64,000 nucleotides of DNA from Oscillospiraceae bacterium (GTDB lineage Bacteria > Bacillota > Clostridia > Oscillospirales > Oscillospiraceae), in assembly GCA_017449185.1 (NCBI GenBank), contig JAFSJZ010000037.1:51547-115546 (forward strand). The letters are read 5' to 3'. Below the pieces are notes generated by a model that saw only the letters and a list, made by a program, of their open reading frames with translations, was not told the DNA's origin and searched no databases. The translations under genes were made by a program, and so were the position numbers. Shown piece by piece: positions 1 through 64,000 of this stretch. Positions within the stretch are counted from its first letter, which is position 1. Every line of letters begins with the position of its first letter.

Positions 1-1
1 C

Positions 2-2509
2 TACGGGGTGCGGCCGCTCACTGCGCCCGACGGCACGCCGGCGAATGCGGTCTACGGTTTTCTGGCGATTCTGCGTCGTCTGATCGACGAACTGAAGCCC
101 GAGGCGCTCTGCGTCGCCTTCGACCGGAAGGAGCCGACCTTCCGCCACCGCGCCTGGGAAGGCTACAAAGCCCAGCGCAAGCCGATGCCGGAGGAGCTGG
201 CCGCGCAGATGCCCGTTCTGAAGGACGTATTGGATGCGATGGGGATCCGGCGCTATGAATTACCCGGATACGAGGCCGACGATATCCTCGGTACGGCGGC
301 CTCCGTCTGCGAAAAACGCGGCTGGAACTGCACGGTCGTCACCGGAGACAAGGACTCTCTGCAGCTTATTTCCGATCAAACCACGGTCTGCAACGTCAAG
401 ACCGCGAAAGGACAGACAGAGACGATCCTGTACAGCCCTGCGCGCTTTGCTGAGGAATACGGCTTTTCGCCTGAAAAGATGATCGATCTCAAAGCGCTGA
501 TGGGCGACAGCTCCGACAACATTCCGGGCGTGCCGGGGATCGGTGAGAAAACGGCGATGGAGTTGGTGCGGAAATACGGCTCAATCGAGGAGATTTACGC
601 CGCGCTTCCGTCTCTGGAAATCAAGGAAGGCGTGCGCAAAAAGCTCTCCGACGGTGAAGAGAGCGCAAGATTTTCTTTCTGGCTTGCCACGATCTTCCGC
701 GAGGTGCCGATGGATTTCACACCGGAAGACAACCTTTGGAACGAGAACTACACGGCCGCACTCTATCCGCTCTTCAAACGGCTCGGCTTCAATAAGTTTA
801 TCGAAAAATGGAACGTCGCGCCCGATGAAAACACAGTCTCTCAGGAAAGCGACCGCGAGAGCATGGAGCGCGTCGAACTGTCCTCCGAAGAGGAAGCGCG
901 TGCGTTTTGCCGTTCGCTCGAAGGGAAAGATCTTCTTGCGCTCGTACCGGTCGACGGCCTCGAGAGCGTGGAGATCTGCGACGGCGAAAAGGTCTTCGCC
1001 GTGTCCTTCCTCTCCTGCGGAGACGGCTACAACGAGATCCTGCGCCGCGTGGTCAAAACCAAGCTCATTTCGCACAACGTCAAGGATCTGATGCGTCTGC
1101 TGCTGGGCGAGGGCTTGGACGTCGACGGTTTTGTGTTTGACACGGCGCTCGCCGGCTATCTGTTGGATGCGACGGATGGGGACTATTCGCTTGAACGGCT
1201 CAGCGCGCGCTATCTCGGCTGTGAGCGCGCCGGAACGGAAGCAATTTGGTTTCTCTATGAGCCGATGAATCATAAGCTTGAAGAGCTCGGCATGGAAAAG
1301 CTGTATTACACGGCCGAGCTGCCGCTCTGCCGGGTGCTTGCGGAGATGGAACGGGCAGGCTTTCTCGTCGATCGCCGGGCGCTGTATGAGTTCGGCGAGA
1401 GCCTCAACGAGCAGATCGCCGCACTGCAGCAAAGCATCTGGACACACGCAGGGCATGAGTTCAACATCAACTCACCCAAACAGCTCGGCGAGGTGCTTTT
1501 TGACGAGCTGATGCTGCCCTCCGGCAAAAAGACCAAGACCGGATGGAGCACGAACGCCGATGTCCTGGAAAAGCTTGTCGGCAAGCATGAGATCGTTTCG
1601 GACATCCTTGACTACCGTATGCTGACCAAGCTCAAATCGACCTATGCCGAGGGCCTGCTGAAGGTCATCGCGCCGGACGGACGCATCCACACCAGCTTCC
1701 AGATGACCGTCACGGCCACGGGGCGTCTGTCTTCCACAGAGCCGAATCTGCAGAACATCCCCATCCGCAAGTCGCTCGGCGCCGCCCTCCGGCGGATGTT
1801 CGTCGCCGCCCCGGGGAACGTGCTCGTCGACGCCGACTACAGTCAGATCGAGCTCAGGCTGCTCGCGCACATCTCCGGGGACGAGACGATGCGCGAGGCT
1901 TTCCTCAGCGGAGAGGATTTTCATGCTGTCACGGCCTCCAAGGTCTTCAATGTGCCGCTGGAAGAGGTGACGCCCACGCTGCGCAGCCGCGCCAAGGCGG
2001 TCAACTTCGGCATCGTGTACGGCATCTCCGCTTTTTCGCTGGCGCAGGACATCCACGTCCGGCCCTACGAGGCCAAGGAATATATGGAGGCCTATCTTGA
2101 GAAGTACCACGGCGTGCGAGACTATATGAAGCGCGTTGTGGAGCAGGCCAGGGCAGACGGCTACGTATCCACGCTCTTCGGACGCAGGAGAGAACTGCCG
2201 GAGCTCAAGAGCAGCAACTTCAATACCCGGGCTTTCGGCGAGCGTGTGGCACTGAACATGCCCATCCAGGGCACGGCGGCGGACGTGATCAAGCTGGCGA
2301 TGGTAAACGTCGCTTCAAGGCTCCGCAGGGAAGGATTGAAGGCCCGACTGATCCTGCAGGTGCACGACGAGCTGATCGCCGAATGCCCCCGGGAGGAGGC
2401 CGATCGCGTCAAAGACATTCTGCGCGAGGAGATGGAGGGAGCGGTAAGCTTTTCCGTACCGCTGACCTGCGAGGCCAAGGCGGGCCGGAACTGGGCGGAG
2501 GCGCATTGA
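2..2509 (+). CDS. polA: DNA polymerase I (5' end cut by window edge)
   Basis: Replication and repair polymerase that fills gaps and removes RNA primers. 835 residues are visible; the frame is already open at base 2 (reading Y-G-V-R-P-L), so the GTG at base 8 is an internal valine and the true start lies left of the window. An N-terminal 5'-3' exonuclease domain (about the first 270 residues) has the expected acidic clusters (YEADD, GDKD, MGDSSDNIPG). The central exonuclease-like domain appears inactive: I find no DxE pair at Exo I and no YxxxD at Exo III. The polymerase domain has intact motif A (DYSQIELR), motif B (RAKAVNFGIVYG) and motif C (QVHDE). rimI follows one base after the stop, so the two are probably co-transcribed. 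Confidence 0.97.
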   Translation, partial: YGVRPLTAPDGTPANAVYGFLAILRRLIDELKPEALCVAFDRKEPTFRHRAWEGYKAQRKPMPEELAAQMPVLKDVLDAMGIRRYELPGYEADDILGTAASVCEKRGWNCTVVTGDKDSLQLISDQTTVCNVKTAKGQTETILYSPARFAEEYGFSPEKMIDLKALMGDSSDNIPGVPGIGEKTAMELVRKYGSIEEIYAALPSLEIKEGVRKKLSDGEESARFSFWLATIFREVPMDFTPEDNLWNENYTAALYPLFKRLGFNKFIEKWNVAPDENTVSQESDRESMERVELSSEEEARAFCRSLEGKDLLALVPVDGLESVEICDGEKVFAVSFLSCGDGYNEILRRVVKTKLISHNVKDLMRLLLGEGLDVDGFVFDTALAGYLLDATDGDYSLERLSARYLGCERAGTEAIWFLYEPMNHKLEELGMEKLYYTAELPLCRVLAEMERAGFLVDRRALYEFGESLNEQIAALQQSIWTHAGHEFNINSPKQLGEVLFDELMLPSGKKTKTGWSTNADVLEKLVGKHEIVSDILDYRMLTKLKSTYAEGLLKVIAPDGRIHTSFQMTVTATGRLSSTEPNLQNIPIRKSLGAALRRMFVAAPGNVLVDADYSQIELRLLAHISGDETMREAFLSGEDFHAVTASKVFNVPLEEVTPTLRSRAKAVNFGIVYGISAFSLAQDIHVRPYEAKEYMEAYLEKYHGVRDYMKRVVEQARADGYVSTLFGRRRELPELKSSNFNTRAFGERVALNMPIQGTAADVIKLAMVNVASRLRREGLKARLILQVHDELIAECPREEADRVKDILREEMEGAVSFSVPLTCEAKAGRNWAEAH

Positions 2510-2510
2510 G

Positions 2511-2969
2511 ATGGACTGTCAGATCAGAGACGCCGTATCCGACGATCTGGACGCACTGAAGTGTCTGGAAGAGGCCTGCTTTTCGCTTCCGTGGACGCGC
2601 GAGCAGCTGCAGAGCGAGCTTCCCGACGAGAGGCATGAATTTCTTGTCGCGGAAGAGAACGGAAAAGTGCTCGGCTATATCGGGATGATGACGGTGCTGG
2701 ACGAGGGCTATATCTCCAATGTGGCTGTCGCGCCGGATGCGCGGCGACGCGGGATCGGCCGCGCGCTGGTGCGAGAAATGCTCGGACGCGCCGCGAGGCG
2801 CGAGCTCGCCTTTGTCACGCTGGAGGTGCGGGAGCACAATGAGAGCGCGATCGCTCTTTATGCCGGCGAGGGCTTCCTTCCCGTCGGCGTCAGGCGCGGT
2901 TATTACGAAAAACCGAAAGAGGACGCGATCTTGATGACCTATCTGTTCATTGAGGATGAAGATATATGA
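2511..2969 (+). CDS. rimI: Ribosomal protein S18 alanine N-acetyltransferase
   Basis: GNAT-fold acetyltransferase of 152 residues, the usual RimI length. It is expected to acetylate the N-terminal alanine of ribosomal protein S18 with acetyl-CoA. The acetyl-CoA loop is visible as VAPDARRRGIGRALV (about residues 71-85), followed by the typical LEVREHNESAIALY segment and GFxxVGxRxxYY near the C-terminus. It starts one base after polA and its TGA overlaps the ATG of tsaD by four bases. The rimI-tsaD pairing is common in Firmicutes and supports the name over a generic GNAT enzyme. Confidence 0.9.
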   Translation: MDCQIRDAVSDDLDALKCLEEACFSLPWTREQLQSELPDERHEFLVAEENGKVLGYIGMMTVLDEGYISNVAVAPDARRRGIGRALVREMLGRAARRELAFVTLEVREHNESAIALYAGEGFLPVGVRRGYYEKPKEDAILMTYLFIEDEDI

Positions 2970-3979
2970 AAATACTCGCCTTTGAATCCACCTGTGACGA
3001 GACCGCCGTGGCTGTCGTCGAGGACGGAAGAAAGATCCTGAGCGATCAGATTTTCTCACAGGCCGACCTGCACGCCGTATACGGCGGCGTCGTACCGGAG
3101 ATCGCCTCGCGCTGTCACGTCGAGTCGATCTCGCTTTTGACCGAACGTGCGCTCGAGCGGGCGGGGATCACGAGAGGAGAGATCGACGCGGTGGCGGTGA
3201 GCTATGCGCCGGGGCTGATCGGCGCGGTGCTGGTCGGTGTAAACTTTGCCAAATCCGCCGCGCTCGCGCTCGGCGTGCCGCTGATCCCCGTGCACCACAT
3301 CCGCGGACATATCGCTGCGAACTATCTGGCTTATCCGGATCTGGAGCCGCCCTTTCTGTGTCTGGCGATCTCCGGGGGCAATACGCTGCTGGTGGACGTA
3401 AGGGATTACACGGACATGGAGATCCTCGGTCAGACGCGCGACGACGCGGCCGGGGAATGCTTTGACAAGACCGCGCGCGTGCTCGGTCTGCCCTATCCCG
3501 GAGGAAAGCCGATCGACGAGCTCTCAAAGGGCGGAGACGACACGAAGTACATCTTTCCTGTCGGTCATGTTGACGGCAGCCCATACGATATGAGTTTTTC
3601 CGGCTTGAAGACAGCGGTGATCAATCTGGTGCACAACGCCGAGCAGAAGGGAGAGGAGCTCGACCGCGCCTCGCTGGCGGCCTCTTTTACCAGGACCGTG
3701 AGCGAAAGCCTCGTCCCGCGTACGATCGCGGCGGCGAAAGAGAGAGGCCGCGGCAAGCTGGTCGTGGCCGGCGGCGTGGCCGCCAACTCCCGTATCCGTG
3801 CCGATTTCAAGGCCGCGGCGGAGGAAAACGGTCTTTCGCTGTATATCCCGCCGCTGAAGCTCTGCGGCGACAACGGCGCGATGATCGGCGCGCAGGCCTA
3901 TTACGAGTATCTCGCGGGCGTACGCGCCGGAAGCGATCTCAATGCCTACGCGACGATGGATCTGAACGCGCGCTTTTGA
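2966..3979 (+). CDS. tsaD: tRNA N6-adenosine threonylcarbamoyltransferase TsaD
   Basis: Transfers the threonylcarbamoyl group to A37 of ANN-decoding tRNAs (t6A), working in bacteria with TsaB and TsaE. Length 337 residues is normal. Diagnostic features are the N-terminal ESTCDETAVAVV, the metal-binding HHIRGH (HxxxH) near residue 110, the SGGNT nucleotide loop, and the C-terminal VAGGVAANSRIR and CGDNGAMIG segments. Its ATG overlaps the rimI stop (ATGA). tsaB and tsaE are not in this window. Confidence 0.96.
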   Translation: MKILAFESTCDETAVAVVEDGRKILSDQIFSQADLHAVYGGVVPEIASRCHVESISLLTERALERAGITRGEIDAVAVSYAPGLIGAVLVGVNFAKSAALALGVPLIPVHHIRGHIAANYLAYPDLEPPFLCLAISGGNTLLVDVRDYTDMEILGQTRDDAAGECFDKTARVLGLPYPGGKPIDELSKGGDDTKYIFPVGHVDGSPYDMSFSGLKTAVINLVHNAEQKGEELDRASLAASFTRTVSESLVPRTIAAAKERGRGKLVVAGGVAANSRIRADFKAAAEENGLSLYIPPLKLCGDNGAMIGAQAYYEYLAGVRAGSDLNAYATMDLNARF

Positions 3980-4015
3980 TCCGGAGCCCAAGAAGAAAAC
4001 GAAAGGGTTGGAGAA

Positions 4016-4690
4016 ATGAGTTCAGTTCACGACGGACACCGAATGCGCTTGAAACAGCAGTTTTCCGAGCACGGCGGCGAAAGCATGAACGATATCCAGT
4101 TTTTGGAGATGCTGCTGTATTACGCGATTCCGCGCAGCGACACAAATGAACTGTCCCACGCACTGCTAGAGCGTTACGGTTCGATCCGCGGCGTGCTCGA
4201 TGCGGATGAGGCGGATCTGCAAAAGGTCGCGGGCGTGGGCAAAAGCACGGTGCTGCTCTTCAAAGCCGCAAAGGAGACGATGCGGCGCTATATGAGCTCT
4301 CCCTCGCAGGAAAAGGCGTACATCTGCTCTTCCTCCGATGCGGGACGCTATTTCGTGCCGATCCTGCGCTTTGAGACCGAGGAGAAGGTGTATCTCATGT
4401 GCCTCAACGGCAGAGGAGGTGTGATCAGCTGTACGCAGCTCGGCACCGGCACCTTCCGCGGCGTCAATGTGAGCGTCCGCAGGATCGTGGACGAGGCGGT
4501 GCGCCGTCACAGCACAAGCGTCGTGCTCGCGCACAATCATCCGTCCAGCTTCGCCATCCCGTCTGTAGAAGACCGAAGCTTTACGCTGGAGCTCAGACGA
4601 GCGCTGGAACTGATGGACATACGCCTGATGGATCACATCATCGTGGCCGAGGGCGATTATGTATCTTTTGCACAATCCGGATATCTGTGA
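4016..4690 (+). CDS. radC: RadC/JAB-domain protein
   Basis: 224-residue RadC family member. The N-terminal half carries a helix-hairpin-helix-like segment (ADLQKVAGVGKSTVLLF). The C-terminal half is a JAB/MPN metal-binding domain with HNHPSSFAIPSVED, matching the HxHPS...S/PxxD zinc signature. The family was once called a DNA repair protein; its biochemical role is not settled. ATG follows GGAGAAATGAG-like sequence 36 bases after tsaD. The gene is the last before a long AT-rich gap, and only a weak ACGGTT/AACCGT hairpin follows it. Confidence 0.9.
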   Translation: MSSVHDGHRMRLKQQFSEHGGESMNDIQFLEMLLYYAIPRSDTNELSHALLERYGSIRGVLDADEADLQKVAGVGKSTVLLFKAAKETMRRYMSSPSQEKAYICSSSDAGRYFVPILRFETEEKVYLMCLNGRGGVISCTQLGTGTFRGVNVSVRRIVDEAVRRHSTSVVLAHNHPSSFAIPSVEDRSFTLELRRALELMDIRLMDHIIVAEGDYVSFAQSGYL

Positions 4691-5104
4691 TACGGTTCCG
4701 GGAGGGAAAACCGTTATGTGAACTAAAATGTGTTTCTTTTTTGTAACCATCAACGGATTGCGGCTTCGACCCGATACGCCATGCATCGACAAAAAACCTT
4801 CTCTCTCAACAAAAAGCGCCTGTTGATAAATCTGTTGGAAATGTTGATAACTACTTGCAAACATTTTATTCTCTTCGGTTATGTAACGCATTTTTCTCCT
4901 GATTTGCAATCTTATTCACACAAAAAAATGCCGGGATTATTCTTAGAAAAATAAAAATTCCAACCAAACGACGACGGACGGATCCGGACGGCGAATGATT
5001 TGTAACAGGCTTATACAGACCGTAATTGCCGGAAATGTATTCAAAGCCGATGACGCGTTCCTTCGGCGTCTGACCGGCTTTTCCTCCGGGAAAAAGAATA
5101 CTTG
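4691..5104. other. AT-rich intergenic region with DnaA-box-like 9-mers
   Basis: About 410 bases without a convincing gene. A short open frame from 4730 has no ribosome binding site and an atypical composition, so I do not call it. The stretch 4820-4960 is much more AT-rich than its surroundings. TTATTCACA at 4912-4920 matches the DnaA-box consensus TTATNCACA, and two TGTTGATAA copies (near 4823 and 4842) are one mismatch from the reverse-complement box. No function is claimed. Confidence 0.5.
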
Positions 5105-5133
5105 TTGACTTGCGTTTTATTTTATGCTACAAT
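5105..5133 (+). promoter_or_regulatory. SigA-type promoter of tRNA-Thr
   Basis: TTGACT at 5105-5110, a 17-base spacer, and TACAAT at 5128-5133. The predicted start near 5140 lies about 23 bases before the tRNA. Confidence 0.85.
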
Positions 5134-5162
5134 ACCGCTTGCGGTCGGGAAGAGACCCGCAC

Positions 5163-5238
5163 GCTGGCATAGCTCAGTCGGTAGAGCAGCTGATTCGTAA
5201 TCAGCAGGTCGTGTGTTCGAGTCACATTGCCAGCTCCA
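5163..5238 (+). tRNA. tRNA-Thr (anticodon CGT)
   Basis: A 76-base cloverleaf. The acceptor stem GCTGGCA pairs with TGCCAGC; the D arm is GCTC/GAGC; the anticodon stem GCTGA/TCAGC encloses TTCGTAA with anticodon CGT, reading ACG; the T arm carries TTCGAGT. The discriminator base is T and CCA is encoded in the DNA. It stands alone with its own promoter and terminator. Confidence 0.95.
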
Positions 5239-5271
5239 AAAACTCCGTGTTCAAAAGAACACGGAGTTTTT
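5239..5271 (+). terminator. Rho-independent terminator after tRNA-Thr
   Basis: The inverted repeat AACTCCGTGTTC / GAACACGGAGTT around an AAAA loop is followed by a T run (TTTTTC). Confidence 0.9.
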
Positions 5272-5282
5272 CTATCAGATAC

Positions 5283-5311
5283 TGGAAAGCATGAGAGAGG
5301 TCTGTTATACT
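5283..5311 (+). promoter_or_regulatory. Possible promoter of the DUF218 gene
   Basis: TGGAAA at 5283-5288, a 17-base spacer and TATACT at 5306-5311. The -35 box is weak. It sits between the tRNA terminator and a strong GAGGAGAGGAGG ribosome binding site. Confidence 0.5.
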
Positions 5312-5344
5312 GTCTGGTAAGCAAGAGGAGAGGAGGAAACGCAT

Positions 5345-6391
5345 ATGCCTTCCTGGCTGTCGGGGTTTGAAGAGCTTTGGGTCTTTTTGACGATATTTGC
5401 CGTCTTGCTGTGCCTGTTTATCTTGCTGTGCTATGGATGCCCCTATCGCCTGGGCAACAGCATCCTGCTGCTCTTTACGCTCCTTTTCGGCATGATGATC
5501 GCCGCTGCGCTGATCGCTGAGGACGATGCGTATTTTGTCCTGTATGCCGTGCTGGCGGTTCTGGTCATGATCGCGCTCGTACCGATCATGCTGATCTGGA
5601 ACGGCGTTCTGATGATAAAACGGGAAGCGTTCGGTTTGGCAAATATCCTCTCTCTCCTGACAGGGCTGCTGATTCTTGGCGGCGAAGCCGCCGTCGTGGT
5701 TTTTGTCCTCCGCGGAGCACCCTCCTCCGGAAACGGTTTGACAGGCGGCATCCTGCTGCTCTTTGGCGCGACGGTCTTTTACGCCGCGGCGCTTCTGCTC
5801 TCCTTTGTGCTGTATGTGCTGGTCCTGCCGCTTCTGCCGCACAGAAAGCGTTTTTCTGCGATCATTATCCACGGCTGCGCGCTGATTCGCGGCGAGACGG
5901 TATCGCGTATCCTCGGAGCGCGCGTCGAAAAGGCGCTTGAGATCTACCGAAAAAGCGGCGTTTCGGCGCGTTTGATCGCCAGCGGCGGGCAGGGAGACGA
6001 CGAAACGATTTCCGAGGCGGAGGCGATGGAGCGCTTCATGCTGGGAAAGGGTGTCCCGCATGAGGCGATCGTCCGGGAGGACAAGAGCCGCTCGAGCAGA
6101 GAAAACCTTGTTTTTGCCGAAAGGCGAATAGAAGAACTCGGCATCGAGGGAAGAACGGCGCTCGTGACGAGCAATTACCATCTTTTCCGTTGTCTGATGC
6201 TTGCGCACGAGCTCGGCATCCGCTGTACGGGCTTCGGAGCAAAAGTAGCAGCTTACTACTGGCCAAGTGCGGTCATCCGCGAATTTGCCGCCGTTTATCT
6301 GCAAAAAAAAGTATTTTTGCGCGCTCTGATCGGCTACGCCGTGACGGTGCTGCTCCCCTTCGCGGTGCTGATGTTCGGCTTTTCGGGATAG
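5345..6391 (+). CDS. DUF218/YdcF-like membrane protein
   Basis: 348-residue membrane protein. Five hydrophobic segments fill about residues 10-165, then a cytosolic or extracellular DUF218 domain (about residues 175-320) starts with AIIIHGCALIRGE and includes LIASGGQG, SRSSRENL and TSNYHLFR. One more hydrophobic helix ends the protein. DUF218 proteins (YdcF, SanA, ElyC) are linked to cell-envelope biology, but the reaction is not established, so no symbol is given. Start ATG follows GAGGAGAGGAGGAAACGC, an unusually strong ribosome binding site. It converges with the next gene and shares a terminator with it. Confidence 0.8.
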   Translation: MPSWLSGFEELWVFLTIFAVLLCLFILLCYGCPYRLGNSILLLFTLLFGMMIAAALIAEDDAYFVLYAVLAVLVMIALVPIMLIWNGVLMIKREAFGLANILSLLTGLLILGGEAAVVVFVLRGAPSSGNGLTGGILLLFGATVFYAAALLLSFVLYVLVLPLLPHRKRFSAIIIHGCALIRGETVSRILGARVEKALEIYRKSGVSARLIASGGQGDDETISEAEAMERFMLGKGVPHEAIVREDKSRSSRENLVFAERRIEELGIEGRTALVTSNYHLFRCLMLAHELGIRCTGFGAKVAAYYWPSAVIREFAAVYLQKKVFLRALIGYAVTVLLPFAVLMFGFSG

Positions 6392-6413
6392 ATGCCAATC
6401 TCTTTTACCTGAT

Positions 6414-6449
6414 AAAAAAGGCTCACGGTAAAACCGTGAGCCTTTTTTT
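6414..6449. terminator. Bidirectional terminator between convergent genes
   Basis: AAAAAAGGCTCACGGT / ACCGTGAGCCTTTTTTT around an AAA loop. A-tract and T-tract on both sides allow it to end transcripts from either strand. Confidence 0.92.
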
Positions 6450-6467
6450 CATGCTGTTCAGGATCGT

Positions 6468-6938
6468 TCACGCGGGAAAGGTCGGGATGATGGAGCCGTC
6501 CAGTCCCAACTCCTTGAGACGGCTGCGGATCTCTTTGGGCTTGCGCTCAAGCATGGCGGTGCGCAGCGCGTCGTCGGGAATGAAGCGGGAATAAGCCGAA
6601 CAGAAGAGATCGAAAGTGCCGCGCTCGGTGATTTTCAGATGCGGCAGAAACAGCAGCAGCGCCGAGAGCGCACCCACAAAGAAACTGATTATCAGATAGA
6701 GTTTGCAGAAACGGATGACGATAAAGCTGATGATCAGAATGACGACGACGCAGACGATGACCGACATGTTCGTATATTTGTCAGCGCCGGGTGCGACCAA
6801 CTCGGGATCCTGCGCGCGCAGCTTTTTGACCATCGGATAGGCGGTCATAAAATTGAACGCAAGCTGACGGACAAAGAGATAGGAAAAAAGCCAGCCGCCG
6901 AAGAATATCGCGGCAGCCCACATGATCTTCATGGCCAT
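6468..6938 (-). CDS. Small membrane protein of unknown function
   Basis: 156 residues with three likely transmembrane segments: about residues 5-25, 58-77 and 82-97. The C-terminal part is soluble and contains the charged run ERKPKEIRSRLKELGLDGS. I do not recognise a family. A GGAGG about 11 bases before the ATG on the minus strand supports translation, and codon use resembles its neighbours. It is divergent from the spoIIIA operon and ends at the bidirectional terminator, so it is a single-gene unit. Confidence 0.7.
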   Translation of the reverse strand: MAMKIMWAAAIFFGGWLFSYLFVRQLAFNFMTAYPMVKKLRAQDPELVAPGADKYTNMSVIVCVVVILIISFIVIRFCKLYLIISFFVGALSALLLFLPHLKITERGTFDLFCSAYSRFIPDDALRTAMLERKPKEIRSRLKELGLDGSIIPTFPA

Positions 6939-7011
6939 TTTGCAGCAAGCCTCCGTGCTTCCATATTTGTTTAGCGTTTAGCATCATACCACAAGGTCAT
7001 AGAAGTTTCAA

Positions 7012-7039
7012 GAATAATTCCTTGCCCTTCTCATATAGT
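7012..7039 (+). promoter_or_regulatory. SigE-like promoter of the spoIIIA operon
   Basis: GAATAATT at 7012-7019 and CATATAGT at 7032-7039 resemble the mother-cell SigE elements (kmATAtt and CATACAnT) with near-normal spacing. In Bacillus subtilis the spoIIIA operon is SigE-controlled, which supports the reading. Confidence 0.6.
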
Positions 7040-7059
7040 GTCATCGGGAAGTGAGATGA

Positions 7060-7902
7060 ATGGATTCATTTTCCGCGGCGCTCGAACTGCTGCCGCGAAA
7101 GTATGCCTCCGCGCTTGAGCCGTACGCTCCGTATGCGCCGGAGGAGCTGCGCCTCCGCGTCGGACGGGCCCCCGCTCTCCTTTATGAAGGAAGAGAACAC
7201 CGTTCGGCCGCGGACAAGGTTGAAGAGAGCGATTTGAAACGCATACTGGACAAGGCTACGGGAGCCTCTCTGTACAACGCGGCCGAGGCTATGCGTCAGG
7301 GCTATTACTGCACGGGCGCGCTCCGGATCGGCATCTGCGGGAAAGCGGTGAGCGGCGGGATCGGCTTTTCCGGATACAGCTCGCTGTGTATCCGTCTGGC
7401 GCACGACTGCCGCGGCGTATGCCGCGAAACGGCGGACAAGCTCATGCGGGAGGGCTGCCCGAACACTTTGATCGTCTCGCCGCCGGGCGGCGGAAAGACG
7501 ACGGCGCTGCGCGATCTGATCCGACAACTTGCCGACGGCGGCGTTCGTGTCGGCGTTGTCGATGAACGCGGAGAGCTCTCCGGCGGGATCTTTGAGCTCG
7601 GCCGCTGCAGCGACGTGATCTCGGGTCTTGACAAGCTCTCGGGCGCGCTGCTGCTCCTGCGATCGATGTCGCCCCAGATCGTGGCGGTCGACGAGATCAG
7701 CGCGCCGGAGGACCTCAGAGCGATCAGAGAAATAAGCGGGTGCGGCGTCGGGATCCTGGCGACGGTCCATGCGAGGGACGAGGAGGACCTGAGACGGCGT
7801 CCCGCTTATCAAAGCCTGATGAAAAGCGGCGTTTTTGAACAGCTGCTCTTTATCCGGCAAAAGAACGGAATAAGAAGCTATGAAATGAGGGAATGTCCGT
7901 GA
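7060..7902 (+). CDS. spoIIIAA: Stage III sporulation protein AA (ATPase)
   Basis: 280-residue cytosolic ATPase of the SpoIIIA-SpoIIQ channel, made in the mother cell. It is related to secretion-type ATPases. A Walker A motif SPPGGGKTT lies near residue 146, followed by VVDERGEL and IVAVDEIS as the Walker B-type segment. The gene order AA through AH behind it is complete. Start ATG follows GGGAAGTGAG. It overlaps the next gene by four bases when that gene starts at its GTG. Confidence 0.95.
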   Translation: MDSFSAALELLPRKYASALEPYAPYAPEELRLRVGRAPALLYEGREHRSAADKVEESDLKRILDKATGASLYNAAEAMRQGYYCTGALRIGICGKAVSGGIGFSGYSSLCIRLAHDCRGVCRETADKLMREGCPNTLIVSPPGGGKTTALRDLIRQLADGGVRVGVVDERGELSGGIFELGRCSDVISGLDKLSGALLLLRSMSPQIVAVDEISAPEDLRAIREISGCGVGILATVHARDEEDLRRRPAYQSLMKSGVFEQLLFIRQKNGIRSYEMRECP

Positions 7903-8414
7903 GAAAGATGCTTGGGGCCGCAGCGATCCTGCTGGGCTGTTTCCTGTCAGCATGGTGCAGGATCCGCGCCGGACGCAGGCGGGAGGCTGTGCTGCTGCTG
8001 ATGCGCGACAGCCTTACGGAGTTTCGCAGAGAACTTACGGACAGACGCGGCGGGATGAGGGATATTCTGACTTCGCTTGCCGGAAGAAATGCGCGCCGTG
8101 AAACCGGGCCCTTTTTCGATCGAATCTGCGCAGACATGGATGAGCTCGGAGAAAAAAGCTTTTCGGAGATATGGCGCTCGGGCGTCGCCGGAGAGCTCGG
8201 CATGTTGGGAGAAGAGGCTGTGGATACGGTCGGCGCGCTGGGCGACAGCCTTGGCGGGAGCGAGCTTGCCCTTCAGTGCGAGGCGCTCGAAAACGCCGCG
8301 CATGAGATGGAGAGACTGGCAAGAAAAGAAAGAGAGGCGCTGCCCGGGGAGAGGCGGATGAGCTTCGGGCTGTCTCTTGCCGCGGGAGCGATGCTTGTGA
8401 TCGTGCTGATTTAA
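7899..8414 (+). CDS. spoIIIAB: Stage III sporulation protein AB
   Basis: 171 residues; inner-membrane component of the SpoIIIA complex. It has an N-terminal hydrophobic helix, a long helical middle rich in Arg and Glu, and a C-terminal hydrophobic tail (about the last 22 residues), as in the family. I choose GTG at 7899 because GAGGGA at 7887-7892 is then six bases upstream; an in-frame ATG at 7893 would abut the ribosome binding site. GTGA overlaps the spoIIIAA stop. Confidence 0.92.
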   Translation: MRKMLGAAAILLGCFLSAWCRIRAGRRREAVLLLMRDSLTEFRRELTDRRGGMRDILTSLAGRNARRETGPFFDRICADMDELGEKSFSEIWRSGVAGELGMLGEEAVDTVGALGDSLGGSELALQCEALENAAHEMERLARKEREALPGERRMSFGLSLAAGAMLVIVLI

Positions 8415-8421
8415 GGAGACA

Positions 8422-8616
8422 ATGGAAGTTGATCTGATTTTCAAGGTCGCTGCGGTCGGACTTCTCGCTGCGGTGATCAACATTCTGCTGCAGCGTTCGG
8501 GCCGCGACGAGCAGGCGCTGATGACGACGATCGCCGCGCTTGTCGTCGTTTTGACGATGCTCGTGCAGAAGATCAGCGATCTCTTCAGCATGATCAAATC
8601 GCTGTTCCATCTCTGA
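8422..8616 (+). CDS. spoIIIAC: Stage III sporulation protein AC
   Basis: 64-residue protein with two transmembrane helices (about residues 4-20 and 32-52). Length and the segment LLAAVINILLQRSGRDEQALM are typical for SpoIIIAC. It follows spoIIIAB by seven bases with GGAG just upstream. Confidence 0.93.
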   Translation: MEVDLIFKVAAVGLLAAVINILLQRSGRDEQALMTTIAALVVVLTMLVQKISDLFSMIKSLFHL

Positions 8617-8619
8617 GAA

Positions 8620-9006
8620 ATGGAGCTGCCGATCAGAATCTGCGGGATACTGCTCGTCTCCTGCTGTGCTGCACTGATGATCCGCAGAAACAGTCCCGAA
8701 CTTTCGCTGCTGCTCTCGATGGCCGCGGTCACGCTGGTAATCGGGGCCGCCGCGGCACTCTTTAAGCCCCTTACGGATTTATGGGAGAAATCACGCGAGC
8801 TGTTCGGAGTAGGGGAAGTCTATCTGCTGCCCGTCGTAAAATGCTGCGCCATCGCGCTCATTTCGCGGCTGACGGCTGATCTGTGCCGGGAGGCGTCGCA
8901 GATCGCCGCCGCTTCCGCAGTCGAGTTTTTAGGCCTTCTCTGCGCGCTCGGCGCGGCCATGCCGCTTGTAGGGAACATGATGTCGGTGATCGGAGAAATG
9001 CTGTGA
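8620..9006 (+). CDS. spoIIIAD: Stage III sporulation protein AD
   Basis: 128-residue polytopic membrane protein, three bases after spoIIIAC. Four hydrophobic stretches are visible. The segment AISRLTADLCREASQIAAAS is strongly conserved in this family. Its stop overlaps the proposed GTG start of spoIIIAE (GTGA). Confidence 0.93.
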   Translation: MELPIRICGILLVSCCAALMIRRNSPELSLLLSMAAVTLVIGAAAALFKPLTDLWEKSRELFGVGEVYLLPVVKCCAIALISRLTADLCREASQIAAASAVEFLGLLCALGAAMPLVGNMMSVIGEML

Positions 9007-10082
9007 GGATCATTCTGTGCATAGCCGCGCTTTCCTGCCTTCTAGTCGTCCCGGTTTTCGCCGCGGGAGAAGGGCTGGATGTTTCGGCGGTGGAGGATGC
9101 GCTGCCCGACGACGCGCGGGAAGTGAGCGGCTCGCTCATGACCGACGGCAGTTATGACGTGCACGGCGCGATCGGCCGGCTGATCGATAAGGCAAAAACA
9201 AATCTCAACAGAGAAATACGCGGCGAGATCAAAGAGCTCGCACGCATCGCGGCGATCGCCGTCGTTTGTACGGCGGCGGAGGCAGTCTGCACGGACGGCA
9301 GGATGGAACAGATCATATCTCTATGCGCCTGTTCGGCCGTGGTTCTCCTGGCTGCGGGCTCGATCGATTCGATGACGGAGCAGCTGACGGAGGCGATCCG
9401 CATGCTGTGCGACTATGCGCGTGCGGCGCTCCCGGCGGTCTATACAGCCTCGGCTGTCAGCGGAGCGGTGGTTTCAGCCGGTGCGAAATATGCGGCGGTC
9501 AGTTTGAGCATGAGTATCATGATGGATGTACTGCAGCGTCTCACGGTGCCGCTCATCTACGCCTATCTTGCCGTCTGCATTTGCCGCTGCGTCTCTCAGA
9601 ACGCTCTGCTCGGGGCGGCCTCCTCCGTGATCAAATGGGTATGTGTCACGGCCATGACCGTGCTGACGATGGGCGTGAGCGCCTATATCACGCTCACCGG
9701 GGCCTTGACGGGCGGAGCCGACGCAGTTGCCGTCAAAGGCACGCGCACACTGATCGCAGGCACGCTTCCCGTCGTAGGCGGGATCCTGTCCGACGCGGCC
9801 TCCGTCGTTCTGGCAAGCGCTTCCGTCATCAAAAGCTCGGCAGGCGTCTTTGCTCTGATCGGCGTATGTGCGCTGTGCCTGGGTCCCTTCGTTGCGATCG
9901 GGGTGAAGATGCTGCTTTTTCGCCTCTGTGCCGCCGTGGCCTCCGCTATGGAGGGAAAGCGTCTTGCGGCGCTTCTGGGCGATCTCTCCGGCGCGCTGGG
10001 GATGATGATGGGCGTCCTCGGTACACTGACGATCATGCTTTTTATCGCCTTTACGGCGGCGATTCGGACGGTGAACGGATGA
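9003..10082 (+). CDS. spoIIIAE: Stage III sporulation protein AE
   Basis: 359 residues from GTG at 9003. The open frame extends further upstream into spoIIIAD, but GTG 9003 gives a clear signal peptide (RIILCIAALSCLLVVPVFAA) and a GTGA overlap with the spoIIIAD stop. The rest is a soluble N-terminal region followed by about seven hydrophobic helices. SpoIIIAE is the largest membrane component of the channel. Confidence 0.92.
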   Translation: MRIILCIAALSCLLVVPVFAAGEGLDVSAVEDALPDDAREVSGSLMTDGSYDVHGAIGRLIDKAKTNLNREIRGEIKELARIAAIAVVCTAAEAVCTDGRMEQIISLCACSAVVLLAAGSIDSMTEQLTEAIRMLCDYARAALPAVYTASAVSGAVVSAGAKYAAVSLSMSIMMDVLQRLTVPLIYAYLAVCICRCVSQNALLGAASSVIKWVCVTAMTVLTMGVSAYITLTGALTGGADAVAVKGTRTLIAGTLPVVGGILSDAASVVLASASVIKSSAGVFALIGVCALCLGPFVAIGVKMLLFRLCAAVASAMEGKRLAALLGDLSGALGMMMGVLGTLTIMLFIAFTAAIRTVNG

Positions 10083-10570
10083 ACGCGGTATCGCTCAAGG
10101 CGATCTGCGCGGCGTCGGTCTTTTACGGCGTTTTGCTCACGCTGATGCCGGAGGGAAAAGAGAAGAGGATCGCTTCGATGTGCGTGACGGCTGCGCTCAC
10201 GTTGATGCTGCTCGGCTTATGCCGTTCTCTCGGATGGGAGAGCTATGCCGTGTCGCTTGCGGAAGCGGCAAGCGCTTCGGAGACCATAGCATCCGACGCG
10301 GAAACCCAACGGCGAGAGCTTAACAGACTTGTCATAGAGCGTGCGTGCGAAGAATATATTATGGACAAAGCCGCGGAACTGTCGCTGCATATTCATAGCG
10401 TCAGCGTGAGCGCGCGGTGGAGCCGAGAGGAAGTATGGGTACCGGAGCGGGTGAAGATCGCGCTTGCAGCGGACGGAGACGGCCGCGAGAGGCTTTCGTC
10501 TTTGATAGAGGCGGAACTCGGGATCCCGGAGCGGATGCAGGAGTGGAATCTTGAAGGAACTGAGGGATAA
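10079..10570 (+). CDS. spoIIIAF: Stage III sporulation protein AF
   Basis: 163 residues from ATG at 10079, overlapping the spoIIIAE stop by four bases. Two N-terminal membrane helices (about residues 7-22 and 30-45) are followed by an alpha-beta domain that likely adopts the ring-building fold known for this family. The frame is open upstream, but that part is antisense-like noise within spoIIIAE. Confidence 0.88.
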   Translation: MNAVSLKAICAASVFYGVLLTLMPEGKEKRIASMCVTAALTLMLLGLCRSLGWESYAVSLAEAASASETIASDAETQRRELNRLVIERACEEYIMDKAAELSLHIHSVSVSARWSREEVWVPERVKIALAADGDGRERLSSLIEAELGIPERMQEWNLEGTEG

Positions 10571-10856
10571 ACTGAAAGCCTATCGCTTTCCGCTGCTGAT
10601 CCTTGCTGTGGGCGTCGCACTGATGCTCATTCCGTCTGCGGCCAAAAGCAGCGCAGCGGAGGTGGGGGGGCTCGGCGAGGCGCTGAGCTTGACGCAGGGG
10701 GTGGGGGAAGCCTATGTGCTGATCTCTGATAACGGGGTCGTCGTGGTATGCGACGGCGCCTCCGACGCCGCGACGCGGCTGGAGATCATTACGGCGGTGA
10801 AAACCTATACGGGCTTCGGCGCGGATCAGATAACCGTCTTGAAAAGAAATCGTTAA
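10551..10856 (+). CDS. spoIIIAG: Stage III sporulation protein AG (short form)
   Basis: 101 residues, much shorter than the roughly 229-residue B. subtilis protein. One transmembrane helix (about residues 13-30) is followed by a small domain ending in TRLEIITAVKTYTGFGADQI, the conserved ring-building core. Translation begins at TTG, preceded by AGGAGTGG, and overlaps spoIIIAF by 20 bases. The large insertion that forms the outer part of the SpoIIIAG ring in Bacillus is missing. Confidence 0.87.
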   Translation: MKELRDKLKAYRFPLLILAVGVALMLIPSAAKSSAAEVGGLGEALSLTQGVGEAYVLISDNGVVVVCDGASDAATRLEIITAVKTYTGFGADQITVLKRNR

Positions 10857-10873
10857 GTTGGAGGAGTGGAATC

Positions 10874-11404
10874 ATGAAAAACAGGAAACGAAACATCGCG
10901 CTGCTCTCTGTTCTGATGTGCGTCGCCGCGGCGGTGCTGCTCAACTGGTCGTACAACAACCGATGGGGAAAGGCGGACCGGGTGATGACCGCGGCGGAGG
11001 ACAGAGAAATGTCCGAGGCGAACGCGATCAAAAGCAGCTCGATCAACTCCGGCTATTTTGCGGAAGCGCGCCTGACGCGCCAGGTGTCGCGAGACGAAGC
11101 GCTTCAGCTGCTGCAGTCCGCCGCCTCGGCCGACGCGGCCTCGCAGGAGACGATCGACAGCGCCATGAACGCAATCGCCGCGATGGCGACCTGCTCGATG
11201 CAGGAGACGCAGATAGAAAACCTGCTGCTGGCAAAGGATTTCGCAGACTGCGTCGTATACATCGGCAACGGAGCCGTCACGGTGGCGGTCCCCGCGCCGA
11301 TCGACGGATTGAGCGAAGAAGCGGTGGCGCGGATCACGGACGTGATCTGCACGGAGACAGAATATGACGCGACAAAGTTGAACATCATCGAAGTCAAGGC
11401 CTGA
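10874..11404 (+). CDS. spoIIIAH: Stage III sporulation protein AH
   Basis: 176 residues from ATG at 10874, preceded by GGAGGAGTGG. A single N-terminal transmembrane helix (NIALLSVLMCVAAAVLLNW) is followed by an extracellular domain that should face the intermembrane space and bind SpoIIQ. The C-terminal region IENLLLAKDFADCVVYIG and AVARITDVICTETEY matches the family's ring-building domain. It is the last gene of the operon and is followed by a strong terminator. Confidence 0.92.
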   Translation: MKNRKRNIALLSVLMCVAAAVLLNWSYNNRWGKADRVMTAAEDREMSEANAIKSSSINSGYFAEARLTRQVSRDEALQLLQSAASADAASQETIDSAMNAIAAMATCSMQETQIENLLLAKDFADCVVYIGNGAVTVAVPAPIDGLSEEAVARITDVICTETEYDATKLNIIEVKA

Positions 11405-11408
11405 AACG

Positions 11409-11440
11409 AAAAAAGCCCGGATGCTCCTTCCGGGCTTTTT
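11409..11440 (+). terminator. Terminator of the spoIIIA operon
   Basis: AAAAAGCCCGG / CCGGGCTTTTT around ATGCTCCTT, with T-tract. Confidence 0.92.
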
Positions 11441-11549
11441 GCATATTCACAGACTATTTTCATTTTTCTATTCATTTTTATCGGATAAGTCTTTCTTTTT
11501 TCACGGCGTCGTGGTAAAATATCTTGAAAAATCTTCAGGAGGTTTTCTC

Positions 11550-11912
11550 ATGGCTGACAACTATATCACCTGCCAGGAGGAAAGAGGCAGCATTCATATT
11601 TCCGAGGATGTGATCATCACGCTCGTAAGGAGCACCGTTTCCGAAATCGAGGGTGTTTCCGGTCTGTCCAACGCCGCAGGCGCGGAACTGGCCGAGCTGA
11701 TCGGCATCAAAACGGTCTCCAAGGGCGTAAAGGTTGCCTTCGAAGACGAGACGATCATCATCGACGTGATCATCAACGTCAGCTATGGCAGCAGTATTGC
11801 CGCCGTGGCGCGTGAGGTGCAGGAAAAGCTGCTCTCCACCGTGCAGTCCGTGACGGGCTTTGAAAAGGCGAAGGTGAACGTATACGTCGCCGGGATCTCC
11901 TTTGAAAAATAA
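11550..11912 (+). CDS. Asp23/Gls24 family envelope stress response protein
   Basis: 120 residues, the normal size for the Asp23/Gls24 (YloU/AmaP-linked) family. Diagnostic segments are GSIHISEDVI, TVSEIEGVSGL, VAFEDETIIIDVIINVSYG and VREVQEKLLSTVQS-like sequence. Members sit next to nusB in many clostridia, as here. ATG 11550 is chosen because CAGGAGG lies seven bases upstream; the open frame before it has no ribosome binding site. Function is linked to envelope homeostasis, mechanism unknown. Confidence 0.88.
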   Translation: MADNYITCQEERGSIHISEDVIITLVRSTVSEIEGVSGLSNAAGAELAELIGIKTVSKGVKVAFEDETIIIDVIINVSYGSSIAAVAREVQEKLLSTVQSVTGFEKAKVNVYVAGISFEK

Positions 11913-11928
11913 CGGAGGTTTTTCTGAT

Positions 11929-12393
11929 ATGACCAGAAAGACAGCGCGTGAGATCGCCGTAGAGCTTTGCTTTGCCTCCGCCGCGAATGAGATCGCGGTG
12001 GATGAACTGATCGACGCCTTTTTTGAAGAAGAGCATTACGCGACGCTTGCCGAGGAAAACGAGCTTTTCTCCGAGCGCCCGGACGATAAGCAGATGGCGT
12101 ACATCTGTACGCTCGCGGTCATGAGCCGCGAAAGGGGCGAGGAGCTGGACGCGGCCATCGAACGATACGCCAAAGGCTGGAAGAGCGAACGTATTTCCCG
12201 CACGGCGCGCGCGATCCTTCGCATCGCGCTCTGCGAGATCCTGTATATGGACGAGATCCCCGCCGCCGTCGCCATCAACGAGGCGGTGGAACTGGATAAG
12301 AACTACGACGATCCGGAGACGGTCGCCTTTGTCAACGGCGTGCTCGGCGGCTTCATGCGAGGCGAGTTTCCCGGGACGGAAACACAGGAGTAA
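11929..12393 (+). CDS. nusB: Transcription antitermination factor NusB
   Basis: 154 residues from ATG at 11929 with CGGAGG upstream. All-helical NusB fold; the C-terminal signature IPAAVAINEAVELDKNYDDPETVAFVNGVLGG is clear (positions about 107-140). It binds boxA with S10 in rRNA antitermination. It is slightly longer than E. coli NusB (139 residues). Four bases separate it from xseA. Confidence 0.94.
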   Translation: MTRKTAREIAVELCFASAANEIAVDELIDAFFEEEHYATLAEENELFSERPDDKQMAYICTLAVMSRERGEELDAAIERYAKGWKSERISRTARAILRIALCEILYMDEIPAAVAINEAVELDKNYDDPETVAFVNGVLGGFMRGEFPGTETQE

Positions 12394-12396
12394 AGA

Positions 12397-13614
12397 ATGG
12401 ACGAGACGAAGGTCTTCTCCGTCAGCGAACTCAACGGACTGATCAAAGAGCTCTTTGACGAATCGAGGCTCTTCCAGAATATCTCTGTGCGCGGCGAGCT
12501 CTCCAATTACAAGGTCTACCCTTCGGGGCACCACTACTTTACCCTGAAAGACAGCGAGAGCAGTCTGCGCTGCGTGATGTTCAAGAACAATGCGCTCCGT
12601 CTGCGCTTTCGCCCCGAAAGCGGCATGAGCGTGACGGCTTTCGGCCGCATCTCCGTCTTTCCGCGCGACGGAGCCTATCAGCTCTACTGCACCGGCTTGA
12701 TGCCGGAGGGGGCGGGCGATCTGCAGGTCGCCTTCGAGCAACTGAAGAAAAAGCTCTCTGCGGAGGGCCTTTTTGACGAGGAGCACAAAAAGCCGCTGCC
12801 CGCCTATCCGAAAAAGATAGCGATCGTCACCTCGTCTGCGGGCGCGGCCATACATGACATGATCCGTATTCTTTCCCACCGCTGGCCTATGACCAAGGTA
12901 CTGCTGCTGCCGGTGCGCGTGCAGGGAGAGGAAGCCCCGGCGGAGATTGCCGGAGCAATCCGCTATGCCAACCGCCATCGGCTTGCCGACCTGCTCATTA
13001 CAGGCCGCGGCGGCGGCTCGATCGAGGACCTGTGGGCTTTCAACGACGAGCGCGTGGCACGGGCTATCTTCGAATCGGAGATCCCCGTGATCTCCGCCGT
13101 GGGACATGAGCCGGACGTTACGATTTCAGACTATGTGGCTGATCGGCGCGCATCTACCCCCTCCAACGCTGCGGAGATCGCGGTGCCGGATTCTGCGGAG
13201 GAGCGAGAGGGTCTTTCTTCCCTTGCGATCCGCGCTTCCCAGACAATGGATAAACGCCTCCGACAGCTGCGGACAGAACTGGATAATTTGAGCACCCGCC
13301 GCGTACTGCGCGATGCAGGGGCTTATCTGGATGACCGTCGCGTCGAACTCGACCACTTGCGCGACAAGCTTCTCTCCGCCATGGAGAGCGAGCTCGGCAG
13401 GAAAAAACAAAGGGAGGTCCGCCTGGCCGCGGCGCTCGACGCGATGAGCCCCCTGCGCGTTCTCACGCGCGGCTATGCGCTTGCATCCGACGAACAGGGC
13501 CGGATCGTTTCAAGCGTCAGAATGATCCGCAGCGGATCGAAACTGCGCCTGAAGCTCTCCGACGGCAGCGCCTCGTGCGTGGTCGAAAGCACCCGGGAGG
13601 TGAAAACGATATGA
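12397..13614 (+). CDS. xseA: Exonuclease VII large subunit
   Basis: 405 residues. An N-terminal OB-fold (FSVSELNGLIKELFDE, then VRGELSNYK) is followed by the catalytic domain with VTSSAGAAIHDMI, ITGRGGGSIEDLWAFNDE and PVISAVGHEPDVTISDYVAD. The C-terminal third is coiled-coil. With XseB it degrades single-stranded DNA into short oligonucleotides. Its stop overlaps the ATG of xseB. Confidence 0.97.
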   Translation: MDETKVFSVSELNGLIKELFDESRLFQNISVRGELSNYKVYPSGHHYFTLKDSESSLRCVMFKNNALRLRFRPESGMSVTAFGRISVFPRDGAYQLYCTGLMPEGAGDLQVAFEQLKKKLSAEGLFDEEHKKPLPAYPKKIAIVTSSAGAAIHDMIRILSHRWPMTKVLLLPVRVQGEEAPAEIAGAIRYANRHRLADLLITGRGGGSIEDLWAFNDERVARAIFESEIPVISAVGHEPDVTISDYVADRRASTPSNAAEIAVPDSAEEREGLSSLAIRASQTMDKRLRQLRTELDNLSTRRVLRDAGAYLDDRRVELDHLRDKLLSAMESELGRKKQREVRLAAALDAMSPLRVLTRGYALASDEQGRIVSSVRMIRSGSKLRLKLSDGSASCVVESTREVKTI

Positions 13615-13841
13615 AAAAAGAACTCAGCTATGAAGAAGCCTCCGCACGCCTTCAGGAGATCGTCAGCAGCCTGGAAAAGGGCAATCTGCCCCTGGCCGAT
13701 TCGCTGACTCTCTTTGAAGAGGGCACGGCGCTCATCAAGCTTTGCACGGAGCTTCTGGACAAGGCCGAACAGATGGTCGTCAAGCTCAGAAAAGGCCCGG
13801 ACGGCGCGCCGGAAGAGCTTCCCTTTGAGGACGAGACATGA
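13611..13841 (+). CDS. xseB: Exonuclease VII small subunit
   Basis: 76 residues. The segment SYEEASARLQEIVSSLEKG and LPLADSLTLFEEGTALIK are classic for XseB. ATG at 13611 overlaps the xseA stop (ATGA) and follows GGAGGTGAAAACG. Its end overlaps ispA by four bases. Confidence 0.95.
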   Translation: MKKELSYEEASARLQEIVSSLEKGNLPLADSLTLFEEGTALIKLCTELLDKAEQMVVKLRKGPDGAPEELPFEDET

Positions 13842-14707
13842 CGGCGAAAGAATATAAGAACATAATAGACAGCGCGCTGGAGGAGTATTTCAAAGGCGCG
13901 CTTGACATGCCGCTCGCCGGTCTGGCCGAGGCGATGCGCTATTCGCTCCTTGCGGGAGGAAAGCGCATCCGTCCGACGCTTGTGCTGGAGTTCTGCCGTA
14001 TCTGCGGCGGCGACACAGACTCTGCGCTTCCCGTCGCCTGCGCCGTGGAGATGCTGCACACTTACAGTTTGATTCACGACGACCTCCCCTGCATGGATGA
14101 CGACGATCTCCGCCGCGGCAGACCGACAAACCATGTCGTTTTCGGAGAATGCACCGCCACGCTCGCAGGCGACGCGCTGCAGGCAGAAGCCTTCGGGACG
14201 ATCCTGCGCTGTTCGCTTCCCGCGGATCGCCGCGCGCGCTGCGCGGCGTATCTGGCCGATGCGGTCGGACTCGACGGCATGTGCGGCGGACAGTTTCTTG
14301 ACATGGCAGGAGAGACGAAAGTCCTGACGGAAGAGCAGTTGAGCGATATCAATTCCCGCAAGACGGGGGCACTGCTGATTGCAGCCTGCCGGATGGGCGT
14401 CGCAGCCGGAGGCGGGAGTGACGAGCAGCTGGAAGCGGCCTCCCTGTACGGTGCCGCGATCGGCGCAGCCTTTCAGATCCGCGACGATATGCTGGACGTG
14501 CTTGGCAGCGAGCAGGAGCTCGGCAAGCCGATCGGCTCGGACAGGCAGGAGGAGAAGAACACCTATATGGCGCTTCTCGGGGCCGAGCGCTGCGCGCAGA
14601 TGATCGCCAAACTGACCGGCCGGGCCAAAGAGGTGCTGCAGGGCAGGTTTGACGACAGCGCTTTTCTTTGCGATCTTGCAGATTCCATGGCCGTCAGAAC
14701 GAACTGA
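13838..14707 (+). CDS. ispA: Polyprenyl synthetase (farnesyl/geranylgeranyl diphosphate synthase)
   Basis: 289 residues. Condenses IPP with allylic diphosphates. The first aspartate-rich motif is DDLPCMDDDDLRRG and the second is IRDDMLD; GGKRIRP binds diphosphate. Cysteine or small residues before the first motif do not settle chain length, so farnesyl versus geranylgeranyl product is open. It lies between xseB and dxs, the usual clostridial order. Confidence 0.93.
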   Translation: MTAKEYKNIIDSALEEYFKGALDMPLAGLAEAMRYSLLAGGKRIRPTLVLEFCRICGGDTDSALPVACAVEMLHTYSLIHDDLPCMDDDDLRRGRPTNHVVFGECTATLAGDALQAEAFGTILRCSLPADRRARCAAYLADAVGLDGMCGGQFLDMAGETKVLTEEQLSDINSRKTGALLIAACRMGVAAGGGSDEQLEAASLYGAAIGAAFQIRDDMLDVLGSEQELGKPIGSDRQEEKNTYMALLGAERCAQMIAKLTGRAKEVLQGRFDDSAFLCDLADSMAVRTN

Positions 14708-14733
14708 CGCTCCAAAAAATACAGAGGTGCGAT

Positions 14734-16572
14734 TTGAGTATCCTGGAGAAAATCAATTCGTCAAACGACGTTAAAAAATTAATGCCGGAGGAGCTTGTGC
14801 CCCTCTGCGCCGAGATACGTGCATTTCTCATAAACTCCGTTTCCAAGACGGGGGGACATCTGGCCTCCAATCTCGGAACAGTGGAGCTGACGGTCGCGCT
14901 GCACCGCGTTTATGACAGCTCCGTTGACCGCATTGTCTTCGATGTGGGACATCAAAGCTATACGCACAAGCTTCTGACGGGGCGCAGAGAAGCCTTTTCC
15001 ACACTTCGGCAATTCGGCGGACTCTCGGGCTTTCCTAAGCCGTACGAGGCTGCGGATGACGCTTTTATTGCCGGACACGCCTCCAATTCGATCTCCGTCG
15101 CTCTGGGCATGGCGCACGCGAGAACGCTCTCCGGCGCATCTTACGACGTCTGCGCCGTGATCGGAGACGGCGCCATGACAGGCGGACTTTCCTATGAGGG
15201 ACTGTCCAACGCAGCGCAGAGCGGCGAGGCGATGGTGATCGTTCTCAACGACAACAACATGTCCATCGCGGAAAACGTCGGCGGAGCGGCCAAGATGCTG
15301 CGCTCGATGCGCGTCAAGCCGGGCTATCTGAAGTTCAAGCAGCACTACAGAAAGCTGTTTCTGCATCTGCCGCATCTTTATCGTTTCAACCATGCCGTCA
15401 AAGAATGGTTCAAGGACCATCTGATCCCAGACGATATCTTCAGCGAGATGGGCTTTTACCATCTCGGCCCGGTTAACGGGCACGACGTGCGCGAGCTGGA
15501 AAACGTGCTGCGCTGGGCGCGGGACGTGCACGCTCCGGTCATTGTCCACGTGCTGACAAAAAAAGGCAAGGGCTGCGCTTACGCTGAGCTGGATCCCGAA
15601 CACTATCACGGCGTCGGCCCCTTTGATCCGCATACGGGCGTTGCAGCGCCGGAAGGAGAGAGCTTTGCTTCCCGCTTCGGCGAGGCGATGTGCGGCTTTG
15701 CAGAAAACGACGAAAAGATTACCGCGATCACGGCCGCGATGTCCGGAGGAACCGGGCTCGAGGGCTTTGCCGCACGCTTTCCAAAGCGTTTCTTTGACAT
15801 CGGCATCGCCGAAGAGCACGCCGTCTCGATGGCGGCCGGTATGGCCAAACAGGGCCTTCTCCCGGTATTTGCCGTGTATTCCACTTTTTTGCAGCGAAGC
15901 TTTGATATGCTGATTCACGACGTGGCGCTGCAGGGGCTGCACTGCGTTTTTGCCGTTGACCGCGCCGGCCTTGTCGGCCGAGACGGCGAGACGCATCAGG
16001 GCTCGTTCGATGTGACGTATCTCTCGGCGGTCCCGGGCATGTCGATCTATGCGCCCGCATCCTTCGCGGAACTTGAGAGCATGCTTTCACTTTGCCTCTA
16101 TTCCTGCGAGGGGCCAGCTGTGATCCGCTATCCCCGCGGCGGCGAGGGCGAATACCGGTCCTGTTCCGTTGAAGCGGAAAGCCTGCTGCGCAGCGGAGAT
16201 GATGTGACGATCGTCAGCTACGGCGTGATGATCAACGAGGCGCTGCGCGCGGCGGAGGAATTGAAAAAAGAAGGGATCTCCGCAGAGGTCATCAAGCTCG
16301 GGCGGCTGAGGCCGAACAGCTTTGCAGCTGTACGCAGCTCGGTTGAGAAAACCTGCCGCCTTGTCGTGACGGAGGACGTCTGCGATTTCGGCGGGATCGG
16401 AGAGCAGATCCTCGCCTCCCTTGCCGGACTGAGGGGCGGTTTTTCGTATCGCCTGCTCAACCTCGGCGACGGCGTTGTTCAGCACGGCAGCGTCGAAGAA
16501 TTGCGCCGTGCTTCCGGCATCGATGCACAGGCGGTAGTGAAGAACGCAAAAGAGCTTCTCGGTAGACAGTAA
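14734..16572 (+). CDS. dxs: 1-deoxy-D-xylulose-5-phosphate synthase
   Basis: 612 residues, thiamine diphosphate enzyme that starts the MEP pathway from pyruvate and glyceraldehyde 3-phosphate. The TPP site is VIGDGAMTGGLSYEGLSNA (GDG...N), with VGHQSYTHKLLTG and GLVGRDGETHQGSFD as further signatures. TTG at 14734 is the best start: AGAGGTG lies about five bases upstream, and the product then begins just before the conserved N-terminus. The frame is open further upstream, within ispA. Confidence 0.95.
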   Translation: MSILEKINSSNDVKKLMPEELVPLCAEIRAFLINSVSKTGGHLASNLGTVELTVALHRVYDSSVDRIVFDVGHQSYTHKLLTGRREAFSTLRQFGGLSGFPKPYEAADDAFIAGHASNSISVALGMAHARTLSGASYDVCAVIGDGAMTGGLSYEGLSNAAQSGEAMVIVLNDNNMSIAENVGGAAKMLRSMRVKPGYLKFKQHYRKLFLHLPHLYRFNHAVKEWFKDHLIPDDIFSEMGFYHLGPVNGHDVRELENVLRWARDVHAPVIVHVLTKKGKGCAYAELDPEHYHGVGPFDPHTGVAAPEGESFASRFGEAMCGFAENDEKITAITAAMSGGTGLEGFAARFPKRFFDIGIAEEHAVSMAAGMAKQGLLPVFAVYSTFLQRSFDMLIHDVALQGLHCVFAVDRAGLVGRDGETHQGSFDVTYLSAVPGMSIYAPASFAELESMLSLCLYSCEGPAVIRYPRGGEGEYRSCSVEAESLLRSGDDVTIVSYGVMINEALRAAEELKKEGISAEVIKLGRLRPNSFAAVRSSVEKTCRLVVTEDVCDFGGIGEQILASLAGLRGGFSYRLLNLGDGVVQHGSVEELRRASGIDAQAVVKNAKELLGRQ

Positions 16573-16573
16573 G

Positions 16574-17368
16574 ATGAAAAAAACACGTTTGGATCAGCTC
16601 GTTTTCGAGCGAGGCTTTGCCGAGAGCCGGGAGAGAGCAAAAACGACCGTCATGAGCGGCCTGGTGTTCGTCAACGGTCAGCGCGCCGACAAGCCGGGTA
16701 TGCCCGTCTCGCCCGATGCGCAGATCGAAGTGCGCGGCGAGGCACTGCCCTTTGTCAGCCGCGGGGGCTATAAACTGGACAAGGCATTGAAGGTTTTCCC
16801 CGTCGATCCTGCCGGGAAGATCTGCATCGACTGCGGCGCCTCGACCGGCGGCTTTACGGACGTGCTGCTCCAGCACGATGCGGCGAAGGTCTATGCCGTA
16901 GACGTCGGCTATGGTCAGCTCGCCTGGAAGCTGCGCGTCGACGAGCGCGTGGTCAACCTTGAGAGGACCAACCTTCGCTACGTCACCGCCGAGCAGATTC
17001 CGGATAAACTGGATCTGGCGGTGATGGACGTCTCGTTTATTTCCATCCGTCTTGTGCTGCCGGCCGTAAAGCGGCTGCTCAAAGAAGGCGCCGATCTGAT
17101 CTGCCTTATCAAGCCCCAGTTTGAGGCCGGGCGTGAAGAGGTCGGGAAAAAAGGCGTTGTACGCGATGAGACGGTGCACTGCGAGGTCGTGCAGAGTATT
17201 CTTGATTTCGCGCCGACCATCGGCCTGAGCGTAACAGGCCTGGATTATTCTCCGATCAAGGGACCGGAAGGCAATATCGAATATATTTGCCACATGGTCA
17301 ATCGTGCCGGCGAGGACGAGCAGATCGACGTCGCCGCGCTTGTCAGACGTTCCCATGAAATGCTGTAA
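16574..17368 (+). CDS. tlyA: TlyA-family rRNA 2'-O-methyltransferase
   Basis: 264 residues. An S4 RNA-binding domain (RLDQLVFERGFAESRERAK, about residues 5-65) is fused to an FtsJ-like Rossmann methyltransferase with DCGASTGGFTDVLLQ for SAM binding and DVSFIS. TlyA methylates 16S and 23S rRNA in mycobacteria; the clostridial homologues have been called hemolysin-like, but methylation is the better-supported role. One base separates it from dxs. Confidence 0.88.
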   Translation: MKKTRLDQLVFERGFAESRERAKTTVMSGLVFVNGQRADKPGMPVSPDAQIEVRGEALPFVSRGGYKLDKALKVFPVDPAGKICIDCGASTGGFTDVLLQHDAAKVYAVDVGYGQLAWKLRVDERVVNLERTNLRYVTAEQIPDKLDLAVMDVSFISIRLVLPAVKRLLKEGADLICLIKPQFEAGREEVGKKGVVRDETVHCEVVQSILDFAPTIGLSVTGLDYSPIKGPEGNIEYICHMVNRAGEDEQIDVAALVRRSHEML

Positions 17369-17380
17369 GAAGGTGCTGCT

Positions 17381-18223
17381 ATGATCGCGATTTGTCCCAA
17401 TCCGTATCGTGACGCTAATCTTGACTATACGCGCAGAGCGATGCGCATGATCACCGAAGAGGGGATCGAATGCACCATCTGCCCGGTCTTTGCCGAGGAC
17501 GGCGAAGATATCCTGCCGCACGACCTCAACTATTCCACCGTGGAGGAGCTGGGAGACGACTGTACGCTTCTGATCGTGATCGGAGGCGACGGCACGATCC
17601 TCTCGGTCGTACGCTCGCTTCACGGCCGCAGCGTTCCGGTGCTTGGCGTGAATCTGGGGACCAAGGGCTTTATGACCGCGCTGGAGGCGGAGGATTTCGA
17701 ATATATCCGCAGCGCCGTGCGCGGCGATTACCGTCTCAGCGAGCGGATGATGCTCGATATCGCCATCGAGCGAGGCGGCAAAGTGATCTATACCGATCAG
17801 GCGCTTAACGACGCGGTGATCCACGGTTACGGCGAGTGTATCAACATCACCGCCTATTGCAGCGACGACCGTATGATCGCCTATTCCGGCGACGGCGTGA
17901 TCGTCGCCACGCCCACGGGCTCGACAGGGTATTCCATGTCCGCGGGCGGACCGATCGTCGAGCCGGAGGCTGAGGGCTTCATCCTTACGCCGATCTGTGC
18001 GCACGCGATCGGAGCCAAACCTTTTGTCGTCGGCGCGCAGAAGCAGATTTCCGTCACGACTGAAAAGCTGCACACACGGCGCGCGTATCTGTCCGTCGAC
18101 GGAAATCCCGTCCTGGATCTGTCCAGCGGCGACAGGATGATCATCCGCCGCAGCGAGCATCGCACGCTGATGGCACGGGTGCGCGAAAAATCGTTTTTTG
18201 AGACTGCATATGAGAAACTTTGA
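17381..18223 (+). CDS. nadK: NAD kinase
   Basis: 280 residues; phosphorylates NAD+ to NADP+. The GGDGTIL motif is near residue 68, the NE/D segment reads LNDAVIHG, and the glycine-rich motif is ATPTGSTGYSMSAGGPIV. ATG follows AGAAGGTGCT. It overlaps nothing but precedes argR by 16 bases. Confidence 0.95.
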   Translation: MIAICPNPYRDANLDYTRRAMRMITEEGIECTICPVFAEDGEDILPHDLNYSTVEELGDDCTLLIVIGGDGTILSVVRSLHGRSVPVLGVNLGTKGFMTALEAEDFEYIRSAVRGDYRLSERMMLDIAIERGGKVIYTDQALNDAVIHGYGECINITAYCSDDRMIAYSGDGVIVATPTGSTGYSMSAGGPIVEPEAEGFILTPICAHAIGAKPFVVGAQKQISVTTEKLHTRRAYLSVDGNPVLDLSSGDRMIIRRSEHRTLMARVREKSFFETAYEKL

Positions 18224-18239
18224 CGGAGGACTGACCAGA

Positions 18240-18695
18240 ATGAAGCCAGGCAGACAGAGCGTGATCCTCGACATCATCACGCATCAGAATATCGAAACCC
18301 AGCGGCAGCTGCAGGATGCGCTGCTCGAACGCGGCGTAAAAAGTACGCAGGCCACTCTTTCGCGTGATATCAAGGACATGCGCCTCGTGAAGGAACTCGG
18401 CCCGAACGGCAATTACCGTTACACCGTCTCCGGAAGATCCGAGAACGACGACTCGAGGCAGAGACTGAAGAAGATCCTGCGCGAGAGCGTCAGTTCCCAC
18501 CAGACGGCCATGAACATTCTTGTCATCAAAACGCTGCCGGGATTGGCTCCCGCCGTGTGCTCAGCACTGGACGGCATGACGATCGACGGGCTTGCCGGTA
18601 CGCTTGCGGGCGACGACACGGCCTTCCTCGCCATGGTCGATATAGAGAGCTGCGAGAAGCTCTCGCATGAGATGGAGAGCATTATCGGAAATTGA
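18240..18695 (+). CDS. argR: Arginine repressor ArgR
   Basis: 151 residues from ATG at 18240 with GGAGG upstream; the open frame starts earlier but would overlap nadK. N-terminal winged helix (IETQRQLQDALLERGVKSTQATLSRDIK) binds ARG boxes, and the C-terminal hexamerisation domain carries GTLAGDDTAF, whose aspartates contact arginine. The nadK-argR-recN order is typical of Firmicutes. Confidence 0.94.
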   Translation: MKPGRQSVILDIITHQNIETQRQLQDALLERGVKSTQATLSRDIKDMRLVKELGPNGNYRYTVSGRSENDDSRQRLKKILRESVSSHQTAMNILVIKTLPGLAPAVCSALDGMTIDGLAGTLAGDDTAFLAMVDIESCEKLSHEMESIIGN

Positions 18696-18725
18696 TCCCG
18701 GAGCATTCTTTTGTGAGGTGGCAGT

Positions 18726-20429
18726 ATGCTCAACGAACTTCACATTGAAAATATCGCCGTTATCGAGAAAGCTGACATCTGCTTCACTCCGGGTCTGAAC
18801 GTCCTTACGGGCGAGACCGGCGCAGGCAAGTCTATCGTCATCGACTCCATCGGCGCCGTCCTCGGAGACCGTGTAAGCCGAGAGCTTGTACGGCATGGAA
18901 CCGAGCGCGCCGTCGTTACGGCCTGCTTTGACATGAGCGCCGGTGTTGAGGATTTTCTGCAGGAGAACGAGATCGACGCGGAGGACGAGCTTGTGCTGCA
19001 GCGCCGGATCGGCGCGGACGGAAAGAGCTCCTGCCGCGTGTGCGGCGTGCCTGTGAGCGCCGTACAGCTGCGCGAGCTGGCCTCGCTTCTGGTGGATATC
19101 CACGGCCAAAACGACGGCCGTCAGCTTATGGACGAGCATCGTCACCTCGCTTATCTCGATCGTTTCGGCGTCCCGCAGGAGCTCAGAGACGAATACGCGG
19201 CAGCCTACGGACGCTTTTGCGATCTCCGTTCGCAGATTGACGCGCTGCGTCTCGACGAAGAGGAAAAGGAGCGCCTGCGCGACAGACTCGGCTACCGCAT
19301 CGAGGAATTGGAAAAAGCTGAGCTTCGCAGCGGCGAATATGAAGAGATCGCCGCGCGGCTGAGTTTGCTGCGCAACTCCGAGAAGCTGACCGAGGCGATC
19401 GAAAACGCCTGCGTCCTGCTTTATGACGGAGATGAAAACGCCGTTTCTCTTGCACAGAGCGCCGCCGGCTTCGCGCAGCGCGCCGCCGCTTTCGCACCGG
19501 AGCTTGACGGCAGCGTCAAGAGCATCCATGACGCCGTATTTTCCCTGACCGACGCGGCAGAGACCTTGCGTGATCTGCGCGAGAGTTTGGATTTTTCACC
19601 CGAAGAATTCGATCGGCTCGAGAGCAGGATGTTGCTGCTCAACCGCCTTCAGCGCAAACACGGCACCGACGAGGAGGGCCTGATTGCGCTGCTGGACGAA
19701 AGCCGCCGCAGACTCGATGAGATCGACAGCGCAGAGGAGAGCATTTCCCGACTCGAGCGTGAACTGGACGGAGAGAGAAAGAACTGTCTTACTCTCGCCG
19801 CCGCTCTGACAGACAAAAGAAAGAGCGCCGCGGAAGTTCTGCAGCGCCGCATCGTCGAGGAACTGCGCGAGCTGTCCATGCCTTCGGTGCGCTTCGCGGT
19901 CGACTTCTCCGGCGTGGAGAACGAGGAGGGCTTCGCCGCCTCCGGCGCGGATCAGGTGAGATTCCTCATGTCCGCCAATGCCGGGGAGGAACTCGGGCGG
20001 ATCAGTCACATCGCCTCCGGCGGCGAGCTGAGCCGGATCATGCTGGCCATGAAGAACGTCTTTGCCGAAAACGACACCGTTCCGACCATGATCTTCGACG
20101 AGATCGACAGCGGCGTTTCCGGCATCGCGGCGCAGCGCATTGCCGAAAAGCTTTTCAGCGTCTCGCTCGGCAAGCAGGTCATGTGCGTGACGCACCTTCC
20201 GCAGATCGCGGCGATGGCGGATACGCATTTTGTGATCTCCAAATCCGAACGCAACGGCAGGACCTATACCGAGGTCACGCCGCTCGAACGGCAGGGGAGA
20301 GCCGCTGAGCTCGCCCGCCTTCACGGCGGAGACAACGTTACGGCGCTCACGCTCTCAAGTGCGGAGGAACAGCTGCAGCGCTGCATGGCTTTCAAGGAAA
20401 GGTACAAAAGCGCGCTTGACAGCCGTTGA
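18726..20429 (+). CDS. recN: DNA repair protein RecN
   Basis: 567-residue SMC-like ATPase of double-strand break repair. Walker A is GETGAGKSI near residue 33, the ABC signature is ASGGELSRIMLA, and Walker B is MIFDEIDSGVSG. The long middle is coiled coil (about residues 150-370). Starts 30 bases after argR with GTGAGGTGG. Its last codons contain a consensus promoter for the downstream T-box. The spoIVB-spo0A pair that often follows recN is absent here. Confidence 0.96.
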   Translation: MLNELHIENIAVIEKADICFTPGLNVLTGETGAGKSIVIDSIGAVLGDRVSRELVRHGTERAVVTACFDMSAGVEDFLQENEIDAEDELVLQRRIGADGKSSCRVCGVPVSAVQLRELASLLVDIHGQNDGRQLMDEHRHLAYLDRFGVPQELRDEYAAAYGRFCDLRSQIDALRLDEEEKERLRDRLGYRIEELEKAELRSGEYEEIAARLSLLRNSEKLTEAIENACVLLYDGDENAVSLAQSAAGFAQRAAAFAPELDGSVKSIHDAVFSLTDAAETLRDLRESLDFSPEEFDRLESRMLLLNRLQRKHGTDEEGLIALLDESRRRLDEIDSAEESISRLERELDGERKNCLTLAAALTDKRKSAAEVLQRRIVEELRELSMPSVRFAVDFSGVENEEGFAASGADQVRFLMSANAGEELGRISHIASGGELSRIMLAMKNVFAENDTVPTMIFDEIDSGVSGIAAQRIAEKLFSVSLGKQVMCVTHLPQIAAMADTHFVISKSERNGRTYTEVTPLERQGRAAELARLHGGDNVTALTLSSAEEQLQRCMAFKERYKSALDSR

Positions 20430-20444
20430 GACTTCCTGTATAAT
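20416..20444 (+). promoter_or_regulatory. Consensus SigA promoter of the T-box/tyrS unit
   Basis: TTGACA at 20416-20421, a 17-base spacer and TATAAT at 20439-20444: a perfect match. It overlaps the recN stop codon. Predicted start near 20451, at the beginning of the T-box leader. Confidence 0.93.
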
Positions 20445-20450
20445 CCAATC

Positions 20451-20714
20451 CGTCAACGCGATGAAGGACAGACGTACGGATGAACCTGCACAGAGAGACC
20501 CCGTTTTGCTGAGAGGGGGAGAGGGGCGCCGCACAATACGGTCCGGAGCGGCCCGACGAAAGCACAACTGTGTGATTAAGACGGGACGGGTCTCGCCCGA
20601 TAGCGCGAGAGAGTGTTTTCACTCACCGAGGTCCCTGCCCGCGAGAGCAGGGATACGCAGAGGTGGTACCGCATTTTATGCCCTCTGCCCCGTTTCGGGG
20701 CAGAGGGTTTATTT
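20451..20714 (+). ncRNA. T-box leader, tyrosine type
   Basis: tRNA-sensing leader. GATGAAGGACAG at its 5' end and CAGAGAG in the distal part of stem I are typical. The helix GGAC (20466-20469) / GTCC (20541-20544) places TAC (20537-20539) in the specifier loop, reading tyrosine. The T-box core AGAGGTGGTACCGC is at 20659-20672; its TGGT pairs with an ACCA tRNA end, agreeing with A at the tRNA-Tyr discriminator. A terminator follows. Uncharged tRNA-Tyr should favour read-through into the next two genes. Confidence 0.92.
20681..20714 (+). terminator. T-box regulated terminator
   Basis: CCCTCTGCCCCG / CGGGGCAGAGGG around TTT, followed by TTTATTTT. It begins eight bases after the T-box core, as expected for an attenuator. 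Confidence 0.93.
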
Positions 20715-20736
20715 TATGGTTGTGGGAGATGATTTT

Positions 20737-21129
20737 GTGGGTATCGGAGAAGAGGCCGTCCGTCTGCACGGAGAGGGCTTCAACTGTGCGCAGTGCGTCC
20801 TGAGCGCCTGCGGCAAGTATACAGGTCTTGACAGAGCTTGCGCGCTGTCTCTGGCCTGCGGCTTCGGCGGAGGCGTGCGCTGCGGGGAGATATGCGGCGC
20901 GATCTCGGGCGCCGTCATGGCGATCGGCGCGTCCGAGCCGGCCGCCGGGGCGGGGGACCGCGAGGCGATGACAAGGGTTGCGGCGCTGACAAAGCGGTGC
21001 ACGGGCGCCTTTCGTGAAAAGTACGGCAATTTGCGCTGCCTTGACCTTAAACGCTCAGGCGTGCCCTGCGACGAGCTGATCGCTTTCGGCGCGGAGACTG
21101 CCGAAAAACTGATCAAGGAGAACAAATAA
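20737..21129 (+). CDS. C_GCAxxG_C_C family cysteine-rich protein
   Basis: About 130 residues of the C_GCAxxG_C_C family (putative redox proteins of anaerobes). Cysteines occur in FNCAQCVLSACG, in CGEICGAISGAVMAIG, and in TKRCTGAF and NLRCLDL. GTG at 20737 is chosen because GGGAG lies eight bases upstream; an in-frame ATG at 20716 lies against the terminator. It sits between the tyrosine T-box and tyrS with 11 bases to tyrS, so it is under tyrosine control. Family function is unknown; a link to tyrosine supply is inference. Confidence 0.8.
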   Translation: MGIGEEAVRLHGEGFNCAQCVLSACGKYTGLDRACALSLACGFGGGVRCGEICGAISGAVMAIGASEPAAGAGDREAMTRVAALTKRCTGAFREKYGNLRCLDLKRSGVPCDELIAFGAETAEKLIKENK

Positions 21130-21140
21130 GGAGAAACAGT

Positions 21141-22361
21141 ATGGGAATTTACGAGGAACTCGTCGAGCGCGGTCTGATCGCGCAGGTGACGAATGAAGAA
21201 GAAATCAGGAATTTGCTCAATGAGGGCAAGGCCGTGTTTTACATCGGCTTTGACTGCACTGCCGACAGCCTGACGGCGGGTCACTTTATGGCTCTGACGC
21301 TGATGAAGCGTCTGCAGATGGCGGGCAACCGTCCCATCGCGCTCATTGGCGGCGGCACGACCATGATCGGCGATCCATCCGGGCGTACGGATATGCGAAA
21401 AATGCTCACGCGTGAGGATATCGAGCACAACGCCGAATGCTTCCGCCGCCAGATGGAGCGATTCATCGAATTCGGCCCGGACAAGGCCGTGATGCTCAAC
21501 AACGCCGATTGGCTGCTTGATCTCAACTACGTGGAACTGCTGCGTGAGGTGGGTGCCTGCTTCTCGGTCAACAACATGCTGCGCGCGGAGTGTTACAAGA
21601 ACCGCATGGAAAAGGGCTTGAGCTTCCTGGAGTTCAACTACATGATCATGCAGTCCTACGACTTCTACTACCTGTTCCAGCATCACGACTGCAACATGCA
21701 GTTTGGCGGAGACGACCAGTGGAGCAACATGCTCGGTGGGACTGAGCTCATCCGCCGCAAGCTCGGGAAAGACGCACACGCGATGACGATCACGCTGCTG
21801 ACCGACTCTCAGGGCAAGAAGATGGGCAAGACGGCCGGGAACGCCGTCTGGCTCGATCCGGACAAGACCTCGCCCTTCGATTTCTATCAGTACTGGCGCA
21901 ACGTGGATGATGCGGACGTCATGAAGTGCATCCGGATGCTGACCTTTCTGCCGCTCGAGCAGATCCGCGAGATGGAGGGCTGGAAAGACGAAAGGATCAA
22001 CCGCGCCAAGGAGATCCTGGCCTTTGAGCTGACAAGGATGGTGCATGGAGAAGACGAGGCACAAAAGGCTGAGGCTTCCGCCAAGGCGCTCTTCGGCGGC
22101 GGAGGCGGCGGCGACATGCCCACGACGGAGCTCACGGAGGAGGATCTGACCGACGGCGGTGCGGATGTCATGACGCTGCTGGTCAAGACCGGACTCTGCC
22201 CGTCGAAGTCCGATGCCCGCCGCAACATCCAGCAGGGCGGCGTCACAGCCAACAACGAAAAAATCACGGACATTGCCAAACGCTTCAGTGCGGACGAGCT
22301 GAGAGCCGGCGTCGTTCTTCGTCGCGGCAAAAAGAACTATCAAAAGGCAATTCTGAAATAA
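21141..22361 (+). CDS. tyrS: Tyrosyl-tRNA synthetase
   Basis: 406 residues, class I synthetase. The HIGH-type motif is TAGHF near residue 45, KMSKS-type is KKMGKT near residue 230, and FGGDDQWSNMLGG contacts the substrate. An S4 RNA-binding domain (LCPSKSDARRNIQQGGV) ends the protein. Start follows AAGGAGAAACAGT. Regulated by the upstream T-box and ended by a strong terminator. Confidence 0.97.
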   Translation: MGIYEELVERGLIAQVTNEEEIRNLLNEGKAVFYIGFDCTADSLTAGHFMALTLMKRLQMAGNRPIALIGGGTTMIGDPSGRTDMRKMLTREDIEHNAECFRRQMERFIEFGPDKAVMLNNADWLLDLNYVELLREVGACFSVNNMLRAECYKNRMEKGLSFLEFNYMIMQSYDFYYLFQHHDCNMQFGGDDQWSNMLGGTELIRRKLGKDAHAMTITLLTDSQGKKMGKTAGNAVWLDPDKTSPFDFYQYWRNVDDADVMKCIRMLTFLPLEQIREMEGWKDERINRAKEILAFELTRMVHGEDEAQKAEASAKALFGGGGGGDMPTTELTEEDLTDGGADVMTLLVKTGLCPSKSDARRNIQQGGVTANNEKITDIAKRFSADELRAGVVLRRGKKNYQKAILK

Positions 22362-22370
22362 CGAAGGAAA

Positions 22371-22404
22371 CAGGGAGCGTTTTTGAGAACGCTCCCTGTT
22401 TTTG
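22371..22404 (+). terminator. Terminator of tyrS
   Basis: CAGGGAGCGTT / AACGCTCCCTG around TTTGAG, then TTTTTG. Confidence 0.93.
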
Positions 22405-22543
22405 TAAAAAAGCGCGCGGTTTGACGGTTGAAATCCGTCTTTCGTTATGGTAATCTATAAATTGATGTTTTGCGTCAATTATTCGGATTTCTGTTTTGAG
22501 ACATGGAATGTGTCTGAACGAATACTACACGGACGGTAAGCTC

Positions 22544-24589
22544 ATGGGTGCGAAGAGAACCGGAAAAAAGCCGGCGAGATTTGAACACTGGAAGAAGATC
22601 GCGATCGTGATCGGCATTTATGATGTGGTCGCGGTCAGCGTTTCGTATTTCCTTGCGCTCCTGCTGCGTTTTGATTTTCGCTATTCGATGATCGAAGTGA
22701 AATATCTGGAAGCGTGGCAGCGTTTCGCGCTGATTTATGCCGCAGCCTGTCTGATCGTATTTGCGCTCTGCGGTCTTTACAAGAGCATCTGGCGTTTTGC
22801 GGGCTTTAATGAGTTCGTTCGTACGCTTGTCGTCTCGCTGTTCATGTCCGCGATCCACGTCGCGGCGACGCTTCTGTTCTACTGCCGCATGCCGATCTCC
22901 TATTATATGATCGGCGCTGTCCTGCAATGTATCTTTCTGCTGGCTATCCGCTTCTCCTACAAAGCCGCTCTCTTTTTCTTCAACAGCGGCGGAAAGAAGA
23001 ACAAAGACAGGATCATGCTCATCGGCGCCGGCGCGGCCGGACAGATGATCCTGCGCGATATCAACACGGGGAAATCCAGCGGCAGGGTCGTCTGCATCAT
23101 CGACGACAACTCAAACAAGTGGAACCGCTATATCGACGGGATCCTTGTGGCAGGCGGACGCGAATCCATTCTCGATTGCGTGGAGAAATACCGCGTCAAC
23201 AAGATCTTTATTGCTCTGCCCAGCGCGACCATGGCCCAGCGCCGCGACATCCTGAGCATTTGCAATGAAACGGACTGCGAGATCAAAAATCTGCCCGGCA
23301 TGTATCAGTTCTTCAGCGGACAGCTGACAGCCAGCGCCCTCAAAGAAGTATCGATCGAGGACCTGCTCGGCCGCGATCCGATCAAGCCCGATCTGGAGGA
23401 AGTCTTTGCTTTCATCAACGGCAAGACCGTCATGGTCACCGGCGGCGGCGGAAGCATCGGCTCCGAGCTGTGCCGGCAGATCGCCGGGCACAGTCCCAAG
23501 CGCCTGATCATTTTTGACATATACGAAAACAATGCCTATGACATTCAGCTCGAACTGAAAGAAAAGCATCCCGATCTCGATCTGGTGGTGTTGATCGGCT
23601 CGGTGCGCGACAGCCGCAGAATGGATCAGGTCTTTGCCGACTACCGCCCGGAGATCGTCTACCATGCCGCTGCGCACAAGCATGTGCCGCTGATGGAGGA
23701 CAGCCCCTGCGAGGCCATCAAGAACAATGCCATCGGCACCTATAAGACAGCCTATGCCGCCATGATGCACGGCTGCGAACGCTTCGTGCTCATCAGCACC
23801 GACAAAGCCGTCAATCCCACCAACATCATGGGCGCGAGCAAACGCCTGTGCGAAATGGTGATCCAGAGCTTTGACGCCAAGATCAAGGCGGGCAGGGCCG
23901 ACGAGATCCCCGCGCTTTATCTTCATAAAGGCAGCGACGGCGGATTTGCTTCTCAGGAAAAGCCTTCTGCGAATTGTCACACCGAGTTTGTCGCCGTTCG
24001 CTTCGGCAACGTGCTCGGCTCGAACGGCTCCGTGGTGCCGGTATTCAAGCGGCAGATCGCGCGGGGCGGCCCCGTCACGGTCACGCACCCGGATATCATC
24101 CGCTACTTCATGACGGTGCCGGAAGCGGTCAGCCTTGTGATGCTCGCGGGCACCTATGCCCACGGCGGCGAGATCTTTGTTCTCGATATGGGCAGCCCGG
24201 TCAAGATCGATACCTTGGCGCGCAATCTGATCCGTCTCTCCGGCCTGAAGCCGGACGAGGATATCAAGATCGAATATACCGGCCTGCGCCCTGGCGAGAA
24301 GCTTTATGAAGAGAAGCTGATGGCCGAGGAAGGCCTGAAGACCACCGACAACAAGCTCATACATATCGGATGCCCGATCGCCTTTGATACAGACCGTTTC
24401 CTGACCGATTTGGGCGAACTGATCGACGTTTCCTACCGCAACGATCCCGATATCCGACTCTATGTCGAGCGAATGGTCCCGACCTATCATCCGACATACA
24501 ACGGCCAAAGGATCCTGCCCGATCCAGTCGTGAAGGAAGAAGAGAAGAGCGAAGAGACGAGCGCGGCTCAGCCGCTCCCGGTGGGCTGA
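22544..24589 (+). CDS. CapD/PglF-type nucleotide-sugar 4,6-dehydratase, membrane-anchored
   Basis: About 681 residues. Four transmembrane helices (within about residues 15-130) precede a first Rossmann domain (LIGAGAAGQMIL) and a second SDR domain with VTGGGGSIGSELCRQI and the catalytic segment ISTDKAVNPTNIMGASKR. Family members convert UDP-GlcNAc to the 4-keto-6-deoxy sugar for glycans. The loop near 23905-23985 carries an extra run (LHKGSDGGFASQEKPSANCH) before VAVRFGNVLGSNGS. The start is uncertain: in-frame TTG 22496 and ATG 22508 are also possible; none has a strong ribosome binding site. Single-gene unit between two terminators. Confidence 0.88.
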   Translation: MGAKRTGKKPARFEHWKKIAIVIGIYDVVAVSVSYFLALLLRFDFRYSMIEVKYLEAWQRFALIYAAACLIVFALCGLYKSIWRFAGFNEFVRTLVVSLFMSAIHVAATLLFYCRMPISYYMIGAVLQCIFLLAIRFSYKAALFFFNSGGKKNKDRIMLIGAGAAGQMILRDINTGKSSGRVVCIIDDNSNKWNRYIDGILVAGGRESILDCVEKYRVNKIFIALPSATMAQRRDILSICNETDCEIKNLPGMYQFFSGQLTASALKEVSIEDLLGRDPIKPDLEEVFAFINGKTVMVTGGGGSIGSELCRQIAGHSPKRLIIFDIYENNAYDIQLELKEKHPDLDLVVLIGSVRDSRRMDQVFADYRPEIVYHAAAHKHVPLMEDSPCEAIKNNAIGTYKTAYAAMMHGCERFVLISTDKAVNPTNIMGASKRLCEMVIQSFDAKIKAGRADEIPALYLHKGSDGGFASQEKPSANCHTEFVAVRFGNVLGSNGSVVPVFKRQIARGGPVTVTHPDIIRYFMTVPEAVSLVMLAGTYAHGGEIFVLDMGSPVKIDTLARNLIRLSGLKPDEDIKIEYTGLRPGEKLYEEKLMAEEGLKTTDNKLIHIGCPIAFDTDRFLTDLGELIDVSYRNDPDIRLYVERMVPTYHPTYNGQRILPDPVVKEEEKSEETSAAQPLPVG

Positions 24590-24603
24590 TCGATCGTTAA
24601 CAT

Positions 24604-24646
24604 GAAAACGGACACGGCTTTCCCTGAAGCCGCGTTCGTTTTTTTC
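24604..24646 (+). terminator. Terminator after the dehydratase gene
   Basis: Imperfect hairpin with inner CGGCTT/AAGCCG and outer GAAAACG/CGTTTTTTTC arms, ending in a seven-T run. Confidence 0.7.
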
Positions 24647-24662
24647 GTTTAGCAAAGAAGAA

Positions 24663-24691
24663 TTGACAAGTCCGCGCTGTTTTTCTATAAT
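24663..24691 (+). promoter_or_regulatory. Consensus SigA promoter of the methionine operon
   Basis: TTGACA at 24663-24668, 17-base spacer, TATAAT at 24686-24691. I see no SAM, cobalamin or T-box leader between it and the first gene. Confidence 0.92.
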
Positions 24692-24725
24692 ATCACATAA
24701 TTATCCGTCAGGGGAGGAGAAGACC

Positions 24726-25394
24726 GTGGAAGCGAGACTTGAGAGCATCCCACACACCGAAATGCTGCGCTATTTGAGCTATCACGGCAGCTTCCTGCCC
24801 GAAGAGATCCGCGCCGACCTGGAGCGATGCGAGGGGCTGATGCTGCGTACGGCCCGCCCCCGTCTTGTCTGGCGCATGTTTGCCCTGCTCCCCGACAGTC
24901 TGCTGGAGGGAACGGACTACCATCCCGGCGGCGAGGATATCCGCGCCTTCCTGTATGATTGCGATTCCGTTATTGTTATGGCAGCCACGTTGGGTATCGA
25001 GGCTGAGAACCTGATCCGCCGCACGGCGGGAAAGAATTTGGCCGACTCCGTGATCCTCGACGCGGCGGGCAGTGCGGCCATTGAAGCGGTCTGCGACAAT
25101 TTCTGCGAGGATCTCGCCGCCGCGTTCGCCCCGCGGTTTCTGACGGACCGTTTCAGCCCCGGCTACGGCGACATGCCGCTTTCAGACCAGCGGGCGATCT
25201 TCTCTCTCCTGGACGTGAGCCGCCGCATCGGCGTGAGCCTCTCAGAGAGCTGTCTGATGATCCCGCAGAAGAGCGTCACCGCGCTCATCGGCGTGTCCGA
25301 CAGGCCGCAGCCGAAACGCGGCCGAGGCTGCGAGGCGTGCGGGAACTATGAAAACTGCTGCTATCGAAAGGAGGGAAAGAGCTGTGGAATATGA
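24726..25394 (+). CDS. Methionine synthase reactivation-domain protein
   Basis: 222 residues corresponding to the SAM-binding activation domain of MetH, encoded as a separate protein. Signature segments are RFSPGYGDMPLSDQ and GVSLSESCLMIPQKSVTALIGV. The C-terminus adds a cysteine cluster (CEACGNYENCCYRKEGKSC) typical of stand-alone clostridial forms. It should help reduce and remethylate oxidised cob(II)alamin on the neighbouring MetH. GTG at 24726 follows GGGGAGGAGAAGACC. It overlaps metH by 11 bases. Confidence 0.88.
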   Translation: MEARLESIPHTEMLRYLSYHGSFLPEEIRADLERCEGLMLRTARPRLVWRMFALLPDSLLEGTDYHPGGEDIRAFLYDCDSVIVMAATLGIEAENLIRRTAGKNLADSVILDAAGSAAIEAVCDNFCEDLAAAFAPRFLTDRFSPGYGDMPLSDQRAIFSLLDVSRRIGVSLSESCLMIPQKSVTALIGVSDRPQPKRGRGCEACGNYENCCYRKEGKSCGI

Positions 25395-27735
25395 TCGGAT
25401 CGTATTGCTCGACGGCGCGATGGGCACAATGCTCCAGGCCGCCGGCCTGCCGATGGGGCAGGTGCCGGAGCTTTGGAACATCACCCAGCCCGAGACAGTC
25501 TCCGCCATTCAGCGGCAATATGTCGAGGCGGGAAGCCGCGTGCTCTATACCAACACCTTCGGTGCCAACCGATACAAAGCTTCCGGCTGCGGCCACAGCG
25601 TGGCCGAGCTCGTTTCCGCGGGCGTGCGTTGCGCGCGTGCGGCGGGAGAGGGCTTCGAGATCAAAGTCGCGCTCGATATCGGCCCGATCGGACAGCTTCT
25701 CGAGCCGCTCGGAGCGCTCTCCTTTGAGGAAGCCTATGACATTTTCCGGGAGATCGTCCTGGCCGGGGCGGAGGCCGGAGCGGATCTGATCGTCATCGAA
25801 ACGATGAGCGATCTCTATGAGATGAAGGCCGCGGTACTGGCGGCAAAGGAGAACTGTGATCTGCCGGTCTGGACGACCATGACCTTTGAAAAAACCGGGC
25901 GCAGTTTCCTGGGCGTGACCGTGCCTGCCATGGCGCTGACGCTTACGGGACTGGGCGTGGACGCGCTGGGCTTTAACTGCAGCCTCGGACCGAAAGAGCT
26001 GCTTTCGCTGATCCGCGAGCTGCGCGAGTGGACCGATCTGCCGCTGATCCTCAAGCCGAACGCGGGCCTTCCCGATCCGGCTACGGGGAAATACCACATC
26101 ACACCCGAGGAGTTTGCCTTTGAACTGAAAGAGGCAATCTCTCTCGGCGTGAGCGTCCTCGGAGGATGCTGCGGTACGACGCCGGATTTCATCCGTGCGC
26201 TCGCCGAAGCGGTAAGAGGATCGTCTCCTGCTCCCCGTGCGCCGAAAGTACGCTGCGGCGTCTGCTCGGCGACCGCTGCAGCGGAACTCGGCGGCGTGCG
26301 TGTGATCGGCGAGAGGATCAACCCTACGGGAAAGAAGCGGTTTCAGCAGGCGCTTCGCGAGGGCGATATCGATTATATCGTCCAGCGCGGTGTCGAGCAG
26401 CAGGACGCCGGGGCCGATATCCTCGACGTCAACGTCGGCCTTCCCGGTCTGGACGAGCCGGACATGATGCGCCGCACGGTCAAGGCGCTGCAGGCGGCGG
26501 TGGATCTGCCGCTGCAGATCGACTCCTCCGACCCGACGGCGATCGAAGCCGGGCTCCGCGCCTGCTGCGGCAAGGCGATCGTCAATTCCGTCAACGGGAA
26601 GAGAGAGGTGCTCGAGAGGATCCTGCCCCTTTGCAAAAAATACGGCGCGGCCGTGGTTGGCCTGTGCATGGACGAGACCGGCATCCCGCAGAGCGCGGAG
26701 GCGCGCGTCGCGATCGCACGGCGCATCCTTGAAGCAGCGCTCGCGCACGGGATTGAAAAAGACGACGTCTATATCGACTGCCTGACGCTGACGGTCTCCG
26801 CCCAGCAGGAGCAGGCCGCGGAGACGCTGCGCGCACTGCGCACGGTCAAAGAAGAAATGGGTCTTCACACCGTGCTCGGCGTGAGCAATATCTCCTTCGG
26901 CCTTCCCGCACGGGAGACTATCACGCGCTCCTTCCTGACACAGGCGCTGTATGCCGGACTCGATCTGCCGATCGTCAATCCCAACCAGAGCGCCATGATG
27001 GACGCCGTGGCGGCTTATCGCGTGCTCTCGGGCGAGGATCGCGGCAGTGAGGCCTATATCCGCCGCTTTGCCAGCGCCCCGGCCCCCGACGCCGCGGCCC
27101 ACATGCCGACCGGCGAGATGAGCATCGGCGAGGCGATCATGCGCGGTCTCAAACAGGAGACCGCAGCGCTGACCGCGGCTGCGCTGAAGTCGATGAGTGA
27201 GCTCGAGGTCGTGGACACGCTGCTGATCCCAGCTCTCGATCGCGTAGGAGAGCGCTACGAGAGGGAGGAGATCTTCCTTCCGCAGCTGATAAACGCGGCC
27301 AACGCCGCCTGCGCGGGCTTTGAGCTTGTCAAAACAAGCATCGCCAAGCGCGGTGAGAAAAACGTCTCCAAGGGAAAAATCGTGCTGGCCACCGTGCAGG
27401 GCGACATCCACGACATCGGCAAGAACATCGTGCGCGTCGTGCTGGAGAATTACGGCTATACGGTCATTGACCTCGGCCGCGACGTGCCGCCCGCGACGGT
27501 CGTGGAGACTGCCGTTCGGGAGAACGTGCGCCTTGTCGGCCTGTCCGCGCTGATGACCACAACGGTGGCGAGCATGGCCGAGACGATCGCCGCACTGCAC
27601 CGCAGCGGGCATGACTGCAAAATCATGGTGGGCGGCGCCGTACTGACGGAGGACTATGCCGCGCAGATCGGCGCGGACTATTACGCAAAGGACGCCAAAC
27701 AGAGCGCGGATATCGCAAAGCGGGTGCTGGGATGA
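25384..27735 (+). CDS. metH: Cobalamin-dependent methionine synthase, no reactivation domain
   Basis: 783 residues in three modules. Residues about 1-290 are the homocysteine methyltransferase barrel with zinc ligands in GFNCS and GGCCGTTP. About 310-560 is the methyl-THF (pterin) binding barrel, beginning VIGERINPTGKKRF. About 570-783 is the cobalamin cap and B12 domain with DIHDIGKNIV, whose histidine coordinates cobalt. E. coli MetH is about 1227 residues with the reactivation domain; here that part is the upstream gene. GTG 25384 follows AAGGAGGG. It overlaps the next gene by four bases. Confidence 0.95.
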   Translation: MEYDRIVLLDGAMGTMLQAAGLPMGQVPELWNITQPETVSAIQRQYVEAGSRVLYTNTFGANRYKASGCGHSVAELVSAGVRCARAAGEGFEIKVALDIGPIGQLLEPLGALSFEEAYDIFREIVLAGAEAGADLIVIETMSDLYEMKAAVLAAKENCDLPVWTTMTFEKTGRSFLGVTVPAMALTLTGLGVDALGFNCSLGPKELLSLIRELREWTDLPLILKPNAGLPDPATGKYHITPEEFAFELKEAISLGVSVLGGCCGTTPDFIRALAEAVRGSSPAPRAPKVRCGVCSATAAAELGGVRVIGERINPTGKKRFQQALREGDIDYIVQRGVEQQDAGADILDVNVGLPGLDEPDMMRRTVKALQAAVDLPLQIDSSDPTAIEAGLRACCGKAIVNSVNGKREVLERILPLCKKYGAAVVGLCMDETGIPQSAEARVAIARRILEAALAHGIEKDDVYIDCLTLTVSAQQEQAAETLRALRTVKEEMGLHTVLGVSNISFGLPARETITRSFLTQALYAGLDLPIVNPNQSAMMDAVAAYRVLSGEDRGSEAYIRRFASAPAPDAAAHMPTGEMSIGEAIMRGLKQETAALTAAALKSMSELEVVDTLLIPALDRVGERYEREEIFLPQLINAANAACAGFELVKTSIAKRGEKNVSKGKIVLATVQGDIHDIGKNIVRVVLENYGYTVIDLGRDVPPATVVETAVRENVRLVGLSALMTTTVASMAETIAALHRSGHDCKIMVGGAVLTEDYAAQIGADYYAKDAKQSADIAKRVLG

Positions 27736-29507
27736 AAGAGATCAGAGCATTTATCAAAGAAAACGGGGTGCTGCTCTTCGACGGCGGCATGGGGACTTTT
27801 TACGCTTCGCGCAACCGTACCAGCCACCGTGACTGCGAATGGGCCAACCTCAGCGCGCCCGGTGAGATCGAGGCGATTCACCGCGCCTATCTCGACGCAG
27901 GCTGCCGTGCGATCAAGACGAACACATACGGCGCCAACCGTCAGAACTTCCCCGTGAGTGACTGCGCCGCCATTATACGCGAGGGCTGGCTGATCGCACG
28001 CCGCGCAGCCGGGGACGAGGCCTACGTTTTCGCTGATATCGGCCCGATCGACGCGCGGGACGACACCGATCTGTTGGAGGAATACCACTTCATCGTCGAT
28101 CAATTCCTCTCACTCGGCGCACGGCACTTCCTGTTCGAGACGATCGGGACGGATCTGTATCTCCACGAGATCGCCGAGCATATCAAGGCTGCCGACCCGG
28201 ACGCTTTCGTGCTGGTCTCCTTTGCTGCGCAGCCGGACGGCTTTACCCGCGACGGCCGTCTGATCGGCGAGCTCTGCCGCGGTGCGGCGGAGGACGCCTA
28301 CATCGACGCCGTCGGTCTCAACTGCGTTTCGGGCGGCCGCCAGATGGTGGAGCTGATGAACAAGATCGGCCCGATCAACGGTCTCTTTTCTGTCATGCCG
28401 AACGCCGGTTATCCCACCGTGCGCGGCAATCGCACCTACTATGACGGCGATCCGGGCTATTTCGCCTCGCAGATCGCGATCATGCACGCGCGCGGCGCGC
28501 AGATCATCGGCGGCTGCTGCGGCACGACGCCCCAGCATATCGGCTCCGCGGCCAAAGCCATCCGCGCTCCCGCGCCGGTGCTGATCGACTATCCCGCACA
28601 GAAGCGTGATCGCGTCGGCGCCGCGCTGCGTCCCGATCCCTTCTGGGACGCGCTGTGCGACGGAGCAAGAAAGCCTTTCGCCGTTGAGCTCGATCCGCCT
28701 GAGGGCGCGGAGGTGAGCGGCTTCATGACTGGCGCGCGCGAGCTGCGCGACGGCGGCGCGGACATGATCACCGTGGCTGACTGCCCGATCGCACGCGCAA
28801 GGATGGATTCCAGCCTTATGGTCTGCAAGATCAAGCGTGAGCTCGGTATGAACGTCATGCCGCACATGACCTGCCGGGACCGCAACCTCAACGCGACGCA
28901 GGCGTTGCTGCTCGGTCTCTGCGCGGAGGGCGTGAACAATGTTCTTCTCGTGACCGGCGACCCGGTCCCGGCCGCCAGCCGCGATGAGGTCAAAAGCGTT
29001 TACAACTTCAACTCACGCAAGCTCATCAAGTTCGTTTCGAGCATGAACGAGGCCGTGCTGCCCGCGCCCTTCCATATCTTCGCCGCGCTCAATGTCAACG
29101 CGCGCAACTTCGCGATCCAACTCGATCTGGCGAAAAAGAAAGAGGAGAACGGCGCCGACGGCTTTTTGACCCAGCCCATTTTGACGGACGAGGCGCTCGA
29201 AAACCTCAAGCTTGCGCGAAAGATGCTCAAGGGCAAGATCCTCGGAGGCATCATGCCGATCGTCAGCCAACGCAACGCGCTTTTTATCAACAGCGAAATC
29301 GCGGGGATCAGTGTGGACGAAAAGATCATCGCGCTTTATGAAAACGCCGATCGCGCCAAAGGCGAGGAACTGGCCGTTGAGATCTCCGCCGCAATGGCCC
29401 GCCGCATGGCGCCGTATGTGGACGGATATTTTCTGATCACGCCCTTCTCACGCACGGGGCTGATCATACGAATCATGGAGCGAATCCGCAGCGAGGCAAG
29501 GCAATAA
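27732..29507 (+). CDS. Homocysteine S-methyltransferase / methylenetetrahydrofolate reductase fusion
   Basis: 591 residues. The N-terminal half (about 1-290) is a homocysteine methyltransferase domain with GLNCVSGG and IGGCCGTTPQHI zinc-ligand segments. The C-terminal half (about 310-591) is a MetF-type flavoprotein, with FAVELDPPEGAE, PHMTCRDRN and LLVTGDP. The architecture resembles B. subtilis YitJ. It should make 5-methyl-THF for the upstream MetH and may also transfer methyl groups itself. ATGA overlap with metH indicates tight coupling. Confidence 0.92.
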   Translation: MKEIRAFIKENGVLLFDGGMGTFYASRNRTSHRDCEWANLSAPGEIEAIHRAYLDAGCRAIKTNTYGANRQNFPVSDCAAIIREGWLIARRAAGDEAYVFADIGPIDARDDTDLLEEYHFIVDQFLSLGARHFLFETIGTDLYLHEIAEHIKAADPDAFVLVSFAAQPDGFTRDGRLIGELCRGAAEDAYIDAVGLNCVSGGRQMVELMNKIGPINGLFSVMPNAGYPTVRGNRTYYDGDPGYFASQIAIMHARGAQIIGGCCGTTPQHIGSAAKAIRAPAPVLIDYPAQKRDRVGAALRPDPFWDALCDGARKPFAVELDPPEGAEVSGFMTGARELRDGGADMITVADCPIARARMDSSLMVCKIKRELGMNVMPHMTCRDRNLNATQALLLGLCAEGVNNVLLVTGDPVPAASRDEVKSVYNFNSRKLIKFVSSMNEAVLPAPFHIFAALNVNARNFAIQLDLAKKKEENGADGFLTQPILTDEALENLKLARKMLKGKILGGIMPIVSQRNALFINSEIAGISVDEKIIALYENADRAKGEELAVEISAAMARRMAPYVDGYFLITPFSRTGLIIRIMERIRSEARQ

Positions 29508-29513
29508 ATGACC

Positions 29514-29542
29514 AGCGCGACAGGATACATTCCTGTCGCGCT
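29514..29542. terminator. Hairpin between convergent genes
   Basis: AGCGCGACAGGA / TCCTGTCGCGCT around TACAT, a 12-base stem lying between the metF-fusion gene and the minus-strand deacetylase. It lacks a long T-tract, so its strength is uncertain. Confidence 0.65.
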
Positions 29543-29546
29543 TGCT

Positions 29547-30332
29547 TCATGTCGCCGGCCGAACCTGATTGGGGATCTGCTTGCCCGTGTGGTCGATGTG
29601 ATAATCGCCTTCGAGCAGCAGCTCGGAAACGGGGACGATCTCATAGCCCTTGCTCTGCAGCGTCTCGATGATCCGCGGCAGGGCCTCGGGCGTGTGCTCG
29701 GCGGCATTGTGGAACAGAACGATGCTGCCCGGCTCGACTCGTTTGAGCACGCGCTGTGCGATCTCATCCGCGCTGATGCCCTTCCAGTCAAGACTGTCCA
29801 CCGACCATTGGATGGCAGTCATGCCCATACTTTTTACAGTCTGAATCACGTGGTCGTCGTACTCGCCGTAAGGACAGCGGAAGAGCGTTGGTTCGACGCC
29901 CGTTTCGGCGGAGATCAAGCGGTTTGCTTCCCGCAGGTCGGCGGCGATCTCATCCGCGCTCATCATGGAAAAATGCGCGTGGTGTGAGGAGTGACTCATC
30001 ACCTCGTGCCCGGCGTCGTGCAGCTGCCTGAGAGACTCGGGATACTTTTCCGCCCAGTCGCCAACAACAAAAAAGGTCGTGCGGACGCCATAGCTTGAAA
30101 GAATATTGATCAGCGTTCCCGTGTCCTCGTTGCCCCAGGCTGCATCAAAGCTGATCGCGATCTTTTTGTCATCTCGCTGAACGCTGTAGATCGGAAGCTG
30201 CCTCTCAACGGCCGAAGCGCCGACGATCGCCGGGCTGTTTACCGTCCAGAGGATCAGGATCGCCGCGAGCGCGGTCACAAGTACGGACAGTTGCTTTCTG
30301 TATCGGCGCGCCATGAGGCGAAGGTCTGCCAT
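29547..30332 (-). CDS. PdaB-like polysaccharide deacetylase
   Basis: About 261 residues. An N-terminal membrane anchor (about residues 15-35) leads to an extracytoplasmic NodB-fold domain. KKIAISFDAAWGNED replaces the usual TFDDGP first motif, as in sporulation PdaB proteins; the metal histidines are in MSHSSHHAHFS, and RCPYGEYDD follows. PdaB is needed for spore cortex stability in B. subtilis; that role here is inference. ATG at 30332 has AAGGAG nine bases upstream; two ATGs further upstream abut that site. Nearest minus-strand neighbour upstream is the 34-residue ORF. Confidence 0.85.
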   Translation of the reverse strand: MADLRLMARRYRKQLSVLVTALAAILILWTVNSPAIVGASAVERQLPIYSVQRDDKKIAISFDAAWGNEDTGTLINILSSYGVRTTFFVVGDWAEKYPESLRQLHDAGHEVMSHSSHHAHFSMMSADEIAADLREANRLISAETGVEPTLFRCPYGEYDDHVIQTVKSMGMTAIQWSVDSLDWKGISADEIAQRVLKRVEPGSIVLFHNAAEHTPEALPRIIETLQSKGYEIVPVSELLLEGDYHIDHTGKQIPNQVRPAT

Positions 30333-30402
30333 TTGCATCATCTCCTTGCTCCATCGTATGAGCCTCCGCCATGAAAGAGAAGGAGAAGCGCAGGACTTTC
30401 TT

Positions 30403-30507
30403 TTACAGGATCAGCGCGGATACGACGCCGATGAGAAGGCCGAGCGGCAGCAGAGCGGCACTGAGGAACTGGGTGTCGAGTGTGAGTTCGGAAAGAATGG
30501 TTTTCAT
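30403..30507 (-). CDS. 34-residue hydrophobic peptide, unknown
   Basis: A short open frame encoding MKTILSELTLDT followed by a single hydrophobic helix (FLSAALLPLGLLIGVVSALIL overall). AAAGGAGG lies nine bases before the ATG, one of the best ribosome binding sites in the window. A minus-strand promoter (TTGTAC, 18 bases, TATGAT) sits just upstream, and the predicted transcript would begin with a hairpin that holds this site in its loop. I do not recognise a family. It precedes the deacetylase by about 70 bases. Confidence 0.6.
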   Translation of the reverse strand: MKTILSELTLDTQFLSAALLPLGLLIGVVSALIL

Positions 30508-30537
30508 GGATCAAAGCCTCCTTTTTTTCTTTGATCC
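30508..30537 (-). promoter_or_regulatory. 5' hairpin with the ribosome binding site in its loop
   Basis: GGATCAAAG / CTTTGATCC form a perfect nine-base stem; the 12-base loop on the minus strand reads AAAAAAAGGAGG. The start codon follows the stem directly. The predicted transcription start coincides with the 5' end of the stem. Confidence 0.6.
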
Positions 30538-30543
30538 AAGCGT

Positions 30544-30573
30544 ATCATAAAGCCTGTCCCGTTTTCAGTACAA
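30544..30573 (-). promoter_or_regulatory. Minus-strand promoter of the 34-residue ORF
   Basis: On the minus strand TTGTAC (30568-30573), an 18-base spacer and TATGAT (30544-30549). Confidence 0.6.
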
Positions 30574-30596
30574 TGCATTATGTAAACGCAAAAACG

Positions 30597-30638
30597 TTAA
30601 AAGAGATCCGATGAATGTCTCCGTCGGATCTCTTTTAA
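30597..30638. terminator. Terminator after the thioesterase gene
   Basis: TTAAAAGAGATCCGA / TCGGATCTCTTTTAA around a 12-base loop, ending two bases from the minus-strand gene's stop. The A/T flanks make it usable in both directions. Confidence 0.88.
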
Positions 30639-30640
30639 AA

Positions 30641-31348
30641 TCAATAATCCATTACGATGCGGAACAGGGGCTTCTCAGCACCGGCTTTGAGAAAGAAACG
30701 GTCACCCTCCTGCCCGTAGAGCAGCTCATAGCTTTGTCCGCCCCGCAGTTCGGCGGAATATTCCACCAGGATGCGCCGGGGGTCGCGGCCCTCGGCCGCG
30801 GCGGGAGAGAGGTTGTCCGCCAGATCGAAATAGCGTGTGTTGTTCATATGCCCGTTCATATCGACGTAACTGAACGGAACGCTGAAGGAGAGACTCCGAT
30901 CCGTGAAAAAGCGGCGCGGCGGCGAGGGCAGCGCGATCTCAAACCCGCGTTTTTCAAAAGAATACTCAATCCCAGACTGAGAAGAGGGAACAAGCGTGCG
31001 CTCTTTGAGATCGGCAAGGATCCAGATCGCGGAGCTCTGTATGATCGGTTCCCCCGTGAAGTCGAGAATACGGTAATAACGCGGGTAAAGGGAGTGAACG
31101 GTCTTGCCGGGCCATGTTTCGACAACAATCTCCTCGCCGTAGGACGGCATACGGGCGATTTCCGCGTTCTGCCGAGCCAGCACCCACATGAGGCCTCTGG
31201 GGCGGATCTCATGAACGCCGCAGCCGAGCAGCTCGGAATGATCGGTCGCGGCCTCCTGCAGCAGTTCAAAAAGCTGCGAGGTGCGCAGACGCTGGAACAA
31301 ATTGACGTCCCGGCTTCGGAGCCGGCAGGGAAGCGTATAGATTTCCAT
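30641..31348 (-). CDS. Acyl-ACP thioesterase
   Basis: 235 residues with the double hot-dog fold of FatA/FatB-type thioesterases. The first half shows VNLFQRLRTSQLFELLQEAA, and the second half carries VDMNGHMNNTRYFDLA with the conserved DxNxHxNN catalytic segment. It releases fatty acids from acyl carrier protein in the cytoplasm. CGGAGG lies eight bases before the ATG. It has its own promoter and terminator. Confidence 0.9.
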   Translation of the reverse strand: MEIYTLPCRLRSRDVNLFQRLRTSQLFELLQEAATDHSELLGCGVHEIRPRGLMWVLARQNAEIARMPSYGEEIVVETWPGKTVHSLYPRYYRILDFTGEPIIQSSAIWILADLKERTLVPSSQSGIEYSFEKRGFEIALPSPPRRFFTDRSLSFSVPFSYVDMNGHMNNTRYFDLADNLSPAAAEGRDPRRILVEYSAELRGGQSYELLYGQEGDRFFLKAGAEKPLFRIVMDY

Positions 31349-31373
31349 GGGAAAGTCCTCCGTTTCAAGGAGG

Positions 31374-31403
31374 AGTATACCATGAGTGAAGGCCGGCTTT
31401 CAA
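31374..31403 (-). promoter_or_regulatory. Promoter of the thioesterase gene
   Basis: On the minus strand TTGAAA (31398-31403), an 18-base spacer and TATACT (31374-31379). Confidence 0.65.
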
Positions 31404-31416
31404 GCATAGGATAGAA

Positions 31417-31448
31417 AACGTCCTCCGTCCGGATTGACGGAGGACGTT
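31417..31448 (-). terminator. Terminator after hypA
   Basis: AACGTCCTCCGTC / GACGGAGGACGTT around a six-base loop, followed on the minus strand by a short T run. Confidence 0.82.
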
Positions 31449-31451
31449 GTG

Positions 31452-31796
31452 CTAGTCAGCGAGGATCTCTTTCAATGTCAGGTCTCGTCCCGACACGGGG
31501 ATAAGCTTGTTCCCGCCGCAGAAGGGACACACCAGCTTGTCGTTGATGCCGGCGGCGAACTCCTGCCCGCAGTCGAAGCATTTGGCCGTGCCCTCGACGA
31601 CCTCGACCGAGAAGGTCGTGTCCGCGTAGGGCGTGCCGTCCGAGACGGCCGTCCAGCAATCCACAAGATACTTCGGGACGACGCCGGAGAGTGTGCCGAC
31701 CTCGACCGTGACGGCGCGGACACAAGCGAGCTGTTCCTCTTTGGCGACCTGGTCGACCATTTTCAGCAGCGCGTCGCAAATACCGAGCTCGTGCAT
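31452..31796 (-). CDS. hypA: HypA-like nickel/zinc metallochaperone
   Basis: 114 residues, the normal HypA length. N-terminal MHE motif (nickel ligand His2) and two zinc-binding CxxC pairs, CFDCG and CPFCG. HypA delivers nickel to [NiFe] hydrogenase or urease precursors. The start overlaps the stop of the upstream oxidoreductase by one base (TAATG). No hydrogenase or other hyp gene is in the window, so its client is unclear; the Fe-S oxidoreductase beside it may be a functional partner. Confidence 0.87.
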   Translation of the reverse strand: MHELGICDALLKMVDQVAKEEQLACVRAVTVEVGTLSGVVPKYLVDCWTAVSDGTPYADTTFSVEVVEGTAKCFDCGQEFAAGINDKLVCPFCGGNKLIPVSGRDLTLKEILAD

Positions 31797-34483
31797 TACT
31801 TCTTCCCGCTGATCGCCTTGCGGACGATGCCGCCGGTGCGCTTGACAAGACCCTCCGCGACCTTGATCGGCATGGTCTCAAAAGAGCCGGCCTCCCAGCT
31901 GCGGACTTTCTTGAGCTTGATCGCGTCGAACTTGCAGCGCGTCGTGCACAGGCCGCAGCCGATGCACATATACTCGTCGACCTTGGTCGCGCCGCAGCCG
32001 AGGCAGCGGGCTGTCTCCTTGCGGACCTGCTCTTCGGTGAAGGTCACGCGCGCGTCGGAGAAGGTCTTGGCCTTCGCCTCGTTGTAGCCGGGCAGCTGAC
32101 GGTGGTCGCGGTCGAAGCTGCCGACGTCGATCCTGGCCTTTTCCTTATTCAACGCCGTGATGTGCCGGCGGTCGCGTCCCGCCGTCAGCGTCTGGCCGGG
32201 ATGGACGAAGCGGTGCAGCGAGATCGCGGCCTCCTTGCCGGCTGCGATCGCGTCGATGGCGAACTTCGGACCGGTGTAGACGTCGCCGCCGACGAAGATG
32301 TCGCTCTGGTTGGTCTGGTAGGTAAGGGGATCGGCCAGCGCGGTGCCCTTCGGCGTGGTCTTGAGTTCGCCCACATCCAGGCTGCCCCAGTCGACGACCT
32401 GGCCGACTGCGCCGATCACGCTGTCGAGCTCGATCGTTTCGAATTTGCCGGTTCCGACGGGCTTCCTGCGTCCCTTCTCATCCGGTTCGCCGAGCTCCAT
32501 GAGCTCGACTTTCATGCCGCAGACTCTGCCGTTTTCTCCGAGGATCTCGACGGGCGCGCAGAGGAAGCGGAACTCGACCCCCTCGGCTTTGGCCTCTTTG
32601 ACCTCGTCGCGGTCGGCAGGCATTTCTTCCTCGCCGCGGCGGTAGATGATGTAAGTCTTGTCAGCGCCGAGACGGACGGCCGTGCGGCACACGTCCATCG
32701 CGACGTTGCCTCCGCCGACGACCGCACAGCGTTTGCCGATCTTGACCTTGTTGCCGAGGTTGACCTCGCGCAGAAAGTCGACGCCGCCGAGCACGCCCTC
32801 AAGCTCCTCGCCCGGGACCTTCAGCTTGGCGCTTTTCTGCGCGCCGATGGCGAGATAGAAGCCCTTGTAGCCCTCCTCGCGCAGCTGCTGGATCGTGACG
32901 TCCTTGCCGACCTCGACGCCGCAGCGGAACTCCACGCCCATCTCGCGCAGAATGTCGATCTCGGCGTTGAGCACATCCTTCTCCAGACGGAAGTTCGGGA
33001 TGCCGAGCGTGAGCATGCCGCCGGGGACGGGATTGCGGTCGAACACGGTCACGGGATAGCCTTTGTTGGCCAGATAGTAGGCGCAGCTCATACCCGCAGG
33101 GCCCGCGCCGATGATCGCGATCTTCTCGGTGAAGGGTTTCCCGGTCTGGTTGATCATTTTCGGAACGAAGCGGGTGGCCTCGTCGAGATCATGGTCGGCG
33201 ATGAAACGCTTGACCTCGTCAATGGCCACGGCCTCATCCACGCTGCCGCGGGTGCATTCCTGCTCGCAGCGTTTGTTGCAGATGCGGCCGCAGACGGCGG
33301 GGAAGGGGTTCTCTTTTTTGATGAGCTCGAGGGCGTCGGTGTACCTGCCCTGCGCCGCCAGCTTCAGATAGCCCTGTACGGCGATATGAGCCGGGCAGGC
33401 GGCCTTGCAGGGGGCGGTGCCGGTCGGTACGGTGTCCTCGAAGTTCTCGCGGTAATTGGGGTTCCAAACGTCCTTGGAGAAGATGACGTCGGTCATCTTT
33501 TTATACTCCGGCGCGCTGGTGTCCTCAGTCGTGGGCAGCTTCTGGCCGAGCTTGAGCGCGTTGCCGGGACAGGTCTCGACACACATGCCGCAGGCCACGC
33601 ACTTGGCCTCGTCGATCTCGGCGACGTAGTTCGAGCGGATGACGTCGCGCGCGCCGAACATCAGACCGACGCGCAGTCCGAAGCAGGCGCAGGAACAGCA
33701 GTTGCAGATCGCGGCGCTCTCGCCGGCCTCCTCAATGTTGGGGATGTCGTGCATGAGACCGTTTTCCTCGGCGCGCTTGATGATCTCCCACGCTTCCTCG
33801 CGCGTGATCTCACGGGCACGGCCGGTGCGGATATAATGTTCCGCGCCCTTGCCCATCTGAATGCACATCTCGTCGGCCAGATGGCCGCAGCCGTCGTTGA
33901 TCGAGGTGCGGGAGGAGCGGCAGGAGCAGGGCGAGACGGAGAACTTGTCATACTTGTTCAGATAGTAGGACAGCTTGTCGTAGTCGTGGACGGTGGGATC
34001 GTCGGAGATGGCGCTCTCGACGGGGATAACGCGCATCAGACCGTAGCCCTGCGGGATCATCGCGGACATGAGCTCCATGCGCTTGCGGGTGTATTCTTCA
34101 AACGCGCGGCCGACCTCCGGATGGGTCTCCAGCAGTTCTTTGTTGTTGACCATCATTTCGAGGATGCCGGGGGCAAAAATCTGCATGAAGTACTTGTCCA
34201 CGCCGTCTTTCTCGTCATAGGTGCAGCGGAAAATGCCGATCCAGGCGAGGCGCTTGGCGATCTTTTCGGTCTCCTCGACGCTCTTTCCGACCTTTTTGGC
34301 CAGATACTCGGCCGTGCGTTCCTTGCGCAGACCGGCAGCGATGGCCACATCGGCTTCGTCGTCGGTGACGATGTCGGCCATACAGTAGTATTCGGGGGCG
34401 TTCTCGTCGATCTTGTTGACCATTCCGGAAATGCCGCCGATGACTTTGCAGAGCTTAACGATTTTTGGCCTTAATTCTGCCAT
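31796..34483 (-). CDS. Multi-[4Fe-4S] FAD/NAD(P)H oxidoreductase (GltD-like)
   Basis: 895 residues. Residues about 1-290 are a conserved domain with cysteine clusters CSCRSS (near 186), DGC, and CNCCSCAC (near 260). A ferredoxin motif CVACGMCVETCP is near 295. A GltD-like region follows (CKAACPAH near 359, CGRICNKRCEQEC near 398), then FAD binding IIGAGPAGMSCAYYL (near 457) and NAD(P) binding VVGGGNVAMDVCR (near 588). Two more CxxC clusters end the protein (CLGCG and CIGCGLCTTRC). It looks like an electron-transfer flavoprotein; the acceptor is unknown. ATG 34483 follows AAAGGAGAG; the frame runs far upstream but lacks support. Confidence 0.87.
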   Translation of the reverse strand: MAELRPKIVKLCKVIGGISGMVNKIDENAPEYYCMADIVTDDEADVAIAAGLRKERTAEYLAKKVGKSVEETEKIAKRLAWIGIFRCTYDEKDGVDKYFMQIFAPGILEMMVNNKELLETHPEVGRAFEEYTRKRMELMSAMIPQGYGLMRVIPVESAISDDPTVHDYDKLSYYLNKYDKFSVSPCSCRSSRTSINDGCGHLADEMCIQMGKGAEHYIRTGRAREITREEAWEIIKRAEENGLMHDIPNIEEAGESAAICNCCSCACFGLRVGLMFGARDVIRSNYVAEIDEAKCVACGMCVETCPGNALKLGQKLPTTEDTSAPEYKKMTDVIFSKDVWNPNYRENFEDTVPTGTAPCKAACPAHIAVQGYLKLAAQGRYTDALELIKKENPFPAVCGRICNKRCEQECTRGSVDEAVAIDEVKRFIADHDLDEATRFVPKMINQTGKPFTEKIAIIGAGPAGMSCAYYLANKGYPVTVFDRNPVPGGMLTLGIPNFRLEKDVLNAEIDILREMGVEFRCGVEVGKDVTIQQLREEGYKGFYLAIGAQKSAKLKVPGEELEGVLGGVDFLREVNLGNKVKIGKRCAVVGGGNVAMDVCRTAVRLGADKTYIIYRRGEEEMPADRDEVKEAKAEGVEFRFLCAPVEILGENGRVCGMKVELMELGEPDEKGRRKPVGTGKFETIELDSVIGAVGQVVDWGSLDVGELKTTPKGTALADPLTYQTNQSDIFVGGDVYTGPKFAIDAIAAGKEAAISLHRFVHPGQTLTAGRDRRHITALNKEKARIDVGSFDRDHRQLPGYNEAKAKTFSDARVTFTEEQVRKETARCLGCGATKVDEYMCIGCGLCTTRCKFDAIKLKKVRSWEAGSFETMPIKVAEGLVKRTGGIVRKAISGKK

Positions 34484-34532
34484 GGTATTCTCTCCTTTAA
34501 GATTGAGTGTGGTCAGGATCTCTCTATTTAGT

Positions 34533-34560
34533 AGTATATTTGAAATAAACGGCAAGTCAA
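34533..34560 (-). promoter_or_regulatory. Promoter of the oxidoreductase-hypA operon
   Basis: On the minus strand TTGACT (34555-34560), a 16-base spacer and TATACT (34533-34538). Confidence 0.8.
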
Positions 34561-34638
34561 TAGCTTTTTTCCCAACGCCGGAGGGCTCGGTTTTCCTTAA
34601 TATTTCTGAAATGCGGCGTTCATGTTTTAGGAATGTTC

Positions 34639-34667
34639 TTGATTTTGCAACTTTTCTCATATATACT
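34639..34667 (+). promoter_or_regulatory. Promoter of the CYTH-lipoprotein unit
   Basis: TTGATT (34639-34644), 17-base spacer, TATACT (34662-34667). Divergent from the oxidoreductase promoter. Confidence 0.8.
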
Positions 34668-34702
34668 GAATGCCCGGACAACAGCGGGGACGGAGGCATA
34701 AC

Positions 34703-35209
34703 ATGGAGCATCTGGAAATCGAGCGGAAATTTCTCATTCGCATGCCCGACGCCTCCTTGCTGGAAAGGCTGCCTGTCTCCGAGATAGAGCAGGTCTATAT
34801 TCTGACGCCCGAAGGCGCGCGCGAGCGGATCCGCCGCCGCGATTATGGGGACAGGACCGTCTATACACACACGGCAAAGAGGCGTTTGAGCGATCTCACG
34901 CGCGTTGAGATCGAGCAAGAGATCACGGCGGAGAATTACCTTGAACTGCTTCCCCTGGCAGACCCGCTGCGCGGCCCTATCCGGAAGAAACGCTATCTTT
35001 TTGATTATGACGCTCAGCGCTTTGAGATCGACGTCTTCCCATTCTGGGACGACCGCGCGCTCATGGAGCTTGAGCTGGAGAATGAGAAACAGGAGATCCG
35101 ACTCCCGGAGGCGATCGAGATCATCCGCGAAGTCAGCTCCGACGGACGGTATACCAATTCTGCCATCGCCCGCGAGATCCCGCGGGAGTCTATAGAAAAA
35201 GAGGTTTGA
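34703..35209 (+). CDS. CYTH domain protein
   Basis: 168 residues. The N-terminal EIERKFLI is the ExExK signature of the CYTH/triphosphate tunnel fold, with further charged strands ARERIRRRDYG, RVEIEQEI, RKKRYLF and LELENEKQEI lining the tunnel. Relatives hydrolyse inorganic triphosphate or thiamine triphosphate; the substrate here is not known. ATG 34703 follows ACGGAGGCATAAC; an upstream in-frame ATG at 34670 falls against the promoter -10 box. One base separates it from the lipoprotein gene. Confidence 0.88.
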   Translation: MEHLEIERKFLIRMPDASLLERLPVSEIEQVYILTPEGARERIRRRDYGDRTVYTHTAKRRLSDLTRVEIEQEITAENYLELLPLADPLRGPIRKKRYLFDYDAQRFEIDVFPFWDDRALMELELENEKQEIRLPEAIEIIREVSSDGRYTNSAIAREIPRESIEKEV

Positions 35210-35210
35210 A

Positions 35211-36542
35211 ATGAAAAAGATCCTTTGTGCGATCCTTTGTGCGTGCATGATTTTTTCTCTCTGTGCCTGCGCAGAGCTTGACACGATCAAGAATACGGAG
35301 ATCCCGCCTCTCCCGACGCCGGAGTTGACGCCGGAGCCGACTATGACTCCCGCCGCGGAAGTGGTTCCGGAGGCGACGCCTGTACCGGCTGCGGACCTGA
35401 ACGAGCCGGTCCGTAGAGTATACGGAGCCGAGCTGGGCGACCGCGTGATCGTCTATACAAAGAAAACACAGGAGCATTTTGACATCCCGGACGGAGGACC
35501 GATCATTCTGATCTTCTCCTATGAAACGCCGACCGTTATGATCGACGGGCGGCCCGAAGCGGCGGAGAAAATCAACGAACAGCTTCGCCTGCTCGATGAG
35601 GTCTATATCTCCGGCTCCGGAAGCGACGGCGGCAGAGCGCAGCTTCTGGAAGAGGCGACGGATAATTACGGTTATGTGATGGATACCGGAGCAGACCTGA
35701 ACACGACCTTTTCCTCTGCCCGCACCGTCAAGGTCCTGCGCGCAGACGGCAGCGTCGTCAGCTTTCGTTACTGGACAAGCGTCTACACCGGCGGCACGAA
35801 GGACAAGCGCGGCTATCTCGGCTGCTCCTTTGACAGCGAAACCGGCGAAAAGCTGACGCTTGACAGCCTCTCAAGCGATCCTGAAACGCTCAGAAGCTAT
35901 CTTGCCGATCAGATCGTTGCTCTTGCCAGAGCGGATGAAACGCTCATGTCCCAGCTCTCACGCGGCGAGGGCGACTATACCGTAGCGCTCTCCGCTCTTG
36001 TACGCGACGGGAGCTGGTATTTCTCCGCCGACGGAATGGTGTTCTTTCCCGGCTACGGCGAACTCTCTCCCGAGGATGCGGGGATCGGCATCCCACTGTT
36101 CACCATTCCGTATGCCGCGCTCGAGGGTTATCTGGACGCTCGGTATCTGCCGGCAAAGCGCGACGGGGAGGCTTTCCTCAGCGTTGTGAAGCTCGACGCG
36201 GTCGAGGACGGCACCGTCAGGAGCGTCGGCCGACTCGAGGTCGAGGAAGGGGAGGAGCTTTACCTGACGGTTCAGGGCAAGGCCTATGACGTCAGTATCA
36301 GCAAGGCGGCCTACTATGATCAGGGCGAGGGCGACAACTTTTATGAGCGCGAACGCCTTTGGTATGCAAGCTATATGGACGACTGTGCTCTGCAGATCAA
36401 CGTGCGCGTCCCTGCCGGTATGCCGGATCTGATGATCAGCTATACCGATGCAGACTATGCCGAGCACCGTCTGCTGCTCAGCGAAAGCGAGGCGGACGGC
36501 GCTCCCGTTCTGGTAGACGATACGATCCAGGCCGTCGGCTGA
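35211..36542 (+). CDS. Lipoprotein with RsiV-like DUF3298 domain
   Basis: 443 residues. A lipoprotein signal peptide ends in the lipobox SLCAC near residue 19, followed by a Pro/Thr/Glu-rich linker (about 30-60). The central domain contains the lead TGEKLTLDSLSSDP and GSWYFSADGMVFFFP-like GIPLFTIPYAAL, resembling DUF3298 of RsiV. The C-terminal part (about 330-443) is unrecognised. RsiV binds lysozyme in Bacillus, but no sigma factor gene is adjacent, so that role is not assigned. Confidence 0.75.
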   Translation: MKKILCAILCACMIFSLCACAELDTIKNTEIPPLPTPELTPEPTMTPAAEVVPEATPVPAADLNEPVRRVYGAELGDRVIVYTKKTQEHFDIPDGGPIILIFSYETPTVMIDGRPEAAEKINEQLRLLDEVYISGSGSDGGRAQLLEEATDNYGYVMDTGADLNTTFSSARTVKVLRADGSVVSFRYWTSVYTGGTKDKRGYLGCSFDSETGEKLTLDSLSSDPETLRSYLADQIVALARADETLMSQLSRGEGDYTVALSALVRDGSWYFSADGMVFFPGYGELSPEDAGIGIPLFTIPYAALEGYLDARYLPAKRDGEAFLSVVKLDAVEDGTVRSVGRLEVEEGEELYLTVQGKAYDVSISKAAYYDQGEGDNFYERERLWYASYMDDCALQINVRVPAGMPDLMISYTDADYAEHRLLLSESEADGAPVLVDDTIQAVG

Positions 36543-36580
36543 AAAAGAGCAAAAATACCAAAGATTTCAACGGAAACTTG

Positions 36581-36609
36581 TTGACATTGCCAATCGGGCG
36601 TGTTATTAT
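36581..36609 (+). promoter_or_regulatory. Promoter of rplU-rpmA
   Basis: TTGACA (36581-36586), 17-base spacer, TATTAT (36604-36609). Confidence 0.88.
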
Positions 36610-36615
36610 ACCAAA

Positions 36616-36690
36616 GCCGCATTGAAGAGGCCGTGAAAGTCGGGTTCGTCCCGCGCCTCCAGAGCGAGTCCTGCAAGATGGGAGGAGTTC
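36616..36690 (+). ncRNA. Candidate L21 leader RNA
   Basis: Leader of rplU with nested pairing GAGGC (36627-36631) / GCCTC (36655-36659) and GGG/CCC inside, followed by the GGGAGGAG ribosome binding site. Firmicute rplU operons carry an autoregulatory L21 leader at this position; the match is by position and structure only. Confidence 0.45.
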
Positions 36691-36694
36691 ATTC

Positions 36695-37009
36695 GTGAAG
36701 CATGCTATCATCGTAACCGGCGGTAAGCAGTACCGTGTCGCAGAAGGCGACGTCGTCTTTATCGAGAAGCTCGACGCGGCGGCCGGCGAGGCCGTCAAGT
36801 TCGACCAGGTACTGGCCGTGATCGACGGCGACAACGCCGTTTTCGGCAAGCCCATGATCGAGGGCGCGTCCGTCAGCGCCAATGTCGTGAAGAGCGGCAA
36901 GGGCAGCAAGATCCGCGTCTACAAGATGAAGCCCAAAAAGGGTTACCGCAGAACGCAGGGCCACAGACAGCCCTACACGAAGGTCCAGATCGAAGCGATC
37001 AACGCCTGA
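36695..37009 (+). CDS. rplU: 50S ribosomal protein L21
   Basis: 104 residues from GTG at 36695, preceded by [16 protein letters not shown] at the N-terminus and [17 protein letters not shown] near the C-terminus are diagnostic. 38 bases separate it from rpmA, with no prp gene in between. Confidence 0.97.
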
Positions 37010-37047
37010 GCATCCGCAGCTATTATGACTAAAGGAGGAAAAACCTG

Positions 37048-37311
37048 ATGGCACACAAAAAAGGTATGGGTTCCACCAAGAACGGCCGCGACAGTGAGTC
37101 CAAGCGCCTCGGAACCAAGAGAGCCGACGGACAGTTTGTCCTGGCCGGCAACATCCTTGTCAGACAGCGCGGAACCAAGATCCACCCCGGCAACAACGTG
37201 GGCAAGGGGAAGGACGACACTCTGTTCGCCCTCATCGACGGCAAAGTGAAGTTCGAGCGCATGGGCAAGGACCGCAAGATGGTCTCTGTTTACGAAGAAA
37301 TCGCTCAGTAA
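37048..37311 (+). CDS. rpmA: 50S ribosomal protein L27
   Basis: 87 residues. Begins [20 protein letters not shown], so the N-terminal extension found in many Firmicutes (cleaved before the HKKG-type sequence by the protease Prp) is absent. A strong AAAGGAGGAAAAACC ribosome binding site precedes the ATG. Followed by a terminator. Confidence 0.97.
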
Positions 37312-37319
37312 AGCAAACA

Positions 37320-37354
37320 AAAAGACCGGACAGAAAACGAGTCCGGTCTTTTGT
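37320..37354 (+). terminator. Terminator of rplU-rpmA
   Basis: AAAAGACCGGAC / GTCCGGTCTTTT around a nine-base loop. Confidence 0.9.
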
Positions 37355-37385
37355 TTTGAGCCGTGTTTCAAGAGAAGGAGTAAGT

Positions 37386-38669
37386 ATGGCAGCATCTTTT
37401 GTGGATAAAGCCCGGATCACGGTCCGCGCGGGCAGCGGCGGCGACGGTGCGGTGGCCTTTCACCGTGAGAAATATGTCGCGGCGGGCGGCCCGGACGGCG
37501 GGGACGGAGGCCGCGGCGGCAGCGTAGTTTTTTCCGTGGACGACGATATGTCCACGCTGATGGACTTTCGCTACAAGCGCAAATACGTCGCCCAGAACGG
37601 CATGCCCGGTCAAGGCAAACGCTGCAACGGGCGGGACGGGGAGACGCTCGTCATCAAAGTCCCGCGCGGCACGGTCATCCGTGACACCGAGACCGGCGCG
37701 ATCATGCACGACATGTCTACCGGTGAGGATTGGATCGCCGCAAAGGGCGGCCGCGGCGGCTGGGGCAACACCCATTTCGCCACGCCCACGCGACAGGTCC
37801 CGCGTTTTGCCAAGCCCGGTCTGCCCGGCGAGAGTCATGATATCACACTCGAACTCAAGCTGCTGGCCGACGTGGGATTGATCGGCTTTCCCAATGTGGG
37901 CAAATCCACGCTCCTGTCCGTCGTCAGCAAGGCGCATCCGAAAATCGCAAATTATCACTTTACGACCCTGTTCCCGAACCTCGGGGTCGTCTATGTGGAC
38001 GAAGGAGTATCCTTTGTCATGGCGGACATCCCCGGCATCATCGAGGGCGCGTCCGAGGGCGCGGGACTTGGTCACGACTTCCTGCGCCATATCGACCGCT
38101 GTCGTCTGCTGGTGCACCTGGTAGACGTCTCGGGCAGTGAGGGCCGTGATCCGGTCGAGGACTTCGACGCGATCAACGCCGAGCTGCGCGAATACAGTCC
38201 GGAGCTTGCCGAGCGGCCGCAGCTCGTCGCGGCAAACAAGTGTGATCTGCTGGAAGAGGGCTCGGACAATCTTGAGCGCCTGCGCCGTCATGTTGCCGAG
38301 CGCGGTTTCCGGCTCTTTGAGCTGAGCGCCGCGACCCACGCAGGGACGCACGAACTGGTCGCGGAGTGCGCCGCCATGCTGCACGAGCTGCCCCCGATCG
38401 CAAGCTTTGAGGCGGACTATGTCCCGCCCGAGCCGAAGGTGGACACTTCCGGCGATCTCACGATCGAGAAGTTTGACGATATGTGGCTCGTCGAGGGCCC
38501 CTGGCTTCAGCGCCTGGTCGCGACGGTCAATTTCTCGGACTACGAGAGCCGTATGTTTTTCGACCGCATTCTGCGCGAGAGCGGCGTTTTCGCACGCATG
38601 GAGGAACTCGGCGTGCGCGACGGAGACACCGTCTGCATGTACGATCTGATGTTTGAATACAAAGAATAG
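37386..38669 (+). CDS. obgE: Ribosome-assembly GTPase ObgE/CgtA
   Basis: 427 residues in three domains. The glycine-rich Obg fold (about 1-160) has GSGGDGAVAFHREK and GGPDGGDGGRGGSV. The GTPase domain (about 160-330) has GFPNVGKSTLL, DIPGIIEGAS and NKCD. The C-terminal OCT domain (about 345-427) shows IEKFDDMWLVEGPWLQRLV. It supports large-subunit assembly. ATG 37386 follows GAAGGAGTAAGT. Confidence 0.97.
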   Translation: MAASFVDKARITVRAGSGGDGAVAFHREKYVAAGGPDGGDGGRGGSVVFSVDDDMSTLMDFRYKRKYVAQNGMPGQGKRCNGRDGETLVIKVPRGTVIRDTETGAIMHDMSTGEDWIAAKGGRGGWGNTHFATPTRQVPRFAKPGLPGESHDITLELKLLADVGLIGFPNVGKSTLLSVVSKAHPKIANYHFTTLFPNLGVVYVDEGVSFVMADIPGIIEGASEGAGLGHDFLRHIDRCRLLVHLVDVSGSEGRDPVEDFDAINAELREYSPELAERPQLVAANKCDLLEEGSDNLERLRRHVAERGFRLFELSAATHAGTHELVAECAAMLHELPPIASFEADYVPPEPKVDTSGDLTIEKFDDMWLVEGPWLQRLVATVNFSDYESRMFFDRILRESGVFARMEELGVRDGDTVCMYDLMFEYKE

Positions 38670-38682
38670 CTTTTTGACAACA

Positions 38683-38714
38683 GTGCCGCGCAGGTCAGAC
38701 AACCTGCGCGGCAC
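38683..38714 (+). terminator. Hairpin after obgE
   Basis: GTGCCGCGCAGGT / ACCTGCGCGGCAC with a short loop. No T-tract follows, so it may be a transcript-end or stabilising hairpin rather than a strong intrinsic terminator. Confidence 0.55.
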
Positions 38715-38829
38715 ACAACGTTATCATCATAAACCATACGTTCGATTTCGTCAATATATGTAACAAAAAATAAAAAGAAAACTTCTGTTTTGTACAATTT
38801 TTACAAGACTTCTTTGTCTGCTCTGCCGA

Positions 38830-38858
38830 TTGCATTCTGTGTTTCGATTTGCTATAGT
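38830..38858 (+). promoter_or_regulatory. Promoter of the candidate structured RNA
   Basis: TTGCAT (38830-38835), 17-base spacer, TATAGT (38853-38858). The predicted start is near 38865. Confidence 0.75.
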
Positions 38859-39054
38859 ATAGACAGAAAGGGAAATCCCCTATGACATAAACCGCCCTGA
38901 ATTTGCACGGGGCGAAGGGGCTCTCGGGAAAGGAAATGTTCCGGCACATATAGTTTACTCACTATACGAGTTTATGATGAATGTGTGATGTGGCCGTTGA
39001 ATGGATTTCAAAGCCCGTAAGAAGCCCAAATCTGCAGAAAGAGAGGTAACCAGG

Positions 39055-39084
39055 ATGTTAGATACCAAGAACACGGAGAAATAA
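39055..39084 (+). CDS. Nine-residue leader-like peptide frame
   Basis: ATG at 39055 with GAGAGGTAACC seven to twelve bases upstream encodes MLDTKNTEK and stops within the 5' arm of the next hairpin. It could be a leader peptide or part of a purely structural RNA. Translation is not proven. Confidence 0.3.
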   Translation: MLDTKNTEK

Positions 39085-39124
39085 CCCCTGACTGTGGAGT
39101 TGAGTGGATCAGTCAGGGGTTATT
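39080..39124 (+). terminator. Long hairpin downstream of the peptide frame
   Basis: A 14-base stem AATAACCCCTGACT / AGTCAGGGGTTATT with a 17-base loop, followed by TTCG. Weak T-tract; it may act with the next terminator. Confidence 0.65.
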
Positions 39125-39143
39125 TCGTTATATGCGTTGTTTG

Positions 39144-39173
39144 CAGCAGCCGGTGGAGGCTGTTGTTTTTTTT
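39144..39173 (+). terminator. Intrinsic terminator of the candidate RNA unit
   Basis: CAGCAGCC / GGCTGTTG around GGTGGA, followed by eight Ts. Confidence 0.85.
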
Positions 39174-39256
39174 ATCCATATTTTTCAAGACAGACGTCCG
39201 CATATCTTCTTTTCTGCGGCAAAAGATAAGCACGGACAAGGGAAAACAGAACCGAC

Positions 39257-39328
39257 GCATCTCCGGGCGACACAGACCGGGTGATCGGGCCTGTTTTCAC
39301 CCGGTCCAATCTGATGAAAAGGAGATGC
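39257..39328 (+). promoter_or_regulatory. SASP leader that can pair with its ribosome binding site
   Basis: GCATCTCC (39257-39264) is perfectly complementary to GGAGATGC (39321-39328), which contains the ribosome binding site of the SASP gene. Inside, GACCGGGTG (39275-39283) pairs with CACCCGGTC (39298-39306). The two helices could be stacked and block translation. Confidence 0.6.
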
Positions 39329-39333
39329 AAACG

Positions 39334-39534
39334 ATGGCTTACAATTCCAGCAACCAGCTCGTGAACCCGAACGCTCGCGAGGCGATGGACAGATTCAAGA
39401 TGGAAGCCGCTTCCGAAGTCGGCGTCAATCTGAAGAACGGCTATAACGGCGACCTCACCAGCCGTCAGGCCGGCTCCGTCGGCGGCCAGATGGTCAAAAA
39501 GATGATCGAGGCCTACGAAAACGGCATGAAGTAA
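39334..39534 (+). CDS. Alpha/beta-type small acid-soluble spore protein
   Basis: 66 residues. The family core is visible: AREAMDRFKMEAASEVGV, containing the E-VG-type site cut by the germination protease GPR, and SRQAGSVGGQMVKKMI. These proteins coat and protect forespore DNA. ATG 39334 follows AAGGAGATG; the frame is open upstream but without a start that fits. It should be under forespore SigG control, though I could not place a convincing SigG promoter. Confidence 0.95.
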   Translation: MAYNSSNQLVNPNAREAMDRFKMEAASEVGVNLKNGYNGDLTSRQAGSVGGQMVKKMIEAYENGMK

Positions 39535-39549
39535 TCGCAAAGCGATTGA

Positions 39550-39582
39550 TTGCAGGACGGCGCTGCCGCCCTGCAATTTTCT
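39550..39582 (+). terminator. Terminator of the SASP gene
   Basis: TTGCAGGACGGC / GCCGCCCTGCAA around GCT, followed by TTTTC. Confidence 0.85.
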
Positions 39583-39596
39583 TGCGTATTTACATA

Positions 39597-39625
39597 TTGA
39601 CAAGTTTTGTCGTATAGCGTATCAT
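39597..39625 (+). promoter_or_regulatory. Promoter of the arsR-ATPase operon
   Basis: TTGACA (39597-39602), 17-base spacer, TATCAT (39620-39625). Confidence 0.88.
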
Positions 39626-39633
39626 CAAATCAA

Positions 39634-39653
39634 ATATGAAGAAGCGTTCATAT
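39634..39653 (+). promoter_or_regulatory. Candidate ArsR/SmtB-type operator
   Basis: ATATGAA-GAAGCG-TTCATAT, a perfect inverted repeat matching the TGAA-N6-TTCA core of SmtB/ArsR-family operators. It covers the predicted transcription start, so bound repressor would block the promoter. Confidence 0.7.
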
Positions 39654-39731
39654 AACGATCACTCCATGGCGAAGCGCATAGAAAGTGTTTCGCCTCGGTT
39701 GTTTTACGGGATAACGGAGGCGCATGAGCAA

Positions 39732-40037
39732 ATGAATCGATCTGAAATCGTTTTGCCGGACGGCGAAGGGATCTCCTCACTGTCTGGCTTTTTTCGCGTA
39801 TTTGCCGATAACACAAGGCTGATGATCCTTTGTAAGCTGACGGAGGGAGAAAGATGTGTGCTTGACATCGCCAACAGTCTCGGGCTTTCTCATTCTGTCG
39901 TTTCTCATCAGCTGAAGCTACTCCGTGAGAGAAATCTTGTCAGATGCCGTAAAGAAGGAAAGAATGTCTGGTACTCCATCGCCGATGAGCATGTATTTGC
40001 CATCCTGCGTCAGGGGATCAGCCATGTGGGGATTTGA
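39732..40037 (+). CDS. ArsR/SmtB-family metal-responsive repressor
   Basis: 101 residues. Winged helix with TRLMILCKLTEGERCVLDIANSLGLSHSVVSHQLK as the core; a cysteine sits in the alpha3 position (ERCVLD). The last helix has DEHVFAILRQGISH, matching the D-x-H...H alpha5 zinc site of SmtB/CzrA. I start at ATG 39732 because GGAGG lies ten bases upstream; the in-frame ATG at 39636 falls inside the operator and near the transcription start. It likely represses its own operon until metal binds. The ATPase gene follows after 12 bases. Confidence 0.85.
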   Translation: MNRSEIVLPDGEGISSLSGFFRVFADNTRLMILCKLTEGERCVLDIANSLGLSHSVVSHQLKLLRERNLVRCRKEGKNVWYSIADEHVFAILRQGISHVGI

Positions 40038-40049
40038 GGAGAGATAGAA

Positions 40050-42092
40050 ATGGCAAAACACCTTGCACAAGTTGAAAAGAAAGAGCCCGCCCTTATCGAA
40101 CGGGTAAAGTCGTTCCGTATGCCGGAAATCAAGATAAAAGCCCTCTCGTCCCGACGTCCGAAAGAAAAACAGGTGAGCGCGCTTTCCGGCGTGATGCTCA
40201 ACAAAACGCTTGACAGGAGCTTTAATCCCTACGATTTGCTTCTGACGATCCTCTCGCTCGTTCTCCTGTGCCTCGCATATTTTCTGCCGACGAACGGCTT
40301 GATCCGGCTTTTGAGCTTTCTTGTCCCGTTTCTGATGGCCGGCTATGAATATCTGTACGAGGCCTTTCAGGAGGCCTTTATGGGCATTGTTCTCGGCAGA
40401 GAGCTGATCATCACGATCGCCTGTCTTATGGCCTTCTGTGCCGGCGCTTATTTCGGAGCGGCAGCCATCGTGGTTTTTCTGAAGATCGCGGATCTGGCGC
40501 TTGCTTACGTCGAGGATCTGCAGAGCAAAAAGCTTTCCTCACTGTATGCTCTTCGCCCTGAGTCGGCGATTTTGACAAAGGACGGTTCCGTCAGCCAGAT
40601 CAAAGCGTCCGCGCTGACCGCCGGACAAGAGATCGAAGTCGCCGCCGGAGAAATCATTCCCGCGGACGGAACCGTGTTGGAGGGGACCTCGGTCCTCGAT
40701 GCCTCGGCGCTCGTCGGCGGGAGCCTCAGTTTTCCCGTCGCGCCCGGAAGTGCCGCCGTCGCCGGATGTACGAATATCAACGCGCAGCTGAAGATCCGCG
40801 TTGAACGCTCTCAGGCTGATTCGGTGAACGGCATGCTTATTCGGGCCGCTGAGAATGCCTGGATGCACAAGTCCTCACAGGAGCGGCTGCTGCAGCGCGT
40901 CCTGTCCTATCTTTCTCCTGCCCTTGTGCTGATCGCGTTTCTGCTCGCAGTGATCCCGTCCCTCGCCACGGGCGAATGGCGGCTCTATTTTGTCCGCGCC
41001 GCGATCCTGCTGACGGTCTCCCAGACGTATTCCGTCGTGCAGAGCGTAAAACTCGGTTATGACTGCGCCTCCGCTGCAGCGGCCGCAGCGGGAGTTGTCG
41101 TAAAGGGACATGACGTGCTTGAGTCTCTCTCAAAAGCCGAGACGATGGTATTTGACAAAACCGGAACGGTCACAGAAGGAGAGTATCGCGTCAAGGAGGT
41201 CTTTCCCAAGGGCGTTACGGAAGGGCAGCTTCTTTTCCTTGCCGGAGCGGCCGAGCTTCAGTCCCCGCATCCGATCGCCAGGGCGATCGTCGCGGCAAGC
41301 GGAGCCTATGCCTCGGAAATCACCGCAGAGAAGATCGATGAAACGCCCGGCCGCGGCGTAAGCGCCATCATAAGCGGCAGCTGCGTCTACGTCGGCAACG
41401 CGGCCATGATGGAAGAGCATGACATCCGCGCGGAGAGCCCGAGCATTCCCGGTACCGTGATTCACGTTGCGGTTGACGGACGCTATGTCGGCCATATCGT
41501 CCTTGAAGACGCGGTGCGCGACAGCGCCTTCGACGTGATCGAAGAATTGCGCGTCGAAGGTGTCGAGACAAGCGTGCTGCTTACAGGCGACGTCCATTCC
41601 GCCGCGCGGCGGATCGCCTCTTCGCTGAACTTTGACCTTGTCAAGGCCGAGCTCACACCGAAGGAAAAATGTAATTCCGTCGAATATCTTATGAGCAACC
41701 GAAACGTCAACACCACGCTGGCTTTTATCGGCGACGGCGTGTGCGACGATGACGCGCTGCGCCTCGCGACAGTCGGCATCACGCTCGGCGCATTTGACAA
41801 GCCGCAGGGTGTCGAAGCAGCAGACGCCGCGATTCTCAGCCGCGATCTTCGTGCGCTGCCGAAGCTCTACCGCCTTGCCAAACGCGCCGCAAAAGCCGCA
41901 GTAGAGCAAACTGTCTTGTGCGGCGCGGTGAAGCTGCTTGTTCTGATTTTCGGAGCGGCCGGCCTTTGCCCGCTCCCGCTTGCGGTCCTGATCCAGACGC
42001 TTGCCGTACTGGTTGAGTCCTGGTTTGCATCCCGTCTGCTGCATTACGACGGGGAACACAGAATCCTGATTTTGAAGAAAGGAAGCAGATGA
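40050..42092 (+). CDS. P1B-type heavy-metal ATPase homologue with altered signatures
   Basis: 680 residues with the order of a P1B metal ATPase: membrane helices, actuator domain, helices, then the HAD catalytic domain. The phosphorylated Asp369 lies in DKTGT, HP is at 407-408 and LTGD at 511-514. However, the TGES loop reads VGGS (222-225), the CPC ion-site motif is replaced by SQTY (about 324-327, no Cys or Pro between 318 and 336), and GDGxNDxP reads GDGVCDDD (561-568). No N-terminal metal-binding domain is present. Placement behind an ArsR regulator suggests metal response. It may be a divergent transporter or a non-pumping homologue. It overlaps the next gene by four bases. Confidence 0.85.
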   Translation: MAKHLAQVEKKEPALIERVKSFRMPEIKIKALSSRRPKEKQVSALSGVMLNKTLDRSFNPYDLLLTILSLVLLCLAYFLPTNGLIRLLSFLVPFLMAGYEYLYEAFQEAFMGIVLGRELIITIACLMAFCAGAYFGAAAIVVFLKIADLALAYVEDLQSKKLSSLYALRPESAILTKDGSVSQIKASALTAGQEIEVAAGEIIPADGTVLEGTSVLDASALVGGSLSFPVAPGSAAVAGCTNINAQLKIRVERSQADSVNGMLIRAAENAWMHKSSQERLLQRVLSYLSPALVLIAFLLAVIPSLATGEWRLYFVRAAILLTVSQTYSVVQSVKLGYDCASAAAAAAGVVVKGHDVLESLSKAETMVFDKTGTVTEGEYRVKEVFPKGVTEGQLLFLAGAAELQSPHPIARAIVAASGAYASEITAEKIDETPGRGVSAIISGSCVYVGNAAMMEEHDIRAESPSIPGTVIHVAVDGRYVGHIVLEDAVRDSAFDVIEELRVEGVETSVLLTGDVHSAARRIASSLNFDLVKAELTPKEKCNSVEYLMSNRNVNTTLAFIGDGVCDDDALRLATVGITLGAFDKPQGVEAADAAILSRDLRALPKLYRLAKRAAKAAVEQTVLCGAVKLLVLIFGAAGLCPLPLAVLIQTLAVLVESWFASRLLHYDGEHRILILKKGSR

Positions 42093-42613
42093 ACATGAAC
42101 GATGCTTTGGAAGTCCTGTATAACAGGCGCAGTATCCGCCGCTATCAGAGCGAGCAGATCAGCCGTGAGAAGCTTGACTCCGTCATCCGCGCCGGCGTAT
42201 GTGCCGCGTCCGGCAAAAACGGACAGTCCGCAATCATCATCGCCGTCCAGGACAAGCAAACGCGTGACGAGCTCTCCCGTCTCAACGCTGCCGTTCTCGG
42301 CGTGAAGGCTGATCCCTTTTACGGCGCGCCGACGGTATTGATCGTACTCGCCGAAGCAAACAGTCCCTATGCTGTTCAGGACGGCAGTCTTGTGCTGGGC
42401 AATCTGATGAACGCGGCAAAGGCTGTCGGGCTCGGTTCCTGCTGGATAAACCGTGCCAAAGAAGTTTTTGACAGCGATGAGGGAAAAGCGCTGCTGAAAA
42501 AGTGGGGCGTCGATGGCGAGTGGATCGGCGTCGGCAACTGCATTCTCGGTTATCCGGCCGAGGATCCGGCCATGAAGCCGCGCAAGGAGAATTTTGTTTA
42601 TTATGTCCTCTGA
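42089..42613 (+). CDS. Nitroreductase-family flavoprotein
   Basis: 174 residues. The N-terminal ALEVLYNRRSIRRYQSEQIS binds FMN phosphate, and GNLMNAAKAVGLGSCWI is the second conserved block. Reduces nitro compounds or quinones with NAD(P)H in relatives; substrate here unknown. ATGA overlap with the ATPase gene shows it belongs to the arsR operon. Confidence 0.88.
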   Translation: MNMNDALEVLYNRRSIRRYQSEQISREKLDSVIRAGVCAASGKNGQSAIIIAVQDKQTRDELSRLNAAVLGVKADPFYGAPTVLIVLAEANSPYAVQDGSLVLGNLMNAAKAVGLGSCWINRAKEVFDSDEGKALLKKWGVDGEWIGVGNCILGYPAEDPAMKPRKENFVYYVL

Positions 42614-42616
42614 ACG

Positions 42617-43180
42617 ATGAACGTCTACGATTTCGACAAGACGATCTTTTACCATGACAGCTCTGCCACGTTTTTTCGATATTGTCTGAAACGTTTTCCC
42701 GGGGCCGTGCTGCGCGATTTACCCGGGATTGTCTCTGCGCTTGTGCGGTATGCCCGCGGCAGGATCAGCACAAAGCGGCTTAAGGAAAGGCTCTTTGCCT
42801 ATCTGCGCTTTTTGCCTGAGACGGAGCATGTGGTTGAACAGTTTTGGGATAAACATTTCACGGGGATAGGGGAATGGTATCTGGCTCAAAAGCGGTCCGA
42901 CGATCTGATTGTCACCGCTTCGCCCGAATTCCTTGTGAGCGAGGCGGGACGCCGTCTCGGCGTCGCCGTGATAGGGACGAGGATGGATATCCGTTCCGGA
43001 AGGATCGAGGGGGAAAACTGCCGCGACAGGGAAAAAGTACGGCGCTTTCGAGAGATTTTCCCCGAGGGGGAGATCAAAAACTTCTATTCAGACTCCCACT
43101 CCGACGACCCGATGGCAGAGCTTGCCGCGAGAGCGTTTCTTGTAAAAAAAGGCTCGCTGCTTCCGTGGCGCGCAGATTAA
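42617..43180 (+). CDS. HAD-superfamily (subfamily IB) phosphatase
   Basis: 187 residues. Motif I is YDFDKTI (DxDxT-type nucleophile), motif II is in IVTASP, and motif III/IV in FYSDSHSDDPM. The helical cap lies between about residues 15 and 85. Substrate is not predictable; SerB-like or phospholipid phosphatases share this fold. Three bases after the nitroreductase gene. Confidence 0.85.
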   Translation: MNVYDFDKTIFYHDSSATFFRYCLKRFPGAVLRDLPGIVSALVRYARGRISTKRLKERLFAYLRFLPETEHVVEQFWDKHFTGIGEWYLAQKRSDDLIVTASPEFLVSEAGRRLGVAVIGTRMDIRSGRIEGENCRDREKVRRFREIFPEGEIKNFYSDSHSDDPMAELAARAFLVKKGSLLPWRAD

Positions 43181-43207
43181 GATAAGTGTAAAAAAGCGAG
43201 GAAAACC

Positions 43208-43765
43208 ATGTCTTCTTCAACCAAGGAATCGCTGGCCGCCGCACTGAAAAAAATGATGGCGGTAAAGCCCATAGATAAAATCACCGTCAAGGATCTGGTC
43301 GAGATCTGCGGTGTCAATCGGCAGACCTTCTACTATCATTTCGACGATGTATACGATCTGCTTGAGTGGGTGTTTGAGCAGGATGCGGAAAACAATCTCC
43401 CTCATGAGGTCAAATATGAACGCTGGCGCGAGGACGTGTCGATGTTCTTCAAATACCTCATGCAGAATGCGGATTTTGCACTGAACATCTACAATTCGCC
43501 GAACAGGACCTATATGCTTCGCTTCTACAAGCAGAAGCTGCAGAACTGCATCCGCAGCTTTGCGGTCATCGTCTCGCACGATATGAAGATCGACAGGCGT
43601 GATTTCGAGTTTGTTGTGGAGTTTTACTCCAACTGCGTGGTCGGCGTGATCTCACAATGGCTTGATCTCGGCATGCAGCTTCCGGGCGAGGTTACGGTGG
43701 AGCAATGTCTCGCCGTGCTCGATAACAGTGTGGAGACTTTGCTCGAGCGATTTAATCAAGCGTGA
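43208..43765 (+). CDS. TetR-family regulator
   Basis: 185 residues. The N-terminal HTH is KITVKDLVEICGVNRQTFYYHFDDVYDLLEWV, where the YYHF motif is typical of TetR proteins of the DhaS type. The C-terminal domain (about 75-185) is helical and should bind a ligand or partner. It follows the HAD gene by 27 bases with GAGGAAAACC and is the last gene before a hairpin. Confidence 0.88.
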   Translation: MSSSTKESLAAALKKMMAVKPIDKITVKDLVEICGVNRQTFYYHFDDVYDLLEWVFEQDAENNLPHEVKYERWREDVSMFFKYLMQNADFALNIYNSPNRTYMLRFYKQKLQNCIRSFAVIVSHDMKIDRRDFEFVVEFYSNCVVGVISQWLDLGMQLPGEVTVEQCLAVLDNSVETLLERFNQA

Positions 43766-43775
43766 TTTCACGACA

Positions 43776-43800
43776 TCAGCGGCCTTTATACGGCCGCTGA
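43776..43800 (+). terminator. Hairpin after the TetR gene
   Basis: TCAGCGGCC / GGCCGCTGA around TTTATAC; no T-tract follows. Confidence 0.55.
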
Positions 43801-43851
43801 AACATTCTCATCGACCATGAAAAAACATTCCGAGCATGGGAGGTGATCGGA

Positions 43852-45177
43852 TTGAAAGAGCATGTTCTCTGCCTGAATCCCAACGCCATTCCGGTAGGGG
43901 AGGCGGCTGCGGCTATCCCGTCCGGCAGCATGCCGCGCTGGCTGCTTGTGCTGATTATCCTTTTCCTGGCCGCGGCGCTGTTTTCGCTTGCCGCTCGCTT
44001 CATCTTTCGTAAAAACGACGGGACGCCGGACTCGCCGGTCTATGCGCTGATCTTCTTCCTCGTCAGGCTCTGGCACGGACGCAGACCTCGCCCGGAGATC
44101 CGTGACGAGCGTCTCGGAGAGGCGGAGCCGCCGTATATCCTGCTTGCCAATCACGAATCTTTTTTTGATTTCTATTACATCCATCAGATGGCGCATCCGC
44201 GTAATCCGACCTTCCTTGTCAATGAATTCTATACGACGCGCCCCGTGCTGAAAACACTCTCGAGACGCGCCGGTATCCTGTCAAAGAAGCTGTTCACAAC
44301 AGAGCTGTCCTCTCCGGTCCGCATCATGCGGACTCTGAAGGACGGGCACAGCGTCGTGATCTTCCCGGAGGGACGGCTCTCCCCGGACGGCAGATCCAAC
44401 CCCATCGTGGAAGAGGGGGGCGCCTTCTACAAGCGGATGAACGCAGATATTGTTCTGGTCAAAATCAACGGCGCGTATTTTGCCGACCCGAAGTGGAGAA
44501 AGAAGCGTTTCCGTTCCTCGATCAGCGTGACGGTCGAGGACGTGATCAAAAAGGAAACGCTTGCTTCGATGCCTGCCGATGAGCTGAACGAAAAGATCGC
44601 CTCGACGCTTTGGAACGACGCCTCGGAAAACGTGATATGCCGCTATCCGCAGCAGGACAAGGCCGCGGGTCTTGAAACGATCCTCTATCGCTGCGCGGAC
44701 TGCGGTGCGCTGTATACGATCATGTCAGAGGGAAACCGCCTTGTCTGCAGCGCCTGTGGGACTGTACATGCGCTCGACGAACAATATCGCTTTACGGAGG
44801 CGCCCTTCATGATCGGCGCGTGGTACGACCGGATCCGCGAGGCGGAAGAAAAAGAACTCGACACACTCTCCCTGCATTGCTCCGTCCGCACTTTGATCCA
44901 CGGAAAAGACGGCGGAAAGAACAGAAAAGAAAAGGGCGAGTGCTTCCTCACGCCGGAGACCTTTACATACCGCTCGGAGAGCGGCGAGTTCTCCATTCCG
45001 ACGGAGAAGCTGCCCGCGCTGGCCTTTTCCTGCGCCACGGAATTCGAGCTATATCATGACGGAGAGTTGTATTATTTCTATCCCGAGACACAGCCGCAGC
45101 AGACGGCCCGATGGGGCCTGGCGGTCGATCTGCTGACCGAGCGCCGCCGCAAAAACAAAAAGAAAGAAACGGTGTGA
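43852..45177 (+). CDS. PlsC-like acyltransferase with C-terminal zinc ribbon
   Basis: About 441 residues. One transmembrane helix (about 30-48) precedes a 1-acylglycerol-3-phosphate acyltransferase domain with NHESFFDF (HxxxxD) and VIFPEGRLS (FPEG), about residues 85-260. The last 190 residues hold a CADCG...CSACG zinc-ribbon-like cluster and an unrecognised beta-rich region. The tail is unusual for PlsC. TTG 43852 is six bases after GGAGGTG; an in-frame GTG at 43843 lies inside that site. It is followed by YfcC after six bases. Confidence 0.82.
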   Translation: MKEHVLCLNPNAIPVGEAAAAIPSGSMPRWLLVLIILFLAAALFSLAARFIFRKNDGTPDSPVYALIFFLVRLWHGRRPRPEIRDERLGEAEPPYILLANHESFFDFYYIHQMAHPRNPTFLVNEFYTTRPVLKTLSRRAGILSKKLFTTELSSPVRIMRTLKDGHSVVIFPEGRLSPDGRSNPIVEEGGAFYKRMNADIVLVKINGAYFADPKWRKKRFRSSISVTVEDVIKKETLASMPADELNEKIASTLWNDASENVICRYPQQDKAAGLETILYRCADCGALYTIMSEGNRLVCSACGTVHALDEQYRFTEAPFMIGAWYDRIREAEEKELDTLSLHCSVRTLIHGKDGGKNRKEKGECFLTPETFTYRSESGEFSIPTEKLPALAFSCATEFELYHDGELYYFYPETQPQQTARWGLAVDLLTERRRKNKKKETV

Positions 45178-45183
45178 TCTTCC

Positions 45184-46611
45184 ATGGCGAAAGCGAAGAA
45201 AAACCGCAATCTGATCGACATTTCCACCAAGACCTTTATCCAGGTCGTACTACTTCTGGCCGCGCTGATGGTCGTCGCCATTGTGCTGACCTATCTTGTC
45301 CCGAAGGGCGAGTTCGGCACGCTCGCGGACGGCAGCACCGACTACCTGAGCTATACGCTCCGCAGCGACCTTTCCGGCATCCCGCTGCTGCAGGGCGTCT
45401 TTGCGCCCGTGCTCGTCTTCTTCTCCCCGGACGGACTGACGCTGATCATGCTTTCGCTGTTTCTGATCGTGATCTCCTCGTCCTTCCAGGTCATGAACGA
45501 CGCGGGCGGGATCCGGCTTCTGATCGGCGCGGTGTCCGAGCGCTTCCGCACCCGTCGCGCGCTGCTGCTCGTGCTGATCTCGTTTTTGTTCTACTGCTTC
45601 GGCTCCTTCCTGGGCCTTTTTGAGGAGATGCTCACGATGTTCCCCATCGTGGCCTCGCTCTGCGTGCTCCTGGGTTACGACTCCTTTACGGGCTTTCTCT
45701 GCAGCATCATCGCCTGCGGCTTCGGCTTTGCCAGCGCGATCACCAATCCGTTTACCGTTCTGCTGGCCTCGGGCATCATCGGCGTGAACCCGATGCTGAA
45801 GATCTGGTTCCGCCTGCTCGTCTTCATCGTGATGTTCCCGCTGCTGCTCGGCTTTCTGTTCCTGTACCTGCGGCGCATCGCGAAAGATCCCTCGTCCTCC
45901 GTCACGCTGCGGCACGATGAGGCGCTGCGTCAGAATGTGCTGGAGGAGGACGCGCAGTCTCAGCGCAGCGGACGCGTCCGGCTGACCTACGCGGTCTTTC
46001 TGCTCGCCGCGCTCGCGCTCATTATTATTTCCTCGATGAGCGAGTCACTGCGCGATTATTCCGTTGTGATCCTGATCGCCTACTTTCTGATCGGCGGTCT
46101 GATTGCCGGTTATCTCGCCATGGGAGATCTCAAGAAGGTCCTTTCCAGCTTCGGCCGGGGGCTTGTCAGCGTACTGCCGACCATCGTGTTCATCGCGATG
46201 GCCGCGTCGATCAAGTTCATCTTCGACCGCGGTGCGATCCTGCCGACCATCGTGCATCAGATCAACGTCATGGCAGAGGGGAAGAGCCCCTTCGGCATTG
46301 CGATGAGCATCTATCTCATTGTGCTCGTGCTGGAGTTTTTCATCTCTTCTTCAACTGCAAAAGCAATCCTTGTGATGGGGCTGCTTTCCGTTGTGAACGT
46401 AGGGCTGAGCAAGTCCATGATGGTGCTGCTTTATACCTTCGCCGACGGCTATACGAACGTGCTCTTTCCGACCTCTCCGGTGCTGCTCATCGCGCTGTCG
46501 ATGATGGAGCTCGACTATTTCGCATGGATCAAAAAAAGCTGGCCGCTCTTTCTCGCCAACTTCCTCCTCGTCCTCGGCTTTATCGCATTCGGCATCGCCG
46601 TAGGCTATTGA
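45184..46611 (+). CDS. YfcC-family carrier
   Basis: 475 residues, about 11-12 transmembrane helices. GGIRLLIGAVSERF, FGSFLGLFEEM and FISSSTAKAILVMG are typical of YfcC/C4-dicarboxylate anaerobic carrier proteins. Relatives are annotated as dicarboxylate or amino-acid transporters; the substrate is not established. Coupled to the acyltransferase gene by close spacing and ended by a terminator. Confidence 0.85.
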   Translation: MAKAKKNRNLIDISTKTFIQVVLLLAALMVVAIVLTYLVPKGEFGTLADGSTDYLSYTLRSDLSGIPLLQGVFAPVLVFFSPDGLTLIMLSLFLIVISSSFQVMNDAGGIRLLIGAVSERFRTRRALLLVLISFLFYCFGSFLGLFEEMLTMFPIVASLCVLLGYDSFTGFLCSIIACGFGFASAITNPFTVLLASGIIGVNPMLKIWFRLLVFIVMFPLLLGFLFLYLRRIAKDPSSSVTLRHDEALRQNVLEEDAQSQRSGRVRLTYAVFLLAALALIIISSMSESLRDYSVVILIAYFLIGGLIAGYLAMGDLKKVLSSFGRGLVSVLPTIVFIAMAASIKFIFDRGAILPTIVHQINVMAEGKSPFGIAMSIYLIVLVLEFFISSSTAKAILVMGLLSVVNVGLSKSMMVLLYTFADGYTNVLFPTSPVLLIALSMMELDYFAWIKKSWPLFLANFLLVLGFIAFGIAVGY

Positions 46612-46634
46612 TCTGCCCGCGCAGAAATGAATCG

Positions 46635-46670
46635 CAAAAAGACAGTCCGCGTTTTTGGACTGTCTTTTGC
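46635..46670 (+). terminator. Terminator of the acyltransferase-carrier unit
   Basis: AAAAAGACAGTCC / GGACTGTCTTTT around GCGTTTTT. Confidence 0.9.
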
Positions 46671-46719
46671 TTTGTCTTGAGATAGAGGGTTCGTATCGGA
46701 TTTATTTCGTCTTTCTCTA

Positions 46720-46748
46720 TTGAAAGGGCGGAAGTTTTAGGGTAAAAT
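46720..46748 (+). promoter_or_regulatory. Promoter of the ybaK-uvrA-recD2 operon
   Basis: TTGAAA (46720-46725), 17-base spacer, TAAAAT (46743-46748). Confidence 0.75.
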
Positions 46749-46785
46749 AAAGTGTCTGACAATCTGTGAAAGAGGGCATGCGGCT

Positions 46786-47268
46786 ATGGCGGAACAGAAA
46801 ACGAACGTGATGCGCTTTTTGGACCAGAAAAAGGTCTCTTATATCCCTCACGCCTATCCGCACGGCGACGGGGCCGTGGACGGCGTGACAGTCGCAGGTC
46901 TGATCGGAAAAGCGCCGGAGAGCGTGTTCAAGACGCTTGTCGCGCGCGGCGCGAGCAAGAATATCTATGTTTTCGTGATCCCCGTATGCGCTGAGCTTGA
47001 CCTCAAGCGAGCGGCCAAGGCGGCGGGAGAAAAGTCCGTCGAGATGGTGCATGTGAACGAAATCAACGCTCTGACCGGCTATATCCGCGGCGGCTGCTCA
47101 CCGATCGGAATGAAGAAACAGTATAAGACTTTTTTAGACAGCAGCTGCGGGGGGCAGGAGAGTATCATCGTCAGCGCCGGCAGAATCGGCGCGCAGGTCG
47201 AGCTTGCACCCGACGATCTGATCAGGCTGACGCGTGCCGGCACGGCCGCGCTGACAAAGGAGCAGTAA
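46786..47268 (+). CDS. ybaK: Cys-tRNA(Pro) deacylase YbaK-type
   Basis: 160 residues, usual YbaK length. Conserved segments are [38 protein letters not shown] and [12 protein letters not shown]. It hydrolyses cysteine mischarged on tRNA-Pro; YbaK and ProXp variants cannot be fully separated by eye. Its stop overlaps the start of uvrA by one base (TAATG). Confidence 0.88.
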
Positions 47269-50108
47269 TGCAGGAGAGCATCTTCATCAAAGGCGCGAGA
47301 GAGAATAACCTGAAGAATATCGACGTCGAGATCCCGCGCGACAAGCTGGTCGTCATTACCGGCCTCTCCGGCAGCGGGAAATCGAGCCTGGCCTTCGACA
47401 CGATCTACGCCGAGGGCCAGCGCCGCTATGTCGAAAGTCTCAGCTCCTACGCGCGCATGTTTCTCGGCCAGATGGACAAGCCGGACGTCGACTACATCGA
47501 CGGGCTCTCTCCGGCAATCTCCATCGATCAGAAAACGACCTCGAAAAACCCGCGTTCCACCGTCGGAACGGTGACGGAGATATACGATTATATGCGCCTT
47601 CTCTGGGCGCGCATCGGCGTGCCGCACTGCCCGAACTGCGGCAAGGAGATCCGGCAGCAGACCATTGATCAGATCGTCGATCAGATCATGGAGCTTCCGA
47701 CCGGCAGCCGCATCCAGCTGCTCGCTCCGGTCGTGCGCGGCCGCAAGGGCGAGCATGTCAAGGTGCTCGAGGATGCGAAAAAGTCCGGCTACGTCCGCGC
47801 GCGCGTCGACGGGATCCTCTTCGAACTGTCTGAGGAGATCCGGCTGGAGAAAAATAAAAAACATGATATCGAGATCGTAGTGGACCGTCTCGTCATCAAG
47901 GAAGGGATCATGCGCCGCCTCAGCGATTCGGCAGAGACTGCGCTCGCTCTCTCCGGCGGCGTTCTGTTCGTCGAGGTGATGGGAGAGCAGCATCAGATGC
48001 TCAGCTTCTCCCAAAACTATGCCTGTGAGGACTGCGGCGTCTCTGTGGAAGAGCTTTCGCCGCGTCTGTTCTCCTTCAATAATCCCTACGGCGCCTGCCC
48101 GACCTGCACAGGCCTCGGTCTGCAGCTTCTTGTCGACCCCGATCTCATCATTCCCAACCCCGCGCTGAGCATCATGGACGGCGCGATCACGGCCAGCGGC
48201 TGGGGCAACGTCAAGGGCGATACGATCTCGAAAATGTATTTTGAAGCGCTTGCCCGCCGCTATCACTTTAAACTGACCGATCCGGTGCGCGATATCCCCC
48301 AAGAGGGTCTCAACGCGATCCTCTACGGAACGAAGGGCGAACAGCTGCAGCTGCGCTTTGAGAAAAACGAAGGCTTCGGTGTCATCAAACGCGAGTTCGA
48401 GGGCATCGTCAATAACCTTCAGCGCCGCTATCATGAGACGCAGAGTCCCTCGATGCGCGACGATATCGAGGCCTGCATGGCCGAGATCCCCTGTCCCGAC
48501 TGCGGCGGCAGAAGACTGAAAAAAACAGCCCTCGCCGTGACCGTAAAGGGCATGAGCATCGCCGATTTTTCCGATTTGTCCGTCACCGAGGCCCTTCGTT
48601 TTTTCGATGAACAAAGCTTCAGCGAAAAGGAAATGCTGATCGCGGAGCGGATTATCAAGGAGATCCGCTCTCGCCTCGGTTTCCTTGTCAGCGTCGGGCT
48701 CGGCTATCTGACGCTCTCCCGCGCGGCAGGCACGCTTTCCGGCGGAGAGAGCCAGCGTATCCGCCTGGCCACACAGATCGGCTCGAGCCTGATGGGCGTG
48801 CTGTATATCCTAGACGAGCCGAGCATCGGTCTGCATCAGCGCGACAATGCCAAGCTGATCCGCACCCTGAAGGAGCTGCGCGACCTCGGCAACACGCTGA
48901 TCGTCGTTGAACACGACGAGGAGACCATGCGCGCGGCGGACCACATCATCGACATCGGCCCGGGAGCAGGTGTGAACGGCGGAGAGATCGTCTGCGCAGG
49001 CACGGCGGAAGAGATCTGCGCCTGCGAGTCGTCTGTCACGGGACAATATCTCAGCGGAAAGCGGCGCATTCCCGTTCCGTCCATACGCCGGAAGGGGAAC
49101 GGACACAGTCTGATCATCCGCGGGGCGAGAGAAAACAACCTGAAGAATATCGATGTGGAATTCCCGCTCGGTAAGCTTATCTGTGTAACGGGTGTTTCGG
49201 GAAGCGGAAAGTCCTCGCTTGTCAACGAAATCCTGTATAAAACGCTTGCGGCGGAGAAAAACCGTGTCAAGATCCGTCCGGGCCGTTCTGACGGCATCGA
49301 GGGCCTGCAGTATGTCGATAAAGTCATCTGTATCGACCAGAGCCCGATCGGACGCACGCCGCGCTCCAATCCGGCGACCTATACCGGCGCGTTCAACGAC
49401 ATTCGCGATCTCTTCGCCTCTACGCCCGATGCGAAAGCGCACGGCTTCGGACAAAGCCGCTTTTCCTTCAACGTCAAGGGCGGCCGATGCGAGGCCTGCT
49501 CCGGCGACGGGCTGGTCAAGATCGAGATGCACTTTCTGCCGGACGTGTTCGTCCCCTGCGAGGTCTGCAAGGGCAAACGCTACAACCGAGAGACCCTTGA
49601 GGTCCGCTATAAGGGAAAAAACATCTCCGAGGTGCTGGATATGACCGTGGAGGAGGCGTATATCTTCTTTGAAAACCAGCCGAAGGTTCGCCGCAAGATC
49701 GAGACGCTGCTCGACGTCGGCCTTGGTTATATCCGCCTCGGACAGTCGAGTACAACGCTCTCGGGCGGCGAAGCGCAGCGCGTCAAGCTGGCCACAGAGC
49801 TTGCCAAACGGGAGACCGGATCGACGGTCTACGTGCTTGATGAGCCGACGACCGGCCTGCATGTAGCGGATATCCACAAGCTGATCCATATCCTCGACCG
49901 GCTGGTCGACGCGGGCAACACCGTTGTCGTCATAGAGCACAATCTGGATGTCATCAAGGTCGCAGATCACATCATCGACCTTGGCCCCGAGGGAGGCGAC
50001 GGAGGCGGAGAGCTTGTCTTCTCCGGCACGCCGGAGGACTGCGCCGCATGCGGGGAGAGCTATACGGGGCAATATCTCCGGATGCAGCTGGAGAGAGACA
50101 GGGAGTAA
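47268..50108 (+). CDS. uvrA: Excinuclease ABC subunit A
   Basis: 946 residues, full length. Two ABC ATPase halves: Walker [15 protein letters not shown] near residue 31 and [15 protein letters not shown] near residue 640; signature [12 protein letters not shown] and [12 protein letters not shown]. Zinc-binding cysteines are in [36 protein letters not shown] and [16 protein letters not shown]. It recognises damage for nucleotide excision repair. uvrB and uvrC are not in the window. Confidence 0.97.
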
Positions 50109-50111
50109 GGC

Positions 50112-52340
50112 ATGGAAGAGGAAAAAGAACTGATCGAACTGGCAGGCAGCGTTCAGTCCGTCATCTACAAGAACGAGGAGAACGGCTATACCGTCCTCCG
50201 TCTTGTCGACTCCAACGGCGAGCTTGTCACGGTTGTCGGCTGTTTTCCCTATGCCGCGGCGGGAGAGTCGATGATCATTTCCGGCTCATGGATGACGCAC
50301 AATGTGCACGGCAGGCAGTTCAAGGCCGAATATGCCCAGCGCCTTCTTCCCACAAGCGCCTCGGCGATCTATGATTATCTTGCCCAGGGCGCGGTGCGCG
50401 GCATCGGCCCGGCCATCGCGTCGCTGCTCGTCAACCGTTTCGGAGAGGATACGCTTGACGTTCTCGAGCGCTCACCCGAAAAGCTTGCACAGATCAAGGG
50501 CATCAGCCCTCAGAAAGCGCAGCAGATGTCCGAGATCTTCCGCAAGCAGACGGGACTGCGCCGTCTCATGGAATTTATCTGTTCTTATGGTCTGCGGCCG
50601 ATCCTGGCGATCCGCATGTACCGCTACTATGCCGACAGCGCGGTGGCGATCCTGCAGGAAAATCCGTACATCCTCGCGGCATCCCATATCGGAGGAAGCT
50701 TCGCGGAGGCCGATGAGATGGCGCTTGAGCTCGGAATTGAGCTGAAGAGCGATAACCGCATCGCGGCAGCCGCGCTTTTTGAGCTGGAATACAATGCGGG
50801 CGGCGGACACTGCTTTATCCCGCGCGACAAGCTCGCCCTTGTGACCGGGCAGATGATCGGCGTAGAGCCCGAGCGGATAGACGAGACTTTAGGCGAGATG
50901 ATCGGTGACGGCCGCATTTCCTTTGAACAGATCGCCGGCTGTGACGCCTGTTATCTTCCGCGGCTTTACGAGGCAGAGTGCCATACCGCCGCACGCATCG
51001 CCGCCATGTCGGAGCGGAAATATGCCCTGCATATGGATTTTTCGACATTGATCGCTTCTCTGGAGGCCAGACAGGGCATTCGATACGCGCCGCGTCAGCG
51101 TGAAACGCTTCAGATGGCGCTCGAAAATCAGATCATTGTGATCACCGGAGGTCCCGGCACGGGCAAAACGACCTCGATCCGAGCGATTCTCTCCATGTTT
51201 GACCGCCTTGGGATCAAGACGCTGCTCACAGCGCCGACGGGCCGCGCCGCAAAGCGCATGACCGAGCTGACCGGGTGCGAGGCCTCGACCGTACACCGTC
51301 TGCTCGGCGCGAGGTTTGCCGAAGACGAGGAGAACGTCGTCTTTTCCAAGAATGCTTCCGACCCGCTTGAGTGCGGCGCCGTTATTCTTGACGAGTGCTC
51401 GATGGTGGACATTTCGCTTATGAGCGCGCTGCTCGAGGCCATGCCGGCCGACGCGCGCCTGGTTCTCGTCGGCGACGCCGATCAGCTGCCCTCGGTCGGC
51501 CCCGGCGACGTGTTTTCCGCGATTCTGCGCAGCGAGGCCGTTCCCGCCGTACGCCTTACGGAGATCTTTCGTCAACGCGGCGAGAGCCGCATCGTGCGCA
51601 ATGCACACATGATCAACCGCGGCGAACATCCCGACCTGTCGGAGAACGCAGGCGACTTCTTCCGCCTCAAACGCTTCCAGGCGGCCGGTACGATCGAAAC
51701 CATCACAGAGCTCTGTTCAACGCGTCTTCCGGGAAAAATGCATATTTCGAGCGAAGAGATCCAGGTGCTGTCTCCGACCAGAAAGGGCGAGCTGGGTACA
51801 ATCAATCTCAACCGCAGCCTGCAGGAAGCGCTCAACCCGCCCGCAAAGGAAAAGAAAGAAAAACCCTTTGGCTCCGTCGTGTTCCGCGAGGGAGACCGTG
51901 TGATGCAGATCCACAACAATTACGAGATCATGTGGCGCAGCGAAGACAACACGGCTGCCGGCAGCGGGATCTATAACGGCGACATCGGCGTGATCACACA
52001 GATCGATCCGGAGCAGGAGTCTCTTACCGTCAGCTTTGACGGGCGCCTCGCAGTCTATTCCTTTGACCAGCTGCTGGAGCTCGAGCATGCCTGGGCCATG
52101 ACGGTACATAAGGCGCAGGGCAGCGAATACCGCGCGGTCATCCTCGCGCTTTGCCCGACCTCTCAGATGCTCTCCACGCGCGACATCCTCTATACCGCTG
52201 TCACAAGAGCAAAAGAACTGCTCATCCTTGTAGGCGACGACCAGATCGCCTATCAGATGATCGACAATGTCCGGCAATCCAGACGATATAACGCCCTGCG
52301 CGTGCGTATCCGCCGGAACTGCGGAATGGCGGACAAGTGA
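50112..52340 (+). CDS. recD2: RecD2-type SF1B DNA helicase
   Basis: 742 residues. The long N-terminal domain with HhH segments (GIGPAIASLLV, IKGISPQKAQQ) is the RecD2 hallmark and separates it from RecBCD RecD. Helicase motifs: GGPGTGKTTSI (I) near residue 345, DECSMVD (II), VGDADQLPSVGPGDVF (III), and HKAQGSEYRAVILAL (V/VI). 5'-3' helicase with roles in repair. Three bases after uvrA and one-base overlap with the VWA gene. Confidence 0.94.
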   Translation: MEEEKELIELAGSVQSVIYKNEENGYTVLRLVDSNGELVTVVGCFPYAAAGESMIISGSWMTHNVHGRQFKAEYAQRLLPTSASAIYDYLAQGAVRGIGPAIASLLVNRFGEDTLDVLERSPEKLAQIKGISPQKAQQMSEIFRKQTGLRRLMEFICSYGLRPILAIRMYRYYADSAVAILQENPYILAASHIGGSFAEADEMALELGIELKSDNRIAAAALFELEYNAGGGHCFIPRDKLALVTGQMIGVEPERIDETLGEMIGDGRISFEQIAGCDACYLPRLYEAECHTAARIAAMSERKYALHMDFSTLIASLEARQGIRYAPRQRETLQMALENQIIVITGGPGTGKTTSIRAILSMFDRLGIKTLLTAPTGRAAKRMTELTGCEASTVHRLLGARFAEDEENVVFSKNASDPLECGAVILDECSMVDISLMSALLEAMPADARLVLVGDADQLPSVGPGDVFSAILRSEAVPAVRLTEIFRQRGESRIVRNAHMINRGEHPDLSENAGDFFRLKRFQAAGTIETITELCSTRLPGKMHISSEEIQVLSPTRKGELGTINLNRSLQEALNPPAKEKKEKPFGSVVFREGDRVMQIHNNYEIMWRSEDNTAAGSGIYNGDIGVITQIDPEQESLTVSFDGRLAVYSFDQLLELEHAWAMTVHKAQGSEYRAVILALCPTSQMLSTRDILYTAVTRAKELLILVGDDQIAYQMIDNVRQSRRYNALRVRIRRNCGMADK

Positions 52341-53380
52341 TGGATGTTCGTCGTGTTTGCCAGGAGCTCTCCGAGCGCTGGCCGGAATGGAGCGAGCGGA
52401 TCTCCGTACTGGATTTCCGCGAGGCCGACGGCGTCGGCGTATCTGCCAACGACGGCCGCAGCGTTCTCTACAATGACAGGCTGATGAGCTACTATACTCC
52501 GGAGCATCAGATCTTTTATATCGCGCAGCAGATCATTCATCTGCAGCTCAATCACTTTGCACGCGGACAGGGACGCGACCCGATCCTGTGGAAACGTGCG
52601 AGCGACGCTGTGGTCAACGCGCTGCTCAAGGCGGACGGTTTCTCTGTCCCCGAGGACGCCGTCTTCGTCCCGGAGGCCGCGGAGCAGAGCGCCGAGGAAC
52701 TCTATGAGACCCTTGCGGAGAACCGTGATGAAAACGCGGAGAAAACACCCCTCGTCTATCGCGAGGTCACTCTTCCCACGAGCGAGAACAAGCAGGCCGG
52801 AAAGGAGACCGACGCGCAGACACGCCAGATCGACGATCCCGGCCTGGCCGCCGTCGTTGCAGGCCTGGCTGAGCTGCTGGAGCCGAGCATGCAGATGGAC
52901 TTCGACTGGTTTCCCGGTCTGACGATCCGCGAGGGCGTGCTCGGCCACGAGTTCAGGCCCTATCCAGTCTCCCATGCCGAGATCCTGCTCGACACCAGCG
53001 CTTCGGTCGACGCCGCACTGCTGCGCGCCTTCGTACGCGGCGTCAAGGGACTCATGCGGCAGGACGCTGTCGTGCGCGTCGGCTGCTTCGACACCCGATT
53101 TTACGGATTTCACGATATCCATACGGACGAGGATATCGAAAACCTCAGGCTGGAAGGCGCCGGAGGGACGGACTTCCGCGTGGCTGTGGAGGCTTTTACC
53201 GGCGACGCCGAAAACCGCATCATTTTCACGGACGGCTTTGCCGAGATGCCGGAGCAGCGCTGCGACGCGATCTGGGTCGTCTACGGAAACGCCGTGATCC
53301 ATCCGCCCGGCGGCCGTGTGCTGTACGTTCGCCCCACAGAGGAGAAAGAGAAACATGAGATCGATTTTCTTATCACATGA
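52340..53380 (+). CDS. VWA protein with DUF2201-like N-terminus
   Basis: 346 residues. The N-terminal half resembles the DUF2201 metallopeptidase-like domain, but the expected HExxH reads IIHLQLNHF, with no catalytic glutamate. The C-terminal von Willebrand A domain has a full metal-ion site: LLDTSAS (DxSxS), GGTDF and FTDG. Such proteins commonly pair with MoxR ATPases, and the next gene is one, overlapping by 26 bases. ATG 52340 overlaps the recD2 stop; GTG 52337 is an alternative. Target unknown. Confidence 0.82.
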   Translation: MDVRRVCQELSERWPEWSERISVLDFREADGVGVSANDGRSVLYNDRLMSYYTPEHQIFYIAQQIIHLQLNHFARGQGRDPILWKRASDAVVNALLKADGFSVPEDAVFVPEAAEQSAEELYETLAENRDENAEKTPLVYREVTLPTSENKQAGKETDAQTRQIDDPGLAAVVAGLAELLEPSMQMDFDWFPGLTIREGVLGHEFRPYPVSHAEILLDTSASVDAALLRAFVRGVKGLMRQDAVVRVGCFDTRFYGFHDIHTDEDIENLRLEGAGGTDFRVAVEAFTGDAENRIIFTDGFAEMPEQRCDAIWVVYGNAVIHPPGGRVLYVRPTEEKEKHEIDFLIT

Positions 53381-54989
53381 ACAGGTCTTTGATAAGCCGC
53401 TGAATCTTTTCAAGGCTGTGGGCACGGCAGCGCCTGCCGCAGATCTGGCGCTGCTGACGACGCAGGACGACGGCTTTCTGCACGAGGCGGAGGGAGGGAT
53501 CAACTATTACCTCTCCGACGGCTGTGTGGATCGATTCGGCCGCAGCGGAGAATGTGCCCTCTGTGCCTTCCGTCCCGCGCTGCTGCTCGAAAAGGGCGAG
53601 GAAAGGCTTTTGCGCCGTATCCGCGATGAGGACGGCGTTGTGACCGCAGAATATGGCAGTTATCCGGCCTTCATTATGGATGTCAGTCTGCGCGACATGG
53701 CAGAGAAGGAATACCGCCGCGGCGCGCTCTATGACACGGGACGGACGATCCGAGCCGCGGGAAAAGAGCGGAAGGTCTTTTCTCTCGGTGGGAAACGCCT
53801 GATTCGCCTGGAACTGGAGCAGAGCGTCGCGGGCGGGTATGTGCAGCTGCGCGACGGCACCGTTGTGACGGAAGGGGAGGCTGTTTTTCTTGAATTCCGT
53901 CCCATACGCTGGCTTTATGACGCGCCGCTTGGTCTGCTCCTCTGCTGTCAGGCATTGTTCGGCGGTATGGACCGCGAGAGTGGCGCGGCCTATCTCCAAA
54001 AGGATTTCCTTGCCGAGATCAGTGAGGAAGGAGACGAGAGTCTGCCGGCAAACGCTCCGTTCCGTGTAGAAGAGCACGACGAACTCAGCCTGATCCGCGC
54101 CTATGTTGAAGCGAATATCCCCGTGTTCCTTCACGGCCTTTCCGGCGACGGCAAGAGCGACCGCGTACGCCAGATCGACCCGCAGGCGCTGGATATCGAG
54201 CTCGTCAACGAAAATCCCGAGACGATCAACGGCCGCGCCGTCTACAACGAGGCGCACGACGAGATCGTTGATATCAAGCCTGTCTGGCTTGTCAAGCTTG
54301 AGCGTCTGTGTGAGGACGGCGAGCTGCATATTCTCTTCTTCGACGAGCTGACAAACGCTACCAAGCAAACGCAGTCCGTCATCTTCAAGATCGTACTCGA
54401 ACGCTTTGTCAACAACCGCTGGCCGCTTCCGGCCAACGCGCGGATCGTTGCCGCCGGCAATGACCGCAGCGAATCGACCTCGGCTCACGATCTGGCCGAA
54501 CCCTTGTTCGGGCGTTTCGCGCATGTGTATATCCGTACGACAGTGGAAAACTGGATGCCCTGGGCGGTCAGGAGCCGGATCAACCCCTATGTGATGGAAT
54601 TCCTGGCGAACAACGATCTATATCTGCGAACTCCCTTTACCGGGACAGAGGGCAACGCCGACCCAAGGCGCTGGGAGATGGTTTCCAAAGCACTTGACAG
54701 CTCCGGTAATGACTTTTCTCTGCTCGGGCCGATCGTCGGACGCGACGCGGCCGAGGCCTTCGTCCGTTTCTTTAAAGCCAGACAGGAGCTGGCCGCCTTG
54801 GGTGAATATTCGGACGAGGAACTCTCGCGCTTCAGCGTCGCGCGCAAATATCAGCTTGCGCAGCAGTGTCTTGTCTTCTCATCCTCCCGTCCGGAGGACG
54901 CCCGTGCGCTCGTATTGCGTCTCGGCGAGGAGTATCTCGCCTGGTACGACTACATCCTCGAGCGGAAAAAGACCATGCACAACATGTAA
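53355..54989 (+). CDS. MoxR-type AAA+ ATPase with extra N-terminal domain
   Basis: 544 residues. Residues about 1-235 are an uncharacterised domain with FRPIRWLYDAPLGLLLCCQ and conserved aromatic pairs. The AAA+ module starts near residue 255: Walker A GLSGDGKSDRVRQID, Walker B LHILFFDELTNA, sensor region AAGNDRSES. MoxR ATPases remodel VWA-partner complexes. Usual MoxR proteins are about 300-350 residues; the added domain makes this one unusual. ATG 53355 follows GAGGAGAAAGAGAAAC. Transcribed with uvrA and recD2. Confidence 0.82.
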   Translation: MRSIFLSHEQVFDKPLNLFKAVGTAAPAADLALLTTQDDGFLHEAEGGINYYLSDGCVDRFGRSGECALCAFRPALLLEKGEERLLRRIRDEDGVVTAEYGSYPAFIMDVSLRDMAEKEYRRGALYDTGRTIRAAGKERKVFSLGGKRLIRLELEQSVAGGYVQLRDGTVVTEGEAVFLEFRPIRWLYDAPLGLLLCCQALFGGMDRESGAAYLQKDFLAEISEEGDESLPANAPFRVEEHDELSLIRAYVEANIPVFLHGLSGDGKSDRVRQIDPQALDIELVNENPETINGRAVYNEAHDEIVDIKPVWLVKLERLCEDGELHILFFDELTNATKQTQSVIFKIVLERFVNNRWPLPANARIVAAGNDRSESTSAHDLAEPLFGRFAHVYIRTTVENWMPWAVRSRINPYVMEFLANNDLYLRTPFTGTEGNADPRRWEMVSKALDSSGNDFSLLGPIVGRDAAEAFVRFFKARQELAALGEYSDEELSRFSVARKYQLAQQCLVFSSSRPEDARALVLRLGEEYLAWYDYILERKKTMHNM

Positions 54990-55012
54990 ACAACCTGAAA
55001 AGGAGAATGGAT

Positions 55013-55969
55013 ATGCGCTGGATCACCGAAGAGAACTACGCAGAACAAATGCGTCTTTACGCCGATCCCTATATCGCCGAGAGAATGGAGAACGGCTACG
55101 ATGAGCGCGTCCCGGGAGAGAAGATCTATTTCGAACACTATCGCGCCGACGAGCCGAAAGGCGTGATCGTCATCAGCCACGGCTTCACCGAATCGATCCG
55201 CAAGTTTACCGAATCGGTCTATTACATGCTGCAGGCCGGCTACGAGGTCTGGGGCGTCGATCACCGCGGGCACGGGCGCTCTTTCCGACAGAATCAAAAT
55301 CCCTACGTCGTTCATATCGAGCGCTTCGAGGATTATGTGCTCGACCTCGTTCATCTGACTGAAAAACGCGTGATCCCTGCCGCGGGCGAGCTTCCGGTCT
55401 ATCTCTACTGCCACTCCATGGGCGGCTGCATCGGCGCCTGGACGATCGAGAGTTATCCGACGCTATTTAAAAAAGCGGTGCTCTCGTCCCCGATGCTCGG
55501 GCTGAGCTTCGGCAAGATCCCGGTTCCCGTCATGTATGTCGCGGCGAGCATCAAGGGCATGGGAGAGAAGCGCAAAGAACCGCTCAACCCTGTCGAGAGC
55601 TTCCCTGAGGCGGGAGACTTCGAGAACAGCTGCGATTCCTCCCGCTGCCGCTACGACTATTACTTCGCCAAACGAAAAGCGGACAAAGCGCTCCAGACCC
55701 AGGATCCTTCCATCAACTGGGGCAAACAGGCCGTTCGGGCCTGTGCGCGCGTTACCTCGAAAAAGCAGACCGCGCGGATAAGCATCCCGGTTCTCCTTAT
55801 TCAGGCCGGGAACGATACAGTCGTCAAAAATGAGTCGCAGGATCTGTTTGTATCCCGCGTGAAGGACTGCGGTTTTTATCAGGTCCCCGGTATGAAGCAT
55901 GAGCTGTATATGACCGACTCCGAGGTTCTAGTCCCATATTGGGAGACAGTCTTCTCTTTCCTCGCCTGA
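55013..55969 (+). CDS. Alpha/beta hydrolase (monoacylglycerol-lipase-like)
   Basis: 318 residues. Oxyanion/HG segment VISHGFTESI, nucleophile elbow CHSMGG (Ser within GxSxG-like CHSMGGC), acid in LIQAGNDTVVKN and histidine in PGMKHELY. These match the serine aminopeptidase/monoglyceride lipase family (Hydrolase_4). Substrate unknown. ATG 55013 is seven bases after GGAG; ATG 55007 is also in frame. 23 bases after the MoxR gene; last of the operon. Confidence 0.85.
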   Translation: MRWITEENYAEQMRLYADPYIAERMENGYDERVPGEKIYFEHYRADEPKGVIVISHGFTESIRKFTESVYYMLQAGYEVWGVDHRGHGRSFRQNQNPYVVHIERFEDYVLDLVHLTEKRVIPAAGELPVYLYCHSMGGCIGAWTIESYPTLFKKAVLSSPMLGLSFGKIPVPVMYVAASIKGMGEKRKEPLNPVESFPEAGDFENSCDSSRCRYDYYFAKRKADKALQTQDPSINWGKQAVRACARVTSKKQTARISIPVLLIQAGNDTVVKNESQDLFVSRVKDCGFYQVPGMKHELYMTDSEVLVPYWETVFSFLA

Positions 55970-55970
55970 C

Positions 55971-55999
55971 TTGACAGCCCAGGCTGCGGAGGGTAAAAT
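55971..55999 (+). promoter_or_regulatory. Promoter of comFC
   Basis: TTGACA (55971-55976), 17-base spacer, TAAAAT (55994-55999). Confidence 0.85.
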
Positions 56000-56034
56000 A
56001 ACAAAGATAAGCGACATCATAGGGAAGGAAAAAG

Positions 56035-56697
56035 ATGATGAAGGAGTTTTTGGAAAAACTGCTGGATCTTTTTTTCCCGCCGCGATGCCCCTTCTGCCGC
56101 AGAATCCTCAAAGACAGCGAAGGGCTGCTTTGCGGAAAATGCTTACGGACTCTTCCCAGAGCAAAGGGATCGGAGTGCGCACAGAAGTTCCGCCATCTTA
56201 ATCTTTGCCTGTCGCCGCTCTATTACGAGGACGATGTGCGCCGTTCTCTTTTGCGCTTCAAATTCGGCGGAATGAGCATATACGCGCCCAAATATGCCGA
56301 ACTGATGGCGGAGTGTTTGCTTGAGAACGAGTGCTCTTTTGAAGTGATCACCTGGGCTCCGCTCGGGCGAAAGCGTTTGAAGAAACGCGGCTATGATCAG
56401 GCGCGGCTTCTTGCCGAGGAGCTTGCCGAACGCTTGGGAAAACCCTGTGAGCAGCTGTTGAACAAGTGCGCGGACAATCCGCCTCAGTCCGGGACCGGTT
56501 CGCCTGAAAAGAGGCGGAAAAACGTCTCGGGCGTCTATCGCGCAAGCGACCCGGAACGGATCAGAGGCCGCAGCATTTTGCTTGTGGACGACATCGTCAC
56601 GACCGGAGCAACGCTGAGCGAGTGTGCCAGGGTACTGAAAGCCTCCGGCGCGAAAAGCGTCTGCGCGGCGACTCTCGCCAGGAGCCGGATCGGCTGA
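56035..56697 (+). CDS. comFC: ComF-family phosphoribosyltransferase-like protein
   Basis: 220 residues. An N-terminal zinc-finger-like cysteine set (CPFCRR...CGKC) precedes a PRTase fold with GRKRLKKRGYDQ and the PRPP loop ILLVDDIVTTGATL. ComFC supports DNA uptake in competent bacteria, where it acts on DNA handling. No other competence genes are in the window. GGAAGGAAAAAG lies before the ATG. Confidence 0.92.
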   Translation: MMKEFLEKLLDLFFPPRCPFCRRILKDSEGLLCGKCLRTLPRAKGSECAQKFRHLNLCLSPLYYEDDVRRSLLRFKFGGMSIYAPKYAELMAECLLENECSFEVITWAPLGRKRLKKRGYDQARLLAEELAERLGKPCEQLLNKCADNPPQSGTGSPEKRRKNVSGVYRASDPERIRGRSILLVDDIVTTGATLSECARVLKASGAKSVCAATLARSRIG

Positions 56698-56739
56698 AAA
56701 AGCATTTCATGCATGAAAATCACGTTGAGGTGAAAAAGT

Positions 56740-57771
56740 ATGGTTATCTTTGAAAAAGACCTTGCGATTGATATGGGCACATCCTCCACGCTCGTATTTG
56801 AACAGGGGAAAGGCGTCGTCCTTCGAGAGCCGACTGTCGTTGCTGTAGACAAGTTTACCGGGAAGATTCAAAAAGTCGGTCAGGACGCGCAGAAAATGCT
56901 CGGCCGTACGCCTGCCAACATCGTCGCGATCCATCCGGTCAGCTCCGGCGTGATCTCCGACTATGAGATGAGCGCGCAGATGCTGCGCGAACTGATCGGC
57001 AGGATCACCTCCTTCAGCTTTTTCAAGCCCTGCGTACTGGCCTGTGTCCCCAGCAGCATTTCCGGCGTGGAGGAACGAGCGGTCATCGACTCCGCGATCG
57101 AAGCGGGAGCGCGCAAGGTCTATCTTCTGGAGACGGCTGTTGCCACAGCTCTCGGCGCCGGCATTGACATCTCAAAGCCTGACGGTCATATGATCATCGA
57201 TATCGGCGGCGGGACGACAGAAATAGCCGTCGTTTCCGTCGGCGGCGTGGTAGAGTGCGAGTCCATCAAGGTCGCGGGCGGCAGCTTTGACGAGGCCATT
57301 GTCAAGTACGTGCGGAGAAAGCATAATCTTCTCATCGGCCTCGGCACGGCGGAAGAGGTGAAACGCAGCATCGGCTGCGTCATCCAGCGTCCGGACGTGG
57401 GACTGGAAGAGGTAAAGGGAAGAAGCCTTACAAACGGTCTTCCCAAAACGGTTTCACTCAGTTCGACCGAGCTTATTGAAGCCTTCGTCGAGCCTATGAA
57501 CCGCATCCTCGAGGCGATCCACACCGTGCTCGAGCGTACGCCGCCCCAACTCGTCGGAGACCTCGACCGAAACGGCATCGTGATGTCCGGCGGAGGCAGC
57601 CTGGTCTATGGCATCGATCGGCTGATCGAGCGCAGCACCGGCATCCGCACAATCGTTGTGGACGATCCCGTCTCCTGTGCGGCCTACGGCGCCGGGAAAA
57701 TGCTCAAGCATCTCGACGATATGCAGGACGGCATGATGAATTTCTACCGCAAGCGTCAGATGAAAGCCTGA
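56740..57771 (+). CDS. mreB: MreB/Mbl-family actin homologue
   Basis: 343 residues. Nucleotide-binding motifs are AIDMGTSSTLVF (phosphate 1), IIDIGGGTTEIAVV (phosphate 2), and VMSGGGSLVYGI (adenosine). The ETAVATALGAG segment is typical of MreB. It guides elongation and cell shape. mreC and mreD do not follow, so this may be an Mbl-type paralogue; the exact subfamily is not decided. GGTGAAAAAGT precedes the ATG. Confidence 0.92.
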   Translation: MVIFEKDLAIDMGTSSTLVFEQGKGVVLREPTVVAVDKFTGKIQKVGQDAQKMLGRTPANIVAIHPVSSGVISDYEMSAQMLRELIGRITSFSFFKPCVLACVPSSISGVEERAVIDSAIEAGARKVYLLETAVATALGAGIDISKPDGHMIIDIGGGTTEIAVVSVGGVVECESIKVAGGSFDEAIVKYVRRKHNLLIGLGTAEEVKRSIGCVIQRPDVGLEEVKGRSLTNGLPKTVSLSSTELIEAFVEPMNRILEAIHTVLERTPPQLVGDLDRNGIVMSGGGSLVYGIDRLIERSTGIRTIVVDDPVSCAAYGAGKMLKHLDDMQDGMMNFYRKRQMKA

Positions 57772-57789
57772 TGGGAAAGGGGAAACCCG

Positions 57790-58515
57790 ATGAGCTTATT
57801 GGATCTGTGGAAGAAAAGCAATTCCATTCCGAAATGCTCCGCCGTGATCGTTGCGGCCGGCAGCTCTGTGCGCATGGGAAGCGACAAGCTTGCAGCGCAA
57901 CTGGGGTCGTCTTCCGTACTCTTGCGCACGCTGCGTGTGTTTGAGCTTTCGGAGTATGTCAGCGAGATTGTCATTGTCACGCGCATGGATAAGGTAAGCG
58001 AGATCGCCGAGCTCTGTGCACAGGAGAATATGACAAAGGTTTCCAAGGTCGTCGCCGGCGGAAAGACGAGGATGGAATCCTCACTCATCGGCGTGTCGGC
58101 CGTCAAATCCGGCGCTAAACTCATTGCGATCCACGACGCGGCCCGTCCGCTCGTGAGCGAAACGCTCATCAAGCGCGTCGTTTGCGCCGCCGCCGAACAT
58201 ATGGCTGCCGTTCCCGTCATTCCCAGCACGGATACGCTCAAGGTCGTGGACGCGGACAACCGCGTGGCCGGCACGGTGGACCGAGAGACGACCTTCCGTG
58301 TTCAGACGCCGCAGGTTTTTGACGCGATCCTGATCAAAGGCGCGCTCACCAAAGCGGCCGAAAAGGGCCTTGCGCTCTCTGACGACAGCGCGGCGATGGA
58401 TATGACGGGGTTCAAATCCTTTACCGTCGCAGGGGAAGAAGATAATATCAAGATCACCACGCCGCGCGATCTGATATTTGCCGAAGCAATCCTGAGGAGC
58501 AGAGGCGAGTTATGA
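57790..58515 (+). CDS. ispD: 2-C-methyl-D-erythritol 4-phosphate cytidylyltransferase
   Basis: 241 residues. The nucleotide loop is [14 protein letters not shown], followed by [10 protein letters not shown] and FRVQTPQVF. Third MEP-pathway enzyme, forming CDP-ME from MEP and CTP. Overlaps ispF by four bases (ATGA). Confidence 0.95.
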
Positions 58516-58985
58516 GGATCGGACACGGCTACGACGTACATCGCCTTGTCGAAGGCAGAAAACTCGTCCTCGGCGGCGTGGATATTCCCTGGGAAAAGGG
58601 CTTGCTCGGGCATTCGGACGCCGATGTGCTTCTGCACGCCTTGATGGACGCCATGCTCGGCGCCGCCGCGCTTGGCGATATCGGGCAGCATTTCCCAGAC
58701 AGCGACGAGCAATATCGCGGCGCGGACAGTATCCGGCTGCTTGCCGAAGTCTCACGTCTTCTGCGCGAGGCGGGCTATCGCCTTGTCAACGCAGACTGTA
58801 CGATCCTGGCACAGCGGCCGAAGCTTATGCCTCACATCCCGCAGATGCGGCAAAACGTGGCGCGCGCACTCGGCGTCGAGCTTGACGCGATCAGCGTAAA
58901 GGCGACTACCGAGGAGGGACTGGGTTTTACAGGCGACGGTTCGGGGATCGCGGCGCATGCGGTCGTTCTGATTGAAAGGGTATAA
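58512..58985 (+). CDS. ispF: 2-C-methyl-D-erythritol 2,4-cyclodiphosphate synthase
   Basis: 157 residues, trimeric MEP-pathway enzyme. The N-terminal [11 protein letters not shown] supplies zinc ligands, [14 protein letters not shown] is conserved, and [17 protein letters not shown] ends the protein. A strong terminator follows at 59052. Confidence 0.97.
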
Positions 58986-59051
58986 GATATAATCACCTCA
59001 TCACGCTGCGGCATAGAATGTCCCGTACCGTGTGGGAAAACAAAGCGTATT

Positions 59052-59088
59052 CAGAGCATGGTTCGACCATGCTCTGTTTTCTTTTTTT
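59052..59088 (+). terminator. Terminator after ispF
   Basis: CAGAGCATGGT / ACCATGCTCTG around TCG, then TTTTCTTTTTTT. Confidence 0.93.
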
Positions 59089-59099
59089 GAGGTGATTGT

Positions 59100-59351
59100 A
59101 TGAAAACCTATCTCATTATGTGCCGCTCCGTAACGAGCGCACAGCGCGCGGCGAGACTGTTGGAGAACGCGCTGATTCGCTCCGCAGCGGTCAAAGCGCC
59201 GAAAGATCTGACGCGTTCCGGATGCGGATATGCCGTCAGGATCCACGCCGACTCCGAGCGAGCCGTCAAGCTTCTGCGCAGTCGGGAGATATCGATCGGC
59301 AAAATATATCTGACTGAAGACGGCAGCGAGTATCGGGAGGTGTCCCTGTGA
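59100..59351 (+). CDS. DUF3343 putative Se/S carrier-like protein
   Basis: 83 residues. The segment SGCGYAVRIHAD is typical of DUF3343, a small domain described as Se/S-carrier-like and often next to selenium-related genes. Its only cysteine beyond the N-terminal one is in this motif. GAGGTGATTGT precedes the ATG. Four bases overlap the aminotransferase gene, suggesting joint function in sulfur or selenium transfer; that is inference. Confidence 0.82.
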   Translation: MKTYLIMCRSVTSAQRAARLLENALIRSAAVKAPKDLTRSGCGYAVRIHADSERAVKLLRSREISIGKIYLTEDGSEYREVSL

Positions 59352-60460
59352 TCTATCTGGACAGCGCTGCCACTTCTTTTCAAAAACCTCCGCAGGTACT
59401 GCGCGCCTTTGTAAAAACGCTCGGAGAGGCGTCGAGCCCCGGCAGAGGAGCGCACAGACCGGCCATGCGTGCCGCGGATGCGATGCTGGACATGAGAGAA
59501 GACGCGTCCGCTTTTTTCCATTTCAAGGATCCGGAGCGAGTCGTGATGACTATGAACGCGACTCACGCGCTGAATATCGCCGTACGCTCTCTTGTCCGGA
59601 AGGGTGGACGCGCTGTCGTTTCGGCATACGAGCATAACGCCGTGATCCGGCCGCTTCATGCCTGCGGGGCGGAGATCGACCCGGCCGGCGGGCGAGCCTT
59701 TGACAGCGAGGAACTGCTTCGTTCGTTCAGAGAAAAGCTGCCCGGTGCGGCGCTTGCCGTGTGTACGCATGTATCCAACGTTTTCGGCTATATCCTTCCG
59801 ATCAGGGAGATCGCGGCGCTTTGCCGTGAGAATGGCGTACCGCTGATCGTCGACGCCTCGCAGAGCGCCGGCGTGCTGCCCTTGGACGCGGAAGAGCTGC
59901 AGGCAGATTATATCGCGATGCCCGGCCATAAGTCTCTGCTCGGCGTTCCGGGAAGCGGGCTCCTGCTCTGCGGAGCCAGCGCTGAGCCGCTGCTTTTCGG
60001 CGGTTCCGGCAGCGACAGCCTCTCGCGGGAGATGCCGCCTTATTTGCCGGATCGGCTTGAGGCGGGAACACAGAATGCGCCGGCCGCATCTGCCCTGTCC
60101 GAGGGAATCCGTTTTATTCGCAGGCACGGCCGGGAACACATCGAAGCACACGAAAAATCGCTTTGCCGTCACATGGTGGAGCTGCTGCACGGTAAAGACG
60201 GGATCGAGCTGTTCCTCGCACCTGACGAATCGGAACAAAGCGGCGTTCTGTCTCTGCGTATTACCGGCCGCGACTGTGAAGAGGTGGCCTCCCGTCTTGC
60301 AGCGGATGAAATCTGCGTACGAAGCGGGCTGCACTGTGCGCCGCTTGCGCACAAGAGTGTCGGAACACTTGAATCAGGCACCGTCCGTCTGAGCTTTTCT
60401 CCCTTCAACACGCACGGAGAGATAGAAAAGGCGGCAGCAAAGTTAATAAAAATTATATAA
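59348..60460 (+). CDS. Cysteine desulfurase-like class V aminotransferase
   Basis: 370 residues. PLP-dependent fold; N-terminal YLDSAATSFQKPP, PLP lysine in MPGHKSLLGVPG, and a catalytic-type cysteine in RSGLHCAPLAHK. Family members mobilise sulfur or selenium from cysteine or selenocysteine. Pairing with DUF3343 favours a role in Se/S handling over general Fe-S assembly; no IscU/SufU scaffold is nearby. Confidence 0.9.
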   Translation: MIYLDSAATSFQKPPQVLRAFVKTLGEASSPGRGAHRPAMRAADAMLDMREDASAFFHFKDPERVVMTMNATHALNIAVRSLVRKGGRAVVSAYEHNAVIRPLHACGAEIDPAGGRAFDSEELLRSFREKLPGAALAVCTHVSNVFGYILPIREIAALCRENGVPLIVDASQSAGVLPLDAEELQADYIAMPGHKSLLGVPGSGLLLCGASAEPLLFGGSGSDSLSREMPPYLPDRLEAGTQNAPAASALSEGIRFIRRHGREHIEAHEKSLCRHMVELLHGKDGIELFLAPDESEQSGVLSLRITGRDCEEVASRLAADEICVRSGLHCAPLAHKSVGTLESGTVRLSFSPFNTHGEIEKAAAKLIKII

Positions 60461-60477
60461 ATTACTGCCGTTTTCAT

Positions 60478-60506
60478 TTGCCTTTTTTCTTCGGATGCTA
60501 TATAAT
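60478..60506 (+). promoter_or_regulatory. Promoter of cdaA-cdaR
   Basis: TTGCCT (60478-60483), 17-base spacer, TATAAT (60501-60506). Confidence 0.8.
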
Positions 60507-60555
60507 AAAGTGATAAAAAGGGGAAGTACGTGATCCGAACAAAGAGGTTGCCTGT

Positions 60556-61440
60556 ATGGAAGCATTGAGAACTTCATTGGAGCGTTCGCTCAACCTGATC
60601 ACCACGATGGGGATCGCAGATATCATCGATATTCTGGTCGTGGCGTTTCTGATTTACAAAGCGATATGGTTTGTCAGAAGGACGAATTCCTATAATCTTG
60701 CAAAGGGGATCATCGTCTTCCTGCTTGTGATGCTCATTGCTGATCTCTTTGAACTGAAAATGATCAGCTTTGTGCTGCGCAAGGCTGCCGAGCTTGGACT
60801 GATTGCCCTCGTGGTCCTCTTCCAGCCGGAGCTTCGCCGACTTCTTGAGCGTATGGGCAGCGGCTTCTCCTCGTCGCGCGGAGAGATCGGGACCGAGGTC
60901 GACTCCGCGATCGCTCACACCGTTCTGGCCTGTACGGAAATGTCAAGCTCCCACACCGGCGCGCTTGTCATTTTTGAGCGAAACGTCAGGCTCAATGAGA
61001 TCATGAGCACCGGCACGATCATCAATGCGGACACAAACGCAGAGCTGATTAAAAACATTTTTTACAACAAAGCGCCTTTGCATGACGGCGCGCTGATCAT
61101 CCGTGACGGCCGCATTGCCGCGGCAGGCTGCGTTCTGCCGCTGACAAAGAGCACCAATCTCAGCAAGGAGCTCGGTATGCGCCACCGTGCCGGTATCGGC
61201 CTGAGTGAGCAGTCCGACGCGGTCGTCGTCATCGTCTCGGAGGAAAACGGCGCGATTTCCGTTGCGATCGACGGGATGCTCAAGCGGCATTTGACGGCTG
61301 CGACACTCGAGAGACTGCTCCGGTCCGAACTGATCATCGAGGATGACGATCAGAATGCACGCGGGATCAGAAAGAAATTCAAGAAGCTCTTGAAGGGGAA
61401 AAACGATGAAAAAGACAAGCGTGATGAGAAAACTGTATAA
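60556..61440 (+). CDS. cdaA: Diadenylate cyclase CdaA
   Basis: 294 residues. Three N-terminal transmembrane helices (about 15-90) and a DAC domain with the DGA motif (HDGALIIRDG) and RHR motif (MRHRAGIGLS). Makes c-di-AMP from two ATP at the membrane; the product controls potassium, osmotic and cell-wall balance. GAGGTTGCCTGT precedes the ATG. Its C-terminus overlaps cdaR by 35 bases. glmM, which often follows, is absent. Confidence 0.94.
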   Translation: MEALRTSLERSLNLITTMGIADIIDILVVAFLIYKAIWFVRRTNSYNLAKGIIVFLLVMLIADLFELKMISFVLRKAAELGLIALVVLFQPELRRLLERMGSGFSSSRGEIGTEVDSAIAHTVLACTEMSSSHTGALVIFERNVRLNEIMSTGTIINADTNAELIKNIFYNKAPLHDGALIIRDGRIAAAGCVLPLTKSTNLSKELGMRHRAGIGLSEQSDAVVVIVSEENGAISVAIDGMLKRHLTAATLERLLRSELIIEDDDQNARGIRKKFKKLLKGKNDEKDKRDEKTV

Positions 61441-62671
61441 CAGCAAGCTCTTTTGGGTGATCATAGCGCTGCTTGCGTCGGTTTCCCTTTGGATCTATGT
61501 CGTCAACCAGGAAACGGAAGAATATCAACAGACCTTTCGCGGCGTAAAAGTCGTGCTGGTGGGCGAGGATATCCTTCTCAACTCGAAAAATATGGTCGTG
61601 ACGGATCTGAGTACCAGTACGGTGACGGTTGAGATCTCCGGGCCGAGAAGGCTCATTGGAACCTGGAGCTCGGACGATCTGACTGCGCAGGTCGACGTGA
61701 GCAAGCTCACGCAGTCGGCCTTTACCTCACTGCAGTATACGGTCAAATTTCCCGATGGGATCGATGTCAGCAGCGTGAAAACAAAATTCAAAACGCCTGA
61801 GACGGTCAACTTTATGGTCTCAGAACAGACAAAGAAGGTCGTACCGGTCGTCGGAAGCTTTGAGGGCAGCGTGGCGGATGGCTTCACAGCAGAAACGCCG
61901 GAGTTCGAGCCCTCTACGATCACCGTGTTCGGCCCGGAGACCTATCTTAAAGACATCAACCGCGCCTGGGTCTCGTTTGGCAGCAGCGAGGTGAACAGCA
62001 CGTATTCCGTCGATATCGGCTATGTTCTCCAGAATGAAGCCGGGGATGAATGCTCAACGACGGGCCTCAGTTTTTCCGAAGACACGATCCATGCAACGCT
62101 GCGCGTACTCGCTGTCAAAGAGATCCCGCTCGATATTGAGCTTATCCCCGGAGCGGGCGCCAGCAGTGCAAATACCAAATACAGCATTACGCCTTCGTCG
62201 ATCATTCTGGCGGGCGACACCTCGATCCTCTCGAACCTGAACCGGATCTCGCTTGCCACCCTGGATCTTGCGGATTTTGAAAATATCTACAGCAATCAGT
62301 ATTTGATTCGATATGACGACGGCCTGAAAAATTTGTCAGGGCAGACCGAAGCGTCCGTCTCCGTTGAAATCGTCGGCCTGGAGACGCGCAGCTTTTCCGT
62401 CCCGCAGGAGAATATGTCCTGCATCAACGTGACTGACGGCTACGTCGCAGAGGTTCTTTCCGAAAGCCTCGTCGTTCGCCTTCGCGGCACGAAAGAGGAT
62501 CTTCAGGAGATCAGAAGCGAAAATATCCGCGCGGTGGCGGATCTGAAAGACTACAACACCTCCGTCGGACAGTACATGCCCCCCGTGAAGATTTCCGTCG
62601 ACGGATTCCAGAATGTCGGGGCGATCGGTGGTTACACCATCTCCATAGTGATCAGAAAGGATCAGGCATGA
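61406..62671 (+). CDS. cdaR: CdaA regulator CdaR (YbbR domains)
   Basis: 421 residues. One N-terminal transmembrane helix (about 15-32) followed by several extracellular YbbR repeats, each near 80 residues, ending with SIVIRKDQA. CdaR binds CdaA and tunes its activity. ATG 61406 follows GAAGGGGAAAAACG; a second in-frame ATG at 61424 is possible. Four-base overlap with the next gene. Confidence 0.88.
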   Translation: MKKTSVMRKLYNSKLFWVIIALLASVSLWIYVVNQETEEYQQTFRGVKVVLVGEDILLNSKNMVVTDLSTSTVTVEISGPRRLIGTWSSDDLTAQVDVSKLTQSAFTSLQYTVKFPDGIDVSSVKTKFKTPETVNFMVSEQTKKVVPVVGSFEGSVADGFTAETPEFEPSTITVFGPETYLKDINRAWVSFGSSEVNSTYSVDIGYVLQNEAGDECSTTGLSFSEDTIHATLRVLAVKEIPLDIELIPGAGASSANTKYSITPSSIILAGDTSILSNLNRISLATLDLADFENIYSNQYLIRYDDGLKNLSGQTEASVSVEIVGLETRSFSVPQENMSCINVTDGYVAEVLSESLVVRLRGTKEDLQEIRSENIRAVADLKDYNTSVGQYMPPVKISVDGFQNVGAIGGYTISIVIRKDQA

Positions 62672-63072
62672 CACAGGAAGGCATAGTGACCAGGCTTTTC
62701 CCCAACGACATGGCCGAGGTTGCCGTCACGCGCATGACGGCCTGCGGCGGCAACTGCGGCAGCTGCGAGAGCTGTATGCTTCAAAGTGAGGTAAAAGCGC
62801 TGGCCAAAAATCATATCGAAGCCCAGCCAGGCGAGCGCGTCATGATCGAAAGCCGCTCTTCCGCGGTTTTCGGCGCAGTTTTTCTGGTCTATGTCATGCC
62901 GCTGATTTGTTTCCTGGCAGGCTACGGAGCAGCCTTTCTGGCAGGCCTGTCCGAGGGAAAATGCATCCTCTGCAGCTTCCTGGGGCTGGCTCTCGGTGCC
63001 GGGATCCTTGTTCTGACCCAGAAGGGCAAGAACAAAAAGCAGATCAGCTATGATATCGTAAAACGCCTGTAA
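62668..63072 (+). CDS. RseC/MucC-family membrane protein
   Basis: 134 residues. The N-terminal domain has the cysteine cluster CGGNCGSCESC, and two transmembrane helices follow (about 68-92 and 97-116). RseC relatives influence SoxR reduction or redox signalling in proteobacteria; the role in Firmicutes is unknown. Translationally coupled to cdaR. Confidence 0.85.
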   Translation: MTQEGIVTRLFPNDMAEVAVTRMTACGGNCGSCESCMLQSEVKALAKNHIEAQPGERVMIESRSSAVFGAVFLVYVMPLICFLAGYGAAFLAGLSEGKCILCSFLGLALGAGILVLTQKGKNKKQISYDIVKRL

Positions 63073-63086
63073 AAGGAGAGGTAAAC

Positions 63087-63965
63087 GTGATCAAAAGCAT
63101 GACCGGTTATGGCAGTGCAAAGGGTTTTGTCGGCGATCTGGAGATCTCGGTGGAACTCAAAAGCGTCAACAATCGCTATCTTGACACTTCCATTCGCATG
63201 CCGCGCAGTTTCCTTTTCGCCGAGGACGCGCTCAAATCCGCCGTTCAAAGGCACGTATCCCGCGGTAAAGTGGATATGTTTGTCTCTGTCGATTCCTCCG
63301 CTGCCGACAACATGAGCGTGAAAGTCAACGAGCCGCTCTTGAGAGGATATCTCGACGCGATCAGCCTGATTTCCGGAAAATACGGTCTTGAAAACGACCT
63401 GACGGCTGTTTCTGCCGGCCGCTTTCCGGACATCCTGTATGTTGAAAAGGAAGATCTTGACTCGGACGCACTTACGGAGGGGATCGTCGCGATTGCCGAA
63501 GAAGCGCTGTCCGATTACGACGCGATGCGTCTGCGCGAGGGTGAAAAGCTCTGCGCGGATGTGCTGAGCAAGCTTGATACGATTTCTGCTCTTGTAACGG
63601 AAGTAGAGCGGGAATCGCCCATGACTGTCGCAGCTTATCAGACGCGTCTGAGAGAGAAAATGACCGAGATCCTCTCATCCGCAGGCATAGATGAAAACCG
63701 GATCCTGGCCGAAGCTGCGATTTATGCCGACCGTGTGGCCGTTGATGAAGAGACGGTTCGACTCAGGAGCCATATGTCCCAGCTTCGAACCATGCTTTCC
63801 GGCGGGTCGCCCATCGGCAGAAAGATCGATTTCCTGATCCAGGAATTCAACCGCGAGGCAAACACGATCGGTTCGAAATGTCAGAACTCCGAGATCGCCC
63901 ATGTGGTCGTAGAGCTCAAATCCGAGATCGAAAAGATCCGTGAACAGATCCAGAACATCGAGTGA
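63087..63965 (+). CDS. yicC: YicC-family endoribonuclease
   Basis: 292 residues. The N-terminal IKSMTGYGSAKG and ELKSVNNRYLD, and the C-terminal REANTIGSKCQNSEIAHVVVELKSEIEKIREQIQN segment (positions about 255-290), are classic for YicC/YloC. The family includes an endoribonuclease in E. coli. GTG start at 63087 follows AAAGGAGAGG. The yicC-remA order matches B. subtilis yloC-remA. Confidence 0.92.
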   Translation: MIKSMTGYGSAKGFVGDLEISVELKSVNNRYLDTSIRMPRSFLFAEDALKSAVQRHVSRGKVDMFVSVDSSAADNMSVKVNEPLLRGYLDAISLISGKYGLENDLTAVSAGRFPDILYVEKEDLDSDALTEGIVAIAEEALSDYDAMRLREGEKLCADVLSKLDTISALVTEVERESPMTVAAYQTRLREKMTEILSSAGIDENRILAEAAIYADRVAVDEETVRLRSHMSQLRTMLSGGSPIGRKIDFLIQEFNREANTIGSKCQNSEIAHVVVELKSEIEKIREQIQNIE

Positions 63966-63972
63966 GAATGAT

Positions 63973-64000
63973 ATGAAACTTATCAACATCGGTTTCGGCA
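63973..64000 (+). CDS. remA: RemA-like regulator, cut by the right window edge
   Basis: Only the first nine codons are present, reading MKLINIGFG, which matches the conserved start of RemA/DUF370. Its place directly after yicC supports the call. RemA controls biofilm matrix and osmoprotection genes in Bacillus; that function is not shown here. Confidence 0.75.

Follow-up and report, generated by a model that had tools for sequence, protein, structure and literature searches.

Genes and motifs at the locus

The sequence examined here (the window) is a stretch of 64,000 nucleotides from an Oscillospiraceae genome. It includes an intact, ATG-initiated open reading frame for a homologue of the P1B-type ATPases, flanked by genes for an ArsR/SmtB-type regulator, a nitroreductase-family protein and a HAD-type phosphatase (Table 1). 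The encoded protein is P1B by homology, scoring 365.1 bits with the NCBIfam profile TIGR01525 (cut-off 346.25), which aligns over the whole protein, and 320.0 bits with TIGR01512 (cut-off 313.5); it thus passes the NCBIfam cut-off for a heavy-metal translocating P-type ATPase. That model matches 36 of 36 sampled relatives from the clade described below at E 1e-10 or better (the cut-offs themselves were checked for the window protein), so databases are likely to name all of these proteins pumps.

Table 1. Features of the ATPase locus, in window coordinates.
Feature	Position	Strand	Context or basis
Alpha/beta small acid-soluble spore protein gene (position marker, not a claimed partner)	39334..39534	+	Within 3 kb of the ATPase at 41/74 loci
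ArsR/SmtB-type regulator gene	39636..40037	+	Ends 12 bases before the ATPase start codon
P1B-ATPase homologue, 680 aa, probably pump-dead	40050..42092	+	ORF, profile, tree, clade rows
N-terminal MAKHL	40050..40064	+	Clade rows: H4 77/91, K3 68/91
VGGS at the actuator TGES site, residues 222–225	40713..40724	+	Alignment
SQTY at the SCPC ion site, residues 324–327	41019..41030	+	Alignment, ZntA comparison
DKTGT, residues 369–373; phosphorylated Asp D369 present in the window copy	41154..41168	+	Alignment
HP of the ATP-binding N domain, residues 407–408	41268..41273	+	Alignment
GRG of the ATP-binding N domain, residues 434–436	41349..41357	+	Alignment
P-domain stretch, residues 494–546: near-fixed, clade-specific F494, D495, E498, N527, F528, Y546; kept TGD (512–514) and K540	41529..41687	+	Clade rows
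GDGVCD at the GDGxND site, residues 561–566	41730..41747	+	Alignment
Q649 at the position of the ZntA metal-binding Asp D714	41994..41996	+	ZntA alignment
Nitroreductase-family gene	42089..42613	+	Overlaps the ATPase stop; near the ATPase at 23/74 loci
HAD-IB phosphatase-like gene, catalytic motifs intact	42617..43180	+	3 bases after the nitroreductase gene; downstream of the ATPase at 71/74 loci

Read residue by residue, the motifs are those of the original prediction: VGGS, SQTY and GDGVCDDD (residues 561–568) stand where consensus motifs would be expected, and DKTGT, HP and TGD are retained. Among proteins of solved structure, ZntA (4umv) is the best match. Counting residues along the 4umv alignment, ZntA C392 and C394 correspond to Q325 and Y327 of the window protein, D714 to Q649 and K693 to K628, where the Lys is kept. 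Thus, both parts of the zinc site of P1B-2 pumps (CPC and the M6 Asp D714) are replaced, and the actuator TGE is VGG. For the roles of the ZntA metal-site residues and of the TGE loop, we follow PMC8880997. A separate, canonical ZntA-like copy is also present in the window genome. A degenerate DNA pattern for an MxKHLAP N-terminal tag on other proteins of this genome gave no match, and was too strict in that it missed the window gene itself (MAKHLAQ).

The original prediction did not mention Q649, the downstream HAD gene or the loss of the phosphorylated Asp in most relatives. As a further observation, the C-terminal metal-site motif of the window ArsR protein ends in HVGI, with the last Glu lost; related copies read D-x-H...H..E, ending in HVGE.

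A single clade within one genus

Eight orthologues with 59–72% identity were found, all in other MAGs, whose titles give Clostridiales, Clostridia, Oscillospiraceae or Ruminococcaceae bacterium; goat rumen and goat reticulum are the sources of two. All eight carry SQxY and GDGxCD, so a sequencing error, one of the ways in which the prediction might have failed, is unlikely. The TGES site reads VGES, VGGN, VGGS (twice), IGSS, THAN, TRSN and THAS. The proposed joint conservation of the three altered motifs is therefore borne out for SQxY and GDGxCD and fails for the TGES site, which drifts. Nor is the window copy a degenerate outlier among canonical pumps, given that CPC is missing from 8/8 orthologues and the Glu of TGES occurs in just one (VGES). 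D369 is invariant in a 10-row alignment of the window protein, the eight orthologues and one canonical copy.

Non-canonical relatives were collected from 91 of the 102 genomes of the window genus, one from each. The 11 genomes that yielded no copy are 57–80% complete; hence, all 34 genomes that are at least 90% complete with no more than 5% contamination carry one. In one of the 11 (G020), an ATPase match lies beside the HAD gene at a contig end, outside the collected set. The initial 74 rows were selected for how well they matched the window protein, then sorted on four motifs, failure in one being sufficient, after which the tree separated the groups. The other 17 rows were fetched by their position beside the HAD gene, and for this reason HAD adjacency is quoted below for the 74 only. 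The clade gene is nearly always a single long frame in the 91 genomes. At one locus (L223), the ATPase region falls in two open frames (527 and 213 amino acids, stop to stop), perhaps owing to a frameshift in the assembly or in the gene.

In a FastTree phylogeny of 136 proteins, all 74 non-canonical rows, every one from the window genus, form one clade with support of 100, apart from the 62 canonical rows; the suggestion of a new subfamily is upheld. The canonical rows used for the tree and for neighbor counts include one CopA (L031), which L197 replaces in residue counts. We also searched 400 genomes of the family with a profile of residues 445–560, scoring some of the first-look candidates per genome and listing the stronger matches. 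The separation is clean: scores run from 156 to 188 bits for the 10 genus members and, among the matches listed for 390 genomes of 105 other genera, none exceeds 117.5 bits.

Loss of pump residues

The phosphorylated Asp, TGE and ND do not occur together in any of the 91 clade rows. A complete CPC is found in one (L014, which also keeps D369). The phosphorylated Asp itself is present in 29 rows, the others having Gly (25), Ser (14), Glu (10), Asn (10), Cys (1), Thr (1) or a gap (1), so that, of the 90 rows without a gap here, 61 have lost D369. E224, the Glu of TGE, is retained in nine of the 91 (with 11 gaps), the Asn of ND in 39 and K628 in 58; at position 649, the equivalent of D714, Asp occurs in 33 rows, and Asp or Glu in 45. 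Nine rows (L209, L210, L211, L212, L213, L215, L217, L219 and L222) lack the whole actuator domain, about residues 168–262 of the window protein. These homologues are about 560 amino acids long, and the HAD gene still adjoins them.

With the motif columns and the fragments L221 and L224 left out of the tree, D369 requires six changes, or eight losses if regain is disallowed; well-supported branches alone force three to four changes. These counts are approximate, because the FastTree trees contain long branches. D369, K370 and K540 are all retained in the window subclade, making residual phosphorylation possible there.

Retained residues, new residues and selection

The residues of the ATP site are close to invariant. 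Out of 91 rows, K370 is kept in 90, T371 in 89, E402 in 90, H407 in 83, P408 in 89, G434 in 83, G436 in 90, N450 in 88, T512 in 84, and D514 and K540 in all. E402, H407, G434, G436 and N450 correspond to the residues that contact ATP in P1B N domains. The pattern across the 91 rows is that expected of an ATP-binding pseudo-pump, with the N-domain ATP residues and the P-domain TGD and Lys present without the full catalytic set. New residues have also become nearly fixed (91 clade vs. 62 canonical rows): E498 (91 vs. 5), F528 (88 vs. 0), Y546 (87 vs. 0), F494 (86 vs. 0), P464 (89 vs. 6) and D495 (79 vs. 4).

Conservation by region has to be read with the far greater diversity of the clade sample in mind (effectively 35 sequences vs. 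9.5 canonical ones). On this measure, the membrane segments go from the most conserved region in canonical pumps (0.45–0.70) to the least conserved in the clade (0.23–0.28). The actuator domain falls from 0.57 to 0.37, and the two parts of the P domain from 0.61 to 0.41 and from 0.59 to 0.47; the N domain alone shows an absolute rise (0.44 to 0.48). Because overall conservation of the P domain is below that in canonical pumps, any gain of constraint there is confined to single positions.

The dN/dS values are 0.048–0.202 in the clade (14 chosen pairs) and 0.061–0.212 in canonical pumps (11 chosen pairs), with dS above 1 in several pairs, where the method is poor. Residues 445–560 are free of indels in 44 sampled clade rows. 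The marks of a pseudogene (a broken frame, relaxed selection) were not found. Judged from these comparisons, the clade gene looks like one for a functional protein in which constraint has moved off the ion path and onto the N/P head. That the frame is intact and not that of a decayed gene, as originally held, agrees with the full-length ORF, dN/dS of 0.05–0.20 and the occurrence of copies in 91/102 genus genomes.

The neighboring HAD gene

Within 3 kb of the ATPase, a HAD gene occurs at 71 of the 74 clade loci, always downstream and on the same strand, vs. 0 of 62 canonical loci (for which often only about 1.5 kb of flank was available). The three clade members where it does not adjoin the ATPase are L096, L101 and L149. 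The spacing is most often 0–25 bases, or about 500–570 bases where the nitroreductase gene intervenes. ArsR shows the opposite distribution, lying within 3 kb at 9/74 clade loci vs. 54/62 canonical ones, although some of the 54 matches are weak; an additional, distant ArsR-like match (32%) lies 3.3 kb away at L088. Six of the 74 loci (L024, L025, L046, L084, L093 and L137) were dropped from the neighbor map, and the 3-kb counts cover all 74. At 11 loci (L014, L018, L023, L029, L098 and others), ArsR is replaced upstream of the ATPase by a gene for a small membrane-like protein that may be VanZ-like. Some clade loci have genes downstream that we take to be SpoIIIA-like.

The HAD protein itself keeps the catalytic residues of the HAD superfamily: D5, D7, T9, S100, K140, D159 and D163 are each conserved in at least 90% of 91 HADs of the genus and 28 others. 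Within the genus, 93 of 102 genomes have the gene, including every one of the 34 best; of 150 family genomes, 26 have it (three of the 26 from the window genus). A sequence search at E 0.01 gave no solved relative of the HAD. In L225 and L226, the HAD gene follows obgE and the ATPase is absent.

Pump–HAD pairs in other genera

In the genus that we label g125, an ATPase gene directly precedes the HAD gene in 6/6 genomes. Five of the six ATPases are canonical (TGES or TGEA, CPC, DKTG and ND intact; one is cut by a contig end), and ArsR was detected upstream of three of these canonical pump–HAD pairs (L264, L265 and L268). The sixth (L266, G417:C8:29000-37000) reads TGDR, ASFA and GDAVSDAS, sits on a long branch and keeps the Asp; on its sequence, this degeneration is a loss independent of that in the window-genus clade. 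Outside g125, no ATPase was seen directly before the HAD gene at any of 19 loci in other genera. Nor was a conserved neighbor of the HAD gene common to other genera apparent, in a comparison where ORF picking masked the HAD in 12/22 loci. In genus g64 (L189 and L200), a P-type ATPase of another subfamily (frames of 845 and 978 amino acids) follows the HAD gene within about 110 bases in 2/2 genomes.

Direct kinship between the g125 pumps and the clade received support values of only 11 and 51. The best-supported grouping that involves g125 is a 27-row split (18 clade, six g125 and three canonical rows) at 96. The g125 pairs, five canonical and one degenerate, taken with the clade, point to a starting arrangement of ArsR, ZntA and HAD from which the pump was retired twice. 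Based on these gene orders, we regard such an ancestral arrangement as likely.

Interpretation

The reading that we lean toward, by a modest margin over doubt, is that a zinc-pump paralogue became an ATP-binding, non-pumping membrane partner of the HAD phosphatase. Its parts differ in strength. The residue losses make it very likely that pumping has been lost in the family, and less so that the window copy, which keeps D369, has itself ceased to pump. The partnership with the HAD, suggested by adjacency and by the new, near-fixed P-domain residues, has in our view slightly less than an even chance of being right. Adjacency does not prove that the two proteins interact, because, g125 apart, the HAD gene lacks a directly preceding ATPase at 19/19 loci examined in other genera, and it does not adjoin the ATPase in 3/74 clade members.

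A zntA-type pump gene, probably within an ArsR–ZntA–HAD operon, would have turned non-pumping in the ancestor of the genus. The protein would have retained the N domain for ATP binding and, in the P domain, the scaffold of the phosphoryl site, discarding the ion path, the dephosphorylation loop and, in most species, the phosphorylated Asp. Binding of ATP (or metal) would set the position of the N/P head, and the newly fixed P-domain residues may dock the neighboring HAD-IB phosphatase, which would be held at the membrane or switched in this way. In the window copy, with D369, a phosphoenzyme could still form, and it would not be cleared by the TGE route. Co-transcription of the two genes is presumed in this scheme, as are ATP binding, the dock, a substrate for the HAD and the switching. 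A more specific version, in which the pump became an ATP-reading membrane receptor that controls the phosphatase, with at least two independent conversions from a pump–HAD pair and one branch without the actuator domain, is offered tentatively, and we would not expect it to hold in full.

Among the alternatives, the window protein may still be a transporter, a pump or leak for other cargo that would use a phosphorylated D369 and an ion site made of Q325, Y327 and Q649. D369 is invariant among the closest sequences, SQxY and GDGxCD are conserved in the orthologues and K628 is kept, all of which speaks for this reading; however, the TGES site varies freely in the same orthologues (to THAN and TRSN, among others), conservation within the clade is lowest in the membrane regions, and other subclades have the same N/P head and HAD neighbor without the Asp or the whole actuator domain. 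We consider this unlikely. The membrane segments also disfavor, without excluding, the channel-like homologue that was suggested originally; the signaling or regulatory homologue offered beside it fits the sequences best and is unproven. It is also conceivable that the pump phosphorylates itself and that the HAD removes the phosphate in place of the TGE loop, since the window protein has lost TGE and its HAD neighbor has intact catalytic residues. Because most rows lack the Asp (61/90) and the HAD is nonetheless kept across the clade, we rejected this trans-acting dephosphorylase for the family; the HAD of g125 moreover adjoins pumps with intact TGE, and we give the idea very little credence.

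A functionless paralogue, relaxed or decaying and retained by chance, would explain the high divergence and the scattered loss of motifs, but hardly the persistence of nearly always one long frame in 91 genomes, dN/dS as low as in canonical pumps, the indel-free stretch in the sampled rows or the near fixation of new residues, so that we think it scarcely credible. A lone decayed copy was rejected, given the clade-wide presence, the low dN/dS and the orthologues. The protein could instead be a non-pumping regulator independent of the HAD, for example, a sensor of metal or ATP that acts on ArsR, the envelope or sporulation, with the HAD gene simply in a stable position near obgE. The loci with obgE and HAD and no ATPase (L225 and L226) are consistent with this, as are the frequent spore protein gene nearby and the presumed SpoIIIA-like genes downstream at some loci. 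Yet the close, same-strand adjacency recurs over the clade and in g125, and in g64 the HAD adjoins another P-type ATPase; we judge such a regulator to be quite improbable.

Relation to known systems and implications

With ZntA and other P1B-2 pumps (4umv; TIGR01512), the clade shares full-length homology, domain order, KTG, HP, GxG, TGD and the P-domain Lys, as well as an ArsR neighbor in the case of the window. It differs in lacking CPC, TGE, GDGxND and the D714 equivalent, in its clade-specific P- and N-domain residues and in the MxKHL N-terminal tail. The human P-type ATPase-like protein TMEM94 likewise has P-type architecture and no TGES, and was reported to bind an ATP analogue at micromolar affinity with no detectable ATPase activity (PMC12134183), although its status is disputed (PMC13322241); it is eukaryotic, has ten TM helices and belongs to another subfamily. 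PfGCbeta (PMC6592433) offers another parallel, in that an active enzyme (guanylate cyclase) is joined to a degenerate P-type ATPase domain, but it is a single fused chain, apicomplexan and P4-like, whereas the window system consists of two separate genes. The g125 ArsR–ZntA–HAD loci (L264, L265 and L268) are alike in gene order and HAD family and differ in that their pump motifs are intact. In the literature searched, we found no degenerate or inactive bacterial P-type ATPase with a retained role; the precedents found (TMEM94 and PfGCbeta) are eukaryotic.

If the receptor reading is true, this would be a signaling device derived from a pump, for which the same literature held no described bacterial counterpart. 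The phosphorylated Asp, called invariant in P-type ATPases (PMC8880997), appears to be dispensable in a bacterial family under purifying selection. Automatic annotation labels such proteins heavy-metal pumps, and this should be taken as a warning. The natural series that runs from a canonical pump–HAD pair in another genus to a protein without an actuator domain may indicate what a non-pumping N/P head can do. Overall, the findings suggest that one genus of uncultured gut bacteria has reworked an ion pump into a scaffold or sensor that sits in the membrane and binds ATP.
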